Below, piece by piece: positions 1 through 58,679 of a stretch of DNA of 58,679 bases. The notes below the pieces were generated by a model, which was given only the letters and a program-made list of their open reading frames with translations, did no database searches and was not told the DNA's origin. The stretch is taken from NCBI GenBank assembly GCA_013816615.1, contig JACDED010000013.1, positions 1 to 58,679 of the forward strand. Reading direction: 5' to 3'. The first letter of the stretch is position 1, and each line of letters opens with the position of its first letter. A program made the position numbers and the translations under genes. The stretch comes from Bacteroidota bacterium. GTDB lineage: Bacteria; Bacteroidota; Bacteroidia; B-17B0; Aurantibacillaceae.

Positions 1-48
1 AATGCTTTCTTTTACATAGATTTTTTTTGGTAAAGCCATAATATCCAT
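1..48 (-). CDS. N-terminus of an unrecognised protein, cut by the window edge
   Basis: Sixteen codons are visible, reading MDIMALPKKIYVKESI from an ATG at 48; an alternative ATG lies at 39. The rest lies left of the window, so I cannot name the product. The reason to call it a gene is the excellent promoter directly upstream, at 62-92 on the same strand, which would start transcription about 10 bases before the first ATG. An inverted repeat overlaps that promoter, so the gene is probably under specific repression. No function is assigned. Confidence 0.5.
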   Translation of the reverse strand, partial: MDIMALPKKIYVKESI

Positions 49-49
49 T

Positions 50-108
50 TATAATATAGTCCAAATATAGCAAATAAAATCAAATAAGCAAAATTGGACT
101 ATATTATA
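50..108. repeat. 15-bp inverted repeat flanking the left-edge promoter (candidate operator)
   Basis: Bases 50-64 (TATAATATAGTCCAA) are the exact reverse complement of 94-108, with 29 bases between. One arm covers the transcription start and the edge of the -7 box; the other lies just upstream of the -33 box. This is how a repressor that binds or bridges two sites would be placed. It could instead be part of a mobile-element end. Confidence 0.6.
62..92 (-). promoter_or_regulatory. Bacteroidota-type promoter for the left-edge gene
   Basis: On the minus strand the sequence has TTTG (92-89), exactly 19 bases, then TATATTTG (69-62). This fits the published Bacteroidota consensus (TTTG at -33 and TAnnTTTG at -7) in both boxes and in spacing. 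Transcription would start near 57, giving a leader of about 10 bases before the ATG at 48. Confidence 0.75.
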
Positions 109-202
109 TATGAATTTGGTATTAATCCTTTATGGATCTTAAATAATAATTCACTTACAGAAATCAGGTAGATGATGTAGCTTTTAGAATAATTAAGCTC
201 AG

Positions 203-901
203 CTAGTACTGAGTTTTCATCTCAATATATTTTAAAAATTCCTGCTTAGTGGTTTCGTTAGCAAATTTACCTCCGTAAAAAGAAGTTACTGTGGCTGAAT
301 TATGATCCTGTACTCCTCTTGAAGAAACGCATAAATGTTTTGCGTCAATTAAAATAGCAACATCGTCTGTTTTCAAAATAGCTTGTAATTCTTTAGCAAT
401 TTGAACAGTTAAACGCTCTTGTACCTGCGGGCGCTTTGCAAAATACTGAACTATGCGGTTTAATTTTGATAAACCAATTACTTTACCGTTTGAAATATAT
501 GCTACATGCGCTTTACCGAAGATCGGTACAAAGTGGTGTTCGCAATTACTGTAAAAAGTAATATCCTTTTCAACCAGCATTTGGTTGTATTGATATTTGT
601 TCTCAAATAATTTTGCAGATGGTTTATTTGCAGGATCTAAGCCGCTAAATATTTCTTTTACATACATTTTTGCAACACGTTGCGGCGTTCCTTTTAAACT
701 ATCATCATTAAGATCTAAACCTAAAGTTTCCATGATCTCTTTAAAGTGAAATTCTATCTTTTTAATTTTTTCTTCATCGTTCATAACAAATGCGTCTTTT
801 TTCATTGGCGTTTCAATGTTGGTGCTTATATGTTCGTTCCCGATCTCATCCGCATTCATCTCTCTTAATATGCTATTATCTTTAAGCAGGGTATTCAACA
901 T
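203..901 (-). CDS. folE: GTP cyclohydrolase I
   Basis: Converts GTP to 7,8-dihydroneopterin triphosphate, the entry to tetrahydrofolate, queuosine and tetrahydrobiopterin. The family signature SNCEHHFVP holds zinc ligands Cys120 and His123, and KHLCVSSRG holds Cys191, numbered from the ATG at 901. The GVQDHNSATVTSFYGG tail is also typical. The start is uncertain: ATGs at 919, 901 and 859 are in frame, and the region before 882 also encodes the end of the upstream pterin synthase. I chose 901, which overlaps that gene by 20 bases and suggests translational coupling. The N-terminal 40 residues are not conserved core. The neighbouring genes point to pterin cofactor synthesis. Confidence 0.93.
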   Translation of the reverse strand: MLNTLLKDNSILREMNADEIGNEHISTNIETPMKKDAFVMNDEEKIKKIEFHFKEIMETLGLDLNDDSLKGTPQRVAKMYVKEIFSGLDPANKPSAKLFENKYQYNQMLVEKDITFYSNCEHHFVPIFGKAHVAYISNGKVIGLSKLNRIVQYFAKRPQVQERLTVQIAKELQAILKTDDVAILIDAKHLCVSSRGVQDHNSATVTSFYGGKFANETTKQEFLKYIEMKTQY

Positions 902-1295
902 AGTTTCTTTCTGTTTCATATAACACAATTTTTAATTCGTATTTTTTTTCGATTTTTGGCCTGAGAATATTATAAATTACAATTGCAATATTTTCTGCCG
1001 TTGGGTTTAGTTCTTTAAATTCAACTGTATCTAAATTTAAATTCTTATGATCAAATTTTTCAATCACTAATTCTTTAATAAGACCGCTTAAAATTTTCAG
1101 GTCAATTACATAACCTGTTTTTGGATCAACCCCGCCAATTACTTTTACAATTAGTTCATAATTATGTCCGTGGTAATTGGCATAATTGCACTTACCAAAA
1201 ACGGCAGCATTTTCCGCATCGCTTAAAGCAGGATTATGTAGCCTGTGGGCAGAATTAAAATGTTCCTTCCGGTAAACGGCAATTTTAGTGTCCAT
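882..1295 (-). CDS. 6-pyruvoyl-tetrahydropterin synthase, PTPS-I type (copy 1)
   Basis: 137 residues. Acts on dihydroneopterin triphosphate made by FolE, whose gene overlaps its 3' end. Zinc ligands are His17, His42 and His44; the catalytic Cys is Cys36; Asp82-His83 (FDHKNLNLD) and Glu127 (YET) complete the site. The spacing is Cys-x5-His-Gly-His, the PTPS-I pattern of eukaryotic enzymes, not the Cys-x3-HGH of QueD. The segment VFGKCNYANYHGHNYEL resembles mammalian PTPS closely. The product is therefore more likely 6-pyruvoyl-tetrahydropterin (biopterin route) than 6-carboxy-tetrahydropterin (queuosine route), although PTPS-I enzymes can have mixed activity. A paralogue lies 160 bases upstream. 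Confidence 0.9.
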   Translation of the reverse strand: MDTKIAVYRKEHFNSAHRLHNPALSDAENAAVFGKCNYANYHGHNYELIVKVIGGVDPKTGYVIDLKILSGLIKELVIEKFDHKNLNLDTVEFKELNPTAENIAIVIYNILRPKIEKKYELKIVLYETERNYVEYPA

Positions 1296-1455
1296 ATTCT
1301 TTTTTTAAATCAGAAATAGGTGGTTAAGCTATACTAATTAAAGTTTTATAAACGGTGTGTAAGAAGTTTGCTTACAAAGAGCTTATAAATTTGATATACA
1401 ATTTTACAAAATTGTTTTCAAGAATAAAGTTAAGAATAATTATTATAAATGGAAG

Positions 1456-1866
1456 TTATTCGCCAAAGTATTCTACGCAAATACGGGGTGTTTCATATAA
1501 TTTAACACAATGCAAATCAACACCTTTGGGCAAATGCGGCACTATTTGCTTCCAAATAGCAATTGCCAGATTCTCGGTGCTGGCCAGCACATCTTTCATA
1601 AAATCTACATCTAAATTAAGGTTACGGTGATCTAATTTCTCACAAACATGCTCCTGCAAAATAGTGCTTAAAGCTTTTGCATCCATCAAAAAACCTGTTT
1701 CTGCATTTACTTTTCCTTTTATGGTTACAAGTAACTCATAATTATGGCCATGCCAGTTAGCGTTGGCGCATTTGCCAAATACTTCAGCATTTTTTTCATC
1801 GCTCCAGTTTGGATTGTACAATTTATGAGCAGCATTAAAATGTTCGTGACGGGTAAGATAAACCAT
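1456..1866 (-). CDS. 6-pyruvoyl-tetrahydropterin synthase, PTPS-I type (copy 2)
   Basis: 136 residues, a diverged paralogue of the gene at 882-1295. All active-site residues are kept: zinc ligands His14, His39 and His41, catalytic Cys33 in FGKCANANWHGH (again Cys-x5-HGH), Asp79-His80 and Glu125. The C-terminal half (STENLAIAIW, VKLYET) is very like animal PTPS. It starts at the ATG at 1866, four bases after a perfect -7 box, so its transcript may be leaderless. Two intact copies suggest divided substrates, for example one serving biopterin and one queuosine or another pterin, but nothing in the sequence settles which does what. Confidence 0.9.
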   Translation of the reverse strand: MVYLTRHEHFNAAHKLYNPNWSDEKNAEVFGKCANANWHGHNYELLVTIKGKVNAETGFLMDAKALSTILQEHVCEKLDHRNLNLDVDFMKDVLASTENLAIAIWKQIVPHLPKGVDLHCVKLYETPRICVEYFGE

Positions 1867-1870
1867 GGTG

Positions 1871-1878
1871 CAAATTTA
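1871..1878 (-). promoter_or_regulatory. -7 box of the second PTPS gene, leaderless arrangement
   Basis: Minus-strand TAAATTTG matches TAnnTTTG and ends four bases before the ATG at 1866. No convincing -33 TTTG is present at 19 bases. Confidence 0.5.
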
Positions 1879-1945
1879 GTAAATAATTTTTCGGATGTAG
1901 TAATATTACAAGAAAGCTCTTATAATAGATTAAGGTTATTTTTTT

Positions 1946-2139
1946 GGCGTTGCCTTCGGCCCGCGCTTTCCGTTTCAATCTTTTTGCTCGTTCCTCACAA
2001 AAAGGATTTCCACTACAATCGCTAACGCGGCAATTAAACACTTTGCGTGAGGGATAGAGCGGAAAGCCCGCACCGCGAGTGAGGTAACGAACCTCGCGGG
2101 AGGACTTGGAGTGAAAGCCCGACCCGAAGGGACACGCCC
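1946..2139 (-). repeat. Dispersed GC-rich intergenic repeat, copy A
   Basis: About 194 bases, far richer in G and C than the surroundings. Read on the minus strand it starts GGGCGTGTCCCTTCGGG and ends GGCCGAAGGCAACGCC. The copy at 25368-25565 reads in the same order on the plus strand, sharing both ends, an internal TATCCCTCACGC and a GATTGTAGTGGAAA-like block. The middle is variable. Short ORFs across it are artefacts. Elements like this are common between genes in Bacteroidota; I infer a non-autonomous mobile or REP-like element. It fills most of the 349-base gap between the PTPS gene and mqnB; I see nothing else there except the mqnB start box. Confidence 0.8.
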
Positions 2140-2215
2140 AAAAACATTAAAAAATCAGGTCAATTAAAACACAAAACATATTAGTGTTATTTATGTGTAA
2201 TTACTAATTTTACAT

Positions 2216-2878
2216 ATGCCTAAATTTTTAATAGTTGCAGCAACAAAATTTGAAGTAGCTCCTTTGCTGGAACATTTTAAAATTAACGCATATGCAGAAG
2301 AGGGTTTTTTTATAGCTGATGAAGGTCCTGATCTTTCGATTCTTATAACTGGTGTAGGCATGGTAAATACGGCCTATCACATGGGCAGATACTCTCACAA
2401 CTTATTTGATCATGTTATAAATGTTGGTGTGTGCGGTGCTTTTAACCGGGATATTAAAATTGGCGAAGTAGTAAATGTTATTGAAGATGTGATCAGCGAA
2501 ATGGGCGCTGAAGACAATAATTTATTTATTAAATATGCTGATATGAATTTAGGTGGAACGAATGTTTTTCACTGTCACCTAAAAACAGATACTACAAAAC
2601 TAAATAATATAAAAAAAGTTAAAGGCATTACCGTTAATAAAGTGCATGGAAATGAAGAAAGTATAAAAATTGTTGAAGCATTATATAAACCTGATGTTGA
2701 AAGTATGGAAGGCGCCGCTTTTTTTAGAGGCTGCGGCCGTTTATCAGAAAATTATTACCAGTTACGCTCTGTGTCTAATTATGTAGAAAAACGTGATAAA
2801 AGTAAGTGGAATATGCCTTTGGCCATAAACAATTTAAATGCGTTGGTTGTTTTACTTATTACAGATCTCATTAAATGA
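2216..2878 (+). CDS. mqnB: Futalosine hydrolase
   Basis: 220 residues. Releases hypoxanthine from futalosine in the alternative menaquinone pathway. The fold is nucleoside phosphorylase/hydrolase: N-terminal FLIVAATKFE, a Gly-rich VGVCGAF motif in the middle, and ESMEGAAFF near residue 165-175, which binds the ribose. It overlaps the next gene, mqnD, by four bases (ATGA), so the two are translated together. A TAATTTTA box at 2205-2212 sits three bases before the ATG, indicating a very short leader. The mqnA and mqnC steps are not in this window. Confidence 0.9.
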   Translation: MPKFLIVAATKFEVAPLLEHFKINAYAEEGFFIADEGPDLSILITGVGMVNTAYHMGRYSHNLFDHVINVGVCGAFNRDIKIGEVVNVIEDVISEMGAEDNNLFIKYADMNLGGTNVFHCHLKTDTTKLNNIKKVKGITVNKVHGNEESIKIVEALYKPDVESMEGAAFFRGCGRLSENYYQLRSVSNYVEKRDKSKWNMPLAINNLNALVVLLITDLIK

Positions 2879-3702
2879 AGCTTACCATAGGATATTCACC
2901 CTGCCCAAACGATTGCTTCATTTTTGACGCATTAGTTCATGGTAAAATTGATACTGAAGGTTTACAATTTGAAGTAAGGTTAGAAGATGTTGAGACTTTA
3001 AATCAAAAAGCGTTGCATGGATATCTTGATATTACTAAATTAAGTTATCACGCTTATGCTTACGCTTTACACCATTATATTTTATTAAGATCAGGAAGCG
3101 CCTTGGGTTTTAATTGTGGTCCATTACTCGTTCATAGCAAAAAGATCGATCTTGACATTGAAAATATGAAAGTAGCTATTCCCGGAAAATACACAACGGC
3201 TAATTTGTTATTATCAATTGCATTTCCAAAACTAACAAATAAAAAAGAATACCTTTTTAGCGAGATAGAAAATGCTGTTTTAAGCGGAGAAGTAGACGCA
3301 GGTTTGATCATTCACGAAAATCGTTTTACTTATATGGAACGCGGCCTTGAAAAAATAATTGACCTTGGTGAATACTGGGACGCGTTGATCCATGCTCCCA
3401 TTCCATTAGGTGGCATTGTTATTAAACGGGATATGGATCCTGAATTGCAACAAAAAGTAAATCGCCTGATCCGTAAAAGTGTTGAGTTTGCCTATGCTAA
3501 TCCTGAAAGCTGTATGGATTATGTAAAAGCCCATGCCCAGGAAATGAGTGAAGAGGTAATGAAAAAACACATTGCGCTTTATGTAAATGATTTTTCTATC
3601 GATCTTGGTGAACAAGGGATTAACGCGGTAGAATTGTTGTTTAGTAAAGCAAAAGAATTAAATTTGTTTCAATACAATAACGAAAAGTTGGTTATTGATT
3701 AA
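2875..3702 (+). CDS. mqnD: 1,4-dihydroxy-6-naphthoate synthase
   Basis: 275 residues, the normal family length. Converts cyclic dehypoxanthine futalosine to 1,4-dihydroxy-6-naphthoate, downstream of MqnB and MqnC. The N-terminus GYSPCPNDCFIF is the family hallmark, and the two-lobed periplasmic-binding-protein-like fold is evident. His147 in GLIIHENR corresponds to the proposed catalytic His of the Thermus enzyme. The ATG overlaps the stop of mqnB. The M48 peptidase starts eight bases downstream and may be cotranscribed. Confidence 0.93.
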   Translation: MKLTIGYSPCPNDCFIFDALVHGKIDTEGLQFEVRLEDVETLNQKALHGYLDITKLSYHAYAYALHHYILLRSGSALGFNCGPLLVHSKKIDLDIENMKVAIPGKYTTANLLLSIAFPKLTNKKEYLFSEIENAVLSGEVDAGLIIHENRFTYMERGLEKIIDLGEYWDALIHAPIPLGGIVIKRDMDPELQQKVNRLIRKSVEFAYANPESCMDYVKAHAQEMSEEVMKKHIALYVNDFSIDLGEQGINAVELLFSKAKELNLFQYNNEKLVID

Positions 3703-3710
3703 ACTTATTT

Positions 3711-5732
3711 ATGAGATTTTTACTTTTTGCTTTGGCTTTCCTTATTTCGATTGCCGGATTTTCTCAATCTTTCGGGTCGCATCCTATTGCTGTGACTCCC
3801 CAAAAAAAAGATTCTGTAACTTTTAACGATAGCTTATTCAGAGCCTATATTTACGAACGCTATAAAGAGAAATTCAAAGCCAAAGACAGGTTGGATGATT
3901 TTGCAGATCATACCTGCGAATCCGCAAAAGAACTTTTTAATTCAAATCAAATTTATAAAAATCTTGTTGATGAGACAAACTACGTTAATGAAGTTTTTAA
4001 AAAAACTTTACCCCGTGAATATTTAAGCGACAATCTTAAGATACACATTGTTCGTGATGCATCAATAAACGCCTATTGTCGCGAAGACGGCGCAATTTTT
4101 GTGCATGTAGGATTACTTGCTGTAATAGATAACGAGGCCGAACTGGCAGCTGTGTTATCGCACGAGTTTGGACACTATTATTTAAATCATGATGTAAAAA
4201 GATACAAAAAAATTTCTAATGCAATTATTTTAAATGATGGTTTTAGTATGATGGGGGCCACCGGCCTGGTACCCATGATTATTACTACTGGTAAATTATT
4301 TGGAAATATAAGATCACAGGAAAAAGAAAGCGATATGTTCACGATTAAATTCCTGAGGCAAAATAATTATTCTTCAGCTGCGGCTATCGCCATTGAGCAA
4401 AAGTTTCTTGAATATACCACCAATCTTCAAAAGAGAAATGGATACACCAAACACTTTGCTTTTTTTAATACGCACCCGCCTTCTCAAAAACGCATTAATT
4501 ATCTTAAAGATAGTCTTGCAAATGGCTTTGGCAAGGGCAATGACTTTTTGGTAGATTCTGTTTTTTTTAAAAACATGAAGCAAAGAGTCATTGACGAGGT
4601 TATTTATTTGAATTTTTTTGAGGCTAATCTTGGGGATTGTATTGAGAAAGCATATTTACAACAACTTTATTTTCCCAAAGATGAGTTTTATATCTATTTT
4701 ATTGTGGAATCGTTACGCAGAAAAATCGCTTTATTTCCACATTCTGCCAATGATTATTTTATTACTTCAGATTTCAATGAATATGAGCTAAACAAACATA
4801 ATATTCAAAAGCCTGTTACCAGTTCTATCCAGTCCCCAAAAATCAGCAATATCATTCATTACAATTTAAAAAATGTTTATGGGCACGAATTCAATGATTC
4901 TATTCTCTCAGCAAAAGGATATAATGAGCTGCTGGACACGAGTAATATTGAATTTATAACAAATGCAGATGCATTAAAGTATTTTACAAGTATTGCTCAA
5001 AAAACAAATTATAAAGGATATACTTTTTTAAAGGAAAAGACAAATATAAAAGAACCTGAAAAGTTTAAAGCGACTGAGCTTGAAAAAATGCTTTATGAAC
5101 AGACATTTTTGGCAAAAGAAAATCCAAACGCCCGTTACAAAAACATAAGTTATCCCTTTTTCTTAAATACTTATTATTCCAGCACGGGTGGTGAAAAGAG
5201 TTTTGACAGGTCGGCCATTACCAAAGACACCTGGCTTTACGAAGATTTTAATAAAAAAAATCCTATTAGCTTGCAAGACACTAATTTTAATAGCGATGTG
5301 TTTATTTTTCCTGAACTGGATTTTAGAGACAGCTATCAGAATGCAACCTGGCTGGACGTTCTTTCCATAAAAGTAATTACAGATAACTGGCCGGAAGAAA
5401 AAACATTAAAGAAAAAACATATTTTTTCAGATGTAGAAAAAACGATCAAGCAAAAAATCGATTTCGAATCTGATTTTCCGGAATTATATGCCATGTCTAA
5501 AAAGTACAACTACAAAAAATTATATTTTGCGGATATTCTAGAAAATCAAGCAAATGTACAACTCGGTGGGCACAGAACACAATTTGGAATTCTTATTTAT
5601 TGTGTTGATTTTTCAGCGGGAACAGTAGAGCGCTTTTGTTTTAAATACAAGCCTAGTTATATGGATAGGGTCCAGGATAATTATTATAATATGGCGCGTT
5701 CTATAAGTGAAGTTGTTGAGAAAACCAAATAA
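3711..5732 (+). CDS. Exported M48-family metallopeptidase
   Basis: 673 residues. A signal peptide (residues 1-19, ending AGFSQS) predicts export. The zinc site is HEFGH at 151-155, with a third ligand Glu204 in the EKESD motif, as in M48 enzymes such as BepA/LoiP. The catalytic region ends near residue 260. The remaining 400 residues have no TPR pattern that I can see and are unassigned. It is probably a periplasmic quality-control protease, but its substrate is unknown. It is eight bases downstream of mqnD and ends only two bases from convergent folA. Confidence 0.85.
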   Translation: MRFLLFALAFLISIAGFSQSFGSHPIAVTPQKKDSVTFNDSLFRAYIYERYKEKFKAKDRLDDFADHTCESAKELFNSNQIYKNLVDETNYVNEVFKKTLPREYLSDNLKIHIVRDASINAYCREDGAIFVHVGLLAVIDNEAELAAVLSHEFGHYYLNHDVKRYKKISNAIILNDGFSMMGATGLVPMIITTGKLFGNIRSQEKESDMFTIKFLRQNNYSSAAAIAIEQKFLEYTTNLQKRNGYTKHFAFFNTHPPSQKRINYLKDSLANGFGKGNDFLVDSVFFKNMKQRVIDEVIYLNFFEANLGDCIEKAYLQQLYFPKDEFYIYFIVESLRRKIALFPHSANDYFITSDFNEYELNKHNIQKPVTSSIQSPKISNIIHYNLKNVYGHEFNDSILSAKGYNELLDTSNIEFITNADALKYFTSIAQKTNYKGYTFLKEKTNIKEPEKFKATELEKMLYEQTFLAKENPNARYKNISYPFFLNTYYSSTGGEKSFDRSAITKDTWLYEDFNKKNPISLQDTNFNSDVFIFPELDFRDSYQNATWLDVLSIKVITDNWPEEKTLKKKHIFSDVEKTIKQKIDFESDFPELYAMSKKYNYKKLYFADILENQANVQLGGHRTQFGILIYCVDFSAGTVERFCFKYKPSYMDRVQDNYYNMARSISEVVEKTK

Positions 5733-5734
5733 TA

Positions 5735-6217
5735 TTATTTTCTCTCCCACTTCTGGAATCTGAAATCGTATTTGTTCTTTTCATCAGATCTGTGTGGTTC
5801 TTCCCACACTAATTTAAATTCTTCTTTATTTATTTCAGGAAAAAATGTATCAGCCTCGAAAGCATGATCGATCACGGTTCTGTAAATAACATTTATAAGA
5901 TCCATTGATATTTTAAAAATTTCGGCGCCACCGGTAATAAATACTTTTTCTTCGGTACAAAATTGCAATGCTCCTTCCACCGAATGAAAAATTTCGGCAC
6001 CGTCTACTTTATAATCACCACTGCGGGTAATGATCAAATTTCTTCTACCTGGCAATAAGCGACCAATACTCTCATAGGTTTTACGTCCCATAATTATAGG
6101 ACTTCCCATGGTAGTAGCTTTAAAAAATTTAAGGTCGGTCGGTAAATGGCAAAGTAATTGATTATCTTTTCCTATTCCGTTATTTAAATCTGTTACAACT
6201 ATGGCTGCTATTATCAT
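5735..6217 (-). CDS. folA: Dihydrofolate reductase
   Basis: 160 residues, the usual length. Reduces dihydrofolate to tetrahydrofolate with NADPH. The N-terminus IIAAIVVTDLNNGIGKDNQL, the catalytic acid Asp28 in HLPTDLKFFK, the NADPH-binding IIMGRKTYESIG and FITGGAEIF are all canonical. It starts at the ATG at 6217, divergent from the glycosyltransferase at 6238 with only 20 bases between, so the promoters overlap the neighbouring coding region. It ends two bases from the M48 peptidase. There is no thymidylate synthase beside it, unlike in many genomes. Confidence 0.95.
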   Translation of the reverse strand: MIIAAIVVTDLNNGIGKDNQLLCHLPTDLKFFKATTMGSPIIMGRKTYESIGRLLPGRRNLIITRSGDYKVDGAEIFHSVEGALQFCTEEKVFITGGAEIFKISMDLINVIYRTVIDHAFEADTFFPEINKEEFKLVWEEPHRSDEKNKYDFRFQKWERK

Positions 6218-6225
6218 ATTAAGGT

Positions 6226-6233
6226 TATTTTTG
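6226..6233 (+). promoter_or_regulatory. -7 box of the glycosyltransferase gene
   Basis: TATTTTTG matches TAnnTTTG and ends four bases before the GTG at 6238. The nearby ATG at 6236 is followed at once by TGA, so GTG is the real start and the transcript is nearly leaderless. Confidence 0.5.
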
Positions 6234-6237
6234 TAAT

Positions 6238-7464
6238 GTGAGTGCCTTCAATTCTATAACACAAACCTATTTAAATAAGTTTAGCAATACAACAAAACTT
6301 ATTAATGAAACAATTAACACCGATTGTAAGCAGATCGTTATTATTCCTTCTTATTGCGAACCTGAGCTCGAAAAAACATTAAATTCTTTATTAGATTGTA
6401 CAACTACAGCTTTTGTTACAGAAGTTATTATCGTTTTAAATTCTTCAATTGAAGATCTTGAAGCAAAAACATTTCATCAAAAACAAAAAACAGAATTGGA
6501 ACTAAAATTCTCTAAACATAATTTGCTTGTTTTTCATTTTATATTAGTTACAGATCTCCCGGTAAAACATGCCGGTGTTGGCCTTGCACGTAAGATTGGG
6601 ATGGATGAGGCAATTAGGCGTTTTGAGGAAATAGAATACGATGGTTTATTAATTTGTTTTGACGGTGATAGCATTGTAAATAAAAATTATTTGCCTGAAT
6701 TAGAAAAATATGCTTCAAAGCCGGAAAGTTATAACACTATTTGCCTGCACTTTGAACACGACATTGAAAATGAAAAACATGAAACACTTAAAACGGGAAT
6801 AATTTATTACGAATTGTTTTTACGCTATTATAAAGAGGGTTTAAGCTATTGTCATTTTCCTTACGCATTTCATACTATTGGCAGCAGTATGGCGGTAAAA
6901 GCAAGCATTTATTGTAAAGCCGGCGGCATGAATAAACGTAAAGCCGGCGAAGATTTTTATTTTCTCAACAAGATCTTTCATTATGGAAAAGTAGTTGAAT
7001 TGAACGCAGCTATTGTTTATCCAAGTGCACGTATCAGTACCCGTGTACCTTTTGGTACGGGCCGCGCACAACAAAATTTTATTGAAAAAAAAGAAGAGAT
7101 ATTTACAACATATTCTTTTAAAATATTTGAAGATCTTAAACTGTTTTTTGAATGCGACCTCTATGAAACAACCATTGATCAAATAGTATTACCTGCATCC
7201 ATCCAACAATTTTTAAATAAAAATGATTTTAAAAATAAGCTTCTCGAAATAAAAAAGAACACCACGTCAAAACAACAATTTGAAAAACGTTTTTACGACT
7301 GGTTTGATGGTTTTATGCTTTTAAAATTTGTGCATTTTGCAAGAGATAATTATTATCCGAATAATAACATTTTAGAGGAAGTAAATACATTGTTAAAACC
7401 CGCTTCATTCGTTTCAGAAAAAGAACAGTTAGTTTTTTTGAAACAAAAACAAGTTCAAAATTAA
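6238..7464 (+). CDS. Glycosyltransferase, family 2-like
   Basis: 408 residues with a GTG start. The N-terminal GT-A fold is indicated by IIPSYCEPELEKTLNSL (near residues 35-50) and by FDGDS near residue 140, which would coordinate the metal and sugar nucleotide. AGEDFYFLNK around residue 235 resembles the acidic acceptor-activating motif (ED) of family 2. No membrane helix is evident, so it is probably cytosolic or peripheral. It stands alone between folA and yqgE, with no polysaccharide cluster, so the acceptor cannot be guessed. Confidence 0.75.
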   Translation: MSAFNSITQTYLNKFSNTTKLINETINTDCKQIVIIPSYCEPELEKTLNSLLDCTTTAFVTEVIIVLNSSIEDLEAKTFHQKQKTELELKFSKHNLLVFHFILVTDLPVKHAGVGLARKIGMDEAIRRFEEIEYDGLLICFDGDSIVNKNYLPELEKYASKPESYNTICLHFEHDIENEKHETLKTGIIYYELFLRYYKEGLSYCHFPYAFHTIGSSMAVKASIYCKAGGMNKRKAGEDFYFLNKIFHYGKVVELNAAIVYPSARISTRVPFGTGRAQQNFIEKKEEIFTTYSFKIFEDLKLFFECDLYETTIDQIVLPASIQQFLNKNDFKNKLLEIKKNTTSKQQFEKRFYDWFDGFMLLKFVHFARDNYYPNNNILEEVNTLLKPASFVSEKEQLVFLKQKQVQN

Positions 7465-7512
7465 TTTTCCGATAATTTCATTTCTTTAAAATAAAATTTA
7501 TAACTTTAATTA

Positions 7513-8052
7513 ATGGAAGGCAACATTCTTATTTCACATCCTCTATCACAGGACGGTTTTTTTAACCGTTCTGTTGTATATATCACCAATCACAGTGAAG
7601 AAGAATCTTTAGGTTTTGTTTTAAATTTTAAAACGCAATTTAAATTACGTGATGTAAAACCCGAAATTAAAAATGGCAACTTCCCTATTTACGAAGGCGG
7701 CCCGGTTGGTAAAGACCAATTATTTTACATCCACCGTTTAGGACACAATTTAAGTGATTCAGTAAAAATTAAAGATGATATTTATTTTGGTGGTAATTTT
7801 TATGAGTTGCTGCACATGATAGAACACGGCAAAGTAAGATCTTACGATGTGCGTTTTTTTGCAGGATACAGTGGTTGGGGCTGCGGCCAGTTAGAAAAAG
7901 AAATAAAACGTAAACACTGGCTTATTAATGACCATGTTGAGTCTGGTTTTTTTGGAAACGAAGCAGAAGATCTTTGGAGATTACAATTAAGCGAAATAAA
8001 AAACAGCTTTGGTATTTTTGCAGACTTTGGATCTAATCCATCCATAAACTAA
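7513..8052 (+). CDS. yqgE: YqgE/AlgH family protein
   Basis: 179 residues, close to the usual family length. The start GNILISHPLSQDGFFNRSVV is diagnostic, as are the GGPVGKDQLFYIH and FAGYSGWGCGQLEKE motifs. The family is widespread and has a known fold, but its biochemical role is unsettled; in Pseudomonas AlgH was linked to alginate regulation. A TAACTTTA box at 7501-7508 lies four bases before the ATG. A terminator at 8159-8195 follows. Confidence 0.92.
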   Translation: MEGNILISHPLSQDGFFNRSVVYITNHSEEESLGFVLNFKTQFKLRDVKPEIKNGNFPIYEGGPVGKDQLFYIHRLGHNLSDSVKIKDDIYFGGNFYELLHMIEHGKVRSYDVRFFAGYSGWGCGQLEKEIKRKHWLINDHVESGFFGNEAEDLWRLQLSEIKNSFGIFADFGSNPSIN

Positions 8053-8158
8053 TTTAACCACATAGTAATATAGAAAAATTTCCTGGTTTAAAAAAAGAAC
8101 ACATGACAATTGTTTGCCTGGGCGAAAGGATTATGTGATCTTTTAAATGTTTTGTTTT

Positions 8159-8195
8159 AAATTAAACCTGTATGTCTATTTGGTTTAATTTTTTG
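8159..8195 (+). terminator. Rho-independent terminator after yqgE
   Basis: The arm AAATTAAACC (8159-8168) pairs with GGTTTAATTT (8182-8191) across a 13-base loop, followed by a run of T. The stem is AT-rich. The minus-strand version could also end the convergent LEA14 operon. Confidence 0.55.
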
Positions 8196-8200
8196 ACTAA

Positions 8201-8668
8201 CTAATCCTTACTCATCATATCCACTTTCTCTTTCACCTTAACAGGATAGCGTTTTTTTAAATAAAATTTACCTGCTTTAAGATCGCCGCTTACTTCTATA
8301 AAACCTCTACCACCACCATTTATCAGTTTCATAATATCCATTGGATTAGCATCTTTAAAATTACTTTTTAAATTGAAACTATAATTTTTTTCAGTATCAC
8401 CAGCGATCTTTACTTTTTTAGAAAGCTTTGCTTTACCAAGATTAACACCATTATACATCACATCAAATTCACTTCTATAAACAGCAAAACGCATTTTATT
8501 TGGATTTTTAATGCCAAGAATAATATCTGCATCAATTCCCTGAGCGTTAATTTTATTGATCTTAAACCCTTTTACACCCGTACACTGCACTTCTTTAAAA
8601 TCTTTACAAGAAGAAAATAGTAGAGCAAAAAATAAAAATGCTGTAAAAAGAAATTTAGTTGGCTTCAT
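8201..8668 (-). CDS. LEA14-like lipoprotein
   Basis: 155 residues. A lipoprotein signal peptide ends at Cys21 (LLFSSCKD). The rest matches the water-stress/LEA14 type 2 domain: a beta-sandwich with IILGIKNPNKMRFAVYRSEF and a Gly-rich segment before VSGDLKAGKF. In bacteria these are small envelope lipoproteins of unknown exact role. Its start overlaps the end of the upstream membrane protein by 14 bases, and both follow the dipeptidase on the same strand. Confidence 0.8.
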   Translation of the reverse strand: MKPTKFLFTAFLFFALLFSSCKDFKEVQCTGVKGFKINKINAQGIDADIILGIKNPNKMRFAVYRSEFDVMYNGVNLGKAKLSKKVKIAGDTEKNYSFNLKSNFKDANPMDIMKLINGGGRGFIEVSGDLKAGKFYLKKRYPVKVKEKVDMMSKD

Positions 8669-8900
8669 TTTTTAAAGTTTTAAGTAAGCTGGCTAAGCTT
8701 GCGGCAGTCCATACGCCTTCTAAAATAACAAAAGGCGTAAAATTGATCATGTAACTGGAAATGCCGGCTAATAATGCACCAAGGATATTTAAAATTAAAT
8801 AGGTCTTAGATTCCGTGGTAATTTTTTTGCCAATGTTTAATGCAAAAGCAATTAATAGCAAAGTAACACCGGTTGTTCCTATCCAATCACTAGCGCTCAT
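8655..8900 (-). CDS. Small CBU_0592-like membrane protein
   Basis: 81 residues with three hydrophobic segments (about 5-23, 32-52 and 55-75). The pattern IGTTGVTLLLIAFALN followed by a Tyr-Leu-Ile-Leu-Asn helix resembles the CBU_0592 family, which has no known function. It lies five bases downstream of the dipeptidase and overlaps the LEA14 gene, so the three form an operon. Confidence 0.7.
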   Translation of the reverse strand: MSASDWIGTTGVTLLLIAFALNIGKKITTESKTYLILNILGALLAGISSYMINFTPFVILEGVWTAASLASLLKTLKNEAN

Positions 8901-8905
8901 TAAAT

Positions 8906-10303
8906 TTATTTTGCAGATAACTCCGTATAATATTTATAAAATAAAGGGATGGTTTCTATACCCTTATAATAATTAAATAAACCATAATGCTCGTTTGGTG
9001 AATGCAGTGCATCAGAATCCAAACCAAAACCAAATAAAATACTATCCAAACCTAATTCTTGCCTGAATAATGCTACAATTGGAATACTACCGCCACCGCG
9101 TGTTGGCACAGGCTTTTTGCCATAGGTTTCCTGCATGGCCATACTTGCCGCTTTGTAACCGTTATTTTCTGAACTTAAAAAATATGGCTCACCACCGTGA
9201 TGAGGTTTAACAGTGATCTTAACTGATTTTGGTGCAATACTTTCAAAATATTTTTGGAAGATAGCGCTGATCTTATCTGAATTTTGATTGGGTACCAAAC
9301 GCATACTAATTTTAGCAAATGCTTTACCTGGTAAAACAGTTTTTGCACCTTCGCCGGTGTAACCACCCCAAATACCATTTACATCTAATGTCGGACGAAT
9401 ACCTGTGCGCTCAATAGTTGTATAACCTTTCTCGCCCCAAACATCTCCAACATTAAGGTCTTTTTTAAAATCGTTAAGGTCGAACGGTGCTTTTGCCATC
9501 TCTGCGCGCTCTTCAGCGCTCAGCTCCATTACATCAGCATAAAAATCGGGAATAGTAATATGATTATTTTCGTCATGACAGCTTGCTATCATTTTGCATA
9601 AAATATTTATTGGGTTGGCAACTGCGCCGCCATAAACACCGCTATGAAGATCGCGGTTTGGTCCAACTACTTCTACTTCCATATAGGAAAGGCCGCGTAA
9701 ACCAGTATCAATACTTGGTGTATCGTTTGCAATAATAGATGTATCGGAAATTAAAATAATATCTCCTTTTAATTTTTCTTTATTCTTAATGATCCATGGC
9801 CCAAGGCTTGGTGATCCAACTTCCTCTTCCCCTTCAATCATAAATTTTACATTACAAGGCAATGTATTTGTTTTCATCATCAGCTCAAAAGCCTTAACGT
9901 GCATATACATTTGGCCTTTATCATCACAAGAACCGCGTGCGAAAATGGCGCCGTCAGGATGAATATCTGTTTTTTTAATTACAGGCTCAAAGGGTGGCGA
10001 ATTCCATAACTCAAGCGGATCTGCAGGTTGCACATCATAATGACCATAAACAACAACTGTTGGTTTTTTTGGATCAATTATTTTTTCACCGTAAACAACC
10101 GGAAAACCGTCGGTCTGGCAGATCTCTACTTTATCAGCTCCGGCTTCCACCAGGCGTTGCTTAACAGCTTCAGCTGTTTTAATAACATCAGCCTTATAAG
10201 TACTATCTGCACTTACCGAAGGTATTCTTAAAAGATCCAAAAGCTCGTTCAACATTCGCTCTTTGTTTTGGTCTAAATAAGTTGTAATTATTGCTCTTTC
10301 CAT
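8906..10303 (-). CDS. M20-family dipeptidase
   Basis: About 465 residues from the ATG at 10303. A start 13 codons earlier at 10342 is possible, but the added residues do not look like the family. A cytosolic zinc dipeptidase of the M20 group near carnosinase and CPG2. Metal and catalytic residues lie in YGHYDVQP, GSCDDKGQ and EGEEEVGS, and a dimerisation domain is in the middle (DLHSGVYGG). RGGGSIP and LHSPNEHY near the end are also typical. It leads an operon with the two small genes downstream. Peptide specificity cannot be told from sequence. Confidence 0.9.
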   Translation of the reverse strand: MERAIITTYLDQNKERMLNELLDLLRIPSVSADSTYKADVIKTAEAVKQRLVEAGADKVEICQTDGFPVVYGEKIIDPKKPTVVVYGHYDVQPADPLELWNSPPFEPVIKKTDIHPDGAIFARGSCDDKGQMYMHVKAFELMMKTNTLPCNVKFMIEGEEEVGSPSLGPWIIKNKEKLKGDIILISDTSIIANDTPSIDTGLRGLSYMEVEVVGPNRDLHSGVYGGAVANPINILCKMIASCHDENNHITIPDFYADVMELSAEERAEMAKAPFDLNDFKKDLNVGDVWGEKGYTTIERTGIRPTLDVNGIWGGYTGEGAKTVLPGKAFAKISMRLVPNQNSDKISAIFQKYFESIAPKSVKITVKPHHGGEPYFLSSENNGYKAASMAMQETYGKKPVPTRGGGSIPIVALFRQELGLDSILFGFGLDSDALHSPNEHYGLFNYYKGIETIPLFYKYYTELSAK

Positions 10304-10357
10304 ATAAAAATTAAAGGTTAAAGGTAAGATTTTGACCGACATATTAAAAGAAATATT

Positions 10358-10471
10358 ATGGTCTTTTTCGAAAAATTACCTCCTTCGCAAAGCCTTGTTA
10401 AATATGGAAAAAAGCCGGGAATTATAAAAAACAACAGTCAAATTGTATTACTTTTACATAAAGCAGCGTAA
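10358..10471 (+). CDS. Possible 37-residue peptide, unrecognised
   Basis: An ATG at 10358 opens 37 codons (MVFFEKLPPSQSLVKYGKKP and 17 more) ending at TAA, four bases before the next gene. It is basic and has no signal peptide or clear helix. A TTTG at 10331-10334 lies 19 bases before a TA at 10354, but the full -7 box is not met. It could equally be non-coding leader of the BNR gene. Confidence 0.22.
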   Translation: MVFFEKLPPSQSLVKYGKKPGIIKNNSQIVLLLHKAA

Positions 10472-10474
10472 AGA

Positions 10475-11479
10475 ATGGGCATAAGTAAAAAAAATATTTT
10501 TATAGTGTGTTGTTTTATACAATCTGCTCTTTTTTCTCAGATCTGGCTTGGAGTTCGTGTGTCTAATCCATATAACAAAGCACATAAAAATTCAGTGGTT
10601 TGTACCAACAGTGATGGCGAAATTAATAGTGCCGTTATACAAAATGATTCGTTGTACTTCCAGGCAAAAGGTGTGATGCAAACTGTTGTACCTGTTAAGA
10701 ATAAAACAAATTTTAATTCTATACCCGCCATTGCTTGCGATAATACCCAAGGTCAATTTAAAAACCGCATTTACATTTGCTGGAGTGATGAAAAGAACGG
10801 AATAAATAATAAAGATGTTTTTATTGTGTATAGTGACGATAAAGGCAAAACATGGACGGAGCCAATTTTAGTTACTTATCATCCCAATCACAAAGATCAG
10901 TTTATGCCTGCTTTATTTATAGATGAAACAGGAATTGTTTATGTTTTATATTACGATACGCAAAACTATTTTACTTATGGTAAAACAGATATAACAATGG
11001 CTGTAAGCAAAAACGGAGGTTTAAAATTTGATCACTATCAGATGAATCTAACGCCTGTTAAGCAAAATTTAAGAATACAAACAGAAACCTCTTTATCTTT
11101 AACAACAGAACGAAAAAAAATAATTGCCGGTTGGAAACCAATAAAAAAAGAGCAGTCGGAGTTTGCTATTTTTGATGAAGGTTCATCGTATGATCTTCAA
11201 AAAAATAATTCAAAAGAAATTACTTTTGAAAAAACAATTGCTTTTACGCCTGAAATAAAACTTAATTATGAAGCAACCACAGATGTTAAGCTAACAGCTA
11301 TATTAACAAAACCTTTATTGGCAGGTTATGAAAAAATTATTGTAAAAGATCTAAATATAAAAAAAGGTAACAATCAACTGTTGATCGATACTAAAAAACT
11401 AGGGGTACAAAAAGGTAATTACGTATTAACTTTATATTACAATGGTAAAAATGATTTTGCCTGGATAACTGAAGAATGA
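10475..11479 (+). CDS. Secreted BNR-repeat (sialidase-like fold) protein
   Basis: 334 residues. Residues 1-20 form a signal peptide. A clear BNR/Asp-box (VYSDDKGKTWTEP, near residue 125) and a second weaker one (SKNGGLKFD) indicate a beta-propeller like that of sialidases. No sialidase catalytic Arg triad is evident, so enzymatic activity is not claimed. The last 100 residues form an extra beta domain without a T9SS sorting signature. It overlaps the next gene, a T9SS protein, by four bases (ATGA), so the two are likely made together. Confidence 0.65.
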   Translation: MGISKKNIFIVCCFIQSALFSQIWLGVRVSNPYNKAHKNSVVCTNSDGEINSAVIQNDSLYFQAKGVMQTVVPVKNKTNFNSIPAIACDNTQGQFKNRIYICWSDEKNGINNKDVFIVYSDDKGKTWTEPILVTYHPNHKDQFMPALFIDETGIVYVLYYDTQNYFTYGKTDITMAVSKNGGLKFDHYQMNLTPVKQNLRIQTETSLSLTTERKKIIAGWKPIKKEQSEFAIFDEGSSYDLQKNNSKEITFEKTIAFTPEIKLNYEATTDVKLTAILTKPLLAGYEKIIVKDLNIKKGNNQLLIDTKKLGVQKGNYVLTLYYNGKNDFAWITEE

Positions 11480-12075
11480 AAAAAATAATCTTTTTAATGC
11501 TTTTTATTTTTTCGCTGAGTGGTTTTGCACAACGCATTAGCAACTATAAAGTTTTTTTAGCCGGAAAAGGGGTTGCCGTAAAATTTACTATTACAAAAGG
11601 TACGTCTTGCAGCGGCTATATTATTAAACACAGTAAAGATTCTGTAAATTTTACAGACGTATTTAATTATCCAGGTATTTGCGGCGATACAGCAAGAGAT
11701 GAAAGTATAAGTTATTTTCACAATGATCCTTTATTTAATACCGACAATTATTATAAAATAGAATTGGTTCCTGTAGAAAACTCTGTTATAAAAAAAATAT
11801 TTGTGCCCGAGATCCTTAATACAAGCATCAGCGTTTATCCGAGCCCCGTGCAAACAGTATCTGACTATCTTACGGTACGAATATATAATACAAATAATAC
11901 AAAGCTTAGCGGTTTTATTTACGACCAACACGGCAAGCCTTTAAAAATATTAGATCTTACAACCACTTTTGATCTCACCACAATTACTGTTGCCGACCTA
12001 AATAATGGAATGTATTTTTTACGGCTAAATGACGGACAAACGTCTTACGTTTCTAAATTTTTTATTTTGCGGTAA
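11476..12075 (+). CDS. Small T9SS-sorted secreted protein
   Basis: 199 residues. Signal peptide at residues 1-18 (LSGFAQR), a short central domain of about 90 residues, then a type A sorting domain from about residue 115 (VYPSPVQT, then LNNGMYFLRL and a final KFFILR). T9SS moves such proteins across the outer membrane and anchors or releases them. The central domain contains two Cys (in TSCSG and GICGD) that could form a disulfide. It starts within the stop of the BNR gene and ends on the start of the S4 gene. Confidence 0.8.
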   Translation: MKKIIFLMLFIFSLSGFAQRISNYKVFLAGKGVAVKFTITKGTSCSGYIIKHSKDSVNFTDVFNYPGICGDTARDESISYFHNDPLFNTDNYYKIELVPVENSVIKKIFVPEILNTSISVYPSPVQTVSDYLTVRIYNTNNTKLSGFIYDQHGKPLKILDLTTTFDLTTITVADLNNGMYFLRLNDGQTSYVSKFFILR

Positions 12076-12452
12076 TGGAAGTAAGGGCGGATACGTATTT
12101 ATGGGCAATACGCATGTATAAATCGCGCACACTGGCTTCCGATGCGATTAAAGGCGGTAAAGTAAAACTGGATGGCGATAATTTTAAACCTTCGCATGTT
12201 GTTAAGGTTGGAGAAAAATACACGCTTACCATTGGCGTTGATAAAAAGATAATTGAAGTTACTGCATTACTTGAAAAACGTGGCAATTTTGAGTTAGCAC
12301 AAAAGCATTATGCAGACCATTCGCCGCCAAAAACAAAACAGGAAAAACTAGACTCGGTTTTTTTCAATGTAAATATTAAACGTGATAAAGGAAGTGGCAG
12401 GCCAACAAAAAAAGACCGTAGAGATATTAGTGGTTTTAACGATGCGGATTAA
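12075..12452 (+). CDS. hslR: S4-domain RNA-binding protein, Hsp15-like
   Basis: 125 residues. The N-terminal S4 domain (RADTYLWAIRMYKSRTLASD, then IKGGKVKLDG) binds RNA. The basic tail with GRPTKKDRRD is typical of the heat-shock protein Hsp15 family, which rescues stalled 50S subunits. The ATG shares one base with the stop of the T9SS gene upstream (TAATG), so expression is coupled to unrelated secreted proteins, an odd grouping. It is cytosolic. Confidence 0.85.
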   Translation: MEVRADTYLWAIRMYKSRTLASDAIKGGKVKLDGDNFKPSHVVKVGEKYTLTIGVDKKIIEVTALLEKRGNFELAQKHYADHSPPKTKQEKLDSVFFNVNIKRDKGSGRPTKKDRRDISGFNDAD

Positions 12453-12475
12453 TAAATTTATTATTAGCTTTAATC

Positions 12476-14257
12476 ATGCTTAAGCGTGCAGTTTTATTTA
12501 TTTCGATTTTATTTTCACTTGTTGTGCATTCTCAAAATGCACTATTGGTTTATGGCCCTTATTTACAAATGGCCGGTAAAACTTCTATTCGTGTAAACTG
12601 GCATACCGATACAACCTGTAGCTCTATTGTAAAACTTGGCTTAATAAAAACCAACTTAAATCAAACTGCGGGATCATTTTCACTAACAAAACAGCATTCT
12701 GTTTTTTTAGGTGGGTTAACTCCTGATACAAAGTATTTTTATTCGGTTACTAACTCCACTAGCACGTTTGTTACAGATACTTTTTATTTTTTCACAGCTC
12801 CGGCCAACAATAAAAAAATCAGAATAGTAGCTACGGGCGATTGCGGCACCGGCATGGTCACGCAAACAAACACTAAAGGCGCTATTATGAACTTTGTTCA
12901 AAATAAGTATGTAAATTGCTGGCTGATTTTAGGCGATAATGCTTATGAGAACGGGCTTGCTAATGAGTATGCTAATCTTTTTTTCGCTCCCTATCAAAAT
13001 AATTTCATCATGCATAACACAGCTTTGTATCCATGCATTGGTAACCATGATTATGCAAATAATACTATAAATGCTGAAAATAAAAACGTTGCTTATTATT
13101 CTATTTTTAATGTGCCAACCACGGGAGAGCTTGGTGGCCTATCTTCCGGAACCGCTTCGTATTATTCTTACAATTATGCTAATGTTCACTTTATTAGTAT
13201 TGATTCTTATGGCACAGAGCAATCATTAAAAGTATATGATACACTTTCGCCACAATATGTTTGGTTAAAGCAAGATCTTTCACAAAACAATTTAATGTGG
13301 ACAGTAGTTTATTTTCATCACCCGCCTTACACAATGGGTAATCATACTTCTGATTGGGAAGGAGATCTTGTTAACGTTCGCACTTATTTGACACCTTTAT
13401 TTGAAAGAAGTAAAGTTGATCTTGTATTGAATGGGCACAGCCATGTTCTTGAGCGTTCGTGGTTAATGAAAGGCCATACCGGCGCGGAAGCTACATTTGG
13501 TAAACCTACACATGCTAAAGACAGTTCTTCGGCGCGTTATGACGGCACGTCAAATTCTTGTCCTTATATAAAAGATACGATCAACAATAAAGGTGTTGTT
13601 TATGCTGTATGCGGTTCATCCGGAAAAGTTACAGGCATACAGCCTTCATATCCACACGATGCCATGTATTATTCAAACAATACAAAAGGTATGGCAACGG
13701 TTATTGAAGTGGATGCAAACAGGATGGATGCTTTTTTTATTGGTGAAGACAGCGTGGTATATGATAAGTTTACCATATTTAAAAATATTCAAAAAGTAAC
13801 TCTTATAAATTCTATTTCCCCGCAAGCAATTACGCTGACTGCTTCATGGAATGGAAATTATAATTGGTCGCACAACACAATTAAAACAAAACAAAATACC
13901 CTTCCTGCATTTTCTAACTCAGTAATTATTGTTACAGATAGTTTAAATTGTTTTGCCGATACATTTAAGATCTACCATTTTATAAATGCTATTAAAAACC
14001 ACACTTTTACTAATAACAAAATAAAAATTTATCCCAACCCAACAACCGGAATAATTACTATTGATTTTGAAGAAAAAATAACCGTGAAGAAAATACTGAT
14101 CGTTTCAATTAACGGTGAACAAACGACTTTGCATAATTTCGAAATAAAAGACAAAAGCATCGAAGTAATTCTTCCTAAATTAATTCCCGGTCAATATATT
14201 ATTAAATTGATCACGCCAACACGGGTAATACAGGATAAAATTATTTTAAGCGATTGA
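12476..14257 (+). CDS. Secreted purple-acid-phosphatase-like phosphoesterase with T9SS sorting domain
   Basis: 593 residues. Signal peptide 1-19; an N-terminal fibronectin-III-like domain (about 22-107) as in purple acid phosphatases; then a metallophosphoesterase domain with the five metal motifs: GD at 121-122, GDN at 153-155, GNHD at 189-192, HHPP near 283 and NGHSH near 320. A sorting domain ends the chain (IYPNPTTG near 522, ending KIILSD). It probably releases phosphate from organic phosphates at the cell surface. A TAGCTTTA box at 12465-12472 ends three bases before the ATG, suggesting its own leaderless transcript. It ends one base before a small convergent ORF. Confidence 0.88.
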   Translation: MLKRAVLFISILFSLVVHSQNALLVYGPYLQMAGKTSIRVNWHTDTTCSSIVKLGLIKTNLNQTAGSFSLTKQHSVFLGGLTPDTKYFYSVTNSTSTFVTDTFYFFTAPANNKKIRIVATGDCGTGMVTQTNTKGAIMNFVQNKYVNCWLILGDNAYENGLANEYANLFFAPYQNNFIMHNTALYPCIGNHDYANNTINAENKNVAYYSIFNVPTTGELGGLSSGTASYYSYNYANVHFISIDSYGTEQSLKVYDTLSPQYVWLKQDLSQNNLMWTVVYFHHPPYTMGNHTSDWEGDLVNVRTYLTPLFERSKVDLVLNGHSHVLERSWLMKGHTGAEATFGKPTHAKDSSSARYDGTSNSCPYIKDTINNKGVVYAVCGSSGKVTGIQPSYPHDAMYYSNNTKGMATVIEVDANRMDAFFIGEDSVVYDKFTIFKNIQKVTLINSISPQAITLTASWNGNYNWSHNTIKTKQNTLPAFSNSVIIVTDSLNCFADTFKIYHFINAIKNHTFTNNKIKIYPNPTTGIITIDFEEKITVKKILIVSINGEQTTLHNFEIKDKSIEVILPKLIPGQYIIKLITPTRVIQDKIILSD

Positions 14258-14258
14258 T

Positions 14259-14369
14259 CTAAGCGCTTAAATATGCAATAATTGCAATTCCTGATACAAT
14301 AAGTAATTTTGAAAATTTTCCTGATAAAAATCTAGAAACAGGGTCTAACTTGATTTCCTTTGAATACAT
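14259..14369 (-). CDS. 36-residue single-helix membrane peptide, unrecognised
   Basis: The minus strand encodes MYSKEIKLDPVSRFLSGKFS followed by the hydrophobic KLLIVSGIAIIAYLSA, then TAG. This gives a cationic head and one membrane helix with no further residues, as in many bacterial small membrane proteins. It stops one base from the end of the convergent phosphatase gene, the same tight packing seen at other convergent pairs in this window. Upstream a TAACTTTT box (389-382 within 14300s) is only a weak promoter. The remaining 163 bases before 14533 hold nothing I recognise apart from the start box of the next gene. Confidence 0.45.
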   Translation of the reverse strand: MYSKEIKLDPVSRFLSGKFSKLLIVSGIAIIAYLSA

Positions 14370-14532
14370 GGCTTTATATTTAAAAGTTATTGTATAAAAG
14401 AATCAAATCTTATTCCTGCTTTTAGAGGGGTTTATAATGTTAAATAATGCGGATTTTAACAAAAGGATACAAAATGAATGCGGAATTTAATCCCCAAAAA
14501 CGTTAAAAACTGTTCGTACATTTAACACGCTT

Positions 14533-16407
14533 ATGAATCTTAAGAAAAATCAATATCTCACCATCTTTTTTTTAATTGCTGAGATTAAAAGAATATCAGG
14601 TAAAGATGATTTTAATTTTCAGCTAACCCAGTTATTAAAAAGACAAAAAAATAATACTGAACTTCAGATCGAATTAAAAAAATTTACAACCTTATTTCTC
14701 GAACAGGCTTTTTTCGTAAATGCTTTTACCGATTATGGAATTAATTCGAGCCAGGGTTTTTTTTCTGAATTAATCAAGCGCATTAAATATAAGTTTTTTC
14801 CTCCTGTAACGAATAAAACAGAAGTGGGTAATTTTCTTTCTTTTTTATTGGAAGATCGTAAGAACAGTGAGTGGATCAATAAAATTGACGCGAACAATTG
14901 GTCATTGATCTTTTCTTTTTTTATTCTTACAAATTCTTTTTATCAAAAAAATATAAACTCCCAAATAAAAAACGCACTCGTAATTCTTTCACACAGATTA
15001 GTAACGTTAGGCGTTGACCCATACATCGTTCAAAAATTACCCGAAGCGGATGATACACATTCGCCTTTTTTTGAATTGAATAGATCTATTAATGAATTTG
15101 TTGAAACCGACGAAAATAAAACCGAAGTTGAAAAGCACAGTACGGTTGTACTCATAGAATTAAGGCGTTGCGAGCAAATATTTAAAACCCTGGTATCAAA
15201 AAAAGATGAAATGGGAACAAGCCTGCATCTTACTTTTTTAATAAAAAGAGCCGAGCAGCATATTAAACGCATTCGCACATTAATTCTTATTTTTTCTCAA
15301 GACAGGGCAGTAAAGCATGTTGCATCAAAAGAGCTTTCACTTACTTTATTAAAAGCAAACTATGATAAATATAGTGTTACAAGTTTTATAAAAACCAATA
15401 CGGGTTTACTTGCTTATCGTATTATGAGCCATACTTCAGAAAAAGGAGAACATTATATCGGTTTTTCACGAAATGAAAATAAAAAATTATTTCGCTCTGC
15501 AATGGGCGGTGGGTTAATTGTTGTATTCCTGGTTTTTATAAAACATTATATTCATGAGTTAGGTTTGTCGTTGTTTTTTGAAGGTTTATTATTTGGTTTA
15601 AACTATGGCCTTGGTTTTGTATTAATGCATTTTTTACATTTTACACTTGCAACCAAACAACCCGCTATGACAGCTTCATACATTGCAGCCAATATTGGTG
15701 AAAATAACGCAAGTGCAACTGTAGCGCCGGTATTAAAACAAATTATACGCAGCCAGTTTATATCACTTGCGGGTAATTTAATAATTGTGTTACCTGTTAG
15801 TTTTTTAATTGCACTCTTGCTAAAATATTTTTATGCTTATCAGTTCTTCGATTACGAAACTGCTTCTAAACAATTGGAGTCTAACCATCCCTTATTAAGT
15901 TTATCCTTATTTTATGCAGCGCTTACAGGCGTATTTTTAACGCTTGCAGGTATAATAACGGGTTATTATGATAATAAGGTTGTGTTTTCTGATTTTGCAG
16001 AACGCATTAAAAAACATCCACGCTGGGTACAAAAATATTCACAATCTTTTCTTTCAAAAGCAGGGGCATTTGTAGAAAAGAGTCTTGGTGCCATTATTGG
16101 CAGTATGTTTCTTGGTATTATTTTAGGTGCGGCCGGTAACCTGGGCACTTTTTTCGGGTTACCTTTTGATATACGTCACGTAACAGTTTCTTCCGGAAAT
16201 TTTGGCATTGCCGTTGGCTCAATGTATGTTTACCATTGGGCAGAATTAACAACCGTTTTTGTGGGCGTTCTGCTAATAGGTATTATTAATATTTTTTCGA
16301 GTTTTTTATTTTCGTTTACGATCGCCTGTGTGTCACGAAATATTTCCGCATCGGAGTCTATAAAAATCTTATACAGGTCAATAATCGCTTCTAAAAATAA
16401 ATCATAA
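14533..16407 (+). CDS. PF10136-type membrane protein (family named 'site-specific recombinase')
   Basis: 624 residues. The first half (about 1-310) is soluble and helical. The second half has at least five membrane segments, with the family-like stretch GLNYGLGFVLMHFLHFTLAT and TKQPAMTASYIA around residues 355-385 and a Gly-rich end (GNFGIAVGSMYVYHWAE). This matches the Neisseria Gcr-like family. The historic recombinase label does not fit a polytopic membrane protein; I would treat the function as unknown. A TACATTTA box at 14517-14524 precedes the ATG by eight bases. It ends one base from convergent kbl. Confidence 0.72.
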   Translation: MNLKKNQYLTIFFLIAEIKRISGKDDFNFQLTQLLKRQKNNTELQIELKKFTTLFLEQAFFVNAFTDYGINSSQGFFSELIKRIKYKFFPPVTNKTEVGNFLSFLLEDRKNSEWINKIDANNWSLIFSFFILTNSFYQKNINSQIKNALVILSHRLVTLGVDPYIVQKLPEADDTHSPFFELNRSINEFVETDENKTEVEKHSTVVLIELRRCEQIFKTLVSKKDEMGTSLHLTFLIKRAEQHIKRIRTLILIFSQDRAVKHVASKELSLTLLKANYDKYSVTSFIKTNTGLLAYRIMSHTSEKGEHYIGFSRNENKKLFRSAMGGGLIVVFLVFIKHYIHELGLSLFFEGLLFGLNYGLGFVLMHFLHFTLATKQPAMTASYIAANIGENNASATVAPVLKQIIRSQFISLAGNLIIVLPVSFLIALLLKYFYAYQFFDYETASKQLESNHPLLSLSLFYAALTGVFLTLAGIITGYYDNKVVFSDFAERIKKHPRWVQKYSQSFLSKAGAFVEKSLGAIIGSMFLGIILGAAGNLGTFFGLPFDIRHVTVSSGNFGIAVGSMYVYHWAELTTVFVGVLLIGIINIFSSFLFSFTIACVSRNISASESIKILYRSIIASKNKS

Positions 16408-16408
16408 A

Positions 16409-17596
16409 TTATTTAATAACACCAAGCTCTTTGCCAACTTTAGCAAAAGCAGCAATGGCTTTATCCAAATGTTCTTGTTCATGTGCCGCACTTAATTGTA
16501 CACGAATACGCGCTTTATCTTTTGGTACAACCGGAAAGAAAAATCCAATCACATAAATTCCTTCGTCTAATAATTTTGCGGCAAAGGTTTGTGCTAATTT
16601 AGCATCGTATAACATCACGGGTACAATAGCGCTATCGCCTTCACGTATTTCTAATCCTGCGGCTTTAATTCCTTTTTTAAAGTAGTTAACATTCCACTCT
16701 AACTTATCTCGTAAAGAAGTTGTTTCTGTTAACAGATCAAATACCGCTAAGCTGGCGCCAACAATGCTTGGGGCTAACGAGTTACTAAATAAATACGGAC
16801 GAGAACGTTGACGTAACAATTCAATAATTTCTTTTCTGCCCGACGTAAAGCCACCCATAGCACCGCCCAAAGCTTTTCCAAGAGTTCCCGTAATAATATC
16901 TACTCTGCCAATTACATTTTTTGCTTCAATAGTACCACGACCGGTTTTACCAATAAAGCCGCTGGCGTGGCATTCATCCACCATTACTAAAGCATTGTAT
17001 TTATCTGCAAGATCACAGATCTTATCTAAGGGCGCAACAAAGCCATCCATACTAAACACACCATCCGTTACAATAATACGGTTGCGCTGTGCCTGCGAAG
17101 CTTTTAATTGCTCTTCAAGATCGGCCATGTCGCAATTTTTATACCGGTAACGCTGTGCTTTACACAAACGCACACCATCAATAATACTTGCATGATTTAA
17201 TTCGTCGCTAATAATAGCATCCTGTTCATCAAACAAAGGTTCAAATACACCGCCGTTAGCATCAAACGCCGCAGCATATAAAATTGTATCTTCCGTGCCT
17301 AAAAATTTAGCGATCTTTTCTTCTAATTGTTTATGAATATCTTGTGTGCCACAAATAAAACGTACACTACTCATGCCAAAACCATGGCTATCTAAGGCTT
17401 TTTTAGCCCCTTCAATTACTTTTGGATGCGACGATAATCCCAAATAGTTATTCGCACAAAAAATAATTACATCTTTACCGTTTACTTTTACTACTGCATC
17501 CATTGCCGTGGTAATAACGCGTTCGCGCTTAAATAAACCATTGCTGTCAATTTCTGCTAATGTTTTTTGTAGTTGATCTTTTAGTTGGCCGTACAT
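16409..17596 (-). CDS. kbl: Glycine C-acetyltransferase (2-amino-3-ketobutyrate CoA ligase)
   Basis: 395 residues, full length. A PLP enzyme that cleaves 2-amino-3-ketobutyrate with CoA to glycine and acetyl-CoA, following threonine dehydrogenase. The PLP lysine is Lys241 in [13 protein letters not shown]. The substrate and cofactor motifs [24 protein letters not shown] and [12 protein letters not shown] are canonical for alpha-oxoamine synthases. Related KBL/BioF/SPT enzymes differ, but the N-terminus and the [13 protein letters not shown] motif favour Kbl. No tdh gene is adjacent. A consensus promoter lies at 17622-17651. Confidence 0.93.
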
Positions 17597-17621
17597 AATT
17601 TTAATTTAAAATTGCTGAACA

Positions 17622-17651
17622 CAAATGTAATTAAGAATGTAGAAATACAAA
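17622..17651 (-). promoter_or_regulatory. Consensus promoter of kbl
   Basis: Minus strand: TTTG (17651-17648), 18 bases, TACATTTG (17629-17622). Both boxes fit the Bacteroidota consensus. The leader to the ATG at 17596 is about 20 bases. Confidence 0.72.
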
Positions 17652-17756
17652 ATCTAAAAATTATAACTTTTTAGACGGTGTATTTACCGCATAAATAGGG
17701 CTGTTGGCCTAAATATTGCATGAAAAGTGAGTATAAATCCTATTTTTACACTTCCA

Positions 17757-19619
17757 ATGAAGTTTTTAGCAATATTTTTACTGGCCTTTGGCTTACCATT
17801 GCCGTTATTCCAGCAAACCGGTCCCGCGGGTGTTGGCACAAGTGCTAGTAATGTTTTTTGGTTAAAGGCCGATGCCGGAACTTCCAGTACAGTTAATGCA
17901 ACTGCTATTTCGGCCTGGAATGATGCTTCGGGTAATAGTATGAACGTTACTCAAACAGTGGCGGTACAACAACCTTCTTTTGTTACAAATGTTATGAATG
18001 GCTTTCCTGCTATACAATTTGATAACAACGGTGCGGCAGGTCAAAATGATAAAATGCTCGGCCCCGATTCGCCCATATTGGATAATACAGCCGGTTATAC
18101 TTTTTTTACCGTAAGTCGCCCACAAAATTTTGGCGATGCAAGGGTAATTGTTTCTAAACGAACTACAGTTTCGGTAAATCAATCATTTATGTTGTTCTAC
18201 TACACTTCTAATAAATTTCATGTGGATATTCAAACAACAAATGATCGTTATCCAACTAATACGGTATATACTGTAAATAACAATTATATTATTGATGTGG
18301 TTTACGATGGTACCTTAACTGCAGCTAACCGAAGTAAAACATATAACGACCAAACGCTCGATATTACTTCAACGGAAACCAGCAGTTTTGTGCCCAACAA
18401 TGCATCACCAATAATTTTAGGAACAACAGATGCGTCAGACCCAAGACCGTTTGGTGGATACATTTCTGAAATAATTATTTACCGTGAGGCATTAACAAGT
18501 GCTCGAAAAATAATTGTAGATAATTATCTATCCGCAAAATATAATATTCCGCTTACTGCAAATGATAAGTATATTGGCGATAATGCGGCCAATGGTAATT
18601 ATGACAGAGAAGTTGCCGGTATTGGTAATGAAAGCACCGGTAGCAACCCTTCGTTTTCAGCTTCTATTTCGGGTGGCTTAACCATTAGTGCTAATTCGGG
18701 GCTCGAAGATAGTGATTATGCATTAGCAGGGCACGCACAACTGGCCAATTATCAGGTAACTGTAGATGTAGGGGGTCTTACAGGCACTAATAACGCACGA
18801 TGGCTTCGCATTTGGTACATTGATATTACAAATACTTTAATGCCATTAAATACAGATATTGAATTTGATATGAGCGATGGTGGGGTAGGCAGTGTTGTTT
18901 TAGGGCCGGCGAGTAATTATGTTTTAATATACAGAAATGCACAAACAGGCAACTGGACAGAAGTTGCAACAGCTAATACAATTGTTGGTGACCGCGTTAT
19001 ATTTAACAGCTACGTACTTGCGGATGATGGATATTATACTATTGGTACTAAAAACTATCTTACTAGTCCTTTACCTATTAACCTTGTAAGTTTTAAGGCT
19101 ATAAAAAATCTGGATAAAGTAGATCTTAGCTGGACAACTTTTGGAGAGAAAGAAAACGATCATTTTATTATTCAAAAAACAAAAGACGGCGTAAATTTTG
19201 AAGATATTGTAACCGTGCCGGGAGCCGGCAATATGAGTGGTCTTTTAAAGTATTATCAAAATGATTATTCGCCTTATCAAGGTATTTCATATTACAGGTT
19301 GGCAAACATAAGTAAAAGTGGTAATGCAGAATACTCACAATTGGTTGCAGTGGATTTTGATATAAAACAAGACGGAAGTATAAAAGTTTACAATAATAAT
19401 AACGGTAAACCCGGAATTAGTTTTTCAAATATGAATGGTAATGTATTTGTAACATTAACTGAGTTAAATGGTAAACAATTACATTCTGAACTACTTTTAA
19501 ATATTAGTAACGACACCTTTTATCCACTAGCTATCAAGGTCAATCCTGTATCCGGAATGTATATTGTAACGGCCAGGCAGGCTGATAAAACCTATAGCCA
19601 AAAAATAATCCTTAAATAA
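17757..19619 (+). CDS. Large T9SS-sorted protein with LamG-like domain
   Basis: About 620 residues from the ATG at 17757, which opens a signal peptide; an upstream in-frame GTG at 17727 would bury it. Residues about 25-250 resemble a concanavalin/LamG-like domain (FWLKADAG, WNDASGN, FGGYISEIIIY). A middle region contains DNAANGNYDREVAGIGNE. Then comes the common Bacteroidota module LPINLVSFKA with ISYYRLANISKSGNAEYS, and a sorting domain ending KTYSQKIILK. Such proteins are surface adhesins or glycan binders; the ligand is unknown. A TATTTTTA box lies at 17741-17748. Confidence 0.8.
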   Translation: MKFLAIFLLAFGLPLPLFQQTGPAGVGTSASNVFWLKADAGTSSTVNATAISAWNDASGNSMNVTQTVAVQQPSFVTNVMNGFPAIQFDNNGAAGQNDKMLGPDSPILDNTAGYTFFTVSRPQNFGDARVIVSKRTTVSVNQSFMLFYYTSNKFHVDIQTTNDRYPTNTVYTVNNNYIIDVVYDGTLTAANRSKTYNDQTLDITSTETSSFVPNNASPIILGTTDASDPRPFGGYISEIIIYREALTSARKIIVDNYLSAKYNIPLTANDKYIGDNAANGNYDREVAGIGNESTGSNPSFSASISGGLTISANSGLEDSDYALAGHAQLANYQVTVDVGGLTGTNNARWLRIWYIDITNTLMPLNTDIEFDMSDGGVGSVVLGPASNYVLIYRNAQTGNWTEVATANTIVGDRVIFNSYVLADDGYYTIGTKNYLTSPLPINLVSFKAIKNLDKVDLSWTTFGEKENDHFIIQKTKDGVNFEDIVTVPGAGNMSGLLKYYQNDYSPYQGISYYRLANISKSGNAEYSQLVAVDFDIKQDGSIKVYNNNNGKPGISFSNMNGNVFVTLTELNGKQLHSELLLNISNDTFYPLAIKVNPVSGMYIVTARQADKTYSQKIILK

Positions 19620-19643
19620 CTTATTTGCTTTTTTTATAACTCT

Positions 19644-19651
19644 TATATTTG
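19644..19651 (+). promoter_or_regulatory. -7 box of the VOC gene, nearly leaderless
   Basis: TATATTTG ends seven bases before the ATG at 19659. A TTTG at 19624-19627 is upstream but only 16 bases away, shorter than the usual 19. Confidence 0.5.
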
Positions 19652-19658
19652 TGAATAT

Positions 19659-20717
19659 ATGAGTTATATAATTTCAGGAATACAGCAAGTTGGCATTGGG
19701 GTTGCCAATGTAAACGAAGGTTTTAAATGGTATAATAATTATTTTGGTATGGATGTGCCGGTTTTTGAAGAAGCGGCCGAAGCTAATCTAATGCTGCCTT
19801 ACACAGGGGGAAAACCCCATAAACGCCATGCAATTTTAGCCATTAATATGAAAGGCGGCGGCGGTTTTGAGATCTGGCAATATACCAGTCGCACACCACA
19901 AGCAGCAACATTTAAAGCACAATTAGGAGATCTGGGTTTGTTTTGTGCCAAGATAAAAACAGAGAATGTGAAAGCGTCTTATGATTTTTTTAAATCAAAA
20001 GGTGTAAAACTATTAGGCGAGATCACTAAAAATCCTGTTGGTAAACAACACTTTTTTATGGAAGACCCTTTTGGAAATTTATTTGAAATTATTGAAGATG
20101 ATGCCTGGTTTGCTAAAGGGTTAAGAGAAACCGGTGGCCCCGTTGGAATGATAATTGGTGTAAGCAATATTGAAAGATCTATTAAATTTTATGCTGATGT
20201 GTTAGGTTATGACAAAGTGCAATATAAAGGTGAAGACAGTTATACAGATCTTTCCGTTTTGCCGGGAGGCGCAGTAACAACAAAGCGCGCTATTTTAACA
20301 CATAGTAAAGAACGTGTTGGGCCGTTCTCAAAATTATTTGGCAACAGTTTTATTGAATTGGTTGAAGCAAAAAATTATACGCCCCGCAAAATATTTGAAA
20401 ATCGTTTTTGGGGCGATCTTGGTTTTATACATTTATGTTTTGATATTAAAAACATGGAAGCTTTGAAAAAAGCCTGTGAAGCGGCCGGACATCCTTTTAC
20501 AGTAGATGGTGGCGCCGGCTTTGAAATGGGCGAAGCCGCAGGACATTTTACGTATATTGAAGATCCGGATGGTGCTTTAATTGAATTTGTTGAAACCAAA
20601 AAAATTCCGATCATGAAAAAATGGGGTTGGTATTTGGATCTCAAAAAACGTGCACCTGAAAAGCCGCTTCCTAACTGGATGCTAAGAGCATTGGGTATGA
20701 ACAGAAAGAAGGTTTAG
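19659..20717 (+). CDS. VOC (glyoxalase-fold) protein with two domains
   Basis: 352 residues. Two vicinal-oxygen-chelate domains: residues about 5-145 (GIQQVGIGVANVNEGFKWYN to FMEDPFGNLFEIIE) and 155-312 (MIIGVSNIERSIKFYADVLG to YIEDPDGALIEFVE). Each ends in the Glu-containing beta strand that usually provides a metal ligand. The layout resembles extradiol dioxygenases and 4-hydroxyphenylpyruvate dioxygenase, but the sequence is not close enough to name a reaction. A Trp- and Lys-rich tail follows. No operon partner suggests a substrate. Confidence 0.75.
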   Translation: MSYIISGIQQVGIGVANVNEGFKWYNNYFGMDVPVFEEAAEANLMLPYTGGKPHKRHAILAINMKGGGGFEIWQYTSRTPQAATFKAQLGDLGLFCAKIKTENVKASYDFFKSKGVKLLGEITKNPVGKQHFFMEDPFGNLFEIIEDDAWFAKGLRETGGPVGMIIGVSNIERSIKFYADVLGYDKVQYKGEDSYTDLSVLPGGAVTTKRAILTHSKERVGPFSKLFGNSFIELVEAKNYTPRKIFENRFWGDLGFIHLCFDIKNMEALKKACEAAGHPFTVDGGAGFEMGEAAGHFTYIEDPDGALIEFVETKKIPIMKKWGWYLDLKKRAPEKPLPNWMLRALGMNRKKV

Positions 20718-20754
20718 CTAAACCTTGGCACAGCCTTTGCGTATAAGAGTATAT

Positions 20755-21366
20755 ATGAAACTACATTATATACTTTTTTTCTTAGTTTTTTCTTTTAAAG
20801 TGTTTTCGCAAGATATTGTTTCTTCAGGCACTTCCCTTGAGTCATGCCAGAATTCAAATAACTGTTACACGGTAAAAGGCCCATCATATTTATTTTACGA
20901 TGAAAGCAAAAATAATTTTTTTTTAAAAATTTATTTTTCAGATTTTAAAACAGAAGGTGATACTACTGACACATGGATCAACCGTACTCAAGACAGTTTA
21001 TTATATTATCGCGCCGAATTACAAAAAGAAAATATTCCGCAATTAAGTAATCAAAATACAAAAACATTAAAACTTAACGGACAAATTTATTTTGGCGGTA
21101 AATGGAAAGATCAACCTATTGAACTGACAATTTATAGTTCGCAAAATAGCATTGTAAATACCGCGAATACAAACAGTAACTTCAAGTACGATAATTATAA
21201 GGTAAACTTTAGTTTGTCTTTTGTGCCAAAAGATTTTAAAGTTTACAAAAAATTATATTACCTCAACCAAACTATTTCTGTAAATGTTACCTTAGGTAGG
21301 ATAAACTTGTTGCAGCCAGGTATGGAAAGCATACTGGCAGATATCTATTATCAGCCATGGCGTTAA
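20755..21366 (+). CDS. Secreted protein of unknown function, possibly YceI-like
   Basis: About 203 residues from the ATG at 20755, which begins a clear signal peptide (MKLHYILFFLVFSFKVFSQ). An in-frame start at 20725 would add ten non-signal residues. The mature part is beta-rich; a segment LKLNGQIYFGGKWKDQPIEL recalls the YceI lipid-binding family, but I could not confirm it. It starts 37 bases after the VOC gene. There is no sorting domain, so it is probably periplasmic. Confidence 0.55.
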   Translation: MKLHYILFFLVFSFKVFSQDIVSSGTSLESCQNSNNCYTVKGPSYLFYDESKNNFFLKIYFSDFKTEGDTTDTWINRTQDSLLYYRAELQKENIPQLSNQNTKTLKLNGQIYFGGKWKDQPIELTIYSSQNSIVNTANTNSNFKYDNYKVNFSLSFVPKDFKVYKKLYYLNQTISVNVTLGRINLLQPGMESILADIYYQPWR

Positions 21367-21377
21367 GTATAAATATT

Positions 21378-21511
21378 AAACACGTAGAACATAGTTTTTT
21401 ATCTTAAGATTTTTTTAAAGTTTACATATTTCTTCGTCTAAGACCAGAAAGTGTTTGTTTTTCCTTTCAAATCATAATTTGTATTTGTTTGCCATGTTTC
21501 TACGTGGTTTA
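21378..21511. repeat. Inverted pair of a short dispersed motif (AAACCACGTAGAAACATAG-like)
   Basis: 21378-21394 (AAACACGTAGAACATAG) recurs inverted at 21492-21511. A third related copy lies at 8055-8075, and a CACAAAGA-type variant pair is at 43711-43872. All are intergenic. The arms here enclose about 97 bases of AT-rich DNA with no ORF. Confidence 0.5.
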
Positions 21512-21536
21512 TTCTTATATTTTTAGGTTTTTTGAC

Positions 21537-21544
21537 TACCTTTG
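21537..21544 (+). promoter_or_regulatory. -7 box of dusB, leaderless GTG start
   Basis: TACCTTTG matches TAnnTTTG and ends five bases before the GTG at 21550. Transcription would begin at or next to the start codon. Confidence 0.5.
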
Positions 21545-21549
21545 CGCCC

Positions 21550-22542
21550 GTGATAAAGATCGGCGATACAATCGAACTTCCTGATTTCCCTTTGCTACTT
21601 GCTCCTATGGAGGATGTAAGTGATCCGCCATTTCGTTTGGTTTGCAAACAATATGGCGCCGATCTTATGTATACGGAATTCATTAGCAGCGAAGGATTAA
21701 TTCGTGATGCTATTAAAAGCCGCAAAAAGCTTGATATTTTTGATTACGAACGTCCAATCGGTATTCAGATCTTTGGTGGTGATGAAGAGGCAATGGCACT
21801 TTCTGGTAAGATCGTAGATGCTGCCAATCCTGACATTGTAGATATTAATTTTGGTTGCCCCGTAAAAAAGGTTGTATGCAAAGGTGCAGGCGCCGGAGTT
21901 TTAAAGGATATTGACCTTATGGTGCGCTTAACCAAAGCCGTTATAAAAAGCACTAATTTACCTGTTACCGTTAAAACCCGCTTAGGCTGGGATGATGCAA
22001 CCATCAATATTATGGAGGTGGCCGAACGTTTACAGGATATTGGTATTAAAGCATTATCAATACATGGCCGCACACGCCAGCAAATGTATAAAGGCTCTGC
22101 AAACTGGGAACCCATTGCCGCTGTAAAAAATAATCCTAGAATAAAAATTCCAATTTTTGGTAATGGTGATATTGATAGCCCTGAAAAAGCATTAGAGTAT
22201 AAAAATAAATACGGCATTGATGGCATTATGATAGGCCGTGCTGCCATTGGCTATCCATGGATCTTTAACGAGATAAAACATTATTTTAAAACCGGTGAGC
22301 ATTTAGCTAAACCAACAATTATTAATCGTGTTGATGTTTGCAAATTACATTTACAAAAATCACTGGAATGGAAAGGCGAAAAATTAGGCTTGCTTGAAAT
22401 GCGTAATCACTATTCAAATTATTTTAAAGGCATTCCAAATTTTAAGGAAACGCGTACAAAATTGGTAACGCTCGATTCACCTAATGCCTTATTTGATCTT
22501 TTAGATAGCGTTAGTCAAATGCCCGAATTACAGGCGTTATAA
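21550..22542 (+). CDS. dusB: tRNA-dihydrouridine synthase
   Basis: About 330 residues. An FMN enzyme that reduces uridine in the tRNA D-loop. The N-terminus FPLLLAPMEDVSDPPFR, the catalytic Cys103 in DINFGCPVKK, TVKTRLGWD, SIHGRTRQQMYKG and the FMN phosphate motif GIMIGRAAIG are canonical for DusB. The GTG at 21550 gives MIKIGDTIELPDFP, the usual family start; a TTG at 21532 would add six residues inside the promoter box. Confidence 0.92.
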   Translation: MIKIGDTIELPDFPLLLAPMEDVSDPPFRLVCKQYGADLMYTEFISSEGLIRDAIKSRKKLDIFDYERPIGIQIFGGDEEAMALSGKIVDAANPDIVDINFGCPVKKVVCKGAGAGVLKDIDLMVRLTKAVIKSTNLPVTVKTRLGWDDATINIMEVAERLQDIGIKALSIHGRTRQQMYKGSANWEPIAAVKNNPRIKIPIFGNGDIDSPEKALEYKNKYGIDGIMIGRAAIGYPWIFNEIKHYFKTGEHLAKPTIINRVDVCKLHLQKSLEWKGEKLGLLEMRNHYSNYFKGIPNFKETRTKLVTLDSPNALFDLLDSVSQMPELQAL

Positions 22543-22608
22543 TAGCTGTTCCTTCCCTACTTTACTGGCATGATTTTTAATTGTATTTATATAATTAAAA
22601 ATAATATT

Positions 22609-22866
22609 ATGGCCATTTTAAAAAAGAAGAATTCTGTAGTAAAAAAAAGCGAAACTCCCGCTAAGAAAAAAGAAGAAGGTAGTGCTTTACGAAACAACGG
22701 AGAAACCTCCAATAAAGAACGAAACAAAGATGGACAAAACAATAAAGGCGGACATCTGAAAAACAACAAAGGCACCGGCAAGGGATTTGATGGCGCGAAT
22801 TATTACGAAACAGAACAGCCTCCTGTAAAAGAGTCAAAAAAAGCAGCAAAAAAGAGTACAAAATAA
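22609..22866 (+). CDS. Small Lys-rich disordered protein
   Basis: About 85 residues from the ATG at 22609; the extra upstream codons from 22570 look like leader. It is almost entirely Lys, Asn, Glu, Gly and Ser, with Lys runs at both ends (KKKNSVVKK and KKAAKKSTK) and NNKGGHLKNNKGTGKG in the centre. No fold is predicted. The composition suggests a nucleic-acid-binding or stress-related tail-like protein. It precedes another disordered protein on the same strand. I do not recognise a family. Confidence 0.6.
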   Translation: MAILKKKNSVVKKSETPAKKKEEGSALRNNGETSNKERNKDGQNNKGGHLKNNKGTGKGFDGANYYETEQPPVKESKKAAKKSTK

Positions 22867-23101
22867 TTTTGACTAATGCTTTCATTGGCGTAATTAAAAG
22901 ATAATTAACTTTTTATCACGATTCCACATGTAGATTAAAATCTCCATGGAAGTTTTTCAGCACAAAAAATCTACACAACACATCTATTGTAAATTTTAAT
23001 TTATTGATAATTAGCGTTTTATCTGCAAGTTTTAATTGGCATGGTATTTAAGGGTTCAGTCATATTAACGAATTATTATTAATCCCTAAAAATAAATAAC
23101 T

Positions 23102-24502
23102 ATGTCTACTTTAAAAAACAAAAAGGATTCTAATTATGAGAATGACGAGAATTCAACAACTTCAAAAACGACCGCTAATTCGGAGTCGGAAACAACTGAC
23201 AGTGATAATTACGGGTCGAAGAAAAATTTAACATCAGAAACAGGAAAGAACACATCGTATAAGAACGATGATGATAACAAAACAAAAACAGATTACACAT
23301 CTGACAATTCAAATAAGAACTGGAATAAAGAAAACTCAAAAGATTATACAAATCCTAAAGAATACGATTCAAAAAAGAATAATAATAATCAATTTTCAAA
23401 GGAAGATGATGAAAATAATTCTAACATGAATAATAAAAATTGGGATAATCAATATAATCAAGGCAGTAAATATAACCAGGGAAATTATAGCGAAGGCGAT
23501 CAAAACAAAAACTATTACACCAATTCAAAAAACAAATCGTGGAACGACCCATATAAATCTAACGAAAATTACAACCAGGGGTCAAATCAGTACACTTCCG
23601 GAAACCAAAACTACGGTTCCAACCAATACAATCAAGGCAATCAAAATTACGGTGGCCAAAATAACAATCAGGGTTATCAAAACCAAAATTATAATTCAGG
23701 GAATCAAAACTATGGTAACCAAAACCAGGGTTATAATAATCAAAATTATGGAGGTTATAACCAAGGGAACCAAAACTATAATCAAGGCAATAGCAACCAA
23801 AATTATGGTTCATCAAATTATAACAGCGGCCAAAATTACGGCGGAGGCTATAATCAGGATAATCAAAATAATACAAACCAATATGGTTCAGGAAATCAAA
23901 ACTGGGGCGGAAATTACAACAACCCAAACAACAATTATAACCAGGGCAATCAAAGCAACCAAAATTATGGCTCATCAAATTATAACAGTGGCCAAAACTA
24001 TGGCGGAGGCTATAACCAAGGTAATCAAAATTGGAATAAGTCAAATCAAGGCTCAGAAATAGACCGTGATGATTCTGATTCTAATGAAGAAGAATATTAT
24101 GGCGGCATGGGAGGTCATCATAAAGGTGGTTATAACCGCGGTTACAATTCTGATTATAACATGGGTGGTAACAACAATCAAAACTATAGTGGTGGTTATA
24201 ACCAGGGAAATTCTAACAATCCTAATAATTATTATAGTCAACCAAATTACAATCAATCTAACCAGGGTTATAATAATGGTGGCTGGAATAAAAATGAAGG
24301 AAGTGCTTATAAGAACCAAGGTTATGGATCTCACAAAAATTTTGGCGATAACAACGGCGGCCATATGAAAAATAATAATGGCTATAACGATGGTAATTCC
24401 GGAAATTATAACGAGTACGAACGTGGCAATAACGAATTTTACGGCGAAAATTATTCAGATAAAAAAAGTAGCGGTAAAAAAAATAAAAAAAACAAGAGAT
24501 AA
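23102..24502 (+). CDS. Asn/Gln/Tyr/Gly-rich low-complexity protein, prion-like
   Basis: 466 residues with no hydrophobic segment and no signal peptide, so it appears cytosolic. Residues 1-150 are charged and polar (Lys, Asp, Asn, Ser, Thr). Residues about 150-320 are repeats of NQNYG, YNQGNQ and QNYGGGYNQ. Then come an acidic patch DRDDSDSNEEEYYGG, further Tyr/Gly/Asn repeats, and a Lys-rich end KKSSGKKNKKNKR. The unit SNQNYGSSNYNSGQNYGGGY occurs twice (DNA near 23798 and 23950) with mostly synonymous differences, so the amino acids are conserved while the DNA has drifted. Composition is like eukaryotic prion-like domains that phase separate. Function is unknown. The 235 bases upstream hold no ORF that I see; a terminator follows at 24535. 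Confidence 0.75.
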   Translation: MSTLKNKKDSNYENDENSTTSKTTANSESETTDSDNYGSKKNLTSETGKNTSYKNDDDNKTKTDYTSDNSNKNWNKENSKDYTNPKEYDSKKNNNNQFSKEDDENNSNMNNKNWDNQYNQGSKYNQGNYSEGDQNKNYYTNSKNKSWNDPYKSNENYNQGSNQYTSGNQNYGSNQYNQGNQNYGGQNNNQGYQNQNYNSGNQNYGNQNQGYNNQNYGGYNQGNQNYNQGNSNQNYGSSNYNSGQNYGGGYNQDNQNNTNQYGSGNQNWGGNYNNPNNNYNQGNQSNQNYGSSNYNSGQNYGGGYNQGNQNWNKSNQGSEIDRDDSDSNEEEYYGGMGGHHKGGYNRGYNSDYNMGGNNNQNYSGGYNQGNSNNPNNYYSQPNYNQSNQGYNNGGWNKNEGSAYKNQGYGSHKNFGDNNGGHMKNNNGYNDGNSGNYNEYERGNNEFYGENYSDKKSSGKKNKKNKR

Positions 24503-24534
24503 TAATTTTTCATAATTATTGTTTTTTTAAGTAC

Positions 24535-24565
24535 AAGCCCCGCAATAATATGCGGGGTTTGTTTT
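24535..24565 (+). terminator. Rho-independent terminator after the low-complexity gene
   Basis: AAGCCCCGCA (24535-24544) pairs with TGCGGGGTTT (24551-24560) across a six-base loop, with one G-T wobble, followed by GTTTT. Confidence 0.85.
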
Positions 24566-24690
24566 ATGGTATTTTTGGGAAAATTATTACCCGTATAAAA
24601 TATCAGAAAGTCCATTTACATCGTTTTATAACAGATAAAACAATGGCATAATTTTTTAATAGGAATACTAAATAATTAAAAAACAGAACT

Positions 24691-25266
24691 ATGACAACAC
24701 TAAAAAAAATTACAGGTTATTTTACGGCTTTAAGCCTTGTACTTACAATGACAACTTCTTGTTCAAACGAAAAAGATCCAAAAGAGGTAGCAGAAGAAGT
24801 AAATGAAGTTAACCTGGATAAAAATGAAGAAAAGGGGGCCGAACATTTAGTTGATGCCTATTCAGGAAATTTATTCGAAATAAAAGCTTCTGAAAACGCA
24901 GCTTTAAATGCTTCTACCGCTGAAGTAAAAAAAATAGCGACTATGATGTTGGAAGCGCATGGAAAAATGATCGTTGATGTTGAAAAATTGGCAGCTACAA
25001 AAGCTGTAACGCTTCCAACGGATCTAACCGATGAGCAAAGAAAAGACATTGAAAAGATAACTGAAAAAACAGGAATAGATTATGATAAAGCTTATATATC
25101 TAAAATGAAAGACAAACATGAAGATGCTTTAAGCATGTTAAATAAGATCTCAGATAAATGCGATGATGCTGATATTAAAGCCTGGGCTCAAAAAACAGCG
25201 CCTGAAGTTAGCGCTCATTTAGAAATGATAAAAGCTACTGAAGAAAATTTAAAGGACAAAAAATAA
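24691..25266 (+). CDS. DUF4142 lipoprotein
   Basis: 191 residues. A lipoprotein signal peptide ends at Cys24 (TMTTSCSN). The mature part is a DUF4142 four-helix bundle of ferritin-like type, with an amphipathic pattern around EVKKIATMMLEAHGKM and a closing KAWAQKTAPEVSAHLEMI. Members are envelope proteins often induced by stress, of unknown activity. A 7-base inverted repeat (GTTTTAT/ATAAAAC, 24623-24641) upstream could be an operator. Transcription ends at the hairpin at 25293. Confidence 0.85.
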   Translation: MTTLKKITGYFTALSLVLTMTTSCSNEKDPKEVAEEVNEVNLDKNEEKGAEHLVDAYSGNLFEIKASENAALNASTAEVKKIATMMLEAHGKMIVDVEKLAATKAVTLPTDLTDEQRKDIEKITEKTGIDYDKAYISKMKDKHEDALSMLNKISDKCDDADIKAWAQKTAPEVSAHLEMIKATEENLKDKK

Positions 25267-25292
25267 TACAGGGAACAATTAATAAATTATAA

Positions 25293-25326
25293 AAAAGGCT
25301 TTAGGATTTTCTGAAGCCTTTTGTTT
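25293..25326 (+). terminator. Rho-independent terminator after the DUF4142 gene
   Basis: AAAAGGCTTTAG (25293-25304) pairs with CTGAAGCCTTTT (25311-25322), one G-T wobble and a six-base loop, then TTGTTTT. Confidence 0.85.
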
Positions 25327-25367
25327 TAAACCCTGCAAAACCATTGAAGTATTTATTTGTTCTGTTG

Positions 25368-25565
25368 GGCGTGTCCCTTTGGGCCGGGCTATTGCGGGCT
25401 CCGCTTCGCTCCGGCTTTTTGCCCTATTAGGCAAAAGAGCTAAACCCTTCATATCCCTCACGCCGGCGTACGAAATTTGCATTAGGGATTGTAATGGAAA
25501 GCCCGCAATGCAGCGAAAGCGGAATGAGGACTTGAAGTGAAAAGCCCAGGCCGCAGGCAACGGCC
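25368..25565 (+). repeat. Dispersed GC-rich intergenic repeat, copy B
   Basis: About 198 bases, the inverted partner of 1946-2139. It starts GGGCGTGTCCCTTTGGGCC and ends GGCCGCAGGCAACGGCC. It sits between two terminators (25293-25326 and 25601-25628), a position where an insertion does no harm. It accounts for half of the 413-base gap between the DUF4142 gene and purL; the rest is the two terminators and AT-rich linker. Confidence 0.8.
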
Positions 25566-25600
25566 AAAAATATTTAATAAAAAAATAGATTATTACGCAA

Positions 25601-25634
25601 AAAAGGTTTCAGAATTCTGAAACCTTTTTAAATT
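25601..25634 (-). terminator. Palindromic bidirectional terminator after purL
   Basis: 25601-25628 is a perfect 28-base palindrome (AAAAGGTTTCAGAA and its complement). On the minus strand it is followed by a run of T, which suits termination of purL, ending at 25680. On the plus strand T follows as well. Confidence 0.8.
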
Positions 25635-25679
25635 TAGTGTTGAGCTGTTTTAAATCCCTCATTCTTCGGAATGATAGTT

Positions 25680-27911
25680 TTAATTCATATAGTCCTCAAT
25701 ACTTGTATCGAAAGAATGTTTATAATCACTAACGGTTCCGTAATTGACAGAATCAATAACAACTGATTTACCTGTTACAGTTCCTAATTTTGAAAAAGGT
25801 ATATTTTGTTTTTTTAATTCTGTCTCTAATTTTAAAGCGTTGTCGGTTGAAGCGCTCACTACTACCCTGCTTTGAGCCTCGCCAAATAAAAAGGCATCCT
25901 TGCGAATAGAAACTTCAGAATTAATCTCAAAACCTAAATTATTTACCATAGCACTTTCTAAAAGTGTCATAAATAAACCACCATCACTAATATCGTGTGC
26001 AGAATTAATTAGTTTATATTTAATTACATCTTTCACTGCCTGCTGAATATTATATTCGGTATCTAAATTAAAATAAGGCGCAGGGCTGTTTTTTACTTTG
26101 CAAAAACTGTATAAATATTCAGATGATGAAATGTCGTTCTTGCTTTCGCCAATTAAATAAATAGTATCATTTTCGTTTTTAAAATCCAAAGTGGTTTGTA
26201 AAGCTTTATCTTCAACAATACCTATCATACCAATTGTAGGCGTTGGAAACACAGGGCCTTCGTAACTTGACTGATTATAAAAACTAACATTACCACCTGT
26301 AACCGGAGTTTGAAATTTTAAACATGCACTGCTCATTCCTTTTATAGAACCAACAAACTGCCAATACACTTCAGGATTGTAAGGATTACCAAAATTTAAA
26401 CAGTTGGTTACCGCACTGGGCACACCACCACTGCAAACAATATTACGGGCAGCTTCGCTTACTGCAATAGCACAACCTACTTCAGGATCTGCATTAACAT
26501 AACGTGCGTTACAATCAACTGTCATAGCCAAACCTTTTTTGCTGCCTTTAATATTTACTATTGCCGCATCACTTGGCTTGTTTGTGCTCATATTAATTGT
26601 ACCCACCATACTATCGTATTGGTTATAAACCCAACGTTTGCTTGCTAAATTTGGATGCTTAGCTAAGTGCTCCATAATAGGTTTAAGATCGGTTGGTTCA
26701 AAAATAGAATTAATATCAAATTTTTTAGATTCTGCATAATAAGCAGGCTCTTTATAATCACGTTTGTAAACCGGTGCTCCACCGCCTAATACCAATACAC
26801 CCGCAGGTACATCGGCAACAAGCTCATCGTTCATATAATATTTTAAACGGTCGCCGGCAGTAACCTCACCAATTTGTTCGCAGTTAAGATCCCATTTATC
26901 AAATACAGCTTTTACAATAGCTTCTTTTCCTTTTTCAACTACTACCAACATACGCTCCTGCGATTCTGATAATAAAATTTCGAAAGGATGCATGCCTGCC
27001 TGGCGGGTAGGTACTTTGTGTAACCAAATATTCATACCATGTTCGCCTTTAGCACTCATTTCGGATGTTGAGCAGGTAATACCCGCAGCACCCATATCCT
27101 GCATGCCAACAACGGCGCCGGTTTTAATAACCTCTAAAGTAGCTTCTAATAATAATTTTTCCTGGAAAGGATCGCCAACCTGTACAGATGGAAGATCTTT
27201 TGCAGAATCTTCGGTAAGATCTTTACTGGCGAATGCAGCACCTGCAATACCGTCTTTACCTGTTGATGAACCAACAATAAACACAGGATTACCAACACCA
27301 AAAGAAGTAGCACTTACAGTTTCGCCGTGTTTTACAATCCCCACACTCATAGCGTTTACCAGTGGGTTTACATTGTAACATTCATCAAAAAACACTTCGC
27401 CGCCTACAGTTGGTATACCAAAAGCATTACCATAATCGCCAATGCCTTTAACCACACCTTTTAGCAACCATTGTGTTTTAGGCGAACTAAGATCGCCAAA
27501 ACGAAGTGAGTTTAATTGAGCAATTGGACGAGCGCCCATTGTAAAAATATCACGGTTAATACCGCCTACACCCGTTGCTGCACCTTGGTATGGTTCGATA
27601 GCGCTTGGATGGTTATGAGATTCTATCTTAAAGCAACATGCCAAACCATCGCCAATATCAACAAGGCCGGCGTTTTCTTCACCTGCTTTGGCCAACATAT
27701 GCGGACCATCTTTAGGTAAAGTTTTTAACCAGGTAATAGAGTTCTTGTAAGAGCAATGCTCGCTCCACATTACTGAGAAGATAGAAACCTCAGTAAAATT
27801 GGGGGTTCTGCCAAGGATCTCTTTTATTTTATCAAACTCTTCAGGTAAAAGGCCAAGTTTTTTTGCTGCTTCTACGTCAGCTAATTGCTCCGAATATTTT
27901 AGTATTGCCAT
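25680..27911 (-). CDS. purL: Phosphoribosylformylglycinamidine synthase, PurL subunit
   Basis: 743 residues, the length of the small PurL that works with PurS and PurQ. It uses ATP and ammonia to convert FGAR to FGAM in purine synthesis. [11 protein letters not shown] near residue 50, [24 protein letters not shown] near 95-115, [10 protein letters not shown] and the C-terminal ISDGGL motif form the two ATP-binding halves. purS and purQ are not adjacent. It starts at the ATG at 27911, divergent from the phosphatase at 28072. I see no purine riboswitch in the 160-base gap. Confidence 0.95.
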
Positions 27912-28071
27912 AATTAAAATTAAAGGCTTAAAGATATTGATTTTAAAGGCTGCATGGGTGTCTTTTTAATGAACAAATTAGCAGGAAATAAGGCAATAAC
28001 TGTTAAAAAATATTTTAAGGCTGGGCAAATTTGTGCTAAATTTAGTTTTTCTTCGTTTCAGCAAATAACCC

Positions 28072-30276
28072 GTGGATATTACTGTAAAACACATTTATTG
28101 TTTCTTATTTATCATCTTCTTTTCATTTGTAGGATTGAAAGGACAAACGCGTGTAATAGATTCCCTTCTTGCAGATATTAAAACGTTGAATGCCGAATCG
28201 TCCTCTGCCGGCCTTGATGATACTATTAGAATAAACACTCTTATTAATTTAAGTAACGAATATGTTGCGCAACGTAATTATTCAAAAGCAATCAAGTACG
28301 CTACCATCTCTAAAATAATGGCGGAAAAACTTACTGCCGCTCTTGATATTTCTATTTCTAAGGTTTGGTTAGCCAATGCTATACAAAGCATTGCTTATAC
28401 TTTAGAGAACCAGGAAAGCTATGCCAGCGCTTTAGTCCAATATAAAAAAGAGCTTTTGTTGAGAGAAGAGATTGGCAACGATCGCAAAACGGCTATCTGT
28501 TTAAATAAAATTGGAGAGATTTACAATTCTCAGGATAATCTCGATGCTTCATTAGAATATTATTATAAAGCGCTTAAGCTTACCAATGAGGTTTTTTCAA
28601 AAGAAGAGGCCTTAACTATTTACAATAATATTGGTATTGCATACGACCGGCAAACAAATTATGCCAAATCACTCGAATATTATAATAAGGTTTTAGAATT
28701 AAGCACTATTTTAAGAGATACAAACACGATGGGCATTTCTTATTCTAATATTGGTACGGTATATGCCGAACAGGGAAAGAACAAAGAAGCTTTTATTTAT
28801 TATTTTAAATTTTTAAAATTCGCGCAAATTACCGGTAACAAAAAAAATGTTGCTGTAGCTTATTTAAACATATCTAACATTTTTGATGCAGAAGAGAATT
28901 TTAAAAAATCTTTCGAAATGCAATTCAATGCCATGAAGATCTTTGAGGAGCTTGGCAACCAGGCCGAATTGGCATTAATTAAAGCAAATATTGGTTCTAC
29001 ATATATTTCTTTGGCAAAAACAACCATTAGCGCGGGCGAAAGAAACAGCAGTTTAAAAGAGGCGAAAAAATGCCTTAACGAAGCTTTGTTGCTTTATCAA
29101 AAAAGCAGGCAATTAGAAAGCATTGGCCAGGTTTACCGGCATCTTGCGGATATGGAGAAATTAAGCGGTAATTTTGAAGCCTCTTTAGAAAACTATCGCC
29201 TATACATACAATTTCGTGATAGCTTAATGAAATTGGAAGACAATGAAAAACGCATTCGCGCTGAAATGAATTATGAGTTTGATCAAAAAGAATCCATATC
29301 AAAGCTTGAACAGGAAAGGAAACAAGCCATTGTAAAAGAAGAAAGCGATAGACAAAAACAGATCAGGAATTTATTTATTGTAGCTTTTATTTTTATGGTA
29401 GCGCTTGCTGTTTTTATTTTTAGAAGCAATCGCCACAAACAAAAAGCCAACAAAATTATTTTGCAACAAAAACAAGAAGTAGAGAGACAAAAAGCTTTAG
29501 TGGAAGAAAAACAATTCCAGATTATCTCCAGCATTAATTACGCTAAAAGGATCCAGGAATCTATTTTAATTGCAGAAGATGAAATGACGGCTAATTTGCC
29601 GGATCTTTTTATCACTTATCTTCCAAAAGATATTGTGAGCGGTGATTTTTACTGGTACTCAAAACAAGGTAACGATTCCTTTATTGTTGTGGCCGATTGT
29701 ACAGGCCATGGTGTGCCCGGCGCATTCTTAAGTATGGTTGGCAGCACTTTATTAAATGAGATCATCATTCATAAAAAAATATACGATCCTGCACTGATCA
29801 TAAATGCGCTTGCAACAAGCCTTGCCACAACACTTGCCAATAAAGAAAAAGATGAGGTGAATACCGATGGCATGGATATATCTATTTGCAGAATAAATCA
29901 TAAAACAAAAAAACTTTCGTTCGTTGGTGCCAATCAATCTATTTATATTGTCGATCATAAACAGGCAATGGAGATAAAGCCCCAAATAAGTTCTATAAAT
30001 GGGATCTTTGCAGTTGATAAAACACAAAAGATCGCTGCTTTTGAATTAATACTTGAAGAAAATTTAATGATCTATTTAACTACTGATGGATATATTGACC
30101 AGATAGGCGGACAAAACAATAAGAAATTCCTGAGCTCACGTTTTGAAAAATTGCTTGCTCACATGTATTCTTTATCTGTTGAAAAACAACAGTACGTTTT
30201 AGAAGAAACTTTTGAAGACTGGAAAGGGGAATCAAAACAAATTGATGATGTTTTGGTAATTGGTTTTAAGATCTAA
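28072..30276 (+). CDS. TPR-containing membrane SpoIIE/PP2C-type serine/threonine phosphatase (SiaA-like role)
   Basis: 734 residues with a GTG start. Signal/anchor at 5-24; TPR units from about 50 to 385 (NKIGEIYNSQDNLDASLEYY and similar at 40-residue spacing), outside the cytoplasm; a membrane helix at 433-450; a coiled coil at 455-500; and a C-terminal phosphatase. Metal residues include Asp525 (SGDFYW), Asp542 (VADCTGHGVPG), Asp672 (TTDGYID) and Asp726 (IDDVLVIG). It would sense an external signal through TPRs and dephosphorylate a switch protein. The SiaC-like gene converges on it and overlaps by 11 bases, and a SiaB-like kinase follows, so a partner switch is likely. Confidence 0.87.
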   Translation: MDITVKHIYCFLFIIFFSFVGLKGQTRVIDSLLADIKTLNAESSSAGLDDTIRINTLINLSNEYVAQRNYSKAIKYATISKIMAEKLTAALDISISKVWLANAIQSIAYTLENQESYASALVQYKKELLLREEIGNDRKTAICLNKIGEIYNSQDNLDASLEYYYKALKLTNEVFSKEEALTIYNNIGIAYDRQTNYAKSLEYYNKVLELSTILRDTNTMGISYSNIGTVYAEQGKNKEAFIYYFKFLKFAQITGNKKNVAVAYLNISNIFDAEENFKKSFEMQFNAMKIFEELGNQAELALIKANIGSTYISLAKTTISAGERNSSLKEAKKCLNEALLLYQKSRQLESIGQVYRHLADMEKLSGNFEASLENYRLYIQFRDSLMKLEDNEKRIRAEMNYEFDQKESISKLEQERKQAIVKEESDRQKQIRNLFIVAFIFMVALAVFIFRSNRHKQKANKIILQQKQEVERQKALVEEKQFQIISSINYAKRIQESILIAEDEMTANLPDLFITYLPKDIVSGDFYWYSKQGNDSFIVVADCTGHGVPGAFLSMVGSTLLNEIIIHKKIYDPALIINALATSLATTLANKEKDEVNTDGMDISICRINHKTKKLSFVGANQSIYIVDHKQAMEIKPQISSINGIFAVDKTQKIAAFELILEENLMIYLTTDGYIDQIGGQNNKKFLSSRFEKLLAHMYSLSVEKQQYVLEETFEDWKGESKQIDDVLVIGFKI

Positions 30277-30643
30277 CCTCGTTAAAAAGAAATTTCATGC
30301 CGGTAAGTTTTTCCAGGCGGCTACCTGTCTGCAACATATCAGTATCTCCGATATCGTAGTTCCAATTTAAATTTACTTTTTTCGTTTTGCTTAATTCATC
30401 AAACTGCATGATCATTTTCATAACTTGTTTAGTCGATGAAGTGCTTATGTAATCAAAATGAAGTATAACATTGGTTTCTTCTTTTGGTGTTCTTAAATAT
30501 TCGGTTACATGTTCAATTAAAGGCTCATAAAAAAGAATTGCATTCTCGGGTAAAGAACGTTTTGCTATCTCAAAAACGCCCTTACTGTTATCAAACATAA
30601 CATAAGGAAGGTCTTCAGTGGCATCAAATCTTAATACATCCAT
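30266..30643 (-). CDS. SiaC-family (DUF1987) regulatory phosphoprotein
   Basis: 125 residues, the family length. Markers are the N-terminal pattern with MFDNSKGVFEIAKRSLPENA, the central HFDYISTSSTKQVMKM, and WNYDIGDTDMLQTG near the end. In Pseudomonas aeruginosa SiaC is phosphorylated by SiaB and dephosphorylated by SiaA, on Thr68 as I recall; here Thr68 lies in the Ser/Thr cluster STSST. The gene starts two bases after the kinase gene and its stop overlaps the phosphatase gene. In Pseudomonas the unphosphorylated form activates the diguanylate cyclase SiaD; no such gene is in this window, so the target is open. Confidence 0.85.
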   Translation of the reverse strand: MDVLRFDATEDLPYVMFDNSKGVFEIAKRSLPENAILFYEPLIEHVTEYLRTPKEETNVILHFDYISTSSTKQVMKMIMQFDELSKTKKVNLNWNYDIGDTDMLQTGSRLEKLTGMKFLFNEVRS

Positions 30644-30645
30644 AT

Positions 30646-31770
30646 TTAATAACTTATATTAGCTTTTATAACGATAAACGATTTATCATCCTTATAAGGT
30701 ACCAGTTCTATTTCTATTTTATTTTTACTTTTAATACGTATGTCAATAAGTCCAAGGCCTGCGCCTTTTTTCTGATCATCTTGCTCAATAACTATTGTTT
30801 CCAGGTAAAGTTTTTCTACAGCTGCGTTATCAAGTGAATTTACAAACTCAATCTTTTTAACTACCTCATCTATATTCTTATTCTCAATATAATTTCCGGT
30901 TATTAAAGAACAAACATTGTTGTTATCTGCAACCATAAATAAACCGGGGCGTTCCTCACTATTGGTTATTCCGGCAGCATGGTAGCTAATGTTTTGCAAC
31001 AATTCTATCATGATGGCAACCGATGTTTTTTTGAAGCTAAAATTTTCGGTAAGATAAATACTTCCTTCAGCCATTGATAATAAGCTGCGTACATTCTCGT
31101 GCCTGAATTGCCCTTGAAAAAAGATCTTTAAATTATTATCAATTACCGCTTCGTGTACATTTTTTACAACATCATAATTGTGTTGTTCAACTACGGTATT
31201 CTCAATACCTTGTGTGTCGGTAATTTTAGATTGAAAATAAAAGTATGAGTTCTGCTCGTCCAGTTTTTTAAAATCGTAAGAAAGCTTATTACCACTTTTT
31301 CTTACCATTTCTATTAATCCAAGGCCTGCACCACCCTTTTCAGAAAACCCGCCGGCACTTAAAACTTCTTTTTGGTAATCTTTCAACTCATCCGGATTCA
31401 TTGAATTTACCTTATCAAGTTTTTGAGATAACGAAGCGATATGACCGTTTTCTACTTCATTCCCCGAACCAATAAGATATCCGCCCAAAAATTTATGTAT
31501 AGAAAAAAAGCCGTCCATTAAACGGGTATCTTTACTGCTACCCTGGTGGCGGGTTATATTTTGAAGGGATTCAACAATAATAAAATATACCTTTTTTTTG
31601 ATCTTAAGCGATTCGCTTTCCACCTCCATATTTGTCTCTGCCAGCGCTAAAATACGTTCTGTAAGATCATTTGTAAAATCTCCGTTATACGCATAGTTTA
31701 GCTGGTAATTATTTAAAACATTAAATAATTCGGCAATCGACAAATATTTCTGGTTTTTAGACCCCTTCAT
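30646..31770 (-). CDS. Tandem two-domain SiaB-like protein kinase
   Basis: About 374 residues from the ATG at 31770; an upstream TTG adds two. Two homologous halves, about 10-185 and 205-374, each carry a GHKL-type ATP site: N-box Glu67/Asn71 (VESLQNITRH) and GAGLGL at 147-152 in the first; Glu256/Asn260 (IELLQNISYH) and GAGLGL at 336-341 in the second. Both look intact. SiaB of Pseudomonas is a single such domain, roughly half this length. The fusion may give an internal dimer or a kinase with one catalytic and one regulatory site. It is cytosolic, and lies upstream of siaC in an operon. Confidence 0.83.
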   Translation of the reverse strand: MKGSKNQKYLSIAELFNVLNNYQLNYAYNGDFTNDLTERILALAETNMEVESESLKIKKKVYFIIVESLQNITRHQGSSKDTRLMDGFFSIHKFLGGYLIGSGNEVENGHIASLSQKLDKVNSMNPDELKDYQKEVLSAGGFSEKGGAGLGLIEMVRKSGNKLSYDFKKLDEQNSYFYFQSKITDTQGIENTVVEQHNYDVVKNVHEAVIDNNLKIFFQGQFRHENVRSLLSMAEGSIYLTENFSFKKTSVAIMIELLQNISYHAAGITNSEERPGLFMVADNNNVCSLITGNYIENKNIDEVVKKIEFVNSLDNAAVEKLYLETIVIEQDDQKKGAGLGLIDIRIKSKNKIEIELVPYKDDKSFIVIKANISY

Positions 31771-31777
31771 AATCAAT

Positions 31778-31808
31778 CAAACATACAATTTTATTACAAG
31801 TTATGAAA
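31778..31808 (-). promoter_or_regulatory. Promoter of the siaB-siaC-like operon
   Basis: Minus strand TATGTTTG (31785-31778) ends seven bases before the ATG at 31770. TTTC lies 19 bases upstream, a near match to TTTG. The leader is only a few bases. Confidence 0.55.
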
Positions 31809-31944
31809 ATTAAATTGTAACATATCTTTGTTTATAGTTTTAAGCCCTCCTTAATTAGTAGCTAAAAAGGTATATGTCTAAAAAAACTAAAATTATTATT
31901 ATTTACCTGATTGATTAATTATATTTGGTTAAATAATTTTACGT

Positions 31945-34900
31945 ATGCTTTGTAAGTTCAATAAACACATCCTGGCCCTGGCACTTCTGCTTTTTTCTTT
32001 TTTTGGCTACTCACAAAAAGGAAATCAATTATCAAACGATACCGTAAAATTCATTAACGATCTAAATAATTATTTTATTGAAAACACATCCAACCGCTTG
32101 GAAGCAGAAACATACATGCGCACATTTACGCGTTATTGGGAAGAAAATTATATTACCGGTTATTATAAAGAGGTTACTATAAAAGCTTGTAATGCCATGG
32201 CAGTTAAGCGTCTTAAACCAGTACCCTATATTACCGGTTATTTTACTGCGCTTTATACCGCTCTCGAAAAAAAAATACCACACGAAACGTTTGACAACTG
32301 GCATACTTGCTTAATGAAAATTTTAAGTAAAAAAGGTATTGGTGGCGCGCAAGAACTTATTTCGCTTGGCGAAAACATGTTTCGCTTTAATGCGTTTTAC
32401 AAAACGCCATCGTATGTGTATTATGCTTTAGAACCAAGTTATAAATTTGATTATGATACCATTCCAAAAATTACCTTTAAAGATATTACCCTTATTGGTG
32501 TTAACCCACGGGGTGATAGTATTGCTATTGAAAACACCAACGGCGTATTTTACCCACAAACTGGAAATTTTGTAGGAAAGAATGGCAAAATAAGCTGGGA
32601 GCGTTCAGGCTTGGATAAAGAAGTGTACGCCACCATTAAGCGTTATACCATTGATTGTAAAACCGGAAATTACAGTAGCGATACAGCAACCTTTGTTGGT
32701 AAACAGTTTTTTGATAAGCCACAAATTGGTCGTTTCTCAGATCGTATCATTACTGAGAACGGTGAGTTAACTTACCCCCGTTTCGATTCGTACAGCAAGC
32801 GTTTAGTTGTAAAAAACATTTACCCGGATGTAGATTATGACGGTGGTTTTGGTATGCGTGGGCCAAAGTTTGTAGGCTCAGGTACAAATGCTAACCCTGC
32901 AAGAATAATTTTTAAACGTAATGGTATAAAGTTTTTAGAGATCGCTGCCCGCTCATTTGGTATGAGCAAAGATAGAATAGTTGCCAACCCCGGTATCGTA
33001 AAGTTCTTTTTAAATAAAGATACTATCTATCATCCGGGTTTAAGTTTTACTTACCAGGTAGAAAAACGTTTGGTAACCATTTTAAGGGGCGATGATGGTT
33101 TGCAAAAAACACCATTCTCAAATTCATTTCATAAATACGATATGTATTTTGAACAGATACTTTGGCAGTTGGATGAGCCAACAATTGCATTTAATTTTTT
33201 ACCAAATAATTTTCAAGGTGAAGCATATTTTGAATCGACCGATTTTTATACCCGCGAAAAATCGGAAAACATAAAAGGTAAAGAAACCGTAAGCCCTATC
33301 TCTAAAATGATAGAATATTATAATGCAAATGATAAACCCGCACAGTTTACAACAGTTGATTTTGCAAAATATATCAAATTTTTAGCGATCGATCTTCGCC
33401 CTATCATTTTTAAAATGGCTATTGCCGGTTTGATCTATTATGATCCGGAAACTGATATGATCAAAGTAAGACAACGTTTGTTTGATTTTGCAGATAATCT
33501 AAAGCACAAACATGATTATGATGTTATTACATTGCACTCCGTTATACAGGGTAAAGATAATGCCAATTTAAATCTATTGAATTACGATCTAACCGTTCAT
33601 GGTGTGAAGCAGGTGCTGTTAAGTGATACACAAAAAGTATTTATGTTTCCTAAAAATGGTGAGTTGGTTCTAAAAAAGAACCGCGAGATCCTTTTTAACG
33701 GTACGCTCTCATCCGGTAAGTTCGAGTTTATTGGTAAGGATTTTATTTTTGATTACGAAGAGTTTAAAGTAAAAATGAAAACCATTGATTCGATCAAGAT
33801 CTTTGTAGAAGCTTTTGAACCGGACATTAATGGTAATATTCCGTTTAAAAAAGTACAAACCCTTATTGAGAATGTAAATGGTGAATTGCGGATAGATGCG
33901 CCCAGGAATAAGAGCGGATGGGGCCGCGCACCAACCTTTCCGTCCTTCCAAAGCTTTAAAGAAAGTTATGCCTTTTACGATAAGCGTACGATCTTTAAAG
34001 GTGTGTATAACAAAGATAAATTCTATTTTAAGTTAGATCCTTTTGCAATTGATAGTTTGGATAACTTTAGAAATGAGGGATTGCGTTTTGATGGCACATT
34101 TTCATCTGCGGGTATTTTTCCTGACTTTAGAGAAGTACTTACATTACAAAAAGATTATTCTCTTGGCTTTATCAGGCAAACCCCGGCCGGTGGTTATCCG
34201 CTTTATGGGGGTAAAGCTAACTTCGACCAGGAAATTCGTTTAAGTAACAAAGGTTTACGTGGTGGTGGTGATCTTAATTTTAGTGCCAGTCATTCAAAAG
34301 TGCCCGATCTAATTTTCTTTCCGGATAGTGCCAATGGTAACGCCAGCACCTTTGATGTAAAAGAAGGAGATAATCCCGAATTCCCAACTGCACATGGGGA
34401 TACGGTGCGCCTGCATTTTATGCCATACAAAGATCTTTTGCAGGCCTTTGATATTAAAAAACCATTCAGGGCGTATAAAGAAAATATAACTTTTAAAGGC
34501 CGTTTTGATCTCAGTTATAAAGAACTTACCGGAAATGGAAAAGCAGAATTTGAAAAAGCAGATCTTTCTTCGGGAAAAATACTTTTTGTAAAGCGGCGTA
34601 TATTTAGCGATACGGCTAATTTTCACTTAAAGGCATTTGAGGAAGATGGTTTTACATTTAGTACTGTAAACGTAAATGCAAAAATAGATTTTGATGCCCG
34701 TATGGGTGATTTTATTACAAACGGAGAGGGCTCATATGTAAAGTTTGATAAGAACAAATACATTGCCTTTATGGATCGCTTTAAATGGTACATGGATTCG
34801 GAAGAGATGGAGCTTGGTGATACTCAGAAAAAAATTGATACAGAAGCCGCCGAAAAAGGTTTGGATCTCGAAGGACCAGAATTTATCAGTATACATCCCA

Positions 34901-36441
34901 ACCAGGATTCTTTGCGCTTTTTTGCTCCCGGGGCTAAATATAATTTAAAAAAATACATTATCAAATGTAAGAATGTACCTTTTATAAATGTAGCCGATGC
35001 CAGAATTTTCCCTAGCAATGGTGATGTTACCATTTTTAAAAACGCTGTAATGGATACTTTAAGAAACTCTTCTATTCTTGCTAATACGGTAACAAAATTC
35101 CATACCATTCGTAATACAACAGCAAATATTTTTAGTAGAAGAAGCTATTTAGCATCCGGCGAATATCAATATTTGGATGAGAACGAGAAACCTTATTTAA
35201 TTAAATTTAATACGATACGCCCCGACACAACCGGTCAAACCATTTCAGAAGGTTTAATTGATGATAAAGAAAAATTCCAGTTTAATGATCATTTTAGCTT
35301 TGCAGGTAAAGTATATTTATTTGCAACCAACGAATTTTTATTTTACGAAGGCGGAACCAAGATCGTAAACAATTGTAATAAGATCGGTAAAGCCTACTTA
35401 CAATTTACCGGTGAGATCAATCCAAAAGATATACAAATACCAATTCCCAAAAAAGCTTTGGATGTTAAAGGCGCACCAATTGGAACGGGTTTGTTTTATA
35501 ACTCCGATACAAATATGGTTTATGCCTCTTTCTTATCCTTACAAGGTACAAGGGGCTCTAAAGATGTTATTGAAGGTGATGGTGTTTTAACTTATGATAA
35601 AGAAAATGATATGTACGAGATATCTAATAAAGAAAAATTATTAGAAATGAGCTTACCGGGTAACTATGTTAGCTTAAGTAGTGCTAATTGTGAAATCTAT
35701 ACTGAAGGAAGATATAATTTAAGTACCGATCTTGGCCAGGTAAAATTAACCAATGTTGGTAATGCCACTTACAAAACAGTTAAAGACAGTATTAACTTTA
35801 ACTTAATGATGGCTATCGATTTCTTCTTCGAAGGAAGTGCTATTCGTAAAATGGCAAAAGATTTTGAGCTTTACCTCGGAAGCCTCAATCCAACGCCCTT
35901 TGAAGGAGATCTTTTTAACCATGGTTTAATTGAAATCTTAGGAAAAGATAAAGGTGACAGGGCCCTTTCTGAATTAAATTTATATGGCAATTACAAAAGA
36001 TTTCCTGATGAACTGGAAAAAAACCTGGTGCTTAACGATGTAAAAATGATCTATAATACAAAATTAAACTCCTATATATCTGAAGGTATGATAGGGGTTG
36101 GAAATATTTTAAAGACAGAGATCTTCCGTTATATGAAAGGCCATGTACAGATCACGAAAAAACGAGGTTTAAATAAAGATATCATGGAAATTTACCTTGA
36201 GGCGGATCCTAACACCTGGTATTATTTTAATTATACTAATGGTAAAATGTTAGCTGTAAGCAGTAATGATCAGTTTAATAAGGATATTAAGGAAATGAAG
36301 AGCAAAAATAAAAAGATGGATGTGGAGAAAGGGCCTTCTTATAGCTTTGATGCAACCAATCCAAAGAAAAAAGATGACTTCCTTAGAAAAATGAAACAAT
36401 ACGGCGCGGCCGAAGAAGAAGAGGAGAAAAAAGAAGATTAA
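31945..36441 (+). CDS. Giant exported beta-rich protein of unknown function (1498 residues)
   Basis: Signal peptide 1-24 (LLLFSFFGYSQ). Residues about 30-160 look alpha-helical; from 180 to 1450 the sequence alternates short polar beta strands and Gly/Asp turns, with many Asp, Lys, Phe and Tyr and terms such as FKGVYNKDKFYF. The tail is highly charged (EEEEEKKED) and is not a T9SS sorting domain. I recognise no family; the strand-turn pattern recalls long periplasmic beta proteins. It leads an operon with an ABC transporter (69 bases on), a small exported protein and a lipoprotein. A TATATTTG box is at 31920-31927 and a TAATTTTA box at 31934-31941, just before the ATG. Confidence 0.8.
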   Translation: MLCKFNKHILALALLLFSFFGYSQKGNQLSNDTVKFINDLNNYFIENTSNRLEAETYMRTFTRYWEENYITGYYKEVTIKACNAMAVKRLKPVPYITGYFTALYTALEKKIPHETFDNWHTCLMKILSKKGIGGAQELISLGENMFRFNAFYKTPSYVYYALEPSYKFDYDTIPKITFKDITLIGVNPRGDSIAIENTNGVFYPQTGNFVGKNGKISWERSGLDKEVYATIKRYTIDCKTGNYSSDTATFVGKQFFDKPQIGRFSDRIITENGELTYPRFDSYSKRLVVKNIYPDVDYDGGFGMRGPKFVGSGTNANPARIIFKRNGIKFLEIAARSFGMSKDRIVANPGIVKFFLNKDTIYHPGLSFTYQVEKRLVTILRGDDGLQKTPFSNSFHKYDMYFEQILWQLDEPTIAFNFLPNNFQGEAYFESTDFYTREKSENIKGKETVSPISKMIEYYNANDKPAQFTTVDFAKYIKFLAIDLRPIIFKMAIAGLIYYDPETDMIKVRQRLFDFADNLKHKHDYDVITLHSVIQGKDNANLNLLNYDLTVHGVKQVLLSDTQKVFMFPKNGELVLKKNREILFNGTLSSGKFEFIGKDFIFDYEEFKVKMKTIDSIKIFVEAFEPDINGNIPFKKVQTLIENVNGELRIDAPRNKSGWGRAPTFPSFQSFKESYAFYDKRTIFKGVYNKDKFYFKLDPFAIDSLDNFRNEGLRFDGTFSSAGIFPDFREVLTLQKDYSLGFIRQTPAGGYPLYGGKANFDQEIRLSNKGLRGGGDLNFSASHSKVPDLIFFPDSANGNASTFDVKEGDNPEFPTAHGDTVRLHFMPYKDLLQAFDIKKPFRAYKENITFKGRFDLSYKELTGNGKAEFEKADLSSGKILFVKRRIFSDTANFHLKAFEEDGFTFSTVNVNAKIDFDARMGDFITNGEGSYVKFDKNKYIAFMDRFKWYMDSEEMELGDTQKKIDTEAAEKGLDLEGPEFISIHPNQDSLRFFAPGAKYNLKKYIIKCKNVPFINVADARIFPSNGDVTIFKNAVMDTLRNSSILANTVTKFHTIRNTTANIFSRRSYLASGEYQYLDENEKPYLIKFNTIRPDTTGQTISEGLIDDKEKFQFNDHFSFAGKVYLFATNEFLFYEGGTKIVNNCNKIGKAYLQFTGEINPKDIQIPIPKKALDVKGAPIGTGLFYNSDTNMVYASFLSLQGTRGSKDVIEGDGVLTYDKENDMYEISNKEKLLEMSLPGNYVSLSSANCEIYTEGRYNLSTDLGQVKLTNVGNATYKTVKDSINFNLMMAIDFFFEGSAIRKMAKDFELYLGSLNPTPFEGDLFNHGLIEILGKDKGDRALSELNLYGNYKRFPDELEKNLVLNDVKMIYNTKLNSYISEGMIGVGNILKTEIFRYMKGHVQITKKRGLNKDIMEIYLEADPNTWYYFNYTNGKMLAVSSNDQFNKDIKEMKSKNKKMDVEKGPSYSFDATNPKKKDDFLRKMKQYGAAEEEEEKKED

Positions 36442-36510
36442 TTATCTAATTTTTAGCTAGAAACCAGATAAAACTAAAATAATGCTTAATTTAATGTCCT
36501 CTTTTAACTT

Positions 36511-39500
36511 ATGAGTGAGGAAATACTTAGGGCATTAATGCAATTATTTGCCATTATTGCAAAACAGGATGATGGCAGCGGTGATTCGGAGCGTAATTTT
36601 GTACGTTCCTTCCTTTCATTTCAGTTAAACAAAACCAAATCAGAAGAGTATCTTGCTCTTTATGATAATTATCTAACCGAAGATAAAGTTGTAAAAGGTA
36701 TTGAAGGTGATGATGAGGTACCAACTACAAAAAAGCGCAAGCGTACTTCTGTTTCCGATTCTGTACGCACACTTACCATTTGCATCAAGATAAATAAAAC
36801 ACTTGCACAAAAACAAAAAGTAATTGTGTTGGTACGTTTGTATGAATTATTAAAAGCAAATAATTCTTTTACAGAATCACGCATTGATATTATCAATACT
36901 GCCGCCGAAGGCTTTAATATTTCTGAAGAAGAAAAACGTGTGGCAGAAGTTTTTTTTACACAGGTAGCTATTCCCGATGATATTGCACAACACTTTGTAG
37001 TAATAAATGATTTTGCCGGGCAAGCATCAAAAGCCAATCACATTCGCTCTGAAGGTTTGGATGGAGAGATCGTTACCATTCGTTTTCCAAGCGTAAATTT
37101 ATTATTCACCAATTATACCGGCATTAACGAATTACAAATTAATGGCATACCGGTTGACAGGAAAATTGTTTACCTGTTAGCTCCCGGCAGTACAATAAGG
37201 GTACCACGCGGTACCATTTATTACTCTGATATTGTTGAGCAGTTCTTAAGTACCAACGAGCATAATAAAATAAGTTTTGTTGTAGAAAATTTACAGTACA
37301 AATTTCCGGGTGGTAAAATTGGCTTGCGCGATATTAATTTTTCAGAATCACATAGTGCATTGGTTGGCATTATGGGTGCCAGTGGCGCCGGTAAAACAAC
37401 TTTGCTAAACGTGCTTTCAGGAATTGAAAAACCGAGCGGTGGCAACATTCGCATTAACGGACAGGATGTAACGTACGACAAATCACAAATAAAAGGATTG
37501 ATCGGTTACATTTCGCAGGACGATCTTTTAATTGAAGAGTTAACTGTGTATCAAAATCTTTACATTAATGCTCAGTTATGCTTTAAAGATAAATCGCCTG
37601 AAGAATTAAAAACAGTTGTATTAAAAACATTAGAAGACCTTGGCCTTCTTGAAACAAAAGATATTATTGTTGGTAACGCGCTTAATAAAAAAATAAGCGG
37701 TGGCCAGCGTAAACGTTTAAACATTGCGCTTGACCTTATTCGTGAGCCCGCTATTTTATTTGTAGATGAACCAACTTCAGGTTTATCATCCCGCGATTCG
37801 GAAAACGTAATGGATCTTTTAAAAGAACTTTCATTAAAAGGTAATTTAATTTTTGTTGTAATTCATCAGCCTTCATCTGACATTTTTAAAATGTTCGATA
37901 AAATCTGCGTGCTTGATGTTGGCGGTTATAATATTTATTATGGCAACCCGGTTGAAGCAGTAATGTATTTTAAAAAAGCCGCAAATCATGTTAATTGCGA
38001 TATTGGCGAGTGCGAGCTTTGCGGAAACGTTAATCCTGAATTGATCTTTAATATTTTAGAAAGCCAGGAGGTAGATGAATACGGTAACTATACCGGTAAT
38101 AGGAAAGTACAACCCGAAGAATGGCATAGTGCTTTTAAAGCAAACATTAAGCTTCCTGATTTTAAAGAGGTAAAAGAAAAAATAGTTAATTCTTTTAAAA
38201 TTCCAGGTGTTATAAAACAATTATTTGTTTTTATAAAACGTGATATACTTTCAAAGATCGGCAACAAACAATATTTACTTATTAATTTAATAGAAGCTCC
38301 CGCCCTGGCAATGTTATTATCCTTTGTGATCCGCTATACATCAAGGGTTAAAGGTGCTGAATATGTTTTCAGAGATAACGATAATATTCCGGCTTACATT
38401 TTTATGTGCGTAATTGTTATGCTTTTTATTGGCTTAACAGTAAGTGCCGAAGAAATTTATAAAGACCGTAAGATCTTAAAACGTGAGCGCTTTTTAAATC
38501 TTAGTCCGTTTGCCTATTACCTTTCAAAGGTTAAGATCTTATTTGTGATCACTGCAATACAAAGTTTATTATTTGTGCTTATTGGTAATTATATTATTGA
38601 ATTAAAAGGTATGACCATGCAGTGTTGGTTTATGTTATTTACAGTAGGTTGTTGCGCAAATGTTATTGGCTTAAATATTTCGAGTGCGTTTAATTCGGCG
38701 GTAACTATTTACATTTTAATTCCGTTATTAATTATTCCGCAATTAATTTTAGGCGGTGCCATGTTTACGTTTGATAAGTTAAATGCCAGCATTGGTGGAG
38801 GATCGGGTGTACCGGCTATTGCAAGTACAATGCCTTCGCGCTGGGCTTATGAAGGTTTAATGGTGCAACAATTCAGGTATAATAACTACGAAGAGCCCTT
38901 CTTTGAGTTTGATAAAAGTATTAGCCAGGTAAATAATAAAATGACTTATTATATTCCCGAGCTTGTTCAGATAGCAACAGATGCTTTGCGTTTATCAAAA
39001 GAAAAAGATGCTAAATCGCAGGAAGAGTTCAAAGAGAAAATAACCATTATTAAAAACGAATTAACCCGCGAAGCACGAACAAATAAGGAAGTGGTATTTA
39101 ATGATATGGCTTTTTTAACGCCGAAAAAATTTACCAATATCACTTTCGAAAATCTGAATAATCATTTTGTAAGATTAAACCGTTATTACAATTTTCAGTT
39201 TATTCGTTATGATATAAAACGAAACCTAAAACTATCAGGCTTTGTTGATAGCAAAGAGGGACAGGAGCGTTTCCAGAGGGTAAAAAACAAGTATTCTAAC
39301 GAGTATTTAGAAGATGTGGTTAGAAAAGAGTATGTAAAGAATAAATATATCATCGAAAACGGGTGCTTAAACCAGCAATTAGATCCTATTTATATTAACC
39401 CGCCAAAACAGTACATTTCTTACAATATCCACTTCTTTTCACCTTATAAATACCTTTTAGGTAAAGAAATAAGCACTTTTTGGTTCAATACGGTGGTTAT

Positions 39501-39582
39501 ATGGTTCATCTCCCTCATCCTGTTTATTCTTTTATATTTTGAAGTTCTTAAAAAAACATTAAATTTGTTTAACAAACACTAG
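36511..39582 (+). CDS. ABCG-like ABC transporter (ATPase and permease in one chain) with TerB-like N-terminal extension
   Basis: 1023 residues. Residues 1-165 resemble a helical TerB-like domain (LRALMQLFAIIAKQD). Residues 183-250 form a beta domain, FHA-like at best. The ATPase follows: Walker A 289-296 (GASGAGKT), signature ISGGQ 395-399, Walker B 416-420 (LFVDE), His452. A Cys group, C496-x4-C501-x2-C504, follows. Membrane helices lie near 587-607, 629-645, 672-695, 703-727, 731-752 and about 990-1012, with a 240-residue domain before the last helix. The domain order is that of ABCG half-transporters. Its substrate is unknown. Operon position suggests it exports or energises something for the giant protein upstream. 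Confidence 0.85.
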   Translation: MSEEILRALMQLFAIIAKQDDGSGDSERNFVRSFLSFQLNKTKSEEYLALYDNYLTEDKVVKGIEGDDEVPTTKKRKRTSVSDSVRTLTICIKINKTLAQKQKVIVLVRLYELLKANNSFTESRIDIINTAAEGFNISEEEKRVAEVFFTQVAIPDDIAQHFVVINDFAGQASKANHIRSEGLDGEIVTIRFPSVNLLFTNYTGINELQINGIPVDRKIVYLLAPGSTIRVPRGTIYYSDIVEQFLSTNEHNKISFVVENLQYKFPGGKIGLRDINFSESHSALVGIMGASGAGKTTLLNVLSGIEKPSGGNIRINGQDVTYDKSQIKGLIGYISQDDLLIEELTVYQNLYINAQLCFKDKSPEELKTVVLKTLEDLGLLETKDIIVGNALNKKISGGQRKRLNIALDLIREPAILFVDEPTSGLSSRDSENVMDLLKELSLKGNLIFVVIHQPSSDIFKMFDKICVLDVGGYNIYYGNPVEAVMYFKKAANHVNCDIGECELCGNVNPELIFNILESQEVDEYGNYTGNRKVQPEEWHSAFKANIKLPDFKEVKEKIVNSFKIPGVIKQLFVFIKRDILSKIGNKQYLLINLIEAPALAMLLSFVIRYTSRVKGAEYVFRDNDNIPAYIFMCVIVMLFIGLTVSAEEIYKDRKILKRERFLNLSPFAYYLSKVKILFVITAIQSLLFVLIGNYIIELKGMTMQCWFMLFTVGCCANVIGLNISSAFNSAVTIYILIPLLIIPQLILGGAMFTFDKLNASIGGGSGVPAIASTMPSRWAYEGLMVQQFRYNNYEEPFFEFDKSISQVNNKMTYYIPELVQIATDALRLSKEKDAKSQEEFKEKITIIKNELTREARTNKEVVFNDMAFLTPKKFTNITFENLNNHFVRLNRYYNFQFIRYDIKRNLKLSGFVDSKEGQERFQRVKNKYSNEYLEDVVRKEYVKNKYIIENGCLNQQLDPIYINPPKQYISYNIHFFSPYKYLLGKEISTFWFNTVVIWFISLILFILLYFEVLKKTLNLFNKH

Positions 39583-39615
39583 TTTCTGGGTATAAACTTT
39601 AATTACAATCTTTAA

Positions 39616-40026
39616 ATGAAAACAAAATTTATTCTTGGCTTTAGCTTAATTATTTTGAGCTGTTTCTTAAAAGCGCAATGCGTTTCTGATAACTGCAACT
39701 CTAAACTGGGAACTTTTACATACTTAAAAACCATTTATATTGATAATACCAAACTGGTAAATAAACCAAACATGGTAACTTATTTATTCAGTAAAGGTTC
39801 AACGTATATGGTTTTATGCTGCGACCAGGCAATAAAAGGAAGCCGTTTAATTGTGAACGTTTACGATAAAGACAAAAATTTAATTGCTACTAATAAGCAA
39901 AAAAAGAAAGTTTATCCTTCTATTCAATACCCATGCAGCGCAACCGGTATTTATTATATCGAATCGTTTTATGAGGACTCTAAAGACCCATGTGGCGTAA
40001 ACATTTTAGGCTTCACAAAATCTTAA
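39616..40026 (+). CDS. Small exported Cys-containing protein, unknown
   Basis: 136 residues. Signal peptide 1-20 (ILSCFLKAQ). The mature part has seven Cys (in CVSDNC, LCCD, YPCSA and DPCGV), suggesting disulfides in the periplasm, with beta strands and YIESFYED near the end. No family recognised. It lies 33 bases after the ABC transporter gene and 24 before the lipoprotein, within one transcript. Confidence 0.65.
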   Translation: MKTKFILGFSLIILSCFLKAQCVSDNCNSKLGTFTYLKTIYIDNTKLVNKPNMVTYLFSKGSTYMVLCCDQAIKGSRLIVNVYDKDKNLIATNKQKKKVYPSIQYPCSATGIYYIESFYEDSKDPCGVNILGFTKS

Positions 40027-40050
40027 TTTTATTATTACAAAAAAACTATT

Positions 40051-40962
40051 ATGAAAAATTTTACCCGTTTTGGTATTTATTTACTTATGCCTCTTTTTGT
40101 TGTTTTTATTGCCTGTAGTGGCGATGAAGAAAAGTTTGTTGAGAAAAAAGAATCCGTTGATACTTTACCCGCTAAAGTAAAGCCGGATATTTCTGCTGAG
40201 GTGATCAATAATATTATCATGTCCATCCCTTCGCCGTTAGAAATGGCAACCATGTTAAAAGATAACGGCCAGGGATATGACGCCAACTTATTAAACCCAT
40301 CAACCAATCTTATTAAATATAATACCAATTATAAAATAGCGTTTAACATTGGTGTTTATAGTGCAGACCTTGGTTACATTAATATTTACGAGAAAACATT
40401 CTCGGCTATGAGTTATTTGCAAAACATTAAACAACTGGGCGATGATATACATATTGGCCAGTTCTTTGATTTTGAAACATTAAAACGTTTGGCAACCAAC
40501 ACTAAAAATTACGATTCGTTGATCTTTATCAGCACCGATAACTTTAATAAAATGGATGCACATTTAAGAACACAAAACCGTAATGAGCTAAGTGTATTAA
40601 TGATCAGCGGCGCATGGCTGGAAGGCGTTAACATTGCCTGCCAGGTAGCAAAATTAAAACCTAATAAAGAATTAACTGAGCGCTTAGGTTTTGAAAAAAT
40701 TAACCTCGATAATATTTTGGTTATTTTAAATGCTTACAAGAACGATAAATATTTTGCACAAATAGTAACTGAGTTTGAAAAATTAAAACAGATCTACAGC
40801 AAGATCGAGATCAGCTATCAATATGTTGAGCCTGAAACCAAAGAAGTAAATGGCCAGTTAGTGATCGTTAATAAAAGCAAGAGTACTGTAAACATTACTG
40901 AAGCCCAATTAAAAGAGATCATTGAAGAGATTGCACGCGTAAGAAATGTTATGATAAATTAA
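40051..40962 (+). CDS. Lipoprotein of unknown function, possibly surface exposed
   Basis: 303 residues. Lipobox FIAC gives lipidated Cys22, followed by SGDEE; acidic residues just after the lipidated Cys are a Bacteroidota signal for export to the outside of the outer membrane. The mature part is alpha-helical (for example SYLQNIKQLGDDIHIGQFFD and ELKEIIEEIARVRNVM). No family recognised. It is last in the four-gene operon and is followed after 18 bases by a strong terminator. Confidence 0.75.
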   Translation: MKNFTRFGIYLLMPLFVVFIACSGDEEKFVEKKESVDTLPAKVKPDISAEVINNIIMSIPSPLEMATMLKDNGQGYDANLLNPSTNLIKYNTNYKIAFNIGVYSADLGYINIYEKTFSAMSYLQNIKQLGDDIHIGQFFDFETLKRLATNTKNYDSLIFISTDNFNKMDAHLRTQNRNELSVLMISGAWLEGVNIACQVAKLKPNKELTERLGFEKINLDNILVILNAYKNDKYFAQIVTEFEKLKQIYSKIEISYQYVEPETKEVNGQLVIVNKSKSTVNITEAQLKEIIEEIARVRNVMIN

Positions 40963-40980
40963 TTGAAAAAAAACAAACAA

Positions 40981-41016
40981 AAACCCCGTTGGCAAACACC
41001 AACGGGGTTTTTTGTT
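40981..41016 (+). terminator. Strong terminator of the four-gene operon
   Basis: AAACCCCGTTGG (40981-40992) pairs perfectly with CCAACGGGGTTT (40999-41010) across six bases, then TTTTGTTT. A's upstream allow it to work also for the convergent gene at 41027. Confidence 0.9.
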
Positions 41017-41026
41017 TCGGAGTAAC

Positions 41027-42221
41027 TCACTCTTTAATTATTTTCTTAAAAGAGTTTCCGATTTTTATAAAATAAATTCCGGAAGGTTCATTATTTAAAT
41101 TAATTTCTGATTTTCCATTATCTAATCTTTCCGAATAAATTTTTGAGCCAACAACATTGTAAATTTCCAGTGTTGGCTTTTCTGAAGTAGAACTTAAGCT
41201 AACTGAAAACATACCACTACTTGGGTTTGGATTAACAGTAATAATATTCGTTTCGTTACTATTATTACGTATGTTAGTTGGAAGTGCGCCTGCTAATTTT
41301 AAAATGACTTTGTATTCGCCTACTGCATAACCCGTGTCTTGTGCAGGAAAATGAACATCAAATAATCTTCCTGAAACCCCTGAAGTTTGCTGTTCCCCAA
41401 GATGCTCCGGCATTATTTGTGTGAAGGATAGCTCCGTTTTCTCCCACTACATATGCCTCATTTGAATTTAAAAAAGAAAAGTTATGCAAGTTTCCTATTC
41501 CTACTGGTATTGTTTGAGGAGCCCAGGAGGCACCGGCATTTAATGTCTTTAATAATACAGGAGTATTGGGCATAAGGCCTCCACAAACATAACCAATATT
41601 ATTGCTGGTAAATTTAACGCCTATAAGATTAGCATTCGTTCCGGAATTTTGTAAGATCCAATTTTGTCCGCTGTTGATCGTTTTAAGAATTGTGCCATTA
41701 TATCCAACGGCATAACCCGTAGTTGAACTTGTAAAATATACGGTGGTCATAAAAACCGTTACCCCCGAAGTTTGAGCTACCCATGTTGCACCAGCATCAG
41801 TAGTTCTTACTATCACACCCGTAAGGCCTACAGCGTACCCTGTATCTTTTGTTGCAAAATGAACCGAATACAGAGGGCTTGAAATAGTAGATGATTGCGT
41901 TACCCAATTAACACCCGCATCTGTAGTTCGAAGAATCAACCCTAAAGAACCCATAGCTGTTCCTCCAACTGCATAACCCGTATCTTTATTAAGAAAGTAA
42001 ATAGACTCGATCGAAGACATTGGAACGGGAAAACTTGTCCAGCTGCTACCGCCATTAGTTGTTTTAATAATTTCACTAACACCACCGCAAAACCCTATGT
42101 TTTTATTTATAAAACGTGTTGTGTAAAAAAAATCAGAGCCTATATTATAAATAGTAGACCATTGCGCAGAAGCTGTAATAAATAAGATGAAAAATAGCTT
42201 TGTAAAAATTAATCGTTTCAT
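41027..42221 (-). pseudogene. T9SS-sorted beta-propeller protein broken by a one-base frameshift
   Basis: About 397 residues if the frame is restored. The N-terminal part (42221-41358) has a signal peptide (FITASAQ) and at least five Ycf48/BNR-like repeats with TTDAGATW and TGYAVG motifs. The C-terminal part, in the other frame to 41027, starts in the last repeat (DTGYAVGEYK) and ends in a type A sorting domain (VNPNPSSG). The frames join at a run of four C's at 41395-41398 (GGGG on the coding strand). Removing one base restores ASW-EQQTSGVSG, matching the repeat pattern. It may be a sequencing error rather than a true mutation. Confidence 0.8.
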
Positions 42222-42354
42222 AATTATCTGGTTTTAGTTAAATTAAAATTAATCTATTTCTTGATCAATATCATTACCATTTATTAAAAAAAAGGTACCA
42301 GTTATTTATTTTTGCTTAGATCTTGATTAGAAAAACGGCGGCATGTTTTTTTTC

Positions 42355-43704
42355 CTAGATTATTCCTCTGGTCTTAATTTCAAGGTATTTATTTAATGTA
42401 TTAACCGTTAATTGTTGTGGTGTTGTATAAACACTTAGTATACCATATTGCTGAAGCTCTTTGGTGATCTGACGTTTTTCATAGTCAAATTTTTGCGCAA
42501 TGGTTTGCTCGTAGATCTGGAATGTGTTTTTCGGTTTTTGTTCTAACAGATATTTTAATTCTGTATTCTCAAAAAAAATAACTACTACCAAATGTTGCGT
42601 AGCCATTTTACGAATGTATTTTAATTGCCTGCGTAAACCATTCAGTGTTTCAAAATTAGTAAACAATAATAATAAACTACGTTGTGTGATTTTTGTACGT
42701 GTAAACGAAAGCAGGTTCTCGTAATTACTTTCTTCAAAATTGGTTTTAGCATTGTACAATGCTTCCTGTAAACGCAACAACTGGTTTCCCTTTCTATCGG
42801 CAGTTACAGTAGCGTTTATTTTATGAGAAAATCCTATCAAACCGGGTTTATCTTGTTTTATCCAGGCCACGTGCCCCAATACCAAACTGGCGTTTATAGC
42901 ATAATCTAAAAGTGTGAGTTCTTCAAAAGGCATTTTCATAATGCGCCCCATATCTACCAGGCAATATACTTGCTGCGCGCGCTCATCACGGTAATGGTTT
43001 ATCATTAATTGGTTTCTGCGCGCAGTGGCTTTCCAGTTAATTGTGCGGATATCATCGCCCGAAACATATTCTTTAATTTGTTCGAATTCGGTGCTGTGCC
43101 CAATACGTCTTATTTTTTTCACACCCAATTCCGACAAGCGGTTGTTTATTGCCAGCAATTCATATTGACGTAATTTTAAAAATGAGGGGTAACAAGGCAT
43201 CATAAAGGGCTCTTCTATCTTTATATGGCGCTCAATTAAATTAATGGATGTGCAAACAAAAACATTTATTAAACCAAAATGGTATTCGCCACGTTCGGTT
43301 GGTCTTAATTGGTAAGCAAAACGTTTTGATGATCCTTTATCTAAAATCGAATCTATTTTAAAATCGCGTACCTGGAATTGTACAGGTAATTCATCTATAA
43401 CAGAAAATTTTATTTTGAAGGGAAAATAGTTCTGAATTTCCAGCTCCAGCTCATTTACATCTCCGTTACTCAAACGTTGAAATTTTGAACGACGCTGTGC
43501 GCTTATGGGTTGTGCATTCCGAAAGAGAATAAAAACATCAATACTGGTTGCAAAAATTAAGAACAACAATAAAATAAAACCAACATCATATATTTCGTCA
43601 AATAAAAAAGCAAAAATAAATAATACGATCAAGCCAAATACGGCACGATAAAACCATTTGGTTAATCTCAGTTGTTTAAATATGTTTCTTGCTTTAGCTA
43701 GCAT
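42355..43704 (-). CDS. DUF58 domain protein
   Basis: 449 residues. Two membrane helices near residues 15-60 (FRAVFGLIVLFIFAFLFD), then a soluble part with the DUF58 core GDDIRTINWKATARRNQLM near residue 225 and YCLVDMGR, resembling a von Willebrand A-like fold. DUF58 proteins nearly always pair with MoxR ATPases, here upstream. The role is probably in assembly or control of membrane complexes. The 180-base gap to the moxR gene is occupied by a repeat. The 133 bases downstream hold no gene. Confidence 0.88.
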   Translation of the reverse strand: MLAKARNIFKQLRLTKWFYRAVFGLIVLFIFAFLFDEIYDVGFILLLFLIFATSIDVFILFRNAQPISAQRRSKFQRLSNGDVNELELEIQNYFPFKIKFSVIDELPVQFQVRDFKIDSILDKGSSKRFAYQLRPTERGEYHFGLINVFVCTSINLIERHIKIEEPFMMPCYPSFLKLRQYELLAINNRLSELGVKKIRRIGHSTEFEQIKEYVSGDDIRTINWKATARRNQLMINHYRDERAQQVYCLVDMGRIMKMPFEELTLLDYAINASLVLGHVAWIKQDKPGLIGFSHKINATVTADRKGNQLLRLQEALYNAKTNFEESNYENLLSFTRTKITQRSLLLLFTNFETLNGLRRQLKYIRKMATQHLVVVIFFENTELKYLLEQKPKNTFQIYEQTIAQKFDYEKRQITKELQQYGILSVYTTPQQLTVNTLNKYLEIKTRGII

Positions 43705-43710
43705 GTTTAT

Positions 43711-43872
43711 TCTTAATCACAAAGAGCACAATGTATACACAAAGAGCGCTGAGTTGTTTTAATTTTCAGTTATTAGTGCGTCCAATTGTCCGTTGATCAC
43801 TCTTTTAATGTTATTTTTTTGGTATTCTGTTTAAAAAATCTTTGCGCCTCTTAATGTTCTTTGTGGTTAAAC
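43711..43872. repeat. Inverted repeat element between moxR and the DUF58 gene
   Basis: 43713-43749 (TTAATCACAAAGAGCACAAT, then ACACAAAGAGCG) recurs inverted at 43838-43870 (minus strand TTAACCACAAAGAACATTAA, then GGCGCAAAGA). The arms are imperfect and enclose about 90 bases without an ORF. Each arm contains CACAAAGA or CGCAAAGA twice. It splits two genes that normally sit close in one operon. Confidence 0.6.
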
Positions 43873-43884
43873 ATAGTCGATGGT

Positions 43885-44859
43885 TTAACGTGGCACTTCT
43901 ACTTTATCAATTATTTGTTGAATGATCGCATCTACTGCAATACCTTCCATTTCTTTTTCAGGTGTTAAGATCACACGGTGACGAAGCACAGGAAACGAAA
44001 CAAATTTAATATCATCCGGTGTCACAAAATCACGGTTTTGAATACAGGCATTTGCTTTTGAAGCATTTAAAATAGCAAGCGATGCGCGTGGCGACGCTCC
44101 TAAAAATAATCCAGAGTTTTTTCGTGTTGCATGAACGATCTGAGAAATATATTTTATTAAATTTTCTTCTATTACAATTTTTGAAGTTGTTTTTTTAAGA
44201 TCATTAATAGATACTCTACTAAGGATCTTGTTAACTTTAGAAAGATCAATGATGTGTGAGTTGTTATGAAAATTCACAAGCATTGTTCCTTCATCTTCTA
44301 AAGAAGGATAACCCACATGGATCTTAAATAAAAAACGATCGAGTTGTGCTTCCGGCAAACGGTAAGTCCCTTCCTGCTCTATTGGGTTTTGTGTTGCCAA
44401 TACCATAAATGGCAGGTCGAGTGGATAAGTTTTACCATCAACTGTAATTTGCCTTTCTTCCATAGCTTCAAATAAAGCTGCCTGCGTTTTTGCGGGTGAA
44501 CGGTTTATTTCATCAGCTAAAACAATGTTAGCAAACAATGGGCCTTTCTTGAATTCAAATTCAGAGGTTTTTGCATTAAAGATCGATGTACCAATAATAT
44601 CACTCGGCATAAGATCGGGTGTAAACTGAATACGCTTAAACTCTGCATCAATTGTTTTGGCTAATAGCTTAGACGTTAATGTTTTTGCAACACCCGGCAC
44701 ACCTTCTATTAATACATGTCCATCTGCCAGCAAAGCAATTAATAAAAGATCTATTAATTGGGGTTGCCCAACAATGTATTTTGAGATCTCGTTTTTTACA
44801 CCTTGCGTTTTATTTACAAGATCGCTCAGGTCTACCCTATTTTCAAATTGATTTTCCAT
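43885..44859 (-). CDS. MoxR-family AAA+ ATPase
   Basis: 324 residues. Walker A GVPGVAKT at 53-60, Walker B VLADEINR at 113-120 and the sensor region VLATQNPIEQEGTY identify MoxR. It is cytosolic and probably forms a hexamer that acts as a chaperone for its operon partners. The last codons of the upstream DUF4350 gene share its first base. It has no vWA-domain partner here beyond DUF58. Confidence 0.93.
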   Translation of the reverse strand: MENQFENRVDLSDLVNKTQGVKNEISKYIVGQPQLIDLLLIALLADGHVLIEGVPGVAKTLTSKLLAKTIDAEFKRIQFTPDLMPSDIIGTSIFNAKTSEFEFKKGPLFANIVLADEINRSPAKTQAALFEAMEERQITVDGKTYPLDLPFMVLATQNPIEQEGTYRLPEAQLDRFLFKIHVGYPSLEDEGTMLVNFHNNSHIIDLSKVNKILSRVSINDLKKTTSKIVIEENLIKYISQIVHATRKNSGLFLGASPRASLAILNASKANACIQNRDFVTPDDIKFVSFPVLRHRVILTPEKEMEGIAVDAIIQQIIDKVEVPR

Positions 44860-46058
44860 TATCGTAAACTATTTTTATTAAAGTTATATATTTGCCTGTT
44901 TAATTCTACTAATTCATTCTCGTTTATCTCTATTGGTTCTTTTAATTTCTCGCAAAAAATAAATAATTGTCGTACCAGTTTCCTTTCTATCCCGCTTAGA
45001 TCAGTTATCTCATTTAAAAACTCATCATTGATTTGATTTGTGTTTACATGAAATTTTCTACGTATTGTTTCATAAAAATATTTGATTTTTTCGGCGGCTA
45101 TACTTTGGTGATTTTTGCTGTTATAATAAACATGGCTTACCACATTTACAAATTCAAGTGTACTGTTTGTGGGAGTTGCCACTACAGGTATTGCCCGTTG
45201 TCTGCGTCTTCCTTCAAAGATCATGTATAAAATAAGAATAAAAATGATAAGCAAATAGGCAGTGTATAACGCATCGCTTTCTAAAATAAATTTAATGAAT
45301 GAATAGCTGGTTATGTTATATGTTTTATAATATTCATCCCATATCAGCTCGTCATTTTTAATAATAGAAAGCAGGGCGTAAGCCAACTGGCGGTTAGGGT
45401 TGTTTACAATAAAATAATTACCAAACACATCGGGCATTGTCATTAAATACAATTTACCTTTACCAATCTTTGTTGAAATAAAACAGGCTTTATTTCTTCC
45501 CATATCACCTGATACATTAAAGCGTGTTGTATCAAAGCTTTTAAAATAGCCGGAAGTAGCAATGCGCGAATAAGAAAAAGCCTGTTTTTTATAATTTGAT
45601 GCTTTAAGTTTTATTTTTACTCCGTCTTTTTTAATTAACGAATCAATAGAAATAAAATAATCTGCGTAATCAAGTTCTGTTCTTAAATGAAATGTATCTG
45701 CCAATGCACCGTGAAAAGAATTCACCGCAATAAACACGGTATTACCGGCATTTAAAAATTCGAATAAAGAACGCATGTCGTTCTTATTAAAATCAATCTT
45801 ATCGTTTACAATTACAAGCGAAGCTTTTTTCTTTTGCAACCCGTTTAAATTATATAAAGTTTGATTATTTGTTTTAAAACTGCCTGAATATCCTTTCTCC
45901 ATTAAGTTATAAATAGCAAAGCAACCAAAAGGCGTTTTATTTTTGTTTAAATATGTGCGCGTCCAATTGGTTTCTTTTGGCTTGTAGAATTGTATAGCAA
46001 TTACCAAAGCAAAAATTCCACAAAAAATGTATATGAATTTTTTATTATCCTTAAACAT
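44859..46058 (-). CDS. DUF4350 domain membrane protein
   Basis: 399 residues. A membrane helix at about 8-25, a soluble domain of some 240 residues (LFEFLNAGNTVFIAVNSFHG, GKGKLYLMTMPDVFGNY), a second helix near 265-285 (LLIIFILILYMIFEGRRR), and a cytoplasmic tail. The LYLMTMPDVFGNY-like segment is typical of DUF4350 proteins next to MoxR. It overlaps its upstream neighbour by eight bases. The role is unknown. Confidence 0.75.
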   Translation of the reverse strand: MFKDNKKFIYIFCGIFALVIAIQFYKPKETNWTRTYLNKNKTPFGCFAIYNLMEKGYSGSFKTNNQTLYNLNGLQKKKASLVIVNDKIDFNKNDMRSLFEFLNAGNTVFIAVNSFHGALADTFHLRTELDYADYFISIDSLIKKDGVKIKLKASNYKKQAFSYSRIATSGYFKSFDTTRFNVSGDMGRNKACFISTKIGKGKLYLMTMPDVFGNYFIVNNPNRQLAYALLSIIKNDELIWDEYYKTYNITSYSFIKFILESDALYTAYLLIIFILILYMIFEGRRRQRAIPVVATPTNSTLEFVNVVSHVYYNSKNHQSIAAEKIKYFYETIRRKFHVNTNQINDEFLNEITDLSGIERKLVRQLFIFCEKLKEPIEINENELVELNRQIYNFNKNSLR

Positions 46059-46782
46059 TTAGTTCTTTTTCAAAATCATTAAACTCAATTTCTTTTTCTT
46101 TATAATCGTTAATGCCAATTATAAATTTACCATACCAAACATGCTCATATATATAACTTAAGCGTATAAAAGTATGTTGGTGCTTTTTACTTTTTAATTC
46201 ATACCGGTAATCAATGTTTGTTTTATAAGAAGCAAATGCAATAAGCCTGGCCCTATCCATTAAAAACAGGATCTTTAAATAATGCCACCGTGTTGCCAAA
46301 CGAAAATCGTTATCGCTTAAAGCGTGTTTAATTTTTTCTTCGAAATTTATTTTATCAAGGTCTTCAACCACATCCATAAAATTAAAAGCGGTAGCTTTTG
46401 GTTTTGGCCTTATTAAGCTTACCATATCTGAGCGTGAAAGCAGCCAAATTATAAGGCCAACTGCGGCAATACAAACTGTCCAAATAACAATACGTTGCGC
46501 TATCATTACATTTTCAAAACCCGCATTGCCAAATAATTTTTCAGCAAGCCATGCAAAAAAGCGTTCAAACATCCCTTTTTGAGCAGAAACACTTTGTTTG
46601 TATTTCAACTTTGGATCCGAAAAAACATCTGCTTCTTTTTCTTTAGAAGGCCTGAGTGTTTCTATTATAGAAGAATCTATTTTTTGTTGTTGAGAAAGAT
46701 CCACAACACTATTGGTTGGTGTGGTTCCAAAACAGACCTTAGTAAAAAGAAGGAGAAATAAAATATAATTTTTTAAGACCAA
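46051..46782 (-). CDS. DUF4129 domain membrane protein
   Basis: 243 residues. Signal peptide 1-19, an exported segment, a membrane helix near 110-130 (IVIWTVCIAAVGLIIWLLSR), and a cytoplasmic C-terminal part with the DUF4129 pattern HYLKILFLMDRARLI and YIYEHVWYG. In this cluster type it lies next to DUF4350 and MoxR. It overlaps the next gene by eight bases, so translation is coupled. Confidence 0.78.
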   Translation of the reverse strand: MVLKNYILFLLLFTKVCFGTTPTNSVVDLSQQQKIDSSIIETLRPSKEKEADVFSDPKLKYKQSVSAQKGMFERFFAWLAEKLFGNAGFENVMIAQRIVIWTVCIAAVGLIIWLLSRSDMVSLIRPKPKATAFNFMDVVEDLDKINFEEKIKHALSDNDFRLATRWHYLKILFLMDRARLIAFASYKTNIDYRYELKSKKHQHTFIRLSYIYEHVWYGKFIIGINDYKEKEIEFNDFEKELNV

Positions 46783-46788
46783 TGTAAT

Positions 46789-47745
46789 TTATTGTATTTG
46801 ATTGATCTTTTCGATGATAGAACTTCCTTCTTTCTTTTCTTCAAGATTCGTGTATTGATAAACTGTCATTAAATAATAAATTGACATTACACAATACGAT
46901 AATAATGAGCAGATGATAACTACTATAACCAATAATAAGGACTTGGAGTCATCTTCATCATACCCGGCAGTAGATTTAAACCTCGAAAAAGTACTCATTG
47001 TATTGATTATAAAAACAGGTATCTGAATAAAAAAACTCATTACAATATAGCATACAAAGGCTACCATGCTTACCACCCAGGTCATCCAAAAATTATCTTT
47101 TAAATAATAAAATACTTTTCTAAGTGCGGCAAAAATACTAATACGGTCGCGCTGGCAAACAAACATTGCGGCAACAGGTATATACGAAAGAACAGGCCCA
47201 AAAAGAAGCAAGCCAAAAAATACAATGATCACCATTAATACCGGTAAGACAAGTGCGGGTCCACCACCGCCACCTACAAGAGCAAATAAACCGCCAATAA
47301 CCAACGCTATTACAACAATTGCAATTACCATAAAAAGTGTGAGTAATAGCATATTGCCAAGCATGCGCCAAAAATCACTAAAAAAACCGGTAAGCGAATG
47401 GTTAAGCGTGAGCGACTCATGGTTCTCTAACTTTTCATTAGCAAGAATGTTTTTATTTAATACAACATTATAAACTGTAACACCAATAAAATAAAAGATT
47501 ATAGATGACAAATATGAAACAATAATCTTTCCATAGAACTCATCCATATTACGTACCATTTTTGCGATAGTTGTAGATGAGCCTATCATATAGGCCGATA
47601 CGGCAGAGCCTACAATAATAAAAGGGCCGGCTAAAAACAAAATACTTCCGAAAAAGGGTTTAAAATTTTGTTTTACAAATCCAAAGGCTGCACTAAAAAT
47701 GCCACCCAGATCGCGTACTTTTCTATAAGATATTTTTTCCTGCAT
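46789..47745 (-). CDS. Polytopic membrane protein (paralogue A)
   Basis: 318 residues with about six membrane helices, glycine-rich in the fourth (IGGLFALVGGGGGPALVLPV). Its end, YTNLEEKKEGSSIIEKINQI, matches the end of the upstream gene, so the two arose by duplication. No catalytic motifs. The type (sometimes called glycerophosphodiester phosphodiesterase membrane-like) is common in this cluster. Only one base separates it from its paralogue. Confidence 0.7.
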   Translation of the reverse strand: MQEKISYRKVRDLGGIFSAAFGFVKQNFKPFFGSILFLAGPFIIVGSAVSAYMIGSSTTIAKMVRNMDEFYGKIIVSYLSSIIFYFIGVTVYNVVLNKNILANEKLENHESLTLNHSLTGFFSDFWRMLGNMLLLTLFMVIAIVVIALVIGGLFALVGGGGGPALVLPVLMVIIVFFGLLLFGPVLSYIPVAAMFVCQRDRISIFAALRKVFYYLKDNFWMTWVVSMVAFVCYIVMSFFIQIPVFIINTMSTFSRFKSTAGYDEDDSKSLLLVIVVIICSLLSYCVMSIYYLMTVYQYTNLEEKKEGSSIIEKINQIQ

Positions 47746-47746
47746 A

Positions 47747-48700
47747 TTACAATTGATTTATTTTTTCCAGTAAATGTATTCCTTTCTGTTCTTCTTCAAG
47801 ACTTGTAAACTGATATATACAGCTTATGTGAAAAAAAGGACAAAGCCCGTAAGTAATTAAAGTTATGCTTAAATTAAAGACCGTAACGCTTGTAAGGCTG
47901 GCGCTATTATAATTTACAATTATCTCTTTAATGCATTTACTTGTAATAAGGTTGTAAAATATGGCGATAAAAAAAATACCCGCTAATATTATAATAACCG
48001 AATAATTTATTAACACGGAGCTAAGAGAAAAAAGCCAGACTTTTTTTAAATTGTTCTTCAAAAGTTTTCTCACATATCTGATCGAGTCGGCTACTGACAG
48101 GGAATTGCGATAAGCAGTAAAAAGAACTGCAACTATCATATAACTTATTACTGGCATGATAAAGAAAATTAAAGCTATGTACACCAGGGCGGCAATTGCT
48201 GCGCAACTAAAACCAATAACTGTTGAAAAAGAAGCAAATCCTAAAGTAAAGAGCTGAGCAAAAACATAACAAATAAGAATAAGAAATATGCCATATAAAA
48301 AAGAAGTTGCAAAAACATGTTTCATACTACGCCACAGCTCTATAAATAAATTAGCTTTAACATTCCCGAGCGTAAATTCCAATCTGTTTATTAAAAGCAC
48401 ACTTTTATTAATTGCGAGGTTGTGTGCGCTAATGCCAACAAAATACGTAAATGCGGAAATAATATATAAATAAAAATCATCTTCGTTAATGTTATAGATT
48501 AAAACATAAAATTTTGTAATTGAGTAGTTATCTCTGAACAAATAGGTTGACAATAAGCTGGCGGGAATAAAAAAGGCAAACGCAAATAAGGCCAGGAAAG
48601 AGTAAATTTTTTTATAATGTTTCTTTAAAAAATCAATGCTCTCGCTTATGATCTGGTTAAGACTTCGGGCTTTATTTAAAATAAATGTATGCTCAATCAT
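47747..48700 (-). CDS. Polytopic membrane protein (paralogue B)
   Basis: 317 residues and about six helices in the same positions as paralogue A. Shared ends: FTSLEEEQKGIHLLEKINQL here. The remaining identity is low, so duplication is old and both copies have been kept. It overlaps the SpoIIM-like gene by eight bases. Both could form a heteromeric channel or scaffold; nothing in the sequence shows a transported substrate. Confidence 0.7.
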   Translation of the reverse strand: MIEHTFILNKARSLNQIISESIDFLKKHYKKIYSFLALFAFAFFIPASLLSTYLFRDNYSITKFYVLIYNINEDDFYLYIISAFTYFVGISAHNLAINKSVLLINRLEFTLGNVKANLFIELWRSMKHVFATSFLYGIFLILICYVFAQLFTLGFASFSTVIGFSCAAIAALVYIALIFFIMPVISYMIVAVLFTAYRNSLSVADSIRYVRKLLKNNLKKVWLFSLSSVLINYSVIIILAGIFFIAIFYNLITSKCIKEIIVNYNSASLTSVTVFNLSITLITYGLCPFFHISCIYQFTSLEEEQKGIHLLEKINQL

Positions 48701-49661
48701 ATACAGGCTTGTACTTTTTATTTAAATAAATTGGTAAGAAAATAAAATACCCAACTATAAAAGCAAGCGAAACGCCAATTATAGTAGAACTTAAAACTAT
48801 GTGCATTTCGGTATAACGGGTAACAAAGCTTTCTAAAAAACCCGCCATTATAAAAACCGGCACTAAGCCAATAACTATTTTTAAACCGTCTTTACCGCCT
48901 CGCATAAAAGCACGCATGCGTGTATGGGTGCCCGGAAAAATAAAACTGTTTCCCAATACAAAACCGGCGCAACCCGCAATAACGATTGCCGAGATCTCGA
49001 GCGTACCATGTATCCAAACTACTTTTAAAGCTTTATCCAATACATTGTGTTGGTAAAACAAAGTGAAAAAACAACCCAACATTACGCCATTGTAAGCAAG
49101 AAAAAAAGAAGTACCAAAGGCAGTACATAAACCAAATATAAAAGCGGTAAAGGCTACTTTTATATTATTAATGGTTATCTGAACAAACATTAAAAACTGG
49201 TTATCCTCACCGTAAATAGCTAAAGGATTTCCTTTTTTAATATTCTGTAAAGTATAATCCACATAATAGTCGCCCAATATCATGCGCACAAAACTATCAT
49301 CATAAATTTGTGACAGTATTCCCACCAGCGTTGCAACAGCAGTAGCTATAAAAGCATAAAACAATTGTTTATGGTAACGGCCAAATAACAGAGGCAACTC
49401 CTTCACATAAAAACTAATAAACCGGTTACCGCTTTCTTTTTTGTTCTTATATACAAGATGATGCACCCGCGAAGCAATTCCGTTTACATAAGCATTTGTC
49501 TTTGATTTTTGATAATTGGTGTTGGCGTAAGAAAGATCGTCTGTTAACTCAATAAACATTTCGGTAACCTTGGCAGGATGAGCGGTTTTAGGTTGATCCA
49601 GTACTTTTTCGTACTCTTCCCACTTTGTAGCATTTTGTTTTAAAAAAGTGATCTCCTTCAT
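48693..49661 (-). CDS. SpoIIM-family membrane protein
   Basis: 322 residues. The N-terminal soluble part (about 1-100) is followed by at least four helices. The segment NNIKVAFTAFIFGLCTAFGTSFFLAYNGVMLGCFF near residues 165-200 (quoted as two pieces: NNIKVAFTAFIFG and TAFGTSFFLAYN) is the stage II sporulation M signature, as is the HGTLEISAIVIAG motif. No sporulation is expected; in Bacteroidota it pairs with RDD and MoxR genes. It starts divergent from the RDD gene. Confidence 0.88.
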   Translation of the reverse strand: MKEITFLKQNATKWEEYEKVLDQPKTAHPAKVTEMFIELTDDLSYANTNYQKSKTNAYVNGIASRVHHLVYKNKKESGNRFISFYVKELPLLFGRYHKQLFYAFIATAVATLVGILSQIYDDSFVRMILGDYYVDYTLQNIKKGNPLAIYGEDNQFLMFVQITINNIKVAFTAFIFGLCTAFGTSFFLAYNGVMLGCFFTLFYQHNVLDKALKVVWIHGTLEISAIVIAGCAGFVLGNSFIFPGTHTRMRAFMRGGKDGLKIVIGLVPVFIMAGFLESFVTRYTEMHIVLSSTIIGVSLAFIVGYFIFLPIYLNKKYKPVYD

Positions 49662-49740
49662 CCTTAAAATTGCCGGAATTTTTTATATTTAGCAACCACA
49701 TAAATGTAAATATTTAAATACAAAAAGGCAACAATTTTTA

Positions 49741-50487
49741 ATGGACGAAATAAAAATAACCACCTCTCAAAATGTAAGCTTAACTTACTCTGCGGCAGGC
49801 GTTGGGCCAAGAATGCTGGCTGCCATACTCGACCTTGTTTTTATTTATGTATACACCATCATACTAATATTTATTTTCATGTTTGTAATACGACGCAACC
49901 AATACAGTGGTGATTATGAGAGTTATGAAGGCTACAATAATATTGCAATAGGTATTTTAATCTTACTTTTACTACCCGCAGGGCTTTACAATTTATTGTG
50001 CGAAACGTTTTTGAACGGCCAAAGTTTCGGCAAAAAAATAATGAAAATAAAAGTAGTAAAGCTGGATGGCACACAACCCAATTTTGGCTCTTACCTTATC
50101 CGCTCTATGTTCAGGATCATTGATAAGCCCATTGTTGCTTTACTTACTGTTGCATTATCAAAAAAATCGCAGCGTTTTGGTGATATGGTTGCCGGTACAA
50201 CAGTCATACTTTTAAATAAGCGTATAACTTTAAATGAAACCATCTTATACCGTCAAAAATCTGATTACAAAATCGTGTATTCGCAAATTGCTTTAATGAA
50301 TGATGTAGATGCTAATACAATAAAAGAGGTAATTGATTTTAGCCATGCGCAAAATCAACCGCAGCATATAGAATTATTGGCAAAAAAAATAAAAACAAAA
50401 TATGGTATTGCAGAAGTAAAACAAAACGATGAGGCTTTTTTAAGAACACTGTTAATGGATTATTCGCATTACCAGTTTGAGAGGTAA
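49741..50487 (+). CDS. RDD-family membrane protein
   Basis: 248 residues. The RDD domain is at about 15-155 with helices near 27-49, 67-87 and 120-140. Signature residues: GVGPRMLAAILDLVFIY (Arg and Asp in helix 1) and GQSFGKKIMKIKVV. A cytoplasmic tail of 90 residues follows. RDD proteins have been implicated in Na+/H+ exchange in some bacteria. It is divergent from the SpoIIM gene with a shared 79-base promoter region. Confidence 0.88.
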   Translation: MDEIKITTSQNVSLTYSAAGVGPRMLAAILDLVFIYVYTIILIFIFMFVIRRNQYSGDYESYEGYNNIAIGILILLLLPAGLYNLLCETFLNGQSFGKKIMKIKVVKLDGTQPNFGSYLIRSMFRIIDKPIVALLTVALSKKSQRFGDMVAGTTVILLNKRITLNETILYRQKSDYKIVYSQIALMNDVDANTIKEVIDFSHAQNQPQHIELLAKKIKTKYGIAEVKQNDEAFLRTLLMDYSHYQFER

Positions 50488-50631
50488 ATGATAATTCTTA
50501 TTTTTTAAGGTTTCGTAACGCCTTTCATAACCATCAAACATTACTCTTATCCTTGTTTCCCATTTTTATGCATCCAATTAGTAGTTTCCACGGGAGGTAA
50601 CTCATATTATTTTATTGAGTAGCAAAATAGT

Positions 50632-51372
50632 TTAGAGACCAATTTTGTTAAGCAATTCGGCTTTGTTATTTCTTGAAACAGGTATGGATATTTTATTTTT
50701 TAATATTAGTGTGCCGCCATCGCCTTTAATATATTTATCTACCTCATCTAAATTTACCAGGTGCGCGCTATGAACTCTGCAAAAATTATATTCTTTTAAT
50801 TGATCGGCTATGCTTTTAAGTGTTTTGGATATTAAAAATTTTTGACCGCTCTTTAAAAATATATTTGTATAATTTGAATCCGATTCTAGCCTGACTATTT
50901 CTCTGGCGTCAAAAAGGTGAATGCCCTCGCTGGTTGGTACAGATATTTTTTTTGACGAGTACACTATTTTTTTTACGAGCGCTTCAAGATCTGCCGGAAC
51001 CTTATTGCTTTTCGCCTCAATCTTGGTTTCTGCACTTTTAACTGCAGCTACCAGTTCCTCCACGTCTATTGGTTTTAGCAAATAATCAACTGCCTGTGTT
51101 TTAAACGCTTTAATAGCATATTGCTCATAAGCCGTTGTAAAAATAACTTCGTAATTAATTTCTTTGGTTGCTTTAATAACGTCAAAGCCACTGGCATTGG
51201 GCATTTCAATATCTAAAAAAACAAGGTCGGGCTGCAAAGTAAGAATGCTTTCTATGCCTTCTTCGGGTGAATGTTTTAAAGCAATTGTATTTACATGCCT
51301 GCAATTATGTTTTAATAATAATTGTAATGCTTCGGCCCCATTCTTTTCATCATCAATAATTATAACGTTCAT
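50632..51372 (-). CDS. LytTR-family response regulator
   Basis: 246 residues. Receiver domain at 1-125: acidic pocket IIIDDEKNG, phospho-acceptor Asp54 (LVFLDIEMPN), FTTAYEQYAIKAF and Lys in LLKPI. A LytTR DNA-binding domain follows at about 140-246 (VRLESDSNYTNIFLKSG, RVHSAHLVNLDEV). It sits five bases downstream of its sensor, with which it forms a two-component system. LytTR regulators bind direct repeats; the targets are not identifiable here. The 144-base gap to the RDD gene is convergent and has no clear hairpin. Confidence 0.92.
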   Translation of the reverse strand: MNVIIIDDEKNGAEALQLLLKHNCRHVNTIALKHSPEEGIESILTLQPDLVFLDIEMPNASGFDVIKATKEINYEVIFTTAYEQYAIKAFKTQAVDYLLKPIDVEELVAAVKSAETKIEAKSNKVPADLEALVKKIVYSSKKISVPTSEGIHLFDAREIVRLESDSNYTNIFLKSGQKFLISKTLKSIADQLKEYNFCRVHSAHLVNLDEVDKYIKGDGGTLILKNKISIPVSRNNKAELLNKIGL

Positions 51373-51377
51373 AATAT

Positions 51378-54329
51378 CTAAATTCTTAGTTTAAGTTTAA
51401 CAATAGTGCCGGTTGATTGTTCAAGGTCGAATTTATCTTCAATATCTATTTGAATATCTAAATTCAATTGTATATTAAGATGCTCTATTCGTTGTTTGGT
51501 AACCGACATGCCCATTGAATGATGATGAAGATTCTTTTTTTGTTTAATTTTCATAGCGTTGGCTCGGCCAATACCATTATCGTTTACAGTACAAACCAAG
51601 TAATCGTTTTCTTCTTCAAAAGAAACGATAACGCTGCCGCGCAAATTTTTTAATGGTAAAATACCATGCAAAATAGCATTTTCAACATAGGGTTGTATTA
51701 GCATGTTTGGAATATAAATGGTTTTGGACTGCAATTTCTCATCGATATCAATTCTGAAATCAAAACTAAAAGAAGCTCTTAATGCTTCGAGCTCAAGATA
51801 AAGCTTTAATGTTTTTATTTCTATTGATAATAAGATCACTTCTTGTTTTGAGTTTTCTAAAACTGACCTGATCAACCTTGAAAATTTGGTCAGGTACTTT
51901 TGGGCTATTACCGACTCGTTTTTGATAATGAAATTTTGAATGGAATTCATTGCGTTAAAAATAAAGTGGGGATTCATTTGAGCACGCAAGCCTTTTAATT
52001 CAGATTCTACAAGCAGTTTATTAAACGCTGCTTTTTCTTTTTCTTGTCGTTTAATACCATTAATATGTATCTTATAAATAATATAAAGTACCATGCAAAC
52101 GGTTATAAAAATTAATGTTATAAACCAAACCGTTTTCCAAAAAGGTTGCTTTATACTAAAACTTATAACTGCCGGTTTCAGGCTTAAAAATGCGTTGTCG
52201 TCAATGGCATAAACAACAAATTTATAATTGCCGGCGGGCAATGTTGTAAATTGCACAAAGGTGTTTTTAGTGTGGGTCCAATTGGTATCAAGTCCTTCTA
52301 ACCGGTATTTATAATTTATATTTCCTTCATTCTTTAAATAAATTCCTTTATAATTTATTTTAATAAAATTTTCGTCATAATTTAAAACATGTTTAGCAGT
52401 AACAGGTGTTTTTATATTTTTTACAAAAAAATATTCAATATACACCGGTATTGATTTTTGTTTATCAAAGGCATCAGAAATATCAAATGTGCCAAGGCCA
52501 CTGTTAGTTGCAAAATATAATTGTTTGTTATAAGCAATTATCTGGTTTATTTCGTTTGATATTAAACCATTAAACAGGTTTAAAGAGGTGCATTTATATT
52601 GCCCCCTAATATCTTTTTTTAATCTCGATATACCACGGTTTGTTCCTATCCAAATATTTCCATATGTATCTTTGGCAATACATTTACAAACATCGCTGGC
52701 AAGCCCGTTTGCTTCATTATATATAGCTATAATTTTATTGTTTTTAAAGCACAGAACGCCAAATCCTTTTGTAGCGATAAAAAGCGTTTTATCCTGTTCG
52801 ATCATTTCTACAACCCTGTTATTTAAAAGTGGGATGCTGTCACCAAAGAACGTCAATTTGCTTTTTTCAAATTTATACAAACCTTTTTTAGTTCCAATAT
52901 ATAAACTGCCATTAAAATAATACATACTAAATATGCGGGCAGGTACAAGTGTAAGAAAGACAGATGTGCCAGTTTTTTTATTGGTTATCCATATTTTAGA
53001 ATATTGGTCGCAAACAATAATATTCTCCTTATCAAAGTCTGCCGGCTTCCGTATAAGAATTTTTTGCCCCGCACTGTCTTTTATCGTATTTAAATCCTCG
53101 GTAATGGTATTATATATATAGGATCCATTATGGCTAACAATTACAAGCGATTTATCGTAACTATAAAGATTGGTAGTTTGGAATTTTATTGTGCCTGTAA
53201 TTTTTTGAGTATTTAAATTTAAAATATTAGGCTTGTACCTATTTACGGCACAGTACATATTGCTATCCACAACAGCAATGGCGTATACTTTATCAGCATT
53301 TAAGCCACAACTGCTATTAAAATAACTATATTTTAGGGATGGTATATAATTAATCCCGTTATTAGTAGTGGTAAACCAAAACCCATTATCTGAATCTTCA
53401 AAAACGCAGGATACGGAATTGCCATCCATAAATTTTTTTGGTTGTTTGTCAAACTTACAACCATCAAACTTTAAAGCCCCCTGTTTTGTAGTTCCAAACC
53501 ACATATTGTTTTTTGAATCTTTAAAAACGGTTATAAAATAGCCGTTATCCATTTTGTGATAATCCATCAATTTATTAATTCGTTTATTTAAAACACCATA
53601 TAACGAAATGCCGTTTCCGAAAAAATAATTACTGTCTCCAAGTTTTAACGCAGTTAAAAAGTTAACACCAGTCTTTATATTTTTGAAGGGTGGGATTTGT
53701 TTTGAGTTTTTATACCCTATAAACGAAAGGTCAAAAACATGATATGAAGTATAGTCTAATTTATCGCAGCCATAAATAAAATTATTCTTATTTATTTCTT
53801 TTATATACAAACCGTCCTTAGTAAGTCGAATGTGCGTAACGTTTTTATATAATGGTGGATCAACCTTAAGATAACCATTGAGTTGAATGGAAATCCATAA
53901 TGTATCCATATCACCAAAACAAAAATCAATTGGCAGCATTTTGGTAATTTCGCTTAGTTGTTTATTGGCGGGTATCGTGTAAACAGAATCAGTTTCATGT
54001 AAATAATAAGCAAACATTCCTGAATAGGTAGAAAACCAAATGCGGTGATGGGTATCTTCATGAATTTTAAAAACGGTATTATCGGGTAGACCTTTAGTGC
54101 TGTTATATGTTATAAATTTATAACCATCATATTTTACAACACCGGCATCGGTAGCAACCCATAAAAAACCTTTGCTATCCTGGGTTACCCAATAACATTC
54201 GGAGCTTGGTAAGCCCTGGTTAACACTATAATTTTTAATAACACTGTTTTGCGCAATAACATCACTCCATTTATTTAAAAATAAACCTATAATTAATGTT
54301 AACCAAAAGTTGTATGTTTTTATTTGCAC
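51378..54329 (-). CDS. Sensor protein: beta-propeller, Y_Y_Y domain and LytS-type histidine kinase
   Basis: 983 residues with a GTG start. Signal peptide 1-26; two seven-bladed propeller sets of reg_prop type (WVTQDSKGFLWVATDAGVVK, GTTKQGALKFDG, NIWIGTNRGISRLK); a Y_Y_Y domain near 630-720 (YKYRLEGLDTNWTH); a membrane helix about 732-755; then the His_kinase domain with His788 (NPHFIFNAMNSI) and an ATP-binding domain with NDNGIGRANA. The layout suggests periplasmic sensing of a large ligand. It pairs with the LytTR regulator downstream. A TATCATTG box lies just before the GTG. Confidence 0.9.
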   Translation of the reverse strand: MQIKTYNFWLTLIIGLFLNKWSDVIAQNSVIKNYSVNQGLPSSECYWVTQDSKGFLWVATDAGVVKYDGYKFITYNSTKGLPDNTVFKIHEDTHHRIWFSTYSGMFAYYLHETDSVYTIPANKQLSEITKMLPIDFCFGDMDTLWISIQLNGYLKVDPPLYKNVTHIRLTKDGLYIKEINKNNFIYGCDKLDYTSYHVFDLSFIGYKNSKQIPPFKNIKTGVNFLTALKLGDSNYFFGNGISLYGVLNKRINKLMDYHKMDNGYFITVFKDSKNNMWFGTTKQGALKFDGCKFDKQPKKFMDGNSVSCVFEDSDNGFWFTTTNNGINYIPSLKYSYFNSSCGLNADKVYAIAVVDSNMYCAVNRYKPNILNLNTQKITGTIKFQTTNLYSYDKSLVIVSHNGSYIYNTITEDLNTIKDSAGQKILIRKPADFDKENIIVCDQYSKIWITNKKTGTSVFLTLVPARIFSMYYFNGSLYIGTKKGLYKFEKSKLTFFGDSIPLLNNRVVEMIEQDKTLFIATKGFGVLCFKNNKIIAIYNEANGLASDVCKCIAKDTYGNIWIGTNRGISRLKKDIRGQYKCTSLNLFNGLISNEINQIIAYNKQLYFATNSGLGTFDISDAFDKQKSIPVYIEYFFVKNIKTPVTAKHVLNYDENFIKINYKGIYLKNEGNINYKYRLEGLDTNWTHTKNTFVQFTTLPAGNYKFVVYAIDDNAFLSLKPAVISFSIKQPFWKTVWFITLIFITVCMVLYIIYKIHINGIKRQEKEKAAFNKLLVESELKGLRAQMNPHFIFNAMNSIQNFIIKNESVIAQKYLTKFSRLIRSVLENSKQEVILLSIEIKTLKLYLELEALRASFSFDFRIDIDEKLQSKTIYIPNMLIQPYVENAILHGILPLKNLRGSVIVSFEEENDYLVCTVNDNGIGRANAMKIKQKKNLHHHSMGMSVTKQRIEHLNIQLNLDIQIDIEDKFDLEQSTGTIVKLKLRI

Positions 54330-54558
54330 GTTACAATGATAAAAATAAAAATTTTAACAAGCATTAAAAAAACGAATATGTATTTTTTTGTAAATACTAA
54401 GTAAATCGTGTGAGATACTAATTACAGGGCTTAAAAATTTAAACTGATAGTAGTTTTATGCAAACAAATTAAAACCAAAGATAGTCTGTATGCAGCCACA
54501 TATATACCCGTACTTAAATTTAAAAACAGCTTCCCTTTCTAAAAACAATTTTAGATAT

Positions 54559-54590
54559 TAAAAAAGCACATAGTAAAATCTACTATGTGC
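54559..54590 (-). terminator. Rho-independent terminator after the PKD-protein gene
   Basis: GCACATAGTA (54566-54575) pairs perfectly with TACTATGTGC (54581-54590) across five bases. Read on the minus strand it is followed by six T's. The rest of the 280 bases from 54330 to 54609 holds no gene I can see. Confidence 0.85.
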
Positions 54591-54609
54591 CTTTAATTAT
54601 AAACGTTAA

Positions 54610-56544
54610 TTAATTACAGGCCGGTGTAAGACTAATAAAGCTGCTGGTTCCAAAACAATAGGCCGATGCTACTATTTGATTAGCTGCAAGGTAATAATAG
54701 CACGAATAATTGTGTAGGGCAAAGTTGTGTGCGTACCAGGTGCCAACATCAGGAGGGGTGTGTATTGGCGTTGCAGCAAGCGCGCAAGCACTAACATTAG
54801 CAGAATTATTGCAGGGTACATACACGCCACCATCCAAACTTAGAGAAGCGGTTGCATTAATCGGAAACCAAAAATAGACGAACCAGATCTTTACGCGATG
54901 GTAAGTATGTATTTCAGTATCTAATTTTCCGTGAGTCGCAAAATTATTACTTACTTTAAACCTATGCATAAATTTAAAATTGTTTCCTGGTGTCACGTAT
55001 CGCTGTTTTAATTTATTATTTTTTGTGCAGCACACAATTGCTGAGCTGCCCTCCATGTGCACGCTTGCATATTTTGTTACAATGCAATTGGATTGCGTGC
55101 TGTTTACATGTTGAATGATAATAGAACAATTATAATGTCCGAAGCTTGAATAATTATGATTTAAATATTGTATCCCGGTATGATTCCATGACCCGTTTTC
55201 TAAGGGAGTACCATCTCCCCAATTAATAGTATAATTTATGGGTTGTGAAGAATTAAAACTTAAATCGGTAATATCAATATTTGCAGTGGCAAAATTACCT
55301 GCAGCCTGTGAAACAAAAAAAGTGGCTGCCATTACGCATCCTTGCGTGTTTTGTTGAGGCTGGCCATGCCCGCCTGTAGAAGTCCATACTTTTGTGCCGT
55401 TTAAATCGAAAACCGAAAGCTCAACGTTTAAATCGGTATTACCATCAAAAACATGGATAGGATTTGCTTTATAACTTATTTTTCCATCTCCAAAATTCCA
55501 AAAGTATTTATAATTACTACCTGTTATATTGCTTGAAAACTGGTAAGTGTGATCACCTGTTCCATGCGCAACAGTTATTGACAGGTCCTGTTCCATCATA
55601 TCATAATCACTTGCGTAAACCAACACGCTGGCTGGAACTATTGGCTGCGCTTCTGCTGCCGCAAAACCATTTGCAGGTTCAATTAACGGCGGGGTGTAAA
55701 TTGGAACGTTATTGTTTGCTCTAACATACGCAAGCATTTCATCATAATTATCTTTAATTATAATGTTTGTGTGCGTGGTAATTTTTATAATCTCATTACC
55801 GATTTTTACCTCGAGGTCTTTATTATACAAAGATGCTTCAGGACCACTTACACTATTTGCATTCATAGGATTATTTAAAGATTCAGGATCTCCTCCCGAA
55901 GCCAGGTGTTTAAGTTCTTCATCAGTTATCTTTAAGCGATAGGACTGATATCCTGGGAATAAATTTTCGAAATCAGATAAGCCGGGAGAATAGGGTGTTC
56001 TCGAAAAAAAAGCATTTTGCAGTTGCTCGCGTGCTGTGCCGGATAAACGTTTCGCAACCAATGCATCAATAGTACGCACTGAAAAGTTAAGATTATTTTT
56101 GATTACTTTTTTTAAACTTCCTTCACTTAAAGCAGGACGATTGATAAAAGATATAAAAACAGTATCGGATAAGGGCGAATTATGATTTAATGAATCACAC
56201 AATGCATCTTCATCTGTCACATTTATGATCGCAGATAAAAGTGCTTCGGTATGATCATTATCCATTTTAAACTCTTTAATTTCCTGTTCAAGCTTATTAA
56301 CAGTGGCTTCATAAACTTCTTTAGATATAAACTCTAACATATTTGTAGTGGCATTATAAGTAACACCGCTGTAATTATTAATAAGACGTTCGGAAGCTGG
56401 ATTTTGTCCAGTCAACTGATTATTGAGTTGTAATACGGGGCGGTCTTTTTTACAAAACGTAAAAGCCAGCATCAAAGTTGTGATACTAAGCAGTGTTACT
56501 AAGCCGGTTTTTTTAATGCTTGGTTTAATTCTTTTTAAGTTCAT
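54610..56544 (-). CDS. PKD-domain exported protein of unknown function
   Basis: About 644 residues from the ATG at 56544. Upstream codons to 56622 read into the insertion element's end (SSGGSFKRSSGG) and are not native. Residues 10-30 form a signal or anchor ending in FTFC, possibly lipidated at that Cys. The N-terminal 250 residues are helical and unrecognised. PKD-like beta domains follow near 350-420 (FWNFGDGKISYKANP) and 440-520 (INWGDGTPLENG). The C-terminal part is Cys-rich (VCCTKN, VPCNNSANVSACALA) and has no typical T9SS sorting motif. An IS21-family element begins 27 bases upstream and may have displaced its promoter. Confidence 0.7.
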   Translation of the reverse strand: MNLKRIKPSIKKTGLVTLLSITTLMLAFTFCKKDRPVLQLNNQLTGQNPASERLINNYSGVTYNATTNMLEFISKEVYEATVNKLEQEIKEFKMDNDHTEALLSAIINVTDEDALCDSLNHNSPLSDTVFISFINRPALSEGSLKKVIKNNLNFSVRTIDALVAKRLSGTAREQLQNAFFSRTPYSPGLSDFENLFPGYQSYRLKITDEELKHLASGGDPESLNNPMNANSVSGPEASLYNKDLEVKIGNEIIKITTHTNIIIKDNYDEMLAYVRANNNVPIYTPPLIEPANGFAAAEAQPIVPASVLVYASDYDMMEQDLSITVAHGTGDHTYQFSSNITGSNYKYFWNFGDGKISYKANPIHVFDGNTDLNVELSVFDLNGTKVWTSTGGHGQPQQNTQGCVMAATFFVSQAAGNFATANIDITDLSFNSSQPINYTINWGDGTPLENGSWNHTGIQYLNHNYSSFGHYNCSIIIQHVNSTQSNCIVTKYASVHMEGSSAIVCCTKNNKLKQRYVTPGNNFKFMHRFKVSNNFATHGKLDTEIHTYHRVKIWFVYFWFPINATASLSLDGGVYVPCNNSANVSACALAATPIHTPPDVGTWYAHNFALHNYSCYYYLAANQIVASAYCFGTSSFISLTPACN

Positions 56545-56577
56545 AGGTATAATTAAAGTGGAGATTCCACTGTAACA

Positions 56578-56656
56578 GCCCCCACTTGACCGCTTGAAAG
56601 AGCCCCCACTTGATCGCAGCAAAGTGCCCCCAGTAGATCGGAGGAAACAGCCCCCA
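56578..56656. repeat. Four GCCCCCA sites at exact 24-base spacing in the IS21 end
   Basis: GCCCCCA occurs at 56578, 56602, 56626 and 56650. The following bases are also similar (CTTGACCGCTTGAAAGA, CTTGATCGCAGCAAAGT, GTAGATCGGAGGAAACA) and decay in the fourth. IS21 ends are known to carry multiple transposase-binding repeats; these are likely the IstA sites. Confidence 0.85.
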
Positions 56657-56745
56657 CCATTTTGTGTTTAATCATACTGTTTTAGCAAAATGATTTTTTA
56701 GTTTTTGATGTCGTAATTTTTACGCACTAGTAAACTTAATAAATC

Positions 56746-58287
56746 ATGGCGAATAAAACAATTAGTATGAGCAAGGTACGTCAAATCATCAAATTATTTT
56801 CCCAACGAATGGGAAAGAAAAAAATCGCTGTAAGACTTGGTATGTCCAAGCACACTGTAAAACTTTACATAGAACACTTTCACTCGCTGAAAACCACTTG
56901 GGAAGATCTCTCCAAGCTCACAGACTTTGAGTTAAATAAACTTTTTCATCCGCCAAAGGAAATCCCCATAGGTGATCGGTTAAAACAGTTGCGCGACTTT
57001 TTTCCTGATATGGAAAAACAATTAAGAAGGCGTGGAATGACTGTATCCAGGCAGTTCAAGGAGTTTAAGGCATTGCATCCTGAGACTTACTGTGAAACAT
57101 CCTTTTATAAATACTACAAACAATGGTGCAAAAAAGTTAATCCTGCCATGCACATTGAACATAAAGTTGGTGATAAGATGTATGTTGACTTTGCCGGAGC
57201 CACACTGCCTTATGTTGATACAGATACAGGCGAAATAAAAAACGCGCAGGTTTTTGTAGCTATTCTTGGCTGGAGTCAATATGCATATGTGGAGGCCATG
57301 CATAATCAAACCATCGAAGAATTTATTGCCGCCTGTGAGAACGCATTGCATTATTTTAAAGGTGTGCCTTTGGCTATTGTTCCCGATAATTTAAAGTCAG
57401 CGGTGTTCAAGGCAAGTAATTATGAACCCACTGTGAATGAGAACTTCAAAGCCTTTGCTGATCACTATGGCATCGCCATTCTTCCTGCACGTTCACGCAA
57501 GCCGCAAGATAAAGCGCATGTAGAGAACATGGTAAAGCTATCGTATCAAAAGATATATACTAATCTGCCCGAGAAAGAGATAATGCCTCTAAGCGAGCTT
57601 AATAAGCTTATAGCCACGCATCTGGCCGCCCTCAATGACGCTCCTCTTACTGGAAAGGAATGTTCCAGAACCGATCAATGGATAATGGAACTCCCAGCAC
57701 TTCATCCATTATGTGAAACAGGCTACGAAATCAGAAAAATAAAACAAGTAACGGTTACCAAGTTTGCGCACGTTTACCTTACCGAGGATCAACACCATTA
57801 CAGCGTGCCTTATGAACTTATTGGCAAGAAACTAAAGATGCAATACTCACGTTCACAAGTAAATCTGTTTGATCAATATGAGCTTGTAGCAACACATACA
57901 AGAGTGCGAAGCCGGGGTAATTACAGTACAGATCCCTCGCACATGCCGCCACAACATCGTTATGTTACTGAGTGGAGCCCTACGTTTTTTATAGAGAAAG
58001 CAAAGGCCATTGATGCTGTTGTTGAACAGTATATAAAAGAAGTTCTTGCAAAAAAACAACATCCTGAGCAAGCATATAAATCCTGCATGGGTATTTTATC
58101 TTTTGCAAAACGTGTTGGGAATAACAGGCTTATTAAGGCTTGCAAGCGGGCTCACGAGATTGGCTATTACAATTACAAGATCATCGATGACATCTTAAAA
58201 AACAATCTGGATAAATATGATGAAGACCCCGAACCCGCATTAATGCCGACGCACGATAACATCCGCGGCGGAACCTATTATCAATAA
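56746..58287 (+). CDS. istA: IS21-family transposase
   Basis: 513 residues. An N-terminal helix-turn-helix (residues 8-42, GKKKIAVRLGMSKHTVKLY) binds the terminal repeats. The DDE catalytic triad is Asp148 (MYVDFAG), Asp214 (IVPDNLKSAV) and Glu260 (KAHVENMV). A C-terminal domain holds YSVPYELIGKKLKM. It looks intact. It is followed after 35 bases by istB, as in all IS21 elements. Its ORF is fully open, so the element could be active if the right end is intact. Confidence 0.95.
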   Translation: MANKTISMSKVRQIIKLFSQRMGKKKIAVRLGMSKHTVKLYIEHFHSLKTTWEDLSKLTDFELNKLFHPPKEIPIGDRLKQLRDFFPDMEKQLRRRGMTVSRQFKEFKALHPETYCETSFYKYYKQWCKKVNPAMHIEHKVGDKMYVDFAGATLPYVDTDTGEIKNAQVFVAILGWSQYAYVEAMHNQTIEEFIAACENALHYFKGVPLAIVPDNLKSAVFKASNYEPTVNENFKAFADHYGIAILPARSRKPQDKAHVENMVKLSYQKIYTNLPEKEIMPLSELNKLIATHLAALNDAPLTGKECSRTDQWIMELPALHPLCETGYEIRKIKQVTVTKFAHVYLTEDQHHYSVPYELIGKKLKMQYSRSQVNLFDQYELVATHTRVRSRGNYSTDPSHMPPQHRYVTEWSPTFFIEKAKAIDAVVEQYIKEVLAKKQHPEQAYKSCMGILSFAKRVGNNRLIKACKRAHEIGYYNYKIIDDILKNNLDKYDEDPEPALMPTHDNIRGGTYYQ

Positions 58288-58322
58288 TTAAATAAAAACA
58301 ATAACCTAAAAAACAAAACAAC

Positions 58323-58679
58323 ATGAACGAAATCTTAAACAAAATGAAACAGATGCGACTTCTTGGAATGGCTAGAGCCTTCCATCTTACGCAACAATCA
58401 GAGAAAAATGAAAAATTTACTCCTGATGAAATGGTCTCTCACCTCGTAGACTCAGAATGGGACGAACGTTATAACCGAAAGCTTGATCGAACCGTTCAAG
58501 CTGCTCGCTTCCGCTACAAGGCTAGTATGGAAGAAATTAGTTTTGACAATAACCGGGTAGATAAAAACCAAGTTCTTCGTCTAGCAAATTGTGAGTTTAT
58601 TAAACGCAAAGAGAATATCATTATCACCGGCAGCACCGGTATTGGTAAAAGTTTTCTTGCCTCAGCGCTTGGTCATCAG
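58323..58679 (+). CDS. istB: IS21-family helper ATPase, N-terminal part
   Basis: 119 residues are visible before the window ends. The N-terminal helical region (KMKQMRLLGMARAFHL) is typical. The Walker A motif GSTGIGKS is at 103-110. IstB is a DnaA/DnaC-like AAA+ ATPase that assembles on target DNA and directs IstA. No frameshift is seen in the visible part. Confidence 0.95.
   Translation, partial: MNEILNKMKQMRLLGMARAFHLTQQSEKNEKFTPDEMVSHLVDSEWDERYNRKLDRTVQAARFRYKASMEEISFDNNRVDKNQVLRLANCEFIKRKENIIITGSTGIGKSFLASALGHQ

Follow-up and report, generated by a model that had tools for sequence, protein, structure and literature searches.

The closest described relative of the regulatory genes treated here is the Sia system of Pseudomonas aeruginosa, in which SiaB adds a phosphate to Thr68 of SiaC and SiaA removes it (PMC7647112). 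In the work on the SiaC-SiaD structure it was proposed that members of the DUF1987 (SiaC) family generally modulate adjacent proteins (PMC8457831). Phosphorylation-linked control of an ABC exporter has a precedent in Rv1747 of Mycobacterium tuberculosis (PMC5549992), and signals for the export of lipoproteins, such as SDDDD, have been published (PMC5080379). We analysed a stretch of 58,679 nucleotides (hereafter the window), which forms one contig (C236) of the 246 in a 4.68 Mb assembly and whose closest named relatives are uncultured Bacteroidota. The SiaC sialidase of Capnocytophaga shares the name of the regulator discussed below and is an unrelated protein. At a probability of roughly 0.55, we read the locus as two units, namely a Sia-switched ABCG-type exporter cassette and an older giant gene whose product has an Lpt-like predicted fold.

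Organization of the locus

The first-pass annotation described four genes on one strand, separated by gaps of 69, 33 and 24 bp and closed by a strong terminator near position 40981, and re-derivation of the coordinates returned all of these. The stem of the terminator has 15 pairs and is read both ways. The regulatory half of the cassette, which lies directly upstream (28072-31776) and encodes a SpoIIE-type phosphatase, SiaC and a SiaB-family kinase side by side as in SiaABC, was absent from that annotation. The features are as follows.

28072..30276, plus strand: TPR and SpoIIE (PP2C-type) phosphatase (Pfam TPR and SpoIIE; partial match to the NCBIfam SiaA model)
30266..30643, minus strand: SiaC-family regulatory phosphoprotein with Thr68 in YISTSS (Pfam SiaC, 5e-27)
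30646..31776, minus strand: tandem SiaB-family kinase with two SiaB-like halves (NCBIfam SiaB_fam_kinase; Pfam DUF6272)
31915..31930 (approximate), plus strand: predicted -7 promoter box TATATTTG of gene A (conservation of upstream regions)
31945..36441, plus strand: giant protein A, 1498 aa, with signal peptide, predicted Lpt-type beta-jellyroll modules and a winged-helix insertion (AlphaFold2 and fold comparison)
36511..39582, plus strand: transporter B, 1023 aa, with TerB-like domain, unassigned beta domain, ABCG-type ATPase and permease (profile searches)
39616..40026, plus strand: small secreted Cys protein C, 136 aa (18-member alignment)
40051..40962, plus strand: lipoprotein D, 303 aa, with lipobox Cys22 (homologue alignment)
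40979..41012, both directions: intrinsic terminator facing convergent genes

Three of the four products had been noted as belonging to no recognised family, and indeed the giant, the Cys protein and the lipoprotein have no Pfam or NCBIfam match in the window. Such families were also not found consistently among 20 homologues of A or 33 homologues of D, and comparison of the A and D profiles with the sequences of solved structures gave nothing convincing for either. Further along the window (51378-54329, minus strand) lies a histidine kinase gene with a two-component-regulator propeller (Reg_prop, Y_Y_Y).

Gene order and the promoter of A

We compared gene order in 60 relatives and in 247 genomes sampled evenly across the phylum. 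Gene A is present in 58 of the 60 relatives, nearly always as a single copy, and in 10 of the 247 genomes; a genome scan with a narrow alignment of A gave 80 loci, nearly all from uncultured Bacteroidota. It occurs in most sampled families around the window genus, often beside plsY. Among the 57 named A loci with enough downstream sequence, B follows within 1.5 kb in five, all from one close clade, and it is in this clade only that A is co-directional and stable with B-C-D, the giant being 85-94% identical there. In distant families A lies between prmA and plsY: PrmA or TpiA precedes it and PlsY follows it at 19 of 64 scorable loci, and one of these two flanks is present at ten others. Elsewhere in the genus purL often lies immediately next to A and points away from it, while in the window clade SpoIIE-SiaC-SiaB stands between purL and A, and B-C-D follows A.

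The first-pass annotation had proposed that the four genes form one dedicated export or envelope assembly system with conserved synteny. A conserved four-gene operon is ruled out by these positions of A beside prmA and plsY or beside purL, as B comes directly after A in a single clade; the first-pass annotation had itself named an unconserved gene order as grounds for refutation. What survives of that proposal is its envelope and export theme, since B, D and usually C do recur together and the giant has a predicted Lpt-type fold; the single four-gene unit does not. As judged from gene order, the four genes are two units lying together in a small group of uncultured Bacteroidota.

The box TATATTTG lies some 18-22 nt ahead of the A start codon, is invariant in all 15 upstream regions of the genus and is kept with or without Sia genes upstream of A. 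It fits the Bacteroidota -7 element, TAnnTTTG. On this conservation, A is predicted to have its own promoter with a conserved -7 box, and the most economical account is that A became bracketed by the cassette while keeping this promoter. As A is bracketed in the window clade, B-C-D may be transcribed there by read-through from the promoter of A.

The recurrent cassette of B, D and C

Within 3 kb of B and on the same strand, D is found at 31 of 36 B loci and C at 25, with both present at 24. All 49 relatives that have B also have D, which is absent from 8 of the 11 relatives lacking B (p 6e-8, a value that ignores the kinship of the genomes). The genome of the window itself carries a second copy of B with D and C (contig C30), and the 6 kb that could be inspected there hold no Sia genes. 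This copy and eight other B copies of the genus that are not Sia-linked have an extra secreted protein of about 160-180 aa encoded directly before B. These gene orders point to a movable, recurrent cassette of B, D and usually C, often accompanied by SiaB, SiaC and the SpoIIE phosphatase.

Transporter B places its ATPase before an ABC-2 permease in one chain, as ABCG-type proteins do; both parts are clear by profile, the ATPase motifs are intact, and the closest solved structures by profile are CDR1, ABCG1 and ABCG2. B had been annotated as a fusion of TerB-like domain, beta domain, ATPase, C-x4-C-x2-C group and permease. The ATPase and permease were recovered, as was TerB at the level of the family: 28 of 36 homologues match its profile, with E down to 5e-9, whereas the window protein itself stays below the cut-off at E 0.01. 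Of the cysteine group just the last CxxC is conserved, with C501 and C504 kept in 35 of 36 homologues but C496 not. The collection of papers searched contained none on TerB-ABC proteins in Bacteroidota. B also has a loop of about 230 residues that precedes the last membrane segment and could contact C and D on the outer side of the inner membrane.

C has three conserved Cys columns, C22, C27 and C126, in the 18-member alignment. The lipobox Cys22 of D is invariant in 33 homologues, and the predicted mature start, C-S-G-D-E-E, is like the published export signals without being equal to them and varies among homologues. The D family is multi-copy, with up to eight members per genome among the 60 relatives, and is also found away from B. 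We infer a location of D at the periplasmic or surface side, where both D and C would act.

Linkage of the Sia switch to B

The phosphatase of the window matches the NCBIfam SiaA model over its phosphatase part only, with 172 bits against a cut-off of 700. Its SiaB matches SiaB_fam_kinase above the cut-off (216 bits) in two stretches, as it does Pfam DUF6272. The threonine of SiaC is at residue 68, and the motif is kept in the short SiaC proteins of the cassettes. SiaC lies within 9 kb at 18 of 31 B loci, as against an expectation of 0.57 given how many SiaC genes the genomes have and how large they are, the counts being inflated by shared descent, and 15 of 16 genomes carry one or more Sia-linked copies of B. 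In the tree of B the window protein falls into a group of seven with 100/98 support, all Sia-linked, and Sia linkage requires seven changes over the tree. As the exporter cassette stands repeatedly beside a phosphorylation switch, a switch that controls the pump is suggested.

The best-surviving alternative, which we nevertheless consider unlikely, is that the Sia genes beside B act elsewhere, for example on a diguanylate cyclase as in P. aeruginosa, and that B-C-D is either unregulated or regulated at transcription. Such a role would agree with the 13 of 31 B loci that have no SiaC nearby and with the up to nine SiaC clusters per genome, most of which are not beside B. It fits poorly with the excess of linked loci over expectation and with the many loci at which SiaC directly adjoins B, and four loci carry directly beside B a gene for a protein of 356-377 aa whose C-terminal part is a SiaC domain and whose N-terminus is unassigned, possibly an adaptor between switch and exporter. 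No diguanylate cyclase SiaD was found among the scanned ORFs around the window cassette. At four loci CheR-like, CheB-like and GAF genes, named by eye and not by profile, precede a sensor SpoIIE phosphatase, which suggests chemosensory-type parts in the same cassette.

For the Sia-switched exporter we propose that SiaB would phosphorylate SiaC on Thr68 and that the SpoIIE phosphatase would remove the phosphate in response to a signal at its sensor part. SiaC in one of its two forms, the unphosphorylated one by analogy with SiaD, would bind the cytoplasmic N-terminus of B with its TerB and beta domains, and this binding would turn export on or off, the putative substrate being hydrophobic or linked to a lipid.

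Fold and role of the giant protein A

As envisaged in the first-pass annotation, the structure of the giant was predicted, and the result is a putative chain of beta-jellyrolls of the LptA/LptC type. AlphaFold2 models were made of residues 152-1345 (mean pLDDT 86.5) and 700-1498 (87.3) and are almost all beta. In these models the N-terminal half matches LptC with Z 10.6 and LptA/LptH with Z 10.0, and the C-terminal half matches LptC with Z 10.3-11.8 and LptA with Z 10.8-11.3. The predicted modules that match LptC and LptA (Z 10-11.8) lie at about residues 157-284, 293-433 and 845-1010, and Z scores of 10-12 are to be read as a shared fold and not as a shared function. The lipid binder ApoB100 is a weak fold match. 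A profile comparison of A with LptA and LptD came out below 1%, by a method whose control is itself weak, the OstA-LptD pair reaching just 16%. An insertion at about residues 437-523 is predicted to be a winged helix like that of MarR (Z 7.9, a common fold), in a beta protein that is itself predicted to be exported.

The genome encodes LptD_2, OstA_2 and TamB elsewhere. A role of A as the LptD or LptA replacement of this genome was rejected, as both are present elsewhere and also in genomes without A. A is likewise not TamB, as the TamB Pfam domain had no match in 20 A homologues and a separate TamB gene lies on contig C232.

From the predicted fold and the plsY context, A is probably a lipid-handling envelope protein; we read its gene as older than, and independent of, the cassette. 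Its chain of jellyrolls would hold or carry envelope lipids alongside the standard Lpt and Tam systems. If so, A would add another path for envelope lipids to those of LptA, LptD and TamB, in a phylum about whose lipid traffic little is known.

Relation between A and the cassette

Among the 60 relatives no genome has B without A (p 0.03, confounded by lineage), and all five B genomes in the draw of 247 have A as well. As B is found only in genomes with A, some dependence is hinted at. Slightly less plausible than a Sia switch acting elsewhere, and improbable in our judgement, is a joint role of A and B-C-D in one trans-envelope lipid export line, with B extracting the lipid from the inner membrane, A forming the slide that takes it through the periplasm, D helping at the outer membrane and Sia setting the flow. 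This co-occurrence would follow from a joint line, as would the stable co-directional arrangement in the window clade, and an exporter with a jellyroll bridge mirrors the Lpt layout. In a second, distant family A likewise has B, SiaC, SiaB and D as neighbours, but this case alone is expected by chance at about 30%. Against a joint line, 52 of the 57 named A loci have no B directly downstream, B is absent altogether from 9 of the 58 genomes with A, and A keeps its own promoter. We are more doubtful still of the fuller version, a dedicated lipid export line separate from LPS transport in which a SiaC-gated ABCG-type exporter feeds A as a single-chain Lpt-like slide.

It is just as doubtful that A is an outer-membrane LptD-like translocon of jellyroll and barrel instead of a soluble slide. 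In favour of a translocon, Foldseek ranks LptD first over the whole chain of both models (E 1.4e-5 and 4.7e-6), and the C-terminal part has weak porin and BamA matches (Z 4-4.6). Against it, whole-chain superposition on LptD is poor (rmsd about 27-40 A) and the good matches are confined to individual jellyroll modules, so that only these modules are safe; charged residues are frequent in the strands, and the chain ends in a helix and an acidic tail.

Comparison with known systems

Giant A has beta-jellyroll modules in common with LptA, LptC and LptD by predicted fold. It differs from them in being one chain of about 1500 residues with a winged-helix insertion and no sequence-profile match, and it occurs besides the LptD and LptA of its own genome. 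With TamB and AsmA-like lipid-transfer proteins it shares the character of a giant beta-rich envelope protein, but A homologues give no TamB profile match and the TamB gene is separate.

B resembles the eukaryotic ABCG proteins CDR1, ABCG1 and ABCG2 in having the ATPase before the permease and a large outer loop that precedes the final membrane segment; it differs in its TerB/beta N-terminus, its conserved CxxC and its much longer loop. Like the Rv1747-type exporter (PMC5549992), B is an ABC exporter with extra N-terminal domains and a link to threonine phosphorylation. The domains in B are TerB and beta, however, the FHA profile matching neither the B homologues nor anything at the window locus, and the kinase is of SiaB type and not of Hanks type.

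With SiaABCD of P. aeruginosa the cassette shares the SpoIIE-type phosphatase, the SiaB kinase and Thr68 of SiaC (PMC7647112, PMC8457831). The recurrent neighbour here is an ABCG-type exporter with a lipoprotein and not SiaD, SiaB is a tandem fusion, and the sensor parts differ from those of SiaABCD, being TPR, or PAS/GAF with CheR/CheB nearby. The cassette offers a concrete and recurrent candidate target other than a cyclase, namely an exporter, for the proposal on the neighbours of DUF1987 proteins, and makes that proposal testable.
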